The position numbers and the translations under genes are program-made. This document shows, piece by piece, positions 1 through 35,356 of a DNA stretch of 35,356 nt. This DNA is from Terrimicrobiaceae bacterium (GTDB lineage: Bacteria; Verrucomicrobiota; Verrucomicrobiia; Chthoniobacterales; JAATET01), in contig JAQTOP010000031.1 of assembly GCA_028713285.1 (NCBI GenBank), forward strand, positions 1-35,356, in the 5' to 3' direction. Within the stretch, counting starts at the first letter, position 1. Each line of letters opens with the position of its first letter. The notes below the pieces were generated by a model that worked only from the letters and a program-made list of their open reading frames with translations, was not told the origin of the DNA and did no database searches.

Positions 1-157
1 AGTGCTCGCGCACGCTCACAACCCGCTCTGCTTGCCGCCATCCGCGATGCCCTCGCCGCTGTCTCTCCCGCCGACGCAAATGGCTTTTTTTCATCATGCC
101 GGCTATGTGTGCACTATACATTCAAATGCTCTATTGTGGGTGGAGTGGTCGCATGAG
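1..157 (+). pseudogene. 3' remnant of an IS630-family transposase
   Basis: Frame 1 from the left edge reads ARARSQPALLAAIRDALAAV, then SPADANGFF. This matches the usual IS630/DDE_3 C-terminus, where a basic stretch is followed by an L..AI..AL helix, 'P.DA..WF' and 'HCGY/HAGY'. The expected HHAGY follows, but in frame 2, across a run of seven T at 85-91. The copy therefore appears frameshifted there; frame 1 instead runs to a stop at 155-157. The gene is cut by the window edge and its DDE catalytic residues are not visible. What is seen is the residue pattern and the frame change. The family assignment rests on remembered conservation and was not searched. An unrelated gene tail is the alternative. 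Confidence 0.5.
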
Positions 158-168
158 ATGAATGGGGA

Positions 169-209
169 GCATACGCTTTTAGCGTGTGCAGCGAGGCTTG
201 CAGCCTCGC
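169..209. repeat. two adjacent small palindromes
   Basis: GCATACGCT (169-177) and AGCGTGTGC (181-189) pair at 8 of 9 positions around TTT. Immediately after, GCGAGGCT (191-198) and AGCCTCGC (202-209) pair perfectly around TGC. They lie between the transposase tail and the LuxR fragment, so they could be an insertion-sequence end, a REP-like unit or a terminator hairpin. Confidence 0.45.
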
Positions 210-222
210 AATCAGAACCGCT

Positions 223-393
223 ATGCGCGCTCGAAACGCCGCGGTGGCGCACGGCTTGGGAATCAGCACGAAGACCGTCGAGACGCATCAACAGCGCATC
301 AAAGCGAAGCTCGGCCTCCGAAGCGGCGGCGACTTGAAGCGATGCGCGACGGATTGGCTGCTTACCAGCGACAGGCGCGGCTGCCAGGGCTGA
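223..393 (+). pseudogene. C-terminal fragment of a LuxR-type DNA-binding regulator
   Basis: The frame ending at the TGA at 391-393 contains GISTKTVETHQQRIKAKLGL followed by RSGGDLKRCATDWLL. This is the second half of a LuxR/NarL helix-turn-helix: the recognition helix TVETH, the conserved KLGL, and the final alanine-rich helix. The first half (the 'LT.RE.EVL.L' stretch) and any receiver domain are missing; upstream sequence is replaced by palindromes and an insertion-sequence remnant. I read it as the tail of a response regulator cut by a mobile element. It could in principle be expressed from an ATG at 223 as a short peptide, but it would lack a complete DNA-binding fold. Confidence 0.6.
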
Positions 394-462
394 ATCCCAC
401 TCCGCGCAAGGGCCCGGCAGGGTGGACGCGGAAGAATCCCCATCGCCAAAAAGCAGCTATTC

Positions 463-536
463 TGCACCGGGCGGGGGTCGAACCCACAACCTCTGCCTTC
501 GGAGGGCAGCGCTCTATCCAATTGAGCTACCGGTGC
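463..536 (-). tRNA. tRNA-Arg (anticodon CCG)
   Basis: The reverse complement folds as a full cloverleaf of 74 nt. The acceptor stem GCACCGG pairs with CCGGTGC and is followed by discriminator A. The D arm is GCTC...GAGC, the anticodon stem is CTGCC/GGCAG with loop CTCCGAA, and the T arm contains GTTCGACCC. The anticodon CCG reads the arginine codon CGG. CCA is not encoded. The 3' end faces the insertion-sequence and LuxR debris at 1-393, which suits a tRNA used as an integration site. No attachment-site duplication was seen. Confidence 0.96.
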
Positions 537-636
537 GCGGAGCCGCGAATATCCGCGAGCGGCCCGGCGATTGCAAGCCTGCGCCGGACGATCCGCATTG
601 AGCGTCGCGGGCAAATTCGTTAACCACTCCGCGCTC

Positions 637-1875
637 GTGAATTCCCGATCCATTTTCCGCGAAGTTCTCCAGCCCGCCGTTCTCGTCGGCGCGCTCGGCT
701 ATTTCGTCGATATTTACGATCTCACGCTCTTCGGCATTGTGCGCGTGCCCAGCCTCACGGCCCTGGGCCTGGCCGGCGAGCAGCTCGTCAATCACGGCCT
801 GTGGCTGCTGAATGTCCAGATGCTTGGAATGCTCGCGGGCGGCATCGCCTTCGGCATTCTCGGCGACCGCAAGGGCCGCCTCCACGTGCTCTTCGGCTCG
901 ATCCTGCTGTATTCCCTCGCGAATCTCTTCAACGGCGCGGTCACGTCGCTGCCGGCCTACTACGCGCTGCGCTTCATCGCCGGGGTGGGCCTCGCCGGCG
1001 AGATTGGCGGCAGCATCACGCTCGTGTCGGAGGTGCTGTCGAAGGAGACCCGCGGCTACGGCACGACGCTGGTCGCAACGGTCGGCGTGACCGGCGCGAT
1101 CGTCGGCAACTTCGTCGCAAAGACCACCGACTGGCGCATGGCGTTCTATATCGGCGGAGGAATGGGGCTCGCGCTGCTTGTCCTGCGCCTGAGCGTGGCG
1201 GAGTCGGGAATGTTTCGCGCGCTGCAGCGGTCGGGGCCCGCGGTCGCGCGCGGCAGATTTCTGGCGCTGTTCACGGACCGCCGGCGATTTGGAAAATATG
1301 CCCGCTGCATTCTCATCGGCCTGCCGAGCTGGTTCGTCGTCGGCATCCTCGCGCTGCTTTCACCCGAATTTGGCCACGCCCTGGGCGTGAGGGAGCCGAT
1401 CCTGGCCGGCAACTCCGTCGCGCTCGTCTATGTCGGCCTCACTTTCGGCGATTTCGCGAGCGGCCTGCTCAGCCAATGGCTGCGCTCGCGCAAGCGCGTG
1501 GTGCTCGGATTCGTGCTGCTCACGCTGGCGGGGATGATCGCGTATTTTTGCTGCCGGGGCGTGTCAGCGGGTTTCTTTTACGGCGTGATGTTTCTGCTCG
1601 GCGTCGGCATCGGCTACTGGGCGGTGTTCATCACCATCGCGGCGGAGCAGTTTGGAACGAACCTTCGCTCGACCGTTGCGACGACGGTTCCGAATTTCGT
1701 GCGCGCCTCGACGACCCTCATCACGCTTGCTTTCCAGGGGCTGGCCATGGCCCTTGGCGACCGGATTCCCGCCGCGATCCTCGTCGGCGTCGCATGCATC
1801 GGCATCGCGCTGTGGGCGCTCGCGGGGCTGGAGGAAACGTTCGGCAAGGATCTCGACTACATCGAGCCGCTCTAG
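637..1875 (+). CDS. MFS transporter, metabolite/sugar symporter type
   Basis: This is an inner-membrane secondary transporter of about 412 residues with around twelve hydrophobic segments. The loop between helices 2 and 3 carries the MFS signature GILGDRKGR. It is followed by the RFIAGVGLAGEIGG helix typical of the metabolite:H+ symporter and sugar porter branches. The substrate cannot be told from sequence. The open frame extends upstream to a TTG at 571, but a GTG at 637 places the start directly before the first amphipathic stretch and helix; neither has a clear ribosome binding site, so the start is uncertain. The gene stands alone, downstream of the divergent tRNA-Arg, and is followed after 54 bases by the delta-60 protein on the same strand. 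Confidence 0.85.
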   Translation: MNSRSIFREVLQPAVLVGALGYFVDIYDLTLFGIVRVPSLTALGLAGEQLVNHGLWLLNVQMLGMLAGGIAFGILGDRKGRLHVLFGSILLYSLANLFNGAVTSLPAYYALRFIAGVGLAGEIGGSITLVSEVLSKETRGYGTTLVATVGVTGAIVGNFVAKTTDWRMAFYIGGGMGLALLVLRLSVAESGMFRALQRSGPAVARGRFLALFTDRRRFGKYARCILIGLPSWFVVGILALLSPEFGHALGVREPILAGNSVALVYVGLTFGDFASGLLSQWLRSRKRVVLGFVLLTLAGMIAYFCCRGVSAGFFYGVMFLLGVGIGYWAVFITIAAEQFGTNLRSTVATTVPNFVRASTTLITLAFQGLAMALGDRIPAAILVGVACIGIALWALAGLEETFGKDLDYIEPL

Positions 1876-1929
1876 CCGCGCATGCTTCGACGCTTGATTT
1901 TCCGATCCTGCGAGGGTGGACTGGGGAGA

Positions 1930-2931
1930 ATGAAGCGCATCCCCGCAGGCATCCTTCTCGCCATGTTTTTCGTCGCCGTGCCGCTGGCCTGCCGCGTCCA
2001 TGCGGAGGAAAGCGCGGAGCAGCTCGCCGATGAGATACTCGGCGAACAAACCGGCACGCAGGACGAGAGCGCCGAGGACCTCGCGAAGCAGCAGGGCGAT
2101 GCGATCCAGCCGGCGAGCGATCAGGATCAAAGCGCCGAGAATCTCGCCAGGCAGAATGGCGTCGCCATCCAGGCCGGCAAGGATCCCGAGCAGAGCGCGG
2201 CGGATCTGGCCCGGCACAATGGCCTGTCGATCACGCCCGGGAGGGACGCCGAGGAAAGCGCCCGCAAGCTCGCGCAGCAGGATGGCCTGCAAAACAAGCC
2301 AAAGAAGGTTTCGGACGCATCGCAGTCGGTCTTCACGGGCGGCGAGGGCGTGGACGGGTCAATTTACGCGGTCGTCGCCATGCCGGACGGCGGCGTGGCG
2401 ATCGGCGGGCGATTCACGATGGTGAACGGCCTGCCGCGATCCAATCTCGCGCGCATCGCAGCCGACGGGACGCTCGACCCGAAGTTCTTCGCCGAATCTT
2501 CCGACGGCGTGAACGGCGCGGTCTATGCGCTGGCCGTCGATCCGAATGGCAACCTGCTTGTCGGCGGATATTTCACCAGCGCGCAGGGCCAGTCGTTGCA
2601 GAATTTCGTGCGCTACATGACGGATGGGCGGATCGACCCGGCATTCAATGCGGGGCAGAGCCCGAACGGACCGGTCTATGCCATCGCCGTGCAGTCCGGC
2701 GGCAGGATCGTGATCGCGGGGGAGTTTTCGCAAATCGGCAGCGTGCCGCGCCGCAACCTCGCCCGGTTCAATTCCGACAGCACGCTCGACGCACCCCTGA
2801 CTTCCGGGAATGCCGGCTCCGGCTCGGTGCGCAGCCTCGCCGCGCTGCCGAACGGCGCGATCCTCGCCGGCGGCACGTTCGAGATCCCGGGCCAGACCGC
2901 GCGGAATATTCTCAGCACGGGCGGGAAGTAG
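1930..2931 (+). CDS. Secreted delta-60 repeat protein with N-terminal 21-residue repeats
   Basis: This protein of 333 residues begins with a signal peptide (MKRIPAGILLAMFFVAV..., probable cleavage after VHA at residue 25). Residues 27 to about 121 are tandem modules of about 21 residues with the pattern E/QSAxxLAxxxG. Residues 140-333 form four delta-60-type repeats of 45-50 residues, each with a core like 'VYAIAVQSGGRIVIAGEF' and ending 'NLARFNSDSTLD'. Delta-60 repeats are predicted beta-propeller blades on large surface proteins, usually with many more copies; here the last blade stops at ILSTGGK, so the protein is short. The ATG at 1930 was chosen for its signal peptide and GA-rich upstream sequence; an ATG at 1882 would bury the signal. 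The function is probably extracellular binding or scaffolding, which is inference. Confidence 0.75.
   Translation: MKRIPAGILLAMFFVAVPLACRVHAEESAEQLADEILGEQTGTQDESAEDLAKQQGDAIQPASDQDQSAENLARQNGVAIQAGKDPEQSAADLARHNGLSITPGRDAEESARKLAQQDGLQNKPKKVSDASQSVFTGGEGVDGSIYAVVAMPDGGVAIGGRFTMVNGLPRSNLARIAADGTLDPKFFAESSDGVNGAVYALAVDPNGNLLVGGYFTSAQGQSLQNFVRYMTDGRIDPAFNAGQSPNGPVYAIAVQSGGRIVIAGEFSQIGSVPRRNLARFNSDSTLDAPLTSGNAGSGSVRSLAALPNGAILAGGTFEIPGQTARNILSTGGK
2008..2292 (+). repeat. In-frame 63-bp (21-residue) tandem repeat
   Basis: There are four to five consecutive units, beginning ESAEQLADE, ESAEDLAKQ, QSAENLARQ, QSAADLARH and ESARKLAQQ. The first unit has 19 residues, the next three have 21, and the last merges into a lysine-rich linker. 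Each has a short amphipathic helix, then a glycine and an acidic turn. The sequence has diverged at DNA level, so the array is old rather than freshly slipped. Confidence 0.8.
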
Positions 2932-2937
2932 CCGACT

Positions 2938-3741
2938 TCACGAACTGGCGCTGCCGTAGCGGCGCAGCGCGGCCTGCCACACGAACCGCGTGACCGCAAG
3001 CAGGCCGGCGGTGACTGCGAAGAGCTGCAGGATGGCCGGCCCGGGGGATTCCGCGAATCGCGCCAGCACACGGGCGGGGACGTTCGCGACGAGGATGATG
3101 GGCAGCACCCAACTGAAGACGAATTTGAAGACCCCCCGATAGATCACGTCGGGGTAGCGGCCGATGTTGAAGAGATTGTAGTAGCCGTGGATGAGCCCGT
3201 CGGCCCGCACGATCCAGAAGCTGCATGCCGAGAGGCCGAGCATGACGCCGTAGTGCACCGCGACTCCGCACGCGATGCAGGCAAGGTAGAGCGCGACCTG
3301 CGCGACGGAGACGCTCACGCCGAGCTTCCAGATCGCCGTCAACACGAACGCGACGCCAACGAGCGCATTGACGAGATTGTCCAGGCCGAATTGCTTCGCC
3401 GACGCGGCGAACTGGGCATCCACCGGCAGCATGAGCAGGAAATCCATCTTCCCCGTGCGCACGAGATCCGGGATGTTTGCGACGTTCATATAGAAGAATG
3501 CCTGGAAGATTTGCGCGATGATCTGGTGCGTGCCGATGAGCAGCACCATCTCCCATTTCGTCCAGCCGCCGACGCTTTCCGTGAAGCCGAAGATGACCTG
3601 GATGAAGATGATCTGTCCGAGGAACCACAACAACTCGACGAGCATCCAGAGCAGGAAATTCGCCTTGAAGCTCATCTCGCGGATGAGCGAGTTGCGCAGC
3701 ATGATGCCGTAAATTTCCGCGTAGCGGCGCAGCGCGGTCAT
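2938..3741 (-). CDS. ABC-2 type transport permease
   Basis: This integral membrane protein of 267 residues resembles the ABC-2/DUF990 permease group: an N-terminal amphipathic 'ALRRYAEIYGIMLRNSL' segment and about six membrane helices including LLWMLVELLWFLGQIIFIQ. The loop FNIGRYPDVIYRG is typical of this family, which exports lipids, polysaccharides or drugs together with an ATPase. Its start codon shares one base with the stop of the glycosyltransferase gene (TGATG), so the two are probably translated together. No ATP-binding subunit or second permease is in the window, and the next gene to the left is on the other strand. It must therefore pair with an ATPase encoded elsewhere or be an orphan. 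Transport of the neighbouring gene's glycolipid product is inference. Confidence 0.8.
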   Translation of the reverse strand: MTALRRYAEIYGIMLRNSLIREMSFKANFLLWMLVELLWFLGQIIFIQVIFGFTESVGGWTKWEMVLLIGTHQIIAQIFQAFFYMNVANIPDLVRTGKMDFLLMLPVDAQFAASAKQFGLDNLVNALVGVAFVLTAIWKLGVSVSVAQVALYLACIACGVAVHYGVMLGLSACSFWIVRADGLIHGYYNLFNIGRYPDVIYRGVFKFVFSWVLPIILVANVPARVLARFAESPGPAILQLFAVTAGLLAVTRFVWQAALRRYGSASS

Positions 3742-4865
3742 CAGGCGAAGTGGACGGGCTTCCCTTCGTTTCGCGGATAGTCGAGGACGAATCGCGCAAT
3801 GCGGTCTGCCGCATCGGCCCTGCTGACGCGGGCAAGATTCGCCTTCCATCCGCGCCAGACGCGCGCGTCGTCGTCGAATGCCTCTTCCACGATCGCCGCG
3901 AGCCGCTCCGGCTTCCCCAGAGCGGGCGCGCCGACGCCGAGCCGCTCGATCAGCGCGATGTTTCCCTCCTCCTGCCCCGGCACGAGGTGGCTCACGAGGA
4001 AGGGGCATTGCGCGGCGATGGCTTCCTGCACGATGGCGCCGCCGGCCTTGCCGACGAAGGCGTGGTGCTCGGAGAGCAGCCGTGGCATGGCATCGGTCCA
4101 CCCGATCAGCCGGCACCTTTCCCCACGTACGAGGCCGGCGGAATTCACGGCGTCGAAGGTGCGGGCATGCCTGCCGGCCAGCACGGTAAGTTCGATTCCC
4201 GGAAGCTTCAGCAGCGCGCGAATCTGCCGCAGAGCGAGGCTGACCTGCGTGGAGGGCATGAAGAGCAGCTTCCAGGGAGGTTCGGCAGGCGGCGGGCAGC
4301 GTTCCGCCGTGGCGAAATAACGGGCCACGGGGAAGCCCAGCGGGTGGACGATTTCCTCCGGCACGCTGCGCGAAACGAGGAGCTGAGCGGTCTCGGCATC
4401 GGAGACCATGAACGCGTCGGAGAGGCAGCGGTGCCATGCGGAATTCACGCCGACGGAATCCGTGATGACGGTGACCATCGGCATCCGCACGTCGAGCCTG
4501 CGTTTTTGAATCTGACGGAACAGGTAGCCGTAGAGCGGATAAGTGGAGACGACGATGTCGGGCTGGAAATCGGCGAGCGCACGGCTGAATTTCCTTCGCA
4601 GCGGGCCGGCCGCCCACATCGTGCTTTCCATCCAGCCGGGCCGGTCGAGGCCCGAAAAGATGAGCTTCCACATCCAGGGAGCGCGATTGATCGCGAACGA
4701 GTAGCCGACCTTCACCGTCGAATTCACGAAAGGGGTGGCCTCGGCGTAGAGATCGCCGACGCGCACCTCGGCCTCCGCCGTGGCCTCGAGGGCCTCGCGG
4801 ATCGAGTGGGCGGCGGTGTTATGACCCTCGCCGAAACTCGCAGTGAGCACCAGGACGCGCCTCAT
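3741..4865 (-). CDS. MGDG synthase / diacylglycerol glucosyltransferase-like glycosyltransferase
   Basis: This 374-residue protein opens with RRVLVLTASFGEGHNTAAHS, the hallmark of the MGDG-synthase/processive diacylglycerol glucosyltransferase group (GT28-related). The C-terminal nucleotide-sugar half has GKAGGAIVQEAIAAQCPFLV followed by PGQEEGN, the usual donor-binding loops of the GT-B fold. Members transfer galactose or glucose from a UDP-sugar to diacylglycerol at the cytoplasmic face of the membrane. Acceptor and sugar cannot be read from the sequence. It sits in a run of lipid-modifying genes and overlaps an ABC-2 permease gene. Undecaprenyl-linked MurG-type activity is a less likely alternative because of the GEGHNTAA motif. 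Confidence 0.85.
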   Translation of the reverse strand: MRRVLVLTASFGEGHNTAAHSIREALEATAEAEVRVGDLYAEATPFVNSTVKVGYSFAINRAPWMWKLIFSGLDRPGWMESTMWAAGPLRRKFSRALADFQPDIVVSTYPLYGYLFRQIQKRRLDVRMPMVTVITDSVGVNSAWHRCLSDAFMVSDAETAQLLVSRSVPEEIVHPLGFPVARYFATAERCPPPAEPPWKLLFMPSTQVSLALRQIRALLKLPGIELTVLAGRHARTFDAVNSAGLVRGERCRLIGWTDAMPRLLSEHHAFVGKAGGAIVQEAIAAQCPFLVSHLVPGQEEGNIALIERLGVGAPALGKPERLAAIVEEAFDDDARVWRGWKANLARVSRADAADRIARFVLDYPRNEGKPVHFA

Positions 4866-4916
4866 GGCTGGTCGCGGTCCCTAAGCGTTGTTTCGTCAAC
4901 GCAGAGCCATCCATCG

Positions 4917-5666
4917 TCAACGCAAGGCTTTGAGAGTCTGGCGGGCTCGGTCTTTGCTTTCGTCGTCATCCTTTTCGCGGGAGGGCAGGTCCAGGCCTTT
5001 TTTCAGCTCGGCACGGGCTTCGTCCTTCCGTCCAAGCGCGGCGCAGGCGCGCCCGAGTTCCACATGATGAATCACACGGCCCGGCTGGAGGGCAATCGCC
5101 TTTTCAAAGCACTCGGCGGCGCGCGCGTTCGAGGCATCGGGAAATTTGCCGTAGATGACCTGGGCGAGGAAACGGAGCGCGGGATTGAAATTGGCGAGTT
5201 CGTAATTCCAGCGGCCGAGGACGTGCCACGCGTAGTCGTTCGAGGCGTCCAGCCGGATGGCGGCGTCCGCCTCGTCCTTGATGAGCCGCGAATACTCGAT
5301 CTTCGTGCGAGCCGGTTCGAGGAACGCGACCTTGCCGTAGCAAATGGCGAGCGCGACGCGGGCGTTCGCGTTTTGCGGGTCCGCGGCCTTCGCGCGTTTC
5401 GCATAATCGAGCGCCTGCCGGCCGAGCGCCTTGTTCGCCGGGCTCGTGGATTCGGCTTCCATCTGCTGCGAGTATTGCTTCGCGATGCGGCGAAGGATTT
5501 CGGCGTCGTTCGGCTTTATCGCGTCGGCCTTGAGGAGGATTTCGAGCGCCGCGGCGTTTTGATTTCTGGCATCGAGGGCGTCGCCCTGCTTGATGAAGTC
5601 GGCGATGGACTGCCCATGCGCGCAAAGCGGGATCGCGAGGAGCATGAGCAGCCGGACCGGATTCAT
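4917..5666 (-). CDS. Exported TPR protein, RMD-like
   Basis: This 249-residue protein has a cleavable signal peptide ([17 protein letters not shown], then Q) and TPR-like helical pairs. It includes '[20 protein letters not shown]', '[20 protein letters not shown]', a long '[23 protein letters not shown]' segment and '[20 protein letters not shown]'. The arrangement recalls the regulator-of-microtubule-dynamics (RMD) TPR family, whose bacterial members have no settled role. Its ATG overlaps the stop of the upstream methyltransferase by ATGA, so it is co-translated with it. A periplasmic scaffold for the lipid-modifying proteins is plausible but not shown. Confidence 0.8.
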
Positions 5667-6691
5667 TTTCGGAACCGGTAGTGCGAGACGATCCATTCCT
5701 GGCCGCCGCGATAGCCCCACAGCTCGGCGCAGGCGAGGAAAAATACCCGCCAGTAGGCGCGCCATTTCGCGGCCTCCTTTTCGCCGTAGGTCGCGGCGAG
5801 GATGGGCCGGATCGCGGCGTCGTTCACATCCATGTTCGCGAGCCACGCCTCGGCGGTGCGCTGGTAGTGCGTGCCGCTCACGCGCCAGTGGTCCTCGATT
5901 TTCAAATCGTCCTGGAAGTAGAGCAGAAGGTCGTCGGAAGGCATCGTGCCGCCCTCGAAGAAATAGCGCGTGATCCAGTCGGACGGATCGCCGCCCTCGA
6001 AATGATAGGCAAACTCGCGATGCGTGAAGATGTGGACGAAGAGCTTGCCGCCCGGCCGCAGCCAGGAGGCGATGCGCGCGAGCAGCGCCCGGTAGTTTTT
6101 CATGTGCTCGAACATCTCGACGCTCACCGCGCGGTCGAACGCCTGGTCGAGCGAGAGATCGTTCATGTCGCGAGTAAGCACGGTGACGTTGACGAGGCCG
6201 CGGTCACGGCATTGCGCCTCGATGTGCGCGCGCTGCGTCGCGGAGTTCGAGACCGCGGTGATCGACGCCCGCGGATATTTTTCCGCCATCCAGAGCGTGA
6301 GGCTGCCCCAGCCGCAGCCGAGTTCCAGGACGTCCATTCCATCGGCAAGCCCGGCCCGCTCGCAGGTGAGCGCGAGCATCGCCTCCTCGGACTCGGCCAG
6401 CGTCGCGTCCCCGCGCGTCCACAGGCCGGAGCTGTATTTAATGCGCGGTCCGAGCACGAGGCGGAAAAACTCCGTTGGTACTTCGTAGTGTTGCTCGTTT
6501 GCGGCAGCGGTCTTGATGGCAATGGGACTCGCTTTCAATTCCCGCGCGAAGTCCAGCAATGCCCGCCGCTGGCTCTCGACATCGCCGCGATCCTCATCGC
6601 GAAGCTTCCGCGCGAGAAGCTGGCGAATGCCGAGGCGGATCGCCGGATCGGGCAGAAGATTGCGGGACAGAAGGTCGTCGAGTTTGATCAT
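5663..6691 (-). CDS. CFA-synthase-like SAM-dependent methyltransferase (second copy)
   Basis: This 342-residue protein of the cyclopropane-fatty-acid synthase superfamily has the entry segment [26 protein letters not shown] and the SAM-binding motif [20 protein letters not shown], with EMFEHMKNY and [12 protein letters not shown] further on. The [11 protein letters not shown] and [12 protein letters not shown] stretches are closer to the short plant coclaurine N-methyltransferase-like group than to classical CFA synthases. It may therefore methylate an unsaturated lipid or another acceptor rather than form a ring. The ATG at 6691 is used; an in-frame TTG three codons upstream is the alternative. 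It is separated from the DUF1295 gene by a palindromic repeat and runs into the TPR gene. Confidence 0.85.
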
Positions 6692-6695
6692 ACGT

Positions 6696-6766
6696 TTCAA
6701 CCACGGAGGACACGGAGTTCACCGAGGTCTCGGGATTGAAATGTCTCCGTGTGCATCGTGGTTCAA
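6696..6766. repeat. Palindromic intergenic repeat of the ACCACGGAGGACACGGAG type
   Basis: The left arm (6696-6716) and the right arm (6746-6766, read on the other strand) match at 17 of 21 positions, giving a hairpin with a loop of about 29 bases. The core ACCACGGAGGACACGGAG resembles a dispersed repeat I recall from many environmental bacterial genomes. It fills the whole gap between the DUF1295 and methyltransferase genes. Its right arm contains the DUF1295 stop codon, and its left arm begins five bases from the methyltransferase start. Confidence 0.7.
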
Positions 6767-7557
6767 TTCTTTCCCGGGAACCACGGGACGAACGCGCTCG
6801 TGGTGCGCTGGTATTCGCGATACTCGTCGCCGCGCGACTTGAGGGCGTGAGCCTCGGTGGCCGGGATGCCGGTCACCTTGAAGAGGAAAAACAGCATCAG
6901 CGCCGGGCAGTAGATCGTGATCCAGCCGTCGGGCGTGCCCAGAGCGAAAACAAAGAACGCGACCCAGACGAGCCATTCGAAAAAGTAATTCGGGTGGCGG
7001 GAGTAGCGCCAGAGGCCGATGCGGCACGTCCTGCCACGGTTGCCGGGCTGCGAGCGGAATCGTTGGAGTTGAAAGTCGGCCAGTGCCTCCCCGGCCATCG
7101 CGACGAGCCAGAGCGCACCACCCGCCCATTCCCACGCGGACAGGCCGGCGTCGGGGTTGGATGCCGCCATCGCAAACGGGGCGCTGAGCAGGACGAGCAG
7201 CACCGCCTGGAGCTCGAAGAAACCGAAAAGCATGAGCCAGGTGTGCCGGGGATATTGCTGGCGCAAGGCGGCGTAGCGGCCGTCCTCCTCGGGATGATGC
7301 TTCGCCACGCGGATCCACAAATACCCGCCGAGCCGCACGCTCCAGATTGCAACCATCGCGCAGATGAGCCGCTTGCGCGATGGATCGCCCTCGCCGATCA
7401 AAAAATAAATCGCGGCGAGAATGGCGAAGCCGAGGGACCAGGCGACATCGACGACGCCGGCGTTGTCGATGCGTTTCGCCAGCAGCCACACGAGCACCAT
7501 CATGCCCATGGCGACGCCGGCGCCGGCGGAAATCAAATACCAGAATGCATCGCTCAT
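6763..7557 (-). CDS. DUF1295 membrane protein, steroid 5-alpha-reductase-like
   Basis: This polytopic membrane protein of 264 residues has the DUF1295/steroid-5-alpha-reductase C-terminal signature: GLWRYSRHPNYFFEWLVW, then KVTGIPATEAHALKSRGDEY and YREYQRTTSAFVPWFP. The fold is that of ER-type reductases and isoprenylcysteine methyltransferases. Bacterial DUF1295 genes commonly sit beside CFA synthase and FAD amine oxidase genes, where reduction or further modification of an unsaturated fatty acid is suspected. The ATG at 7557 follows a GAGGAGGGAG ribosome binding site. The gene starts 24 bases after the CFA synthase stop, and its own stop lies inside the palindromic repeat. Confidence 0.88.
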   Translation of the reverse strand: MSDAFWYLISAGAGVAMGMMVLVWLLAKRIDNAGVVDVAWSLGFAILAAIYFLIGEGDPSRKRLICAMVAIWSVRLGGYLWIRVAKHHPEEDGRYAALRQQYPRHTWLMLFGFFELQAVLLVLLSAPFAMAASNPDAGLSAWEWAGGALWLVAMAGEALADFQLQRFRSQPGNRGRTCRIGLWRYSRHPNYFFEWLVWVAFFVFALGTPDGWITIYCPALMLFFLFKVTGIPATEAHALKSRGDEYREYQRTTSAFVPWFPGKN

Positions 7558-7581
7558 GAGGTCTCCCTCCTCGGCGGAATT

Positions 7582-8823
7582 TCAAGGGGCCAGGTCATAA
7601 ATGTCGGAGCGGATGGAGAGGTTATCGGGCCTTGAGTAGATTGCCTGCACGACGGAAATGTGCCGCGTGCCGAACGCGGCCTCGCAGTAGCGAAGGTAAT
7701 AACGCCACTTGCGCAAAAACCATTCGTCGAAACCCAGCGCGCGCACCGCCTCGCGCCGTTCCTCGAATCGCTCCGCCCACAGGCGCAGTGTCTTCGCGTA
7801 GTGCGGCCCGAGGTCCTCCCAATCGAAGAGGTTCAGTGCGCCGGTGCGGTGGATCGCCTCGGTCACGCGCGCCTGCGAGACGAGCAACGAGCCGGGGAAG
7901 ATGTGCTTCTGGATGAAGTCCACGCCGTCGCGCAGAATGCGATACTGGCGGTCCGGGCACGTGATCATTTGCAGGCCGAGCAGGCCGCGCGGATGGAGCA
8001 GCCGGTGACAGCACGCGAAGTATTCGTCGAGGTAGCGGTCGCCGACGGCCTCGATCATTTCGATGGAAACGACGCGGTCGAACTGGCCGCGGACGTTTCG
8101 GTAATCCTCGAGCCTCGCGTCGATGCGATCCGCGAGCCCGGCGGCGGCGACGCGGGCCCGCGCCTCGGCGAGCTGGGCGTCGGAAATCGTGATCGTCGTG
8201 ACGCGGCAGCCATAGGTCTTCGCCGCGTGGATCGCGAATCCGCCCCAGCCCGTGCCGATCTCGAGCACGTGATTGCGGGGGCCGATCTGGAGCTTGCGGC
8301 AGAGGCGGTCGATCTTCTCGATCTGCGCCGCTTCAAGCGAAAGCGTCGGCGGATCGAAAACCGCGGAGGAATACGTCATCGTCGGATCGAGCCAGAGCTT
8401 GAAGAAGTCGTTGCTGAGGTCGTAGTGCTCGCGAATGTTTTCGCGCGCTTTCGCGCGGCTGTTGGGCCGGCGTAGATGGAGCGCGCGGTTGCAGGCGTTG
8501 AACACATTCAGGAAGGCGGACTTCACGCCGCGCTCCGTGGTCATCGCGCCGGAGTCCTCGGCGTTGACGATGAAGAACGCGATCACGCACGCGAGGTCCG
8601 GCGTTTCCCATTCCCCGTCGAGATAGGATTCCGCGAAGCCGATGGCCCCGAAAAGCACGCAGCGCCGGAAAAAACCCTCGCTGCGAATCTCGATCCGCGC
8701 GACCAGACGCTTGTCGAGCCCACCGAACCACTGGGTGCACCCGCCAGGCAGCACCAGCTCGAGCGCGCCGCGCTGGAGCGGCTTGAGGGAACCCAGAACG
8801 AGTTTGCGAAAGAGGCTCGGCAT
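7582..8823 (-). CDS. cfa: Cyclopropane-fatty-acyl-phospholipid synthase family protein
   Basis: This full-length enzyme of 413 residues has an N-terminal lipid-binding region (residues about 1-110) and a SAM methyltransferase domain. It shows ARENIREHYDLSNDFFKLWL, the SAM motif HVLEIGTGWGGFAIHAA, the VVSIEMIEAVGDRYLDEYF segment and QKHIFPGSLL, all characteristic of CFA synthases. These enzymes add a methylene or methyl group across the cis double bond of membrane phospholipid acyl chains. The desaturase further upstream could make the substrate. The ATG at 8823 is chosen because the longer reading frame adds only non-conserved sequence. Ring-forming and methyl-adding products cannot be told apart by eye. 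Confidence 0.92.
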   Translation of the reverse strand: MPSLFRKLVLGSLKPLQRGALELVLPGGCTQWFGGLDKRLVARIEIRSEGFFRRCVLFGAIGFAESYLDGEWETPDLACVIAFFIVNAEDSGAMTTERGVKSAFLNVFNACNRALHLRRPNSRAKARENIREHYDLSNDFFKLWLDPTMTYSSAVFDPPTLSLEAAQIEKIDRLCRKLQIGPRNHVLEIGTGWGGFAIHAAKTYGCRVTTITISDAQLAEARARVAAAGLADRIDARLEDYRNVRGQFDRVVSIEMIEAVGDRYLDEYFACCHRLLHPRGLLGLQMITCPDRQYRILRDGVDFIQKHIFPGSLLVSQARVTEAIHRTGALNLFDWEDLGPHYAKTLRLWAERFEERREAVRALGFDEWFLRKWRYYLRYCEAAFGTRHISVVQAIYSRPDNLSIRSDIYDLAP

Positions 8824-8919
8824 GGCATGCGGTCCGGCTGCGGCGTGCGCGCAGCCAGCTTGCAAGGTCTTACGTCCGGCGCAAGGCAACGATGTCGTGA
8901 ATTTGCACGATTTCGCCGG

Positions 8920-9894
8920 TTACTTCCGCGGTCGGAATATTCGAATCTCGGCCGCCCGCTCCCCGTGTTGAGGGAGAGCGACGTAGTATGCGTCCAGATC
9001 GGCGGAGAAGAAGGAAGTCCGCGCGCCCGATCGCGTGGGGATTCGTTCGCGCAATTGATAGTGGTCGGGATCCCGTTGGTCGATCACGTCGATCCAACCC
9101 TGGCCGCAGGAGAGGTAGAGTCGCTTCCGGGCGGCATCGTAAAAAAGGTCATCGATATCGGCGGAAATCGCGAGGTCACCGACCGTCGCGCCGGTGGACG
9201 TGTCGAAGATGACCAGCCGGGGCGGGCTTCGGCATCCGATGAACAGGCGGTGATCCGCCTCATCCAGCGCCATTGGAAAGTTCGCCTGGAATTTTTGCAT
9301 CGGCCATGTCGCGGTGACGATTTGCTTTTCCCGATCGACGACGGCGATTTGTTTCGCGTCAGGAACATTCACGAAGATGCGATGGCCGCGCGGTTCCAAT
9401 TGAAACGCCTCCGGGTGCGCGGCCAGGTGGATGCTGGCCGTCCGGGTCATGGTCGCAGGATCAATCACGGCGATCGCCCCGTCGCCGTAGCCGACGTAAA
9501 CCTGTTTCGCAGCCGCGTCGAAGCGCGCATTGTCCGCATCGTCCAGGCCGCCGAGACTTTTCACCGGCTTCCATGATGCCGCGTCGAACAGCCGCACGGT
9601 TCCGTCGTCTCCGCCTGCGACCGCGACCTGATTCGAATCCACCAGGTAAAGCGCGCCGGTGGGTTTGTGCAGTCCGGAGACGCTTTTCAGCCTTCCGCGA
9701 GTCGCGACGTCAATTGCTTCGAGGGTGTCATTGCCAAGCGCGGCGACAAACAAGCGCCGACCTTTCGCATCGATGGCAAAGTGATCGAAGCGTCCGACGA
9801 CGCCGGGAAGTTCGATCCTGCCGATGAGTTCGAGCCCGCCGGCTTGCGCGCACCACGACAGCGAGCAGAACAGAAGCAGGATGGCGAATTTCAT
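8920..9894 (-). CDS. Exported YVTN/NHL-type beta-propeller protein
   Basis: This 324-residue protein has a signal peptide ([18 protein letters not shown]) followed by about seven blade-like repeats: [20 protein letters not shown], then [57 protein letters not shown] and [16 protein letters not shown]. These are YVTN-family surface propeller repeats, usually found outside the cytoplasmic membrane, with ligand-binding roles and no enzymatic signature. Its start overlaps the YjbQ stop by ATGA, so it is co-translated with that cytoplasmic protein. Its place inside the lipid cluster is unexplained. Confidence 0.85.
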
Positions 9895-10310
9895 TCCCCG
9901 ATGATCTTCACCAGTGCCCGCTTGCGGCGCAAGCCGTCGAACTCCGCATAGAAGATCTGTTCCCACGGGCCGAAGTCGAGCCGCCCCGCGGTGATCGCGA
10001 CGACGACCTCGCGGCCCATGAGGGTGCGCTTGAGGTGCGCATCGGCGTTGTCCTCGCCGGTGCGATTGTGGAGGTATTGCGCATGCGGCTTCTCCGGCGC
10101 CAGACCTTCGAGCCATTTCTCAAAATCGGCATGCAGGCCGCGCTCATCGTCGTTGATGAAAACGCCGGCAGAGATGTGCATCGCATTCACGAGGCACAAT
10201 CCTTCGCGGACGCCGCTGTCGCTGAGGCATCGCTCAACCTCGCCGGTGATGTTGAAAAACGCCCGGCGCTGCGGGGCGTCGAACCAAAGTTCTTTGCGGA
10301 AGGATTTCAT
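9891..10310 (-). CDS. yjbQ: YjbQ/UPF0047 family protein
   Basis: This 139-residue protein matches the full length of the UPF0047/YjbQ family. It shows [35 protein letters not shown], and [19 protein letters not shown] followed by [12 protein letters not shown], including the conserved His and Asp/Glu residues that form the presumed metal site. Some members have weak thiamine-phosphate synthase activity; the physiological role is unsettled. The gene sits 24 bases downstream of DUF1365 and overlaps the propeller gene. Confidence 0.93.
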
Positions 10311-10334
10311 GGATGGAACAAGAGAATCACGAAT

Positions 10335-11138
10335 TCAGGAAATGTGCCTCTCTTTGACTTCCTCGTCCCTGTGCGGCCTGTGCGCATTAAAAACGCCGCT
10401 TTGAAGGTGCGGGTTCGCTTCCTTGCGGCGAAAGGGCACCCGCTTCAGCCAGAGCCGGAAGGCCTGCCAGTGGATCGCTCCGATGATCCTGAGCGTGATG
10501 AGCGGATACTTGAATGTGAACATGGCGAGATTTCGGCTGGTCAGCCCGACCCGTGAGCCGGTCAGCGTGCTGATGAGTTCACGGTCATCGCCGCGATAGT
10601 CGTCGATGAAGATGCGCAGCCGTCCGTCCGGCGCTTCGAATCGAAAGTCGAAGGCCAGATCGAGATCCGAGAACGGCGAGACGTAAAAGTGTTTCGTGGC
10701 CCGGCGATGAAATCCGCTCTTCGCGAGCGGCACGTAAAACGGCTTGCGCTCGTGAAACGTGTTTTCCACTTCAACGACGGATGCATAGGGCTCGCCCGCC
10801 GCGTCGTAGAAAAAAAAGACCGAGATCGGATTGAAGGTGTATCCGAAGACGCGAGGCAGGGTGAGCACGCGCACCGCCGCCGGTTCGCGGGTCTGACCCT
10901 CCCGCCGCAGGAACTCGACGACGTTCGCGCGCGCGTCCGGATGGCCGAGGGAGAAATGATCGGCGTCGCGGAAGCTGTAGAGGTTCGGTTCGTTGACTCC
11001 GAAGATCGGGATGCGGCGCGCCACCTCGTCCAGCTCGTCGAGATCGAGCCAGAAGAGAAAGATGCGATACACGAACTCATGCGCCTTCGGCTTCAATCGC
11101 CGATGCATCACCGTGCATTCGTAAAGCGCGGAGTTCAT
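10335..11138 (-). CDS. DUF1365 family protein
   Basis: This 267-residue protein begins SALYECTVMHRRLKPKAHEF and continues with FWLDLDELDEVA, RVLTLPRVFGYTFNPISVFF, the VEVENTFHERKPFYVP segment and KHFYVSPFSDLD, all diagnostic of DUF1365. Bacterial DUF1365 genes are very often paired with an FAD amine oxidase and a CFA synthase, as here, but no reaction is established that I can name. The start overlaps the upstream oxidase stop by ATGA. The longer open frame to 11483 only covers the oxidase coding region in another frame. Confidence 0.92.
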   Translation of the reverse strand: MNSALYECTVMHRRLKPKAHEFVYRIFLFWLDLDELDEVARRIPIFGVNEPNLYSFRDADHFSLGHPDARANVVEFLRREGQTREPAAVRVLTLPRVFGYTFNPISVFFFYDAAGEPYASVVEVENTFHERKPFYVPLAKSGFHRRATKHFYVSPFSDLDLAFDFRFEAPDGRLRIFIDDYRGDDRELISTLTGSRVGLTSRNLAMFTFKYPLITLRIIGAIHWQAFRLWLKRVPFRRKEANPHLQSGVFNAHRPHRDEEVKERHIS

Positions 11139-12406
11139 CGCGCAGCGAGGTGTTTCCGCACGGCGGCACAGGCTTCGAGCGCCGACCAGTAGGCGTCCTC
11201 GTGGAAGCCGTAACGGAAGTAGCTGCCGCAAAAATAGACGCGCTGCCGCGTGCTGATGTGGTTCAGCGTGCCGAGTTCCGTCTGCGCGCGCAGGGCCTCG
11301 ACGGTAAAAATGGGATGGTCGTATTCCGTCTCGTAGAGCACGGAATCCGGGCGGATTTCGTCGCGCGAATTGAGCGATACGAAGTAATTGCGGCGCGAGG
11401 CGAGGCGTTGCAGCGCGTTCATCCAGTAGTGCGTCGTCGCGCGCGTCCCCTGGGCGGCGGAGGCGTCGATCCGGTAATTCCACGACGCCCAGGCGATGCG
11501 CCGGCGCGGCATGATCGATGAATCGGTGTGGAGCGTGACGTGATTGCGCTGGTATTGGAAAGGAGCGAGCAGGCGCAGGTGCTCCGGATCGGGCCGGGCG
11601 AGCATGCGCAGCGCCTGGTCGCCGTGCGCCGCGACGATCACCCGGTCAAAGACATCCACTTTACCGTCGGCTGTCCGCACCGTCACGCCATGGGACGCGT
11701 CCTCGACGACGACGACGGGCGCGGCGAACCGCACGTCGGCAAATCTCTCGAGAATGCGCCGCACGTAGCTTCGCGCGCCGCCGCTCACGGTGAACCACGG
11801 GTGATGCGTATCGACGCCAAGAAAGCCGTGGTTGTGAAAAAAGCGGATGAGCATCTCGGCTGGAAAATCCATCACCTCGCCGGGCTGTGCGGACCAGAGC
11901 GCCGCGCTCATTGGCACGAGGTAGTATTCCAGCACGTCGGGACCGATATCGTGGAGGCCGGCGAACTGGCGCACGCTCAATCCACGGGCTGCGGGGTCGT
12001 CGAGCGAGTCGTTTGCGATGCGAAAGAATCGCGCGACCCCGCCGAGCAGCCGATAAAAGCGCGGGCGCAGCAGATTGCGCTTTTGCGCAAAAATTCTTCG
12101 CAGGCTCATGCCGTTGTATTCCAGGCCGTGGGGAAGGTGCTGCACGCTGAACGACATTTCGCCCGGCTGCGTGGCGACGCCGAGCTCCTCGAACAATCGG
12201 CAGAGATTCGGATAGGTGACGCGATTGAAGACGATGAACCCCGTGTCGATGGGCACCTCGGCGCCGTCCTCCTCCACGGCGACCGTATTTGTGTGGCCGC
12301 CGGGCCGCACAGCCTGCTCGAAGAGCGTGAGTTGCGCAACATCGCGGAGATTCCATGCGCAGCCGAGCCCGGAGATGCCGGTCCCGATGATCGCGATCCG
12401 CTCCAC
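11135..12406 (-). CDS. FAD-dependent amine-oxidase-like oxidoreductase
   Basis: This 423-residue protein has an N-terminal dinucleotide-binding motif (IAIIGTGISGLGCAWNL, FEQAVRPGGHTNTV) and the amine-oxidase/protoporphyrinogen-oxidase fold. A C-terminal FAD contact lies around VYFCGSYFRYGFHEDAYWSA. This is the NAD/FAD-binding protein usually encoded next to DUF1365 and CFA synthase; related proteins take part in modifying unsaturated fatty acids, including routes to furan fatty acids. The start is a GTG at 12406, three bases after the desaturase stop. No carotenoid or haem genes are nearby, so a lipid substrate is favoured by context. Confidence 0.9.
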   Translation of the reverse strand: MERIAIIGTGISGLGCAWNLRDVAQLTLFEQAVRPGGHTNTVAVEEDGAEVPIDTGFIVFNRVTYPNLCRLFEELGVATQPGEMSFSVQHLPHGLEYNGMSLRRIFAQKRNLLRPRFYRLLGGVARFFRIANDSLDDPAARGLSVRQFAGLHDIGPDVLEYYLVPMSAALWSAQPGEVMDFPAEMLIRFFHNHGFLGVDTHHPWFTVSGGARSYVRRILERFADVRFAAPVVVVEDASHGVTVRTADGKVDVFDRVIVAAHGDQALRMLARPDPEHLRLLAPFQYQRNHVTLHTDSSIMPRRRIAWASWNYRIDASAAQGTRATTHYWMNALQRLASRRNYFVSLNSRDEIRPDSVLYETEYDHPIFTVEALRAQTELGTLNHISTRQRVYFCGSYFRYGFHEDAYWSALEACAAVRKHLAAR

Positions 12407-12409
12407 GAT

Positions 12410-13339
12410 TCAGCGCCGGGCCGGGTTCGTCCGCGCGTAGGCGGCCCGGGGAACGGGACGCAAATCCCAGATCACACCGAGCGCCGCAAGCACGCGGAGC
12501 ACGTAATAGCTGATGTCGATTTCCCACCAGTAAAAGCCCTGTCGCGCCGCGGCCTGGTGCCGATGGTGATTGTTGTGCCAGCCTTCGCCGAGCGTGATGA
12601 GCGCGATGAGGAAACTATTGCGGCTCTCGTCGCCCGTGTCGTAACGCTGGGTTCCGAACACATGCGCGAAGGAGTTTACCGCGCAGGTGCCGTGAAACAG
12701 CAGGACCGTGCTGATGAAAAATCCCCACACGACGAGCTGCCCGCCGCCGGTGTGGAGGCCGGGTGCAACGGCGCCGAGCAGCGCCCCCGTCGCGAAGAGG
12801 GCGACGAAGAGCAGAAGCGGTCCGATAAGGTCGAAGCGATTGAGGAACACCAGTTCGGGGTAGCGCGCCAGGTCGCTCACACGGCGGTAGTCGGTCGGAA
12901 AATTCCGACTGCTCGTGAGCCAGCCCATGTGCGACCAGAGGAAGCCTTTCCAGCCGGGCGAATGGACGTCGGATGCGTCGTCGGAGTGCTGGTGGTGATG
13001 CCGGTGAACGGCCGACCACCACAGCGGGCCGCGTTGAGCCGCCGTGAGCCCGAGAATCGCGAAGCCGAACTGCACGGGGCGGGAAGTCTTGAATGCGCGA
13101 TGGCAGAAGTAGCGATGGTAGAGCCCGGTGACCGCAAACATGCGAATGAAATAGAGCGCCGCCGCCGTGACGACCGCCGTCCAGCTCCAGCCCGTCCAGA
13201 TCACGGCGAGGCAGCCTGCGTGAAGGATTGCAAAGGGCAGTGCGCGGCTCCATTCGAAGCGCTCGGGCAGCTCGCGGACCCTGTCGGCGCCGTCGGGAAA
13301 GTAGTCGGAATCGAAGAATCGAATGAAGCGGCGCATCAT
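12410..13339 (-). CDS. Membrane fatty acid (acyl-CoA/acyl-lipid) delta-9-type desaturase
   Basis: This 309-residue integral membrane di-iron desaturase has the three histidine boxes: HRYFCH (residues 75-80), HRHHHQH (112-118) and HNNHH (255-259). Hydrophobic segments lie between them, and the tail GFYWWEIDISYYVLRVL is typical of stearoyl-CoA/delta-9 enzymes. It introduces a cis double bond that CFA synthases could use. The start was set at the first of two adjacent ATG codons (13339); the longer frame runs into the 3' end of parB. It heads the lipid cluster, 40 bases downstream of parB, so it may be read through from parB or have its own promoter. Confidence 0.94.
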   Translation of the reverse strand: MMRRFIRFFDSDYFPDGADRVRELPERFEWSRALPFAILHAGCLAVIWTGWSWTAVVTAAALYFIRMFAVTGLYHRYFCHRAFKTSRPVQFGFAILGLTAAQRGPLWWSAVHRHHHQHSDDASDVHSPGWKGFLWSHMGWLTSSRNFPTDYRRVSDLARYPELVFLNRFDLIGPLLLFVALFATGALLGAVAPGLHTGGGQLVVWGFFISTVLLFHGTCAVNSFAHVFGTQRYDTGDESRNSFLIALITLGEGWHNNHHRHQAAARQGFYWWEIDISYYVLRVLAALGVIWDLRPVPRAAYARTNPARR

Positions 13340-13379
13340 GCCCGGGCGCAGCGACAGACGGCTCGAATCCGGGGTCGAC

Positions 13380-14270
13380 TCAGTCGGGGCGAACGCCGAG
13401 TTCGTCGAGGATGCGGTGGAGGTCGTCATTTCCATAATAATCGATGGTGATGCTCCCTTGCTTGTCACCATGATGGATTACGACGCGCGTCGCCAAACGG
13501 TGTTGTAGAATATTCTGGAGATGGAGGACGGCGGGAGCGACGTCCGGCACCCGTTTCCCGCGCCGGCCTCCGGATCCCGGATCGCCGGTCGTTTTTGACA
13601 ACTGCGTGGCAGCGAGTTTCTCCGTGGTGCGAACGGATGCGGCCTGACGGATGATCACGTCGGCGAGCAGGCGCTGCTCCTCCTTCGACTTGAGCGAGAG
13701 CAGCACTTTTGCGTGGCCGACGGAGATGCGGCCTTGCCGAACCATGCTCTGCACATCGGGGTCGAGGTCGAGAAGGCGCATCGAGTTCGCGACGGCGGCG
13801 CGACTCTTGCCGACGCGGCGGGAGATTTCCTCCTGGGTGAGGCCGAACTCGTGAGACAGGCGCGCATAGGCCGAAGCCTCTTCGATGGGGTTGAGGTCCT
13901 CGCGCTGGAGATTCTCGATGAGCGCGAGTTCGAGCACCTCCTGGTCGCTCGCCTTGCGAATGATGGCCGGCGTCTCGACCAGGCCGACGATTTGCGCGGC
14001 GCGCCAGCGGCGCTCGCCGGCAATCAGTTCGTATTGCTCGCCCACCTTGCGGACGATGAGTGGCTGAATGATGCCGCGCTCGCGGATGGATTCCACCAGC
14101 TCGCTGAGGTGGTCGGCGCGGAACTCCTGACGCGGTTGGAGCGGGCTGGGAATGATATCCGTGAGGGGAATGGACTGCACGCGTTCGCCGTCCGCCTCGG
14201 CGGGAACGGGCGCGGCGACCCTCGTGTTGATGAGGGCTCCAAGTCCTTTGCCGAGCGCCGGTTTTGCCAT
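13380..14270 (-). CDS. parB: ParB/Spo0J chromosome partitioning protein
   Basis: This 296-residue protein starts AKPALGKGLGALI, the conserved N-terminus that contacts ParA. It carries the CTP-binding ParB/Srx core (LQPRQEF, RERGIIQPLIVR and YELIAGERRWRAA), then the helix-turn-helix (LTQEEISRRVGKSRAAVANS). The C-terminal dimerisation segment (ITIDYYGNDDLHRILDEL) is present. ParB clamps onto parS sites near the replication origin to direct segregation. The usual neighbour parA is not adjacent: upstream is a divergent lipoate ligase, downstream the desaturase. I saw no parS 16-mer in the window. Confidence 0.96.
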   Translation of the reverse strand: MAKPALGKGLGALINTRVAAPVPAEADGERVQSIPLTDIIPSPLQPRQEFRADHLSELVESIRERGIIQPLIVRKVGEQYELIAGERRWRAAQIVGLVETPAIIRKASDQEVLELALIENLQREDLNPIEEASAYARLSHEFGLTQEEISRRVGKSRAAVANSMRLLDLDPDVQSMVRQGRISVGHAKVLLSLKSKEEQRLLADVIIRQAASVRTTEKLAATQLSKTTGDPGSGGRRGKRVPDVAPAVLHLQNILQHRLATRVVIHHGDKQGSITIDYYGNDDLHRILDELGVRPD

Positions 14271-14345
14271 GGGCCGCCAAGCGTAGGGATCGCTTGTCCG
14301 CAAATCAACTTGAACGTCGCGGCGCGGAATCCCGATGGTGCGTCG

Positions 14346-15011
14346 ATGACCGCGGCCTGTCCCTTCGACGAAATCGCGCTCTGGCCCGTAGCGCCGTGCG
14401 CCAGCGGCGCGGAGCACATGGCGCTGGACGAAGTGATGCTTCGGCTCGCGGATCGTCCACTGCTGCGGGTCTATCGCTGGACGCGCCGCGAGGTGACCTT
14501 CGGCTATCCGCAGCGCTGGGAGGAGGCGAAAATTTTCGCCGGGGCGCGGCCGGCGACGCGGCGCTGCACGGGCGGAGGATTCGTGGAGCATGGCGAGGAT
14601 GTGACCGTCGCGCTCGCAGTGCCGACGGCGCATCCCTTCGGACGGATCGCTCCGCAGGAGGCCTATCGGCGAATCCATGAGGCGATCCGCGCGGTGCTCG
14701 GCGGCGGGATTCGGCTCGCCGGCGCGGCGGATTGCTCGAGCGGGGCAGCGTGTTTTTCCAGTCCGGCGCAATGCGATCTATTGAAGGAAGGGCGCAAAAT
14801 TCTCGGCGGCGCGCAGCGGCGTTCGCGCGATGGATTTCTTTATCAAGGCAGTGTGCAGGGGATCGGCGCGCCGCCCGACTTCGGCGAAAGGCTTGCCGCC
14901 GAGATGGCGCGATTCGCTGCGAAGTGGAATCCGCCATCGGAGTGGACCGCGCTGCGCGACGAACTGCTGCGCGACCGCTACGGGTCGCAGGATTGGAATC
15001 GCCGCCGGTAG
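14346..15011 (+). CDS. Lipoate-protein ligase A family protein
   Basis: This 221-residue protein of the biotin/lipoate ligase fold has EHMALDEVMLRLADRPLLRV, YRWTRREVTFGYPQRWEEA, and RRCTGGGFVEHGEDVTVALA, which is the substrate-binding RR.TGGG..H motif. The catalytic-lysine segment is GRKILGGAQRRSRDGFLYQG. Members attach lipoate or octanoate to the E2 and H proteins of oxo-acid dehydrogenases and the glycine cleavage system. The length is short for a full LplA with its accessory domain, closer to LipM/LipL-type octanoyltransferases; a catalytic cysteine cannot be assigned by eye. It is divergent from parB across 75 bases. Confidence 0.85.
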   Translation: MTAACPFDEIALWPVAPCASGAEHMALDEVMLRLADRPLLRVYRWTRREVTFGYPQRWEEAKIFAGARPATRRCTGGGFVEHGEDVTVALAVPTAHPFGRIAPQEAYRRIHEAIRAVLGGGIRLAGAADCSSGAACFSSPAQCDLLKEGRKILGGAQRRSRDGFLYQGSVQGIGAPPDFGERLAAEMARFAAKWNPPSEWTALRDELLRDRYGSQDWNRRR

Positions 15012-15033
15012 GACGGCTCCAGATCGCAGCGCC

Positions 15034-15567
15034 TTATCGCCGCTCCGGATAGCGCGCAAGCAATTCGGCGAGGATTTTCTTCGCGGTGCTTGACCGCTGC
15101 GCACGCAGGAGGGATGCGCTTTCGCGCGGGCTGCCCCACTCGACGATCTCGATTGTCACGTAGTGTGCGGACGGATTTGGCATCCGGGCCAGGGAAGGCT
15201 TGTAGAGGCGGATTGTATTGGTGCCGACGATGTCGTCGGTGAAGTCATCGACCTCGAAGAACTCGCCGGTGGCCAGCACGCGAAACCGGGTGCCGGCCGG
15301 CCAGCGCGCCCAGTCGGCCGCCGCGCTGGAAACCGCTCCCGACTCGTAGCGCGTGCCGCGGGCCGTGGCCGCGGGTGCGCCGGGGTCGGTGGCCGCGCCC
15401 GCGTAACTGGCGACGTTGACCTTCTGGTAGGTGTCGCGCGGGAGCGGCTCTTCGTAGGCCGGGCGGTTCGCGCAGCCGGCAAGCGCGAAAAGGGCGAAGG
15501 CGGTGAGGAGGTTGCGCACGGGATGGGTTCGTAGAAAAATCCTCACGGGAACGCGAGCGATTTTCAA
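15034..15567 (-). CDS. Small lipoprotein, unknown function
   Basis: This is a predicted lipoprotein of 177 residues. A hydrophobic stretch NLLTAFALFALAGC ends in the lipobox LAGC, placing the lipidated cysteine near residue 32. The C-terminal half (PAGTRFRVLATGEFFEVDDF and beyond) is reminiscent of a small beta-barrel such as the 3D/double-psi domain, but I cannot confirm that. The start used is a TTG at 15567 overlapping the upstream stop as TTGA, which would couple translation; a GTG at 15519 would give a more usual short signal peptide. It ends the ruvA operon and faces the lipoate ligase gene. Confidence 0.65.
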   Translation of the reverse strand: MKIARVPVRIFLRTHPVRNLLTAFALFALAGCANRPAYEEPLPRDTYQKVNVASYAGAATDPGAPAATARGTRYESGAVSSAAADWARWPAGTRFRVLATGEFFEVDDFTDDIVGTNTIRLYKPSLARMPNPSAHYVTIEIVEWGSPRESASLLRAQRSSTAKKILAELLARYPERR

Positions 15568-16901
15568 TCCCCGGCGACGGCTGTGGGAACGAGAATCGCG
15601 TCCGACATGCCGTGGAGCAGCTTTTTATCCTGCGGGCAGATCGTCGCCAGCGCGCCCGCGCATTTCACGCGATCCCCGCCGGGGAAGAAATACGGGCAGA
15701 GGCGCACCCGGCCTTTCATCGTCGCGAGCGCACCCGACTCCTCGTCAAGCCACGGATGCTCAAAGACGCGGCCCTTGTGGAATTGCTGGAGCAGGTGCGG
15801 CTGGTGGCCGTAGGCGGCGAGCGCCCCTTCGAGCGCCTCGCGCCACGCGCTGTGCGGAACGTCCTGCGCGACGATCACGCCGCGCGATCCCCACGCCCTG
15901 TCACTGAAGCCGCTCACCTTGAGAATGAGTTCGCGCTGCTTCTGGCTGAATGCGGCGACCTCGTCCCAGCTCTGCACTTCGAGCCGTGGCAGCACGGCGT
16001 GCGGCGGCAGCGGCGCGGGGTCGAGCAGCCACGTGTAGGGAATCACGCGCCGCAGGGCGGCGAGGGATTTCTCGCCGAGTTCGCGCAGCCAGTAGGCCTC
16101 GAGCGGGCGCAGCCAGAACAGCGCGAACCAGAGCTTCTCCTCGAGCTGGGGCTTGAATGGCGGCGTGACCCGCAGCGCGCCGGCGCGCGCCTTCTCGATC
16201 AACTGCCCGGCACAGCGAACATTCGCAAGGTCGAAGAGCTCGAAAAAGCGGTAAACGGTCGGCTGCCAGTCGTCGCGGGGCGCGTCATCGACGACGCGCC
16301 AGCGGCGGGTATCGCCCTGGCGTTCGTTGAGCCGCGCGGCGAGCCATTCCATCTCGGGGCGGTAGGTCGCGGCCTCGGCGGAGATCACGATGTCGCCGCC
16401 GGGCACGATGCCGGCGAATCCTTCCAGCATGCCGTGGGCCCCACCGAGAATGTCCTCTCCGAGCGCGGCGTATTCACGTCCGAGCCAGGCGGTGAGCCCG
16501 ATCCCGCCGGGCACGCTGTCGAGTTCGGCAATCGTAAATCCGTCGTCGGTGAGCACGAGATCGGGCCGGATGACAGTCGGAATTTCGTCGCGAAACATCC
16601 GATCACGCGCCGCCTCGATCAGCTCGGGCGGCTTGCCCCGATCAAGTAACCCGGCGATCCACGCCGGCTGGCGGCCCGCTGCGCTGAGGCGGTAGAGCTG
16701 GTTGCAGGCGCGGAGGAATTGATGCAGCCGGAAGCCGAGCTGATCGAGCTCCGCGGCCAGGTCGCGGGAGACGGGGAAGGCGCGCGGCGAGACCCGCCAA
16801 GCCTTGTCCTCGAACAAGCCGCCCGCCGGCAGCGCGGCTCTCACGCGCCGCGCGCGATCGAGCGACTCGCCGTCCGCGACGATGCCGGCCGACCCGCTCA
16901 T
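15564..16901 (-). CDS. Uncharacterised ATP-grasp-like protein
   Basis: This 445-residue cytoplasmic protein was not matched to a named family. The middle carries RPDLVLTDDGFTIAELDSVP followed by GGIGLTAWLG, resembling the ligand-binding part of glutathionylspermidine-synthase and circularly permuted ATP-grasp enzymes. The C-terminus has LLQQFHKGRVFEHPW and GRVRLCPYFFPGGDRVKCAG, consistent with an ATP-grasp metal/nucleotide site. Such enzymes form amide bonds using ATP. The ATG at 16901 overlaps the ruvA stop by ATGA, and its own stop overlaps the lipoprotein start. The upstream part of the longer frame is the ruvA region in another frame. The product and substrate are unknown. Confidence 0.6.
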   Translation of the reverse strand: MSGSAGIVADGESLDRARRVRAALPAGGLFEDKAWRVSPRAFPVSRDLAAELDQLGFRLHQFLRACNQLYRLSAAGRQPAWIAGLLDRGKPPELIEAARDRMFRDEIPTVIRPDLVLTDDGFTIAELDSVPGGIGLTAWLGREYAALGEDILGGAHGMLEGFAGIVPGGDIVISAEAATYRPEMEWLAARLNERQGDTRRWRVVDDAPRDDWQPTVYRFFELFDLANVRCAGQLIEKARAGALRVTPPFKPQLEEKLWFALFWLRPLEAYWLRELGEKSLAALRRVIPYTWLLDPAPLPPHAVLPRLEVQSWDEVAAFSQKQRELILKVSGFSDRAWGSRGVIVAQDVPHSAWREALEGALAAYGHQPHLLQQFHKGRVFEHPWLDEESGALATMKGRVRLCPYFFPGGDRVKCAGALATICPQDKKLLHGMSDAILVPTAVAGD

Positions 16902-17503
16902 CGGGTGAGAATTTTCAGCGCCTGACGCACGAGCACCTCGCTCTCGGCGTCGCCTTCGGTTTCGAGGGCGCGCCTCACCGCCTTGTGGGCATCGACCTGT
17001 TTGTAGCCGAGCGTGATGAGCGCGAGCACGGAGTCGTGAATGATCGTCTCGGCGGGGGTGGGTGCGTGTTTCGCGCTCGATGCCTCCCACTCCGCGGCGA
17101 CTCCCAGCTTGTCCTTCAGTTCCAGGACGACGCGCTCGGCGGTTTTTTTGCCGACGCCGCTTACCTTGGAGATCGCGGCGGTGTCGCCGGCGACGACGGC
17201 GGCCTTGAAATGCTCGACGCTCATGCCGCTGAGGATCGCGAGGGCGAGCTTCGGCCCGACACCGGTGACATGATGCACGAGCAGGCGGTAGAGATCCCGC
17301 TCGCTGCGCGTCCAGAAGCCGATGAGCAGGTGCTCGTCCTCCCGGACGACGAGGTGCGTGAGAATGCGAATCTCCGTGCCGGGGGGCGGCATCCGGTCGA
17401 AGCTGGAAAGCGGAATCAGGACTTGGTAGCCGACGCCGCGCACGTTAACGACAATCTGCGTGGGCAGCGCCTCCTCCAATTTGCCTTCCAGAAACGTGAT
17501 CAT
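16898..17503 (-). CDS. ruvA: Holliday junction branch migration protein RuvA
   Basis: This 201-residue protein matches the family length. The N-terminal OB-fold starts ITFLEGKLEEALPTQIVVNV. The middle has two helix-hairpin-helix motifs, LLVHHVTGVGPKLALAILSG and AISKVSGVGKKTAERVVLEL. The C-terminal domain III that contacts RuvB has VLALITLGYKQVDAHKAVRR. RuvA tetramers bind the four-way junction and load the RuvB motor. ruvB and ruvC are not adjacent. The longer frame upstream to 17656 has no RuvA-like sequence, so the ATG at 17503 is used. Confidence 0.97.
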   Translation of the reverse strand: MITFLEGKLEEALPTQIVVNVRGVGYQVLIPLSSFDRMPPPGTEIRILTHLVVREDEHLLIGFWTRSERDLYRLLVHHVTGVGPKLALAILSGMSVEHFKAAVVAGDTAAISKVSGVGKKTAERVVLELKDKLGVAAEWEASSAKHAPTPAETIIHDSVLALITLGYKQVDAHKAVRRALETEGDAESEVLVRQALKILTR

Positions 17504-17570
17504 CCTTCGACCGCAGACGAGTAGCAGACCGCGTGGGAAATACAAACCCGGCCCGCGTGCATGGTGTGTC

Positions 17571-18149
17571 ATGGCGTGTGTGGCGGCGGGGCTTTTCGTT
17601 TTTCCGGCCGCCGCGCAGGAGTCCACATGGCACATGCTCATCGAGCCCGCGTTCATGCGGCCGGATTACGCGTTCGCCATCGAGGGAACGAAGGCGACGG
17701 TCCTCACGCCTGCGCGCATCAGGGGCGGCGAGGCGAGCTATTTGACGAAGGACGAGTTCGCGGGCATGAAGATCGACCTCGATTCCATTCGACGCACAGC
17801 CCGGGCGGCGGCCACCGCGGTGCTGGCGGAGTTGAAACCCGAGTTCGTCCGCGACGCGAAGGGCGTGGTCCTTTTCGCAAGGATCACCTCCGATTCACCT
17901 GCGACGGCCAGCGCGGTGCTCGCGCCGGATTTTGCAGCGAAGTTCGCCGACACGCTCGGCCCGGACCTGCTGGTCGCCATCCCGAACCGCTACCGCATCT
18001 ACGTCTATCCCGCGCTGGCCAGCCGGTTCCAGGACACCGCCGAACTCGTGTTGCGCGACTACGAATTGTCGCCCTATCCCGTGAGCAAGGAAGTCTTCCG
18101 CATCACGCCGCAAGGGTTGAGGGCGGTGGGGACATTCGAGGGACCCTAG
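17571..18149 (+). CDS. Small exported protein, unknown function
   Basis: This 192-residue protein starts at the ATG at 17571 with a short signal peptide (ACVAAGLFVFPAAAQ) cleaved before the sequence ESTWHMLIEPAFMRPDYAFA. The mature part contains a predicted alpha/beta segment with GPDLLVAIPNRYRIYVYPAL and a tail RITPQGLRAVGTFEG. I do not recognise a family. The reading frame is open further upstream, but that part overlaps the 5' end of ruvA on the other strand and has no signal-like sequence. It is divergent from ruvA across 67 bases, and codon use is similar to its neighbours. Confidence 0.6.
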   Translation: MACVAAGLFVFPAAAQESTWHMLIEPAFMRPDYAFAIEGTKATVLTPARIRGGEASYLTKDEFAGMKIDLDSIRRTARAAATAVLAELKPEFVRDAKGVVLFARITSDSPATASAVLAPDFAAKFADTLGPDLLVAIPNRYRIYVYPALASRFQDTAELVLRDYELSPYPVSKEVFRITPQGLRAVGTFEGP

Positions 18150-18181
18150 GACCCGCGGCAGCGCGCTGGCGCAGGTCCGGT

Positions 18182-18494
18182 TCATTTCGATTTGGCGAGA
18201 TCGGGCATGCCCTGGAAATCCACGACGACTGCGGGTTTGTCGCCGACCGCCGAGGCATCGTGGCCGGAGGGCCGCAGCGAAACATCGCTGGGCCGGGCGG
18301 TCTCCTTGGCGGAAATCTTGGGGTGCCACCGAAGCGAGCGGCGCCCTCCAGCAGGCGGAGTCCCCCTGGACAAGGCGGCCCCGCTCGCCGGCGACTTCTT
18401 TGAGCAAGCCAAAACGGTCGCCGGTCCCGACGTCGTGAACTCGCTGGTCCAGCAAATTCCCGCGCTTAAGTCGCTGCTCGGAGGCGCCGCGTAA
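18182..18494. other. Uncertain coding remnants on both strands
   Basis: No convincing complete gene fills 18150-18514. On the plus strand the last 40 codons before the TAA at 18492-18494 read like a real C-terminus (LDKAAPLAGDFFEQ ... VVNSLVQQIPALKSLLGG), but the frame upstream of about 18370 looks non-coding. On the minus strand the 40 codons before the stop at 18182 also look protein-like (DKPAVVVDFQGMPDLAKSK). The two good ends point away from each other, as if two genes lost their 5' parts at about 18340. Annotated as possible decay rather than a gene. Confidence 0.3.
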
Positions 18495-18514
18495 ACCCCC
18501 GACAATTGCATCAA

Positions 18515-18774
18515 ATGGGCATCCTTTCCTGGCTTCTTCTCGGCCTCATCGCCGGCGCGTTCGCCAAGTTTATTGTTCCCGGCAAAGATCCGGGGGGATT
18601 TTCGTGACCATGCTGATCGGTGTTGCCGGCGGCCTCTGCGGCGGCTTCCTCGGCAGCTTCATCGGGCTTGGGAAACTGGAATCCTTCGACCTGGGCAGCA
18701 TCCTCATAGCCACATTGGGCGCGGTTCTGCTGCTTGTCGTTTACCGCATCGTCCGAGGGTCCACCCGCAAATAG
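18515..18774 (+). pseudogene. Frameshifted GlsB/YeaQ/YmgE-family membrane protein
   Basis: The ATG at 18515 begins GILSWLLLGLIAGAFAKFIV then PGKDPGG, the N-terminus of the transglycosylase-associated GlsB/YeaQ/YmgE family of small stress membrane proteins. The frame then hits TGA at 18605-18607. One frame over, directly after the six-G run at 18592-18597, the rest of the family continues: VTMLIGVAGGLCGGFLGSFI, GLGKLESFDLGSILIATLGA, and a C-terminal helix to TAG at 18772-18774. Adding one G to the run would restore an 86-residue protein of normal length. It is either a recent pseudogene, a slippage-controlled gene, or a homopolymer sequencing error. Confidence 0.85.
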
Positions 18775-18902
18775 GACGAGAACGAACGGGCATTGCGGTC
18801 GCCGGTTTTCGCATCGCATATTCTCGCGGGCGTCCGCCTCGACGGGTCAATGGCCTGTTTAATTCGCCAGTTCGCTGGGTCTGGGCTCGAATTTCATTCG
18901 GT

Positions 18903-19796
18903 TTACTCCGGCACCAGGCGCTTTCCAGGCGAAACAATCGACCGGGCAAAGGGGTTCAGCCGTTCCATCAATTCCGCCGACGGCTCATAACCAAACCGGG
19001 AGCGGTTCCAGGCGGAGCCGTAGCGAAAGACGGCGATGCGCCGCTCGCCCGGATTCACCCGCCGGGCGGACCCGTGGCAGGTCGCATCCACGAAAACGAT
19101 CCCGTCGCCCGCCTTCATGTGGACCTCGACCGCGCCCGGAATGCCGTCCAGGGACGCGCCGCCGCCCTCGTCCGACCAGGCGTTCTTTTCGCGATGGCGC
19201 TTGAATTCCGGATGGAAGAGGTTGGATTTATGCGAGCCGGGAATGACCATGGTCGCGCCATCGCCCGGGCCGATGTCGTTGAATGCAAAGAGCAGATTGA
19301 GCTGCCCGCTTGCGAAACGGCCGTTGTGGTAGTCGTATTTGATCCGCTTGCAAAGTTCGTGCCCTCCGGAATGAATCGGGATGGACTCGCCGGGGCCGCG
19401 GATATTGAAAAAGTTTTCGTCGATGAACATGGGCCCCTGCAGGCGGTCATAGGCGTCGCCGCCGACAAAGCGAAACGCGTAATTGATGTAGCCCGGATGA
19501 TCGATCAGTTTCTCGAAGGGCGCGCCCGCTTCATAAATCTGCTGATAGCTAATGCCCCGGTGTTCCGGATGATCCTCGCGGTGAATGCGCCCGTGCCAGC
19601 CATTGCGCGGAACCGAACGGGGAATCCTGTCCACGCAGGCGTTGCAGGCATCGACTTCTTCTTTGCTTAGAACCCCGCGCAGGACAACAAAACCCTGCAG
19701 GTCGAAAAGATACTCGTCGAGTTCGCTCGGGACGGCGGCATCCGGGCAATCCACGGGCGGCGGAGAAATATGATGGTCGTGATAATGGCTTTGCAT
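18903..19796 (-). CDS. Phytanoyl-CoA dioxygenase (PhyH) family protein
   Basis: This 297-residue Fe(II)/2-oxoglutarate oxygenase-like protein carries LDEYLFDLQGFVVLRGVLS, the opening of PhyH proteins, and YHNGRFASGQLNLLFAFNDI followed by GPGDGATMVIPGSHKSN, the conserved double-stranded beta-helix core. The distal metal histidine is in DATCHGSARR (H241), and R258 in RRIAVFRYG fits the 2-oxoglutarate arginine. The proximal site reads IHSGGHE (H142-S143-G144) instead of the usual HxD. Substrates of this branch are unknown. It is divergent from an AraC regulator across 75 bases, so it is probably that regulator's target. The ATG at 19796 is the natural start. Confidence 0.88.
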   Translation of the reverse strand: MQSHYHDHHISPPPVDCPDAAVPSELDEYLFDLQGFVVLRGVLSKEEVDACNACVDRIPRSVPRNGWHGRIHREDHPEHRGISYQQIYEAGAPFEKLIDHPGYINYAFRFVGGDAYDRLQGPMFIDENFFNIRGPGESIPIHSGGHELCKRIKYDYHNGRFASGQLNLLFAFNDIGPGDGATMVIPGSHKSNLFHPEFKRHREKNAWSDEGGGASLDGIPGAVEVHMKAGDGIVFVDATCHGSARRVNPGERRIAVFRYGSAWNRSRFGYEPSAELMERLNPFARSIVSPGKRLVPE

Positions 19797-19823
19797 GCGG
19801 GCGATGTTAGCGGAACCTCGGAG

Positions 19824-19857
19824 ATTGTTCTTGCCGACTCGCGTGAAATTATTCTTG
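19824..19857 (+). promoter_or_regulatory. Candidate AraC-type operator direct repeat
   Basis: In the 75-base region between the divergent dioxygenase and AraC genes, ATTGTTCTTG (19824-19833) and ATTATTCTTG (19848-19857) match at 9 of 10 positions, with starts 24 bases apart. Direct repeats about two helical turns apart are the usual arrangement for AraC-family binding sites. No clear -10/-35 pair was identified. Confidence 0.45.
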
Positions 19858-19871
19858 ATTGGTAACTTTTC

Positions 19872-20759
19872 ATGGGTCGCCGCATCCTCATCGGGGCCGA
19901 GCAGGCGGAGAGCGTCCGCGCCCTGGGCTTCCGCGTATGGAAGCCGGGCGGGCCGTTCCACATGCCTGCAGCGCACACCCATTCCGATGTGGAGGTGAAT
20001 TTTTTACTTTCCGGCGGGGTGACGTATCTTCACGGCGGGGTGGTTGCGACCGTCAAGCCCCTTCACTTCACCGCATTCTGGGGAGGAGTTCCCCACTGCA
20101 CCATTTCGTCCGGGGACGGATCGCAAGGCTTTATCATGACCCTGCCGTCGGCCTGGCTGCTCGAATGGCAACTTCCTCACAACGTGCCGGCGCGCCTTTT
20201 TTCGGGCGAAGTTTTTTCCGGCAGCCCCAACCCTACGGATCCCCACTTGCTCGAACGATGGCTGATGGATTTCGATAGCGGCGCCGCCGACCGGCGTCGG
20301 ATTTTGCTCCTGGAGATTCAGGCGCGTTTTCACCGGCTTGCGCTGGAGCAGCCCGAAGCCGCGGTCCGAACGACCGCAAAGAATTTCGCCCCGCGGTCGG
20401 GTCTCGTGCAGGTGGGCCGGATCACCGACTGCATTGCGCGGCGATACCGGGAACCGCTTTCGGTCGATGGGATCGCGGCGGAGGTCGGCCTGCACGGCAA
20501 ATACATGATGCGCCTGTTCAAGCAGCTCAGCGGCATGAGCGTGTGGGAATATGTGTGCCGCATGCGCCTGTCGCACGCTCAGCGCCTGCTGCTGACGACC
20601 GACATGAAGGTGATCGACATCGCGCTCGATGCGGGTTTTGCGTCGCTTGGGCCGTTCTATCGCGCCTTTGCCGCCTACTGTCCCGGCATCGAGCGGCCGC
20701 TCGATTACCGCCGCGGCCTGGAACGACTGGTGCGCCGGAGAGACCCGCGTCCGGCCTGA
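19872..20759 (+). CDS. AraC-family transcriptional regulator
   Basis: This 295-residue protein has an N-terminal cupin-like sensing domain (HTHSDVEVNFLLSGGVTYLHG) and a C-terminal double helix-turn-helix. The first is LSVDGIAAEVGLHGKYMMRL, followed by FKQLSGMSVWEYVCRMRLSH. The second is VIDIALDAGFASLGPFYRAF, ending in CPGIERPLDYRR. In AraC proteins the cupin binds a small ligand and the helix-turn-helix pair binds two half-sites. The divergent dioxygenase and the direct repeats between the genes suggest that it controls that gene and possibly itself. Confidence 0.93.
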   Translation: MGRRILIGAEQAESVRALGFRVWKPGGPFHMPAAHTHSDVEVNFLLSGGVTYLHGGVVATVKPLHFTAFWGGVPHCTISSGDGSQGFIMTLPSAWLLEWQLPHNVPARLFSGEVFSGSPNPTDPHLLERWLMDFDSGAADRRRILLLEIQARFHRLALEQPEAAVRTTAKNFAPRSGLVQVGRITDCIARRYREPLSVDGIAAEVGLHGKYMMRLFKQLSGMSVWEYVCRMRLSHAQRLLLTTDMKVIDIALDAGFASLGPFYRAFAAYCPGIERPLDYRRGLERLVRRRDPRPA

Positions 20760-20827
20760 TCGCGGACGGGGCGGATTTTTCTTTGCGCCTTTCCGTCGGG
20801 CATTCCGTCGGCTAGCCTGCGGCGAGC

Positions 20828-21418
20828 ATGCTCGACGACATCCGGAAAGTTCTCTTCCACGAATCGACGATCCTCAGCCGACTGGACGAACTCGCGCACG
20901 AGCTCACGACGGACTATCGCGGCAAGGATCTCACCGTCATCGCCATCCTCAATGGCAGCTTCGTTTTCATGGCGGACCTGCTGCGGCGCGTGCCGCTGCC
21001 GCTCCAGGTGGATTGCCTGAGCGTGTCGAGCTATCACGGCACGCAGACAACCGGCCTGGTGAACTTCCGTCAAAACGGGGTGGCCGACCTCCGCAACCGC
21101 CACGTCCTCCTGCTGGACGACATCCTCGACAGCGGCCACACGCTCCACGCGATACGCGAGCGTCTGTGCGGCGGCGAAGACGCCCCGGGCGGATGCGGCG
21201 CGCTGAGCTTTCGCACCTGCGTGCTGCTGCGCAAGAACGTCGAGCGGGCCCGCGAGGTCGATGCCGACTACGTCGCCTTCGATATTCCGAACGAATTCGT
21301 CGTCGGCTACGGCCTCGATTACAACGAAAACTACCGCAATCTCCCGTTCGTCGGCGTGCTCACCGAGGCCGCCATTCTGCGCGGCATGCGGGCGGTCGAG
21401 CCGACGCACAGTCCATGA
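20828..21418 (+). CDS. hpt: Hypoxanthine phosphoribosyltransferase
   Basis: This 196-residue purine-salvage enzyme transfers phosphoribose from PRPP to hypoxanthine or guanine. It shows VIAILNGSFVFMADLLRRV (first loop), the metal/PRPP motif HVLLLDDILDSGHTLHAIRE, and the C-terminal purine site YVAFDIPNEFVVGYGLDYNE followed by NYRNLPFVGVL. A short insertion rich in Gly and Cys (CGGEDAPGGCGALS) lies after the PRPP loop. The start is the ATG at 20828, and the stop overlaps the next start by ATGA. Confidence 0.95.
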   Translation: MLDDIRKVLFHESTILSRLDELAHELTTDYRGKDLTVIAILNGSFVFMADLLRRVPLPLQVDCLSVSSYHGTQTTGLVNFRQNGVADLRNRHVLLLDDILDSGHTLHAIRERLCGGEDAPGGCGALSFRTCVLLRKNVERAREVDADYVAFDIPNEFVVGYGLDYNENYRNLPFVGVLTEAAILRGMRAVEPTHSP

Positions 21419-21654
21419 CGACCCGGGTCGAGTTTTATGCCGTGTTTCGCGATTTGACCGGCGCGAGCGAGATCGCCGTCCCGCTGCCCGAGGGTGGCAC
21501 GGTGGAGATGCTGCTCGCCGATCTTTACAAAAGATTTCCGACTCTCGCGAAGTGGGACGAACGACTTGTGATCGCTGCGGATCTCGATTACGTCGAACGC
21601 GTGCATGTGATTCGTCCCGGCGAGGTCATTTCCATCATCCCTCCGGACGAATGA
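21415..21654 (+). CDS. MoaD/ThiS-like ubiquitin-fold protein lacking the Gly-Gly tail
   Basis: This 79-residue protein begins TRVEFYAVFRDLTGASEIAV and has the hydrophobic pattern of the beta-grasp MoaD/ThiS family (MLLADLYKRFPTLAKW, then HVIRPGEVISIIPP). MoaD and ThiS end in Gly-Gly, which is adenylated and carries the sulfur; here the protein stops at PPDE, so the reactive tail is absent and the usual sulfur-carrier chemistry could not occur. No other molybdopterin or thiazole gene is in the window. It is translated with hpt by an ATGA overlap. Alternatives are a structural beta-grasp protein or a gene that lost its end. Confidence 0.75.
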   Translation: MTTRVEFYAVFRDLTGASEIAVPLPEGGTVEMLLADLYKRFPTLAKWDERLVIAADLDYVERVHVIRPGEVISIIPPDE

Positions 21655-21666
21655 GCGAATCGAAGT

Positions 21667-21765
21667 GGGGGAGCGCGGGCGTCCAGCCTGCATCGCCCGG
21701 CATCCTGCCGGATGGATGTCTTCGGCAGGATGCCGAAGACCACAGGCTGGAAGCCCGCGCTCCCC
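21667..21765. repeat. Nested palindromic intergenic repeat
   Basis: The outer arms GGGAGCGCGGGCGTCCAGCC and GGCTGGAAGCCCGCGCTCCC pair with one mismatch. Inside them CATCCTGCC (21701-21709) and GGCAGGATG (21724-21732) pair perfectly. The element fills the gap between two convergent genes, so it may serve as a two-way terminator, and it resembles dispersed 'ccaggctggaagcc' repeats I associate with Verrucomicrobia. Confidence 0.75.
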
Positions 21766-21769
21766 GAGG

Positions 21770-22864
21770 TCACTCGCCGGCCTGGAGACCGACGACCGCG
21801 CCCGCGTAGCCGGTCATTTCGAGATAACCGGCCGCCGTTGCGGGCTTTCCATCCCGTGTGCCCGATGCCGAGACGGCGCCTTCCCAATAGGCGATGGGTT
21901 TAAGTCTCAATTCCTGGTCGTTCATCCGTGCCGCGACTTCCACGTCGAGTGCGAGACGCGGCACGCGCAGCCGCCAGCCCGTCGGGTAGGCAGCGCCGGT
22001 CGAGGCGCTCTTCCACGTCGCGATGGGGTCGAGCGTAAAGTCCGCATTCGCGATGCGGGTGACTGCGCCACCCGCACCGATCCAGCTCCCGCCCGACCAA
22101 TGGTCACGATCGCCATTTTTCGTTCGCAGTTGGAAGAGCATCAATTCCGTGCCGTCCGCGAATTGCAGACTGAACCAATCCCAGCCGACCTGGTGCGGCG
22201 CGAGCTGGTTGCTGGCCCACTCGTGGTCGAACCAACTGAGCCCGCTGACGGACAGGGTCTCGCCGCCGGTCGTGACCGTGCCGCTGGTTTCCAGCCGCGT
22301 GAGCGAGTAATAGTGCGAGGCGCGGCCTGCGCCGTCTGCCTTCTGGCTGACGCCATTTTCGCCGTGGATCGCCGGCGGTTTTGCGGAGCGCAGCGTGAGA
22401 TCGAACGATTTCCCCGCGTCGCGGCCGACGAGATGGAACGCCCCGCCGGGACGCAGTTCCAGCGAACACGCATCGATCCAGGCGATCCGGCGGCCATCGT
22501 CGAATCCCGCTTCGCCGAACGCGCCGCGGCTGAGAAGTTGATTGAACAGGAATTTGCCGCGAGACAGGTCGGACAGCGCGAAGTGCGCAAATTTGAGGTC
22601 GGCCGTGATGAAGCGCGATCCGCCGGAGAGCCGTTCGGCGGGAGGAATCACACCCTGCCGAAAGAACGTGAGTTGATAGCCGAACGCGCGGCCGTCCTTC
22701 GCCTGGAGATTGCCGGTGAAATACCACCACTCGGTCTTGAAGCCGGGATGGTTCCGGTGGTCGCGCGGGAATTCGTAGTGCCAGCCGGGAAGCGCGAGCT
22801 GCCAGGGCGGTTCCGCGGCCGCGGCGGCGAGGCAGATGAAGACGATGGCGGCGAGCCTAGCCAT
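21770..22864 (-). CDS. CrtC/AttH lipocalin-like secreted protein
   Basis: This 364-residue protein has a signal peptide (ARLAAIVFICLAAAAAEPPW) and the lipocalin-like CrtC N-terminal/AttH domain. The markers are FPRDHRNHPGFKTEWWYFTG, RAFGYQLTFFRQGV, then SGLSWFDHEWASNQLAPHQV followed by GWDWFSLQFADGTELMLFQL. The family includes carotenoid 1,2-hydratase and uncharacterised secreted proteins often encoded beside ABC exporters of the LolCDE/MacB type; no carotenoid or ABC gene is nearby. A role in handling lipids outside the cytoplasm is reasonable but unproved. Its ATG overlaps the rmuC stop by eight bases. Confidence 0.9.
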   Translation of the reverse strand: MARLAAIVFICLAAAAAEPPWQLALPGWHYEFPRDHRNHPGFKTEWWYFTGNLQAKDGRAFGYQLTFFRQGVIPPAERLSGGSRFITADLKFAHFALSDLSRGKFLFNQLLSRGAFGEAGFDDGRRIAWIDACSLELRPGGAFHLVGRDAGKSFDLTLRSAKPPAIHGENGVSQKADGAGRASHYYSLTRLETSGTVTTGGETLSVSGLSWFDHEWASNQLAPHQVGWDWFSLQFADGTELMLFQLRTKNGDRDHWSGGSWIGAGGAVTRIANADFTLDPIATWKSASTGAAYPTGWRLRVPRLALDVEVAARMNDQELRLKPIAYWEGAVSASGTRDGKPATAAGYLEMTGYAGAVVGLQAGE

Positions 22865-24074
22865 CGGCGGGCTCGTCGAGCAGCCGGCGCGGTGCGAGGT
22901 CGATCTCGGGCGGCGTGTCGATCTCGCTGCCGCCCGAGGCGGCGCCAAGCTTTTTGAGTTCCCGGGCCTTCGAGAGCACCATGCGCTCAAGGCTGCCCAC
23001 GGCGGTGTTGTAGGCCGTGGTCGCCGATCCGAGGCCGCGTCCGATTTTCGCAAAATGCTCGGCGTAGGTCGCGATGCGATCGTGGAGGTCGCGGCCCACG
23101 TCGCTGATGCGGCGCGCGTTTTCGTTCATGCGTTCCTGCTTCCAGCCGTAATGCACGGCCTGGAGCAGCGCGATGAGCGTCATGGGCGAGGCCGGGATCA
23201 CGCGGCGCTCGACGGCCCATTCGAGGAGGGCCGGATCCTTCTCGATGGCGGCGGTGAAGGCGGTCTCGAGCGGCATGAACATCACGACGATCTCCGGCGA
23301 GTTCTCGAACTGCGCCCAGTAATTCTTCCCGGCGAGCGCCTCGATGTGACTGCGCACCTGGCGGGCGTGGCTCTTGAGATGCAGGGCGCGTGTGGCATCG
23401 TCGGTGGCCTCGATGGCGTTGAGATAGGCTTCGAGGGCGACCTTGGAATCCACGACTACCGATTTGCCGCCGGGCAGGTGGACGACGAGATCGGGGCGCA
23501 GCCGGCCGGCCTCGGTATCGACGCTGGTTTGCTGGGTGAAGTCGCAATGCTCCTGCATGCCGACGAGTTCGACGACGCGGCGCAGCGAAATCTCGCCCCA
23601 GCGCCCGCGCGTGGCCGGTGCGTGCAGGGCGCGGACGAGATTCGATGTCTCGGCCTGCAGGCGGACCTGCGTCTCGACGAGGCTGCCGACCTGCTGGCGC
23701 AGCGAGGCGTAGGCATCGACGCGGTCCTTCTCGATGGAGCGCACGGCGGCATCGAACTTCTCGAGCTGCTCGCGCATCGGCTTCACGAGCCCATCGACGG
23801 CCTCGCGTTTGTGCTCGAAGTCGCCCTTTGCGAGGTCGAGGAAGCGCTGATTGTTCTCGTGGAGGGCTGCAAGCGAGAGGGCCTTGAATTCCTCGCTCAT
23901 GCGCGCGTTCGCGGCCTCCTGAAGCGCGGCCTTCCCGGTCTCGGCGGCAAGCTGCACCTCGAGTCGCTGGCGTTCGCCCGCGGAGCGGAACAACCGCGCC
24001 GTGAGGAGCGCGCACGCAATGAGGAGGGCGACGATGACGCCTCCAAAGATGACAAGCGCGAGATTCCCGGCCAT
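22857..24074 (-). CDS. rmuC: DNA recombination protein RmuC
   Basis: This 405-residue protein has one N-terminal membrane anchor (NLALVIFGGVIVALLIACAL), a coiled coil of about 120 residues and the PD-(D/E)XK-like RmuC domain. Recognisable motifs are RGRWGEISLRRVVELVGM, RLRPDLVVHLPGGKSVVVDS with KVALEAYLNA, then VVMFMPLETAFTAA and PASPMTLIALLQAVHYGWKQ. RmuC limits rearrangements at inverted repeats and has recently been linked to defence against foreign DNA. It overlaps the secreted lipocalin gene by eight bases, an unrelated function as far as can be judged. Confidence 0.94.
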   Translation of the reverse strand: MAGNLALVIFGGVIVALLIACALLTARLFRSAGERQRLEVQLAAETGKAALQEAANARMSEEFKALSLAALHENNQRFLDLAKGDFEHKREAVDGLVKPMREQLEKFDAAVRSIEKDRVDAYASLRQQVGSLVETQVRLQAETSNLVRALHAPATRGRWGEISLRRVVELVGMQEHCDFTQQTSVDTEAGRLRPDLVVHLPGGKSVVVDSKVALEAYLNAIEATDDATRALHLKSHARQVRSHIEALAGKNYWAQFENSPEIVVMFMPLETAFTAAIEKDPALLEWAVERRVIPASPMTLIALLQAVHYGWKQERMNENARRISDVGRDLHDRIATYAEHFAKIGRGLGSATTAYNTAVGSLERMVLSKARELKKLGAASGGSEIDTPPEIDLAPRRLLDEPADG

Positions 24075-24204
24075 GCGGAGCGCAGTCTATACGCATTTCC
24101 AAAAACGTCGGCGATAAATCATCGAACTCCGCGACCGCCGCGACGAGGCTTGCGCCGCCGGGTGCGGCTCACTAAGACTCCCCGGATTGCTGTAGCGCCC
24201 ACGA

Positions 24205-24609
24205 ATGAAATTGCTTGTCGTTGATGACCAGGACCCAGTCGGTGAAATCATCAGCCGGATCGCCCAGCAGAGCGGGTGGGAGGCGATCCACACGGTCGCC
24301 TCGGAGCGCATCGATCAGATCATTCGCGCGGAGAATGTGGACGTCCTGCTGCTGGACTACGCGGTGAACGGCAATCCCCACGCGCCGCGGAATGGCCTGA
24401 CGATCACCGCCGAACTGCGCGAGCAGGGAATCGACATCCCGGTGATTCTCTTCACGGGATGGCCGGCCCTCATCGACGCGACGCGCGCGGAGAAGCTCGG
24501 CGTGATGCATGTGCTCGAGAAACCGCTGGGCATCCAGGAGCTTCGCAAATGTCTCGCGGCGGCAAGGCGGCGCCGCCAGGACGAATCCGTCGCCGGACCA
24601 GTAAAATAG
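24205..24609 (+). CDS. Stand-alone response regulator receiver domain
   Basis: This 134-residue protein consists of a single receiver domain: acidic pair D7-D8, phospho-acceptor D51 in LLLDYAVNG, switch T84 in LFTGW and K106 in EKPLG. The loop after D51 is longer than usual (NGNPHAPRNG), replacing the typical 'MP.M.G'. With no output domain it must act by protein contact or as a phosphorelay intermediate. It converges with the hybrid histidine kinase gene with 25 bases between, so the two are likely partners although on opposite strands. Confidence 0.9.
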   Translation: MKLLVVDDQDPVGEIISRIAQQSGWEAIHTVASERIDQIIRAENVDVLLLDYAVNGNPHAPRNGLTITAELREQGIDIPVILFTGWPALIDATRAEKLGVMHVLEKPLGIQELRKCLAAARRRRQDESVAGPVK

Positions 24610-24634
24610 AGCCCGGGCGGAGAGGCGGGACGGA

Positions 24635-25891
24635 TTATGATCGGGCCAGAGAAGTCATCACCGCGTTCCTGAGCGCGGTAGGGTGGAAGGGCTTCGGAAG
24701 GAAATTCGATTCATTCAGGAACGAATGGTCGCTCCACACGCTGCTGAATCCACTCGTGTAGAGCACGGACAGGTCCGGTTGATCCGTGAGGATCGCGAGC
24801 GCCACGTCGCGGCCCGACAGTCCGCCGGGCAACACGAGGTCGGTGAATAGCAGTTGAATCTCGCCGCGATGCGCGCTCCAGATTTCCTGTGCCTCCTCGC
24901 CGGTTGCGGCCATGAGCACGCGGAGACCGTTTGCTTGCAGGAGCTGGCGGGCCAGATCGCGAATGCCGGGATCGTCCTCCACGAGCAGGATGGTGCCCCG
25001 CAGCGGAGCGATTCCGTGGGTGCCGGCTGCCAGTCTGGATTCGTCGAGGGGAGGATCGATCTCCGGAATCCACATGCGAAACTCCGTTCCGCGACCGGGC
25101 TCGCTGTCGAAATCGACCGCTCCGCCGTGCGACCTGGCGACCTGCGCAACGATGGCCAGGCCCATGCCCGTGCCGCTCGATTTGCTCGTGAAAAACGGCT
25201 CGAAGACCATCGGCTGATCCTCGGGTGGAATCCCACAGCCGCTATCCGATACGCACACCGTGACGAATGGCCCGGGGGGGCAGCCGTCGATTTCGCCCGC
25301 GGCCAGATCCCTCTCGCAACTTGATAGCGTGATCTTGCCGCCCGACGGCATCGCATCCACGGCATTGAGCACGAGATTCAAAATGGCCTGTTCAAGTGCG
25401 CCGCGGTCGCCTCGCACCCAATGATCACGAGGTCCGGCGACGATCCCGATTTCGACCTTTTTTGCGGCAAGCGGTTCGAGCAGCCGGACGAGGCCGTCAA
25501 AGAGACTGCGAATCTTCATGGGCTGAAAATCCTCCGGCTGGCGGCGGACAAAACCGAGTACCTTGCGCGTGAGGTCGGCTGCTCGCTGCGAGGCCTCGCC
25601 GATCTTGCCGGCGGCGCCAATCACCTCTTCCGGATCGAAGTCGGCCGTCTCGATCAGGGCGGCATTCAGCTGGATGACCGTGAGCAGATTGTTCAGGTCG
25701 TGAATGATCGCGCTGGCAAGCCGGCCGATGACTTCCATCTTCTGCGCCTGCAGCGGAATGATACGACGATCCTCGGCCTTCACAGCACCGATTGTGCGCG
25801 CTTTTCCATCCGCCCGCCACCACTTGTTTGCCTCATCACCAATAAATTGATTGCGTCTCTCGCAATTGGCGGTGAAGTATTCATCCCCCAC
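24635..25891 (-). CDS. Cytoplasmic hybrid sensor histidine kinase
   Basis: This protein of about 418 residues has no membrane segment. A short N-terminus leads to the phospho-acceptor region ASAIIHDLNNLLTVIQLNAA, then the ATPase domain with N-box EQAILNLVLNAVDAMP, G1 DSGCGIPP and G2 GTGMGLAIVAQVARSHGG. A C-terminal receiver follows (LLVEDD, FTDLVLPGGLSG, YTSGFSS, LPKPF). The HDLNN form of the H-box is typical of kinases related to the NtrB/FixL group. No PAS or GAF sensor is present, so the input must come from a partner. The start is uncertain: a GTG at 25891 has AGGGA upstream, while a TTG at 25927 also lies in frame and would overlap the divergent gene. Confidence 0.88.
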   Translation of the reverse strand: MGDEYFTANCERRNQFIGDEANKWWRADGKARTIGAVKAEDRRIIPLQAQKMEVIGRLASAIIHDLNNLLTVIQLNAALIETADFDPEEVIGAAGKIGEASQRAADLTRKVLGFVRRQPEDFQPMKIRSLFDGLVRLLEPLAAKKVEIGIVAGPRDHWVRGDRGALEQAILNLVLNAVDAMPSGGKITLSSCERDLAAGEIDGCPPGPFVTVCVSDSGCGIPPEDQPMVFEPFFTSKSSGTGMGLAIVAQVARSHGGAVDFDSEPGRGTEFRMWIPEIDPPLDESRLAAGTHGIAPLRGTILLVEDDPGIRDLARQLLQANGLRVLMAATGEEAQEIWSAHRGEIQLLFTDLVLPGGLSGRDVALAILTDQPDLSVLYTSGFSSVWSDHSFLNESNFLPKPFHPTALRNAVMTSLARS

Positions 25892-25905
25892 ATTTCCCTG
25901 TGAAT

Positions 25906-26334
25906 ATGCCGCCCGGTCCGGACCCAACCAGCTACGAGGGGTTGCTGGCCCTCCTGCAGAACGAGTTTCCGAAAGTCTGCCCGAGCTGCGGACGGGAGTA
26001 TCCCACGCTGGAGAACTTTGTGGACGAAACCCAGCCGGTGAACCAGGGCACGGGCTTGATGGGTTACGATCTGGGAGATGGCGATCACCAGCAGGTGGCC
26101 ATGCTGCGCAACTGCGCCTGCGGATCGACGATGGCGACTTTTTGCAGCGACCGGCGCGACGGTTCGGAGGGCGGGATGCGGCGGAGGGCGGCGTTCGAGA
26201 ATCTCCTCGATGATCTCGAATCGCAGGGAATCGATGCGCTTGTTGCCCGGGACGAACTCCTCGCCTTCCTGCGCGGGGAGCGAAGCCCGATCCTCGAGGG
26301 CATGGGCGTATTCCGGCGGCCTCGCGGCGCCTAG
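25906..26334 (+). CDS. Small cysteine-motif protein next to the histidine kinase
   Basis: This 142-residue protein has a CPSCGREY motif near residue 26 and a second cysteine set NCACGSTMATFCSD around residues 70-82, consistent with a zinc or other metal site. The rest is acidic and helical (FENLLDDLESQGIDALVARD). I do not recognise a named family. An in-frame GTG at 25900 is an alternative start. It is divergent from the sensorless hybrid kinase with almost no gap, so it could be the kinase's partner or redox/metal sensor. That is inference. Confidence 0.65.
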   Translation: MPPGPDPTSYEGLLALLQNEFPKVCPSCGREYPTLENFVDETQPVNQGTGLMGYDLGDGDHQQVAMLRNCACGSTMATFCSDRRDGSEGGMRRRAAFENLLDDLESQGIDALVARDELLAFLRGERSPILEGMGVFRRPRGA

Positions 26335-26341
26335 GCGTTTC

Positions 26342-27073
26342 TCAAATGTTGTCGCCGAGGAAGGTGTGGATTCCGCACTCCGCCTTGTCGAATCCCGTCC
26401 AGCGGCCCGCGCGTTCGTCGTCGGTCTCGCCGATCGGGCGGGTGCAGGTGTGGCACCCGATGCTGCGATAGCCGCGACCGAGGAGGGCATTCACCGGAAG
26501 GTCGCGCTCCCGCAGGCGGGCATGGACGGCCTCGCGGGTCCAGTTTGCCATCGGGTTGAGCTTGAGGATGTATTGATCGTGCAGCACGTCGAACTTGTAG
26601 AGTTCGGCGATCTGCGTCTGCTGCCGGGTGTCGGACTGCTGGCGGCGCAGCCCGGTGATCCAGACGTCGAGGGTCTTGAGTTTGTTTTGCAGCGGAAGCA
26701 CCTTGCGCAACGTGCAGCAGAGGTCCGGATGGCGTTTCCACAGCTCGGGGCCGTGCTCGGCGGCCTGCTCCTCGACGGTCTGCTCGGGATGGAGCGACTC
26801 GATCTCGATGCCGAGCCGCGCTTCGAGCTTCGCCTTGAGTTCGAGCGTCTCGGCGAAGAGCAGGCCGGTGTCGAGGGTGAAGACCGGAAAGCGAAATCCG
26901 TTCGCGTAGGCCGTGTCCATCACGACGATGCCTGCGCCTTGAAAGCTCGTGCCGATGGCCGCGCGCTCGCCGTAGTTTTCCCATGCCCAGCGGAGAATCT
27001 CCACGAGCGAGGCGGACTCGAACTCGTCCGCCTTGCGGTGGATCAGGTCAGGATCGAATTTTTGGAGCGACAT
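26342..27073 (-). CDS. cysH: Assimilatory (phospho)adenylyl-sulfate reductase CysH
   Basis: This 243-residue PAPS/APS reductase reduces activated sulfate to sulfite using thioredoxin. It shows the adenylyl-binding segment RAAIGTSFQGAGIVVMD, TLDTGLLFAET, and WITGLRRQQSDTRQQTQ. The cysteine pairs are C119-C120 and C207-C210 (IGCHTCTRP), and the catalytic C-terminal motif is ECGIH. The CC...CxxC set marks the [4Fe-4S] branch, which usually acts on APS rather than PAPS. No other sulfate-assimilation gene is adjacent. A palindromic repeat lies just upstream. Confidence 0.94.
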   Translation of the reverse strand: MSLQKFDPDLIHRKADEFESASLVEILRWAWENYGERAAIGTSFQGAGIVVMDTAYANGFRFPVFTLDTGLLFAETLELKAKLEARLGIEIESLHPEQTVEEQAAEHGPELWKRHPDLCCTLRKVLPLQNKLKTLDVWITGLRRQQSDTRQQTQIAELYKFDVLHDQYILKLNPMANWTREAVHARLRERDLPVNALLGRGYRSIGCHTCTRPIGETDDERAGRWTGFDKAECGIHTFLGDNI

Positions 27074-27084
27074 GATGCTATTTT

Positions 27085-27145
27085 CACCCGAAGCCGCGAG
27101 GCCCGCGAAGGAAAGGAGTTCCTCGCGCCTTCGCGGCTTCGCGTG
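27085..27145. repeat. Palindromic intergenic repeat / hairpin
   Basis: CACCCGAAGCCGCGAGGC (27085-27102) pairs with the reverse of CCTTCGCGGCTTCGCGTG (27128-27145) at 15 of 18 positions. It lies between the transketolase stop and the cysH start, both on the minus strand, where it could end transketolase transcription. It resembles dispersed 'CGCGAAGCCGCGAAG' repeats of many bacterial genomes. Confidence 0.65.
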
Positions 27146-27155
27146 ACGCCCACCC

Positions 27156-29138
27156 CTACAGCGACTTCACTGCGGCGACAACGCTCTCGGGTGTCATACC
27201 GAGTTCCTTCATCACCGTCGGCCCCGGAGCGCTGAGGCCGAAGCGGTCGATGGCGACGGCTTTGCCGTCCAGGCCGATGAAGCGAAACCAGGGATCCGAA
27301 ACGCCGGCCTCGATGCTCACGCGCTTGCGGCATGTTGACGGCAGCACTTCCTCGCGGTAGGCGGCGTCCTGCCGCTCGAAGCGCTCGAAGCAGGGCATCG
27401 AGACGACGCGCACGCCGTCGCCGAGCTGGCCGGCGGCCTTGATCGCGTGCTGAAGTTCGCTGCCGGTCGCAAGAAGAATCGTGTCGAGTGCGCCGGTCTC
27501 CTCGCGGGCGATGTAGCCGCCCTTGAAGACGCCTTCGCGGCGTGTTTGCACTGAGATCTCCGCGAGTGTGGGCACGTTCTGGCGGCAGAGCACGAGCATC
27601 GTGGGGCCGTCGGTCTTCTCGAACGCCGCGGCGAATGCACCCGCGGTTTCCTCCGGATCGCCGGGGCGGATGACATCGAGGCCCGGGATCGCGCGCAATG
27701 CGGCGACGGTTTCCACCGGCTCGTGCGTCGGGCCATCCTCGCCGACGCCCACGGAGTCGTGGGTGAAAATATAGACGCAGGGCAATTTCGCTAGCGCGGC
27801 GAGACGGATCGACGGACGGCCGTAGTCGCTGAAGACGAGAAACGTCGCGCCGCTCGGGCGGAAGATGCCGTCGTAGGCGAGGCCGTTCATGATGCCGCAC
27901 ATCGCGTGCTCGCGGATGCCGAAGTGGATGTTGCGGCCCTCGCGGTTCTGCCGGTCGAAATTTCCGGCGCCCTCGATGTAGTTGAGCGTGGAGCCATGGA
28001 GGTCGGCGCTGCCGCTCACGAGCAGGGGCATGGCCTGCGCGATCGGCTGTAGGACGACGCTGCCGGCCTTGCGTGTGGCGATGGATTCGTCGGGCTGGAA
28101 CTCGGGAATGACGCCCAGGAGGTCGGGCACTTTTCCGGCGCGGGCGGCCTCGAGTTCCGCGGCGAGATCGGCGTTGCCCGCCTGCCATGCGGCGAAGTTT
28201 TTTTCCCACTCGGCGTAGGCGGCCTTCAGCGTCGCCTTGTGGGCGGCGAAATACTCGATCGTCGCGGGATCGACGAAGAACTTTTCCTCCGGCAGGCCGA
28301 GGCCCTTGCGCGCGGCGTCCGAAAACTTCACGCCGGCTTCGCCGTGGGCTTTGTTCGTGCCCTGGACCTCGGGAATGGATTTGCCGATCATCGTCTTTGC
28401 AATGATGAACTGGGGCTTCCCGCTGGTGGCGGCCTTCGCCCGCGCAAAGACCGCGGCGACTTCCGTGAGGTTGTTGCCGTCGATTTCGTGAATTTCCCAG
28501 CCGTAGGCCTTGAAGCGCCCGCCGGTGTCCTCGCTTTGCGAAACAGGGGCCATCGCATCGAGAGTGACGTTGTTGGAATCGTAAAAAAGGATCAGGTTAT
28601 CGAGCCCGAGGTGGCCGGCCAGGGCGGCCGCCTCCTGCGAGATGCCTTCCTGCAGACAGCCGTCGCCTGCGAGGCAGACGACGTGATGATCGAAAATTTT
28701 GTGCTCGGGCGTATTGAATCGCGCCTCGGACATCTTGCCGGACATCGCGTAGCCGACGGCATTGGACACGCCCTGCCCGAGCGGACCGGTCGTGGCCTCG
28801 ACGCCCGGGGTCTCGTGAAATTCCGGGTGGCCCGGGGTGATGCTGTGAAGCTGGCGGAAGGCCTTGAGATCGTCGCGGCTGACGGCGTAGCCGGAAAGGT
28901 GCAGCCACGAATAGAGAAACATCGAGCCATGCCCGGCGGACAGGATGAAGCGGTCGCGGTTCAGCCACTTGGGGTCGTCCGGATTGTGCGAAAGCGCGTG
29001 ACCGTAGAGGACCGCGCCGATTTCGGTCGCGCCGAGGGGAAGGCCGAGATGGCCGGATTTGCAGGCGGTGACGGCGTCAATTGCCAGGCCGCGGGCGTCG
29101 CGGCAGGCGAGCGAAAGGGAGTCGATGTCGAGGCTCAT
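27156..29138 (-). CDS. tkt: Transketolase
   Basis: This thiamine-diphosphate enzyme of the pentose phosphate pathway has 660 residues, a normal length. N-terminal features are [20 protein letters not shown], the [10 protein letters not shown] segment and [15 protein letters not shown], then the metal/ThDP motif [20 protein letters not shown] through LILFYDSNN. The pyrimidine domain has [34 protein letters not shown] and [17 protein letters not shown]. The C-terminal domain ends with [15 protein letters not shown]. It swaps two-carbon units between sugar phosphates. The ATG at 29138 was chosen; the longer frame covers non-conserved upstream DNA. Homology to DXS is excluded by the length and motifs. 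Confidence 0.97.
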
Positions 29139-29280
29139 TGGTCTTGGTAAATTGTCGGACGAGCAAATGAGACACCCCGCCCGATGGCAAGCCCCGTTTG
29201 CCAAACCCCGGCGAAACATTCGGCGCACGAGGGGCGCGCTTCGTGCCGGCGGGGCTGGAATGTGGTAGGATGTCCGCCAA

Positions 29281-30792
29281 ATGTCCCGCCGCATCCCGCT
29301 TCTGCTCGCGCTTTGCCTCGCCGTCCCATCGGCGGGCGACGCGGCCGCGCCGGATGGCTATGTCCTCGAGGCCACTGTCGCAAGCGTGCCTGCCACGGGC
29401 GGTGCCAGCTTCGGGTCGAAGTTCTTTTTTCAATCCGGCGATCAGGTTGTCTATCGGATCGTCCCCGCCGGGGGGACCGAGGGCGACCCGGCGGCGCAGT
29501 GGGAGTATTGGTCTTCGGCAACCGGCGCGCAGGCCGTGCTGCCGGCGAGTGGTTACGACTCCATCGATGTGCGCGGAATGAACGCGCACGGCGAGGTCGT
29601 CGGGATCACGTCGCAGGTCTCCCCTGCGCGGAATGCGGCGCTGGACTGGACGCTCGCCGCAGGTCCTGCGGCGCCCGCCGGCTTCGACGCGGGCTTCAGC
29701 GCGCTGGAGGCGATCAACATCCACGGCCGCGCCATCGGCAGCAATTACTCCGCGGCGATCTTCGGCCCGGAGCGGGTCCGATGGGACTCGGCGACGCCCG
29801 CGACCCCGCCGGCCGCGATTCCGCTCCCGGCCGGATACAATTACGGCGAGATTCATGGAATCAGCGCGAATGGCGAAGTGCTGCTTTTCGTCAAGGACGC
29901 CGCCGACACCATGCACGCCGCGGTCTGGGATGGCGCGACGTGCGTGACAGTCGGCCCCGCTCCGGCGGCGGGCGAGACGCTTTACCCCTCCAATCTCGCG
30001 ATCAACTCGGCCGGCGACGTGGCGATGCTCGTCTTCACGGCGGGCGGTGGCTACACCCTGCATTTCATCCCGGCATCCGATCGAACGACGTGGCACTCGT
30101 TCACCTTCCCCGGGCCGGTGACCTCCGTTTACAATCTGCAAATCAGCGGCGCGGGCCTCGCGAGCTGCGACACAGGGATCAGCGGCGTGAATGTCGTGAG
30201 CATCGTCTCGGCGGCGAAGACGCAGCAGCGGACGTTTCCCGGCTACCGATCCTGGTTGAATGCGAGTGGCGAATTCGTTTTCGGCAACGCGGGGAAGGAG
30301 AATTATTGGGACGCCTCCGCGTGGACCGGAGCGCCCGTCGAGGTGCCGCTTTCCGTTCCGACCTCGTCGGGAGGGCTGGATGTCGTGGGCTTCAACGATG
30401 CGGGACGCCTGCTCGTATTGAACACCGTCCAGGCCACCCGCTCGCTCTCGATCCTCGCCCCGGCCTTCGCGGAGCCGGCCAGCGTGACGCTCACCCCGGT
30501 TCGCAAAACTCTCCGGTTGGCCGTTGGCGCGACCATCCATCGGCGGCTGGTGAAGACGCGGATCACCGGGCAATCGCCCGACGGAACCGTGCGCTACGTC
30601 GTGCGCGGCAGGCTGCCAGGCGGGTTGCGGTTCCGTGCGGGCGAGGCGTTGCTCGCCGGACGGCCTGCGCGCGTGCAGCGCGTGACATTGCATGTCGCCG
30701 CGACCTATGCGGCGGCGGGCGTGAAAAAGAAAAGCGCCTACGTGGCGATCAACGTTCGCGTCCGCGCGCCAGCCAGTCGCCCGACGCGATGA
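29281..30792 (+). CDS. Secreted HAF-repeat-like protein
   Basis: This 503-residue protein has a signal peptide ([20 protein letters not shown]). It has several HAF-type repeats, each a short 'xNxxGxxxG' core: [75 protein letters not shown] and [11 protein letters not shown]. Such repeats predict an extracellular beta-propeller. The last 90 residues ([14 protein letters not shown] ... [20 protein letters not shown]) resemble a putative Ig-like domain and are rich in Arg and Lys. Function is unknown. Its 3' end overlaps the convergent cyclotransferase-like gene by 44 bases. The ATG at 29281 is preceded by AGGATG-like sequence. Confidence 0.75.
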
Positions 30793-31159
30793 CCGGCCGC
30801 CCGGCGCAGCGGTCCGCGGCGATTTCGTAAACCCAGCACGTTTCCATGGCGCCGTCGTCCCGATGGGCCTGGACGCGCACGCGGCGGTATCCGCACGTTG
30901 CGGGTTCGCGCGGATCGATGCCCTCCCATTCGTCCAGCCCGGCGAGAGCGCCGGGAGTCACATCGAAAAGCTCGCCGCGCACCCAGTCGGCCGCGGGATC
31001 GAGGAGGAGCCCGGGATAATCGACGAAGTCGTGCAGCACGCCGCGCACCCGAGCGGGCGCGACGAATTCCGCGCCGTCGTAGTGTGCGAGCGCATCCCGC
31101 GAGCCCCCGCGGCGGAGGGTGCCATAGAGAAAGATTCGCTGGCTTGCGGAGGCCCCCAC
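30749..31159 (-). CDS. Gamma-glutamylcyclotransferase (AIG2-like) family protein
   Basis: This 136-residue protein has the family-defining FLYGTLRRGGSRDAL loop that binds the glutamyl group. It is followed by VRGVLHDFVDYPGLLLDPAA, then VRGELFDVTPGALAGLDEWE, with the catalytic Glu expected in the latter segment, and YRRVRVQAHRDDGAMETCWV. It resembles the BtrG/YtfP group, which acts on gamma-glutamyl compounds or has no assigned substrate. The start is a GTG at 31159, seven bases after the GYF_2 gene stop. Its 3' end runs into the convergent secreted-protein gene. Confidence 0.88.
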   Translation of the reverse strand: MGASASQRIFLYGTLRRGGSRDALAHYDGAEFVAPARVRGVLHDFVDYPGLLLDPAADWVRGELFDVTPGALAGLDEWEGIDPREPATCGYRRVRVQAHRDDGAMETCWVYEIAADRCAGRPVIASGDWLARGRER

Positions 31160-31166
31160 GCCGGTG

Positions 31167-31730
31167 CTATCCCGCGTTGGAATAGTCCGAAAGCTCGCGC
31201 ACGCGGGCGTCGAGTTCGCGCACGCGCGTTTCGAGCCGGTGGATCGTATCCGCCGCCATGTCGAGCTGGCGGCGCTTTTCGAGCAGGCCGATTTCGAGTT
31301 CGCGGATGCGCTTTTGCAGACCGAGCCGGATGATGCCTTTCGAGGGCGAGCGGCCGGCGGAAGACTCGTCGCCGTGGAGTTCCGGCGGCGGGAAGAACGC
31401 CGTCTCGTTGAAGGGTTGCTCGACGCCGGTGCAGCAATCGAGAATGACCGTGTCGCCGTTGATTTCGCCGTTTTCGAGAAATTCCAGCAGCGAGCCGATG
31501 GTCGTCGGGCCGTAATAATGGTCGTCGTCGAGTTTGACGATCCAGTCCATCTTCAACTCGGGAACCATGGGCGACTTCGTCCACACCTGCGCATCGTTCG
31601 ACAGGGCATCCTGCGGCGCGATCTGCGCGGTGCCGGCCCATTCCACGAGGCGGCCAAACGGCACCGGGCCGAAGACCTCACCGTTGTCGTGCTTCTTGAG
31701 AAACCAGTTGTCCGTGTTGTCGATGGCCAT
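31167..31730 (-). CDS. GYF_2 (DUF4339) domain protein with C-terminal coiled coil
   Basis: This 187-residue soluble protein has two GYF_2-like modules: DNWFLKKHDNGEVFGPVPFG at the N-terminus and DDDHYYGPTTIGSLLEFLEN around residues 68-90. These domains are thought to bind proline-rich or other peptide partners. The last 60 residues (LQKRIRELEIGLLEKRRQLD and beyond) are a heptad coiled coil, suggesting oligomerisation. Such proteins are common in Planctomycetes and Verrucomicrobia, with no known function. The ATG at 31730 is preceded by a GGAGG-poor region. It is co-directional with the cyclotransferase gene. Confidence 0.8.
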   Translation of the reverse strand: MAIDNTDNWFLKKHDNGEVFGPVPFGRLVEWAGTAQIAPQDALSNDAQVWTKSPMVPELKMDWIVKLDDDHYYGPTTIGSLLEFLENGEINGDTVILDCCTGVEQPFNETAFFPPPELHGDESSAGRSPSKGIIRLGLQKRIRELEIGLLEKRRQLDMAADTIHRLETRVRELDARVRELSDYSNAG

Positions 31731-31849
31731 GGGAGGAGATGGGATTCAACGCAGTTTCGCCGGGACGCGCAAAAAAGACAAGCGCGCGGCGCTCGAAACC
31801 ATTTCCAGCAGATGCGTCCGGGTAAATCGTCCCGCGGGCGGGGAGGCGG

Positions 31850-32971
31850 TCAGGCATCCAGCACCTGCGGCGGCAGCCCCAGGGGGAAGGCGTCGGGCTG
31901 GAGGCATTGATTTTCGATTTCCACCCAACCGCGTGCCTCGTGGGATTTTTCGAAGGCGCTCATGACTTCGAGCGCGTGGAGGGCGAGCCGGCCGTCGCAG
32001 CGATGCGGGCGTCCCGATTGAATGGCATGCGCCATGTCGGCCACGCCGATGCTGCGGGAGTTTTCCTCGTAGCCATAAATCAGCGGGATGTCCGCCCATT
32101 CCTCGAATCCCCGCCGGAAAACCGAGACCGGACCGCCGAAGGTATTTGGGTCCGGCGCGACGAGGCTGCCCTCGGCGCCGTAGATTTCGATCGGTTTGTG
32201 CTGGTGGCCCACGACGTCAAAACTCATGGAAATCGTGATGACCGCGCCGTTTTGAAACAGCAGGGTGCCGCTGAAATGGGTGGGCACCTCGACCGGGAGC
32301 ATCTCGCCGAAATGCTCCTTGCACGTGGCGAGGCGCTCCGAGCGGGCCATGGCCGTGACGGCGCAGACGGACTTGATGGGGCCGAGCAGATGCACGAGGG
32401 CCGTGATGTAATAGGGACCCATGTCCATCATGGGCCCCGCGCCCCGCTGGTAGAAAAAGGCGGGGTTGGGGTGCCAGCTCTCGGGCCCCGCGGCGAGCAT
32501 GAACGCGGTGCCGGCGAGTGGACGGCCCAGCCAGCCGTCGTCGATCAGCTTCCGGCAGGTTTGATAGCCGGCGCCGAGAAAGGTGTCCGGGGCGCAACCG
32601 ACCCGCAGATTTTTCTCCACCGCGAGATCGAGCAGGGCGCGGCCTTCCTCGACGGTCACGCCGAGGGGCTTCTCGCTGTAAACGTGCTTGCCGGCGCGAA
32701 GGATGTCCATGCTGACTGCGGCATGCACCCTTGGCACCGTGAGGTTGATGACGATGTCGATTCCCGGATCGGCGAGCAATTCGGGGATGCTCACGGCGGC
32801 GATTTGAAATTCCCTGGCGCGGGAGAGTGCAAGCTCGTTGTTGAGATCGGCGCAGGATTTCAAGCTGAGGGCGCGAAAGAGGGCGCAGCCTTTTGCGTAG
32901 GCGGAAAAAATATTTCCGCAGCCGATGATTCCCACGCTCAGCGGACGAATCGAGGAAAGAGGTGAACTCAT
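31850..32971 (-). CDS. Gfo/Idh/MocA family oxidoreductase
   Basis: This 373-residue NAD(P)-dependent sugar or inositol dehydrogenase has the Rossmann motif SVGIIGCGNIFSAYAKG, DIVINLTVPRVHAAVSMDIL, then AGKHVYSEKPLGVTVEEGRA, which holds the catalytic lysine of the EKP motif. GPMMDMGPYYITALVHLLGP supplies the substrate-binding histidine region. The product of the upstream isomerase gene, 25 bases away, may be part of the same sugar catabolic step. The exact sugar cannot be told. Confidence 0.93.
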   Translation of the reverse strand: MSSPLSSIRPLSVGIIGCGNIFSAYAKGCALFRALSLKSCADLNNELALSRAREFQIAAVSIPELLADPGIDIVINLTVPRVHAAVSMDILRAGKHVYSEKPLGVTVEEGRALLDLAVEKNLRVGCAPDTFLGAGYQTCRKLIDDGWLGRPLAGTAFMLAAGPESWHPNPAFFYQRGAGPMMDMGPYYITALVHLLGPIKSVCAVTAMARSERLATCKEHFGEMLPVEVPTHFSGTLLFQNGAVITISMSFDVVGHQHKPIEIYGAEGSLVAPDPNTFGGPVSVFRRGFEEWADIPLIYGYEENSRSIGVADMAHAIQSGRPHRCDGRLALHALEVMSAFEKSHEARGWVEIENQCLQPDAFPLGLPPQVLDA

Positions 32972-32996
32972 GATTTTTTTGGGAGCGGTGTGGCGA

Positions 32997-33818
32997 TCAG
33001 CGGTTGCCGGCGGCGAGGCCGCGGCTGGTGAGATAGCGGTAGCTGGCCTCGACGCACTCGAACATGTCGGTGTCGCTGTTGTCCTGCTCCACGACGAGCC
33101 ATTGCGTCACTTCGGGATCCATCGCGGCGACGATGCCTTCGATGTCGTTTTTGCCGCCGCCCACCGGCAGCAACGAGGCGCTCGGGCCCGCGGCCACTTC
33201 CAGCGTGCTGGTGGCTGCGTTGTAGGTGAATTGCGGGCGCACCATGGGGCCGTCCTTGATGTGCAGAAGCGGAGAGCGGCTCGCGAAGCGCCGCACCATC
33301 TCGGGGGCGTCGTTTTCGCCGAAATTCGCCGCCCAGTAGGTGTCGAGCTCGAACATGACCTTCGGGCAGAGCTCGGCAAAGATTTCGTATTTGATGCGTC
33401 CGTCGATTTTCTCGAACTCCCAGGCGTGGTTGTGGATCGTGAGCGTGAGGCCGGCCGCCTTGAGCTTTTCATTCATCGCGTCGGTGATCTCCGCGGTTTT
33501 CTTGATGGCTTCCAGATCCTGAAACTCCGCGGCGCCGTATCCGCCTGCGACCAGGGTCACACCCAGCACGCCGCATACGTCGATCACTTCATCGAGATTG
33601 CCGGGGCGCGCCCACGGGCTGTGGGTGGAGGAAATGACCATGCCGAGATCTTCGACGAACTTTCGGAAATCCCCGGGCGAAAAATCGAAGAAGCCGGCGG
33701 GCTCGACCCCTTTGTAGCCGATGGAGGCGAGACGCCGCAGAACGGCCGGGAAGTTTTTCGCGGCTTCGTCGCGCAGGGTGTAGAGCTGGATGGAGATGGG
33801 CTTGACGGGAGAGGGCAT
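32997..33818 (-). CDS. Sugar phosphate isomerase/epimerase (AP endonuclease 2-like TIM barrel)
   Basis: This 273-residue TIM-barrel protein of the xylose-isomerase-like/IolE family starts PVKPISIQLYTLRDEAAKNF. It carries GYKGVEPAGFFDFSPGDFRK, the metal-ligand segments LTIHNHAWEFEKIDGRIKYE, VMFELDTYWAANFG, and SRSPLLHIKDG. The C-terminal EQDNS segment is typical. These enzymes rearrange keto-sugars or inositol derivatives and are often encoded beside a Gfo/Idh/MocA dehydrogenase, as here. The ATG at 33818 is used because upstream codons lie in an unrelated, repeat-flanked region. Confidence 0.93.
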   Translation of the reverse strand: MPSPVKPISIQLYTLRDEAAKNFPAVLRRLASIGYKGVEPAGFFDFSPGDFRKFVEDLGMVISSTHSPWARPGNLDEVIDVCGVLGVTLVAGGYGAAEFQDLEAIKKTAEITDAMNEKLKAAGLTLTIHNHAWEFEKIDGRIKYEIFAELCPKVMFELDTYWAANFGENDAPEMVRRFASRSPLLHIKDGPMVRPQFTYNAATSTLEVAAGPSASLLPVGGGKNDIEGIVAAMDPEVTQWLVVEQDNSDTDMFECVEASYRYLTSRGLAAGNR

Positions 33819-33922
33819 GGAGTTTGGAAATGTTGCGGCGCCGACGGTAGGTTGGACCGGCGGAGCGCTAGTCTCTGCTCGTAAGCTCGGTTGCACAATT
33901 GACGATTCCGATGATTTTTTTA

Positions 33923-33998
33923 CAGAGCCGATTGATGATTCCCCGCATGGGGTCCTCCTCCGCCTCACGAAGAATGGCCGCATGCCGCAATGACCCGC
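33923..33998 (+). repeat. 76-bp direct repeat, copy 1
   Basis: This stretch recurs at 34378-34453 with one mismatch. Both copies read EPIDDSxHGVLLRLTKNGRM then PQ and a stop on the plus strand, so each may be the remains of a protein tail. It lies in the gene-free region beyond the isomerase. Confidence 0.85.
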
Positions 33999-34012
33999 AG
34001 TCCTTCGAGGTC

Positions 34013-34124
34013 ACGAATAATGGGGTCAACGAATAATGGGGTCAACGAATAATGGGGTCAACGAATAATGGGGTCAACGAATAATGGGGTCAACGAATAA
34101 TGGGGTCAACGAATAATGGGGTCA
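34013..34124 (+). repeat. Seven 16-bp tandem repeats (ACGAATAATGGGGTCA)
   Basis: Seven perfect units of ACGAATAATGGGGTCA lie end to end. The last joins directly to the 102-bp palindromic element, whose left end shares AATGGGGTCA. The array looks like slippage or repeated insertion at the element's end. There are no unique spacers, so it is not a CRISPR array. Confidence 0.97.
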
Positions 34125-34216
34125 GGCGACAAATCTTGACTGACGGATTCGTGTTTTTGCGCTCTCTCTTTACGAATTCGCTCCCCTCCTGTCAAGATTT
34201 GTCGCCTGACCCCATT
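34115..34216. mobile_element. 102-bp MITE/REP-like palindromic element, copy 1
   Basis: The left arm at 34115-34140 (AATGGGGTCAGGCGACAA then ATCTTGAC) and the right arm at 34191-34216 are perfect 26-bp inverted repeats. The centre also partly folds (CGGATTCGT with ACGAATTCG). It has no coding capacity. The ends resemble the 'AATGGGGTCA' arms I associate with IS200-like REP transposases, so it may be a non-autonomous element moved in trans. Confidence 0.85.
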
Positions 34217-34304
34217 GCCTTGCCCTTGACCCCATTGCCCTCCCATTGCCCCTCGCCATCACATGATAAAACGCTCCTGCATACTCAATGCGAATGCTCC
34301 GTGC

Positions 34305-34363
34305 CATGCTCTCTCTTTACGAATTCGCTCTCCCCCTGTCAAGATTTGTCGCCTGACCCCATT
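34305..34363. mobile_element. Partial copy of the palindromic element
   Basis: Only the right half is present, from the CTCTCTCTTTACGAATTCGC centre through the complete right arm GTCAAGATTTGTCGCCTGAC then CCCAT. The left arm is missing, replaced by unrelated sequence. Confidence 0.8.
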
Positions 34364-34377
34364 TCCCATTTCCCGCG

Positions 34378-34453
34378 CAGAGCCGATTGATGATTCCACG
34401 CATGGGGTCCTCCTCCGCCTCACGAAGAATGGCCGCATGCCGCAATGACCCGC
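34378..34453 (+). repeat. 76-bp direct repeat, copy 2
   Basis: Differs from 33923-33998 at one base, changing Pro to Thr in the shared reading frame. Together with copy 1 it brackets the 16-bp array and the first palindromic element. Confidence 0.85.
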
Positions 34454-34518
34454 GACAATAATGTGTCACGCAATAATGGGGTCAGGGGTCAATAATGGAA
34501 TAATGAATAATGGGGTCT

Positions 34519-34924
34519 AATGAATAATGGGGTCAGGCGACAACTCTTGACTGACGGATTCGTGTTTTTGCGCTCTCTCTTTACGAATTCGCTCTCCTCC
34601 TGTCAAGATTTGTCGCCTGACCCCATTGCAAGCATTGTCGCCTGACCCCATTGCAAGCAGGCATGGACTGCCGCGGAACTAAAAATGAAAAGCGCAGCGA
34701 ATGTCTCCCAGCAGCTCCGCCGGATCCGCTGCACAAGGGGGCCGCGACGGAAAAAATACGAGAAGGCGAAAAGAATTCTGTCAGATATCTTTGACTGACC
34801 TCATTCCCCATTCCCGCATTCCGGCGGCCCGTTGAAGATTTGATCGCGCTTAGCACTGGCGCGGCCCATGCCTTTGCATGGGGCGTGACAGTGCGGCCCG
34901 GCGGGGATTGTGCGGCGTGATTGA
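34519..34924 (+). repeat. Large tandem repeat unit, copy A (contains palindromic element 2)
   Basis: This unit of about 404 bp is repeated immediately downstream. It holds a full palindromic element (34526-34627; one left-arm base differs from copy 1), an extra TTGTCGCCTGACCCCATTGC unit, a GC-rich stretch, and a hairpin around GCCCATGCCTTTGCATGGGGC (34864-34884). No gene is evident; the reading frame across it on the minus strand is only the repeat translated twice. Confidence 0.9.
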
Positions 34925-35356
34925 AATGAATAATGGGGTCAGGCGACAACTCTTGACTGACGGATTCGTGTTTTTGCGCTCTCTCTTTACGAATTCGCTC
35001 TCCTCCTGTCAAGATTTGTCGCCTGACCCCATTGCAAGCATTTGTCGCCTGACCCCATTGCAAGCATTGTCGCCTGACCCCATTGCAAGCAGGCATGGAC
35101 TGCCGCGGAACTAAAAATGAAAAGCGCAGCGAATGTCTCCCAGCAGCTCCGCCGGATCCGCTGCACAAGGGGGCCGCGACGGAAAAAATACGAGAAGGCG
35201 AAAAGAATTCTGTCAGATATCTTTGACTGACCTCATTCCCCATTCCCGCATTCCGGCGGCCCGTTGAAGATTTGATCGCGCTTAGCACTGGCGCGGCCCA
35301 TGCCTTTGCATGGGGCGTGACAGTGCGGCCCGGCGGGGATTGTGCGGCGTGATTGA
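34925..35356 (+). repeat. Large tandem repeat unit, copy B, truncated by window end
   Basis: Identical to copy A as far as can be compared, except for one extra 26-bp insertion of the TTGTCGCCTGACCCCATTGC type near 35040. It contains a third full palindromic element (34932-35033). The window stops exactly at the end of this copy (GTGATTGA), so an assembly break inside a longer array is likely. Confidence 0.9.

Follow-up and report, generated by a model that had tools for sequence, protein, structure and literature searches.

Related Y1 transposase elements

The ends of IS200/IS605 elements are subterminal hairpins, not inverted repeats. TIRtrons (TIRYT) were described by Di Nocera et al. in 2013: they consist of a RAYT-like Y1 gene placed between terminal inverted repeats (TIRs) with the consensus GGGGWSAS, some of the TIRs overlap the 3' end of the gene, and TIR dimers and clusters occur in some genomes (PMC3733652). 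Proteins of the TIRtron type were later put by Quentin et al. (2018) in subclass 2.1 of TnpA_REP, which is defined on proteins and comprises Y1 proteins that are long, carry a conserved C-terminal extension and have no flanking REPs; a DnaA-like or HTH C-terminus has been reported for them (PMC6006769). TnpA_REP is known to cut and join single strands close to the ends (PMC8266576). REPINs, reported by Bertels and Rainey in 2011, are inverted end pairs of about 100 bp which form a hairpin, are presumed to be mobilised in trans and build tandem clusters taking in flanking sequence (PMC3116915).

The repeat array discussed here is the last 1.4 kb of a contig (C57) of a Terrimicrobiaceae bacterium, whose genome is available as 3.53 Mb in 157 contigs. 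Its order is probably Chthoniobacterales (Verrucomicrobiota), as genomes of the same order contain loci identical to named records from there. The whole contig of 35,356 nucleotides was analysed and is referred to as the window. The array runs into the contig end and its length, seen only up to that point, is a minimum extent. The sequence AATGGGGTCA with at most one mismatch is found 22 times in the window versus 1.2 matches expected in shuffled sequence. The array is TIRtron debris, ordinary in kind, of which the member is new, and with the exception of a 76-bp one its repeats all trace to Y1 (RAYT-like) transposase elements found in this genome, here called type A and type B. The first-pass annotation had proposed REP-transposase activity plus slippage; it pointed to the right family, as the ends are those of Y1/RAYT-like transposase elements and pieces of such elements lie inside the array. 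It had also known of no description, which holds true only for the tip arrays presented below, since GGGGWSAS elements and their clusters have already been published (PMC3733652 and PMC6006769).

Composition of the array

Three full copies and one half copy of a 102-bp element had been named, and all were found in the array. The full copies lie at 34115..34216 (copy 1), 34526..34627 (copy 2) and 34932..35033 (copy 3), all on the minus strand, which is the transposon orientation. Their 26-bp terminal inverted repeats pair perfectly in copy 1 (26/26) and at 25/26 positions in copies 2 and 3. Outside copy 1 the 16-bp tandem units noted earlier are present as 7.3 copies of ACGAATAATGGGGTCA (34009-34124, plus strand), and on the other side of this copy the tip is iterated at 34207..34246 (minus strand). 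Degenerate tip units (AATAATG / AATAATGGGGTC) are located outside copy 2 at 34475..34535 (plus strand). Beyond the earlier list there are 25-bp tip arrays on the right side of copy 2 (34610-34659, minus strand) and of copy 3 (35010-35091, minus strand, with one unit more than at copy 2), and transposase gene fragments within the array. In both the 16-bp and the 25-bp arrays, each unit joins the element tip to a few nucleotides of the flanking sequence at the site.

A large tandem unit is indeed present, but not with the length of roughly 404 bp given earlier: the first unit has 407 bp (34519..34925, plus strand) and the second, reaching the contig end, 431 bp (34926..35356, plus strand). Each of them contains, in this order, the 102-bp element, a tip array, the last ~49 codons of type B and a 73-bp hairpin-bearing piece. 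The 3' end of the type B gene (about aa 302-350 and the stop codon) is found at 34658..34798, where the tip array of copy 2 precedes it, and again at 35081..35230, both on the plus strand. One extra 26-bp tip unit is the sole difference between the two large units, with zero substitutions in about 405 bp, and this near-identity means that the duplication is either very recent or partly a product of assembly. The 73-bp piece, with the hairpin GCCCATGCCTTTGCATGGGGC, lies at 34823-34895 (plus strand) and 35255-35327 of the window, on C144 (58814-58886), where the intact type B gene is upstream of it, and on C34 (1570-1643); it is possibly a separate small repeat or a terminator carried along.

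The 76-bp direct repeat was confirmed at 33923-33998 and 34378-34453 (plus strand, 75/76 identical), and a search of the genome gave no other copies. The two copies bracket a 379-bp block of element pieces. A single process acting on shared ends had been suggested for all of these repeats, and it does cover the 102-bp element, the half copy and the small arrays; it does not account for the 76-bp repeat, which is without a AATGGGGTCA end, and the large tandem unit additionally holds a piece of a second transposase element.

Other identities considered for the array were discarded: CRISPR because regular spacers are absent, a coding tandem repeat because the fragments contain stops and joins, and a plain IS200 element because neither the ends nor the protein fit. 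A search of Rfam gave no RNA families in the array. The adjoining gene (32997-33818, minus strand) encodes a xylose-isomerase-like TIM barrel protein (PF01261), and as the array is upstream of the start of this gene, it could have an effect on the promoter.

Assignment to the TIRtron family

Y1 transposase genes (PF01797) were found in the genome by profile search, and a Y1 transposase with flanks matching the array, which had been proposed as a check, was met in the form of type A ends and an intact type B. The intact type B gene is located on C144, with the 16-nt sequence GGGGTCAGTCAAAGAT at both ends. Its protein scores 46.9 bits against PF01797 (cut-off 23), the HUH motif H60-Y-H62 is invariant among 12 aligned homologues, and the gene is bounded by inverted repeats, not by REPs. 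Type B scores 23.3 bits with the IS200 model NF033573, below the cut-off of 55, and 62.2 with NF047646 (REP-associated tyrosine transposase; cut-off 80). Homologues are present in 53 of the 97 relatives searched, most relatives having inverted ends of 16-36 nt; the ends share GGGGTCAG in most homologues, and beyond that they differ from element to element. Plasmid records contain distant partial homologues only.

Inverted ends sharing GGGGTCAG around the gene are the TIRtron/TIRYT architecture (PMC3733652). The motif GGGGWSAS is present as GGGGTCAG in both type A and type B, and TIR dimers and clusters occur in this genome in the window array and on C34. The transposase genes thus fit the published TIRYT/TIRtrons and TnpA_REP subclass 2.1, a family already catalogued. 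With subclass 2.1 type B shares a long conserved C-terminal extension, in which the Pfam search gave no HTH or Bac_DnaA_C match. Two things are absent from the available part of the TIRtron paper, namely an origin of TIR dimers by internal deletion and the iteration of tip and local flank at the element boundary (PMC3733652).

Origin of the 102-bp element

The full type A gene is not assembled and only its ends are seen, at two contig ends. C81 ends in the start of the gene (MARSIRIEYAGAFYHVMARGNRRE...), preceded by AACGGGGTCAGGCGACAAATCTTGAC. At the end of C23 are the final 38 codons of a gene of this kind, whose stop codon falls within the same inverted end. Shared ends and the 102-bp element itself indicate that both presumably belong to one type A family. 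The translated 3' end reads ...HLGMKSAANASQQIRRHRLLDKLTVGAKTRIRQSRFVA before the stop codon, which is within the TIR, and resembles the type B C-terminus LKMKSAANVSQQLRRIR.

In transposon orientation, nucleotides 1-56 of the 102-bp element correspond to the type A 5' end as far as the start codon (55/56 bp), and nucleotides 55-102 to the 3' end including the stop codon (47/48 bp); at the join of the deletion the two halves overlap by 2 bp (GC). The two matches and the overlap make the element two type A ends joined by an internal deletion. Judged by its sequence, the 102-bp element is hence a derivative of type A from which everything between the start codon and the vicinity of the stop has been removed. 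The "half copy" of the element (34308-34363) proved to be part of a truncated type A 5' end (34236..34363, minus strand), with the 5' TIR, a start codon at 34307 and 24 codons.

The element is short and non-coding, it possesses TIRs and its origin is an internal deletion, which are the characteristics of a MITE. In single-stranded form it adopts a single long hairpin (-32.4 kcal/mol, z -11, for copy 2). This hairpin with its inverted ends is a likeness to REPINs; the ends are TIRs beginning with GGGG and not classical REPs, the GTAG tag of the REP is absent, the copies are few, and the element has been deleted from the transposase element itself, all of which is unlike REPINs (PMC3116915). The Y1 transposase and the single-strand logic are shared with miniature elements derived from IS200/IS605. 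A search of the genome for the 26-bp arm revealed a fourth full copy on C34, which brings the total for the 3.5 Mb to four, the array accounting for three. An exact 26-mer scan of a collection of genome contigs gave zero matches to the arm, and none to type A, beyond this genome. The element has two other contexts, one on C34 and one where it is nested in type A, as described below. No empty site was found, the array locus being without a match in three congeners.

Among 97 genomes of the order, paired miniature elements (GGGGTCAG N60-90 CTGACCCC) were detected in eight, with up to 13 in one genome, and the reversed control pattern gave zero matches. One pair in genome G049 matches both ends of a full-length element that the same genome contains and, judging from these matches, is a parallel case of the same internal-deletion origin. 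G049 and G068 (loci L193, L194, L198, L199 and L203) are small and from the same order; they contain 13 and 6 paired GGGGTCAG miniature elements, respectively, which span several TIR families, including TTCCGTTATTTCGCTAATTTGGTGCCA. A phylum-wide scan for paired GGGGTCAG (62/288 genomes vs 25 with the reversed control) was set aside because an unrelated heptamer, (GGGGTCA)n, was mixed in. Arrays of this heptamer are present in the phylum genomes G277, G312, G127 and G349, and are apparently unrelated to transposase ends.

Tip arrays at the element boundary

Copy 1 sits inside the truncated type A gene, directly after GGGGCAAT, and the uninterrupted type A sequence on C81 reads GGGGCAATCGG. On the type A side of copy 1 the tip units read GGG-AGGGCAAT-GGGGTCA-AGGGCAAGGCAAT-GGGGTCAGG. 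The GGGCAAT contained in them belongs to the coding sequence of type A, the insertion target, and is present in the uninterrupted gene on C81 as well. The match between the flank of the unit and the insertion site points to a unit built in place there. At other sites the flank next to the type A tip is different: GGAAAC on C81 and AATAAT on C34. From this one clear nested case the flank part would be target-derived.

Tip arrays were then counted in 79 named loci of Verrucomicrobiota with 117 ends, 74 elements having a recognisable tip. Extra cores in the same orientation within 100 bp outside the element were observed at 37 of the 117 ends (57 cores), versus 4 ends (5 cores) for the opposite orientation in the same outer 100 bp, and at distances above 800 bp cores occur at a rate of about 0.02 per 100 bp. 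Tip iteration is displayed by 30/74 elements, and 80/117 ends are without an extra box. Exact tandem repeats, searched for independently of the motif, occur in 30/116 tip windows (26%), in 0/116 inner windows and in 33/2088 distal ones (1.6%); the Fisher p of 2e-23 is a guide only, the loci being partly dependent. The tip part of a unit most often stops exactly after the 8-nt GGGGTCAG box, with a floor of 6-7 nt on its length imposed by the search motif; flank parts of 5-9 nt and periods of 12-26 bp predominate. Most tip arrays are shorter than 100 bp, hence within short-read length. Upstream of a third transposase gene, at the start of contig C148 (L213/L057), a different end, CAGTCGCCAAAGGGGTCG, is iterated three times; it is another tip array, of a third element type in the same genome.

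No description of tip-plus-flank arrays was found in the literature searched. In PubMed Central text, TGACCCC together with IS200 gave zero matches and the leading matches of GGGGTCAG were unrelated. Tip-plus-target arrays are the one feature of which we found no description, and the remainder is of a known kind.

Proposed mechanism

Very probably the array is what two TIRtron-type elements with inverted ends of the GGGGTCAG type have left behind after being inserted and rearranged repeatedly; of this explanation the composition, the deletion join, the nested insertion and the recurrence of tip arrays have been demonstrated. Type A has lost its coding region, the ends joining at the 2-bp GC microhomology to give the 102-bp element. 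The type A transposase may mobilise such miniature elements in trans, with a single-stranded hairpin as the intermediate. Tip units may arise in place at each new site, either because the transposase transfers strands repeatedly or because the polymerase slips at the junction of target and tip. The 407/431-bp unit would then have been duplicated, most likely by unequal exchange between near-identical repeats. It is from the work on TnpA_REP (PMC8266576) that we infer both the mobilisation in trans and the transfer of strands at the tip.

The main rival explanation of the tip arrays is replication slippage or template switching alone at hairpin-forming ends, with the transposase idle after insertion, and to this we would give slightly less than an even chance. 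The ends do fold into a strong hairpin, short microhomologies are present (GGTCA before the first 16-bp unit) and the unit length varies, but iteration is seen on the outer side alone, and the points at which units break accumulate where the GGGGTCAG box ends, a position for which plain slippage offers no obvious reason. Restriction to the outer side and breakage at a conserved box favour some involvement of an enzyme. It is proposed, tentatively and as a rather doubtful possibility, that TIRYT transposases iterate their own tip, repeatedly cutting and rejoining at the target-tip junction after insertion and thereby writing units of flank and GGGGTCAG. If so, a single-strand transposase activity would build short tandem arrays de novo at the element boundary, and the new units would possibly serve as new binding or cutting sites. 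That the boxes are functional iterons, kept for binding by the C-terminal domain of the transposase or for gene regulation, is very improbable: the 8-nt box is indeed the repeated core, periods of 14-16 bp are preferred and the C-termini reported for subclass 2.1 (PMC6006769) would suit such a role, yet the extra box is missing from most ends, the flanks differ per site and type B is without an HTH by Pfam.

An assembly artefact at the contig end, whether it produced the whole array or just the large tandem unit, is considered unlikely. It would agree with the window ending within the array and with two units that differ by a single 26-bp unit alone, but the same pieces lie on four other contigs in other contexts, the number of tip units differs between the two large units, and similar arrays below 100 bp recur in many independent assemblies. 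Assembly could account for part of the second large unit.

Significance

Tip arrays of this sort terminate contigs in short-read assemblies, which calls for caution. For the miniature REPIN-like element the locus provides a direct sequence origin, in which the 5' and 3' ends of a TIRYT are joined at a 2-bp microhomology; such an origin has been proposed in the REPIN literature but can rarely be followed at the level of the single join. The recurrent tip arrays are a readable footprint of the action of uncharacterised transposases at their ends, and they open the way to a simple assay of whether the enzyme or replication is the maker of the repeats.
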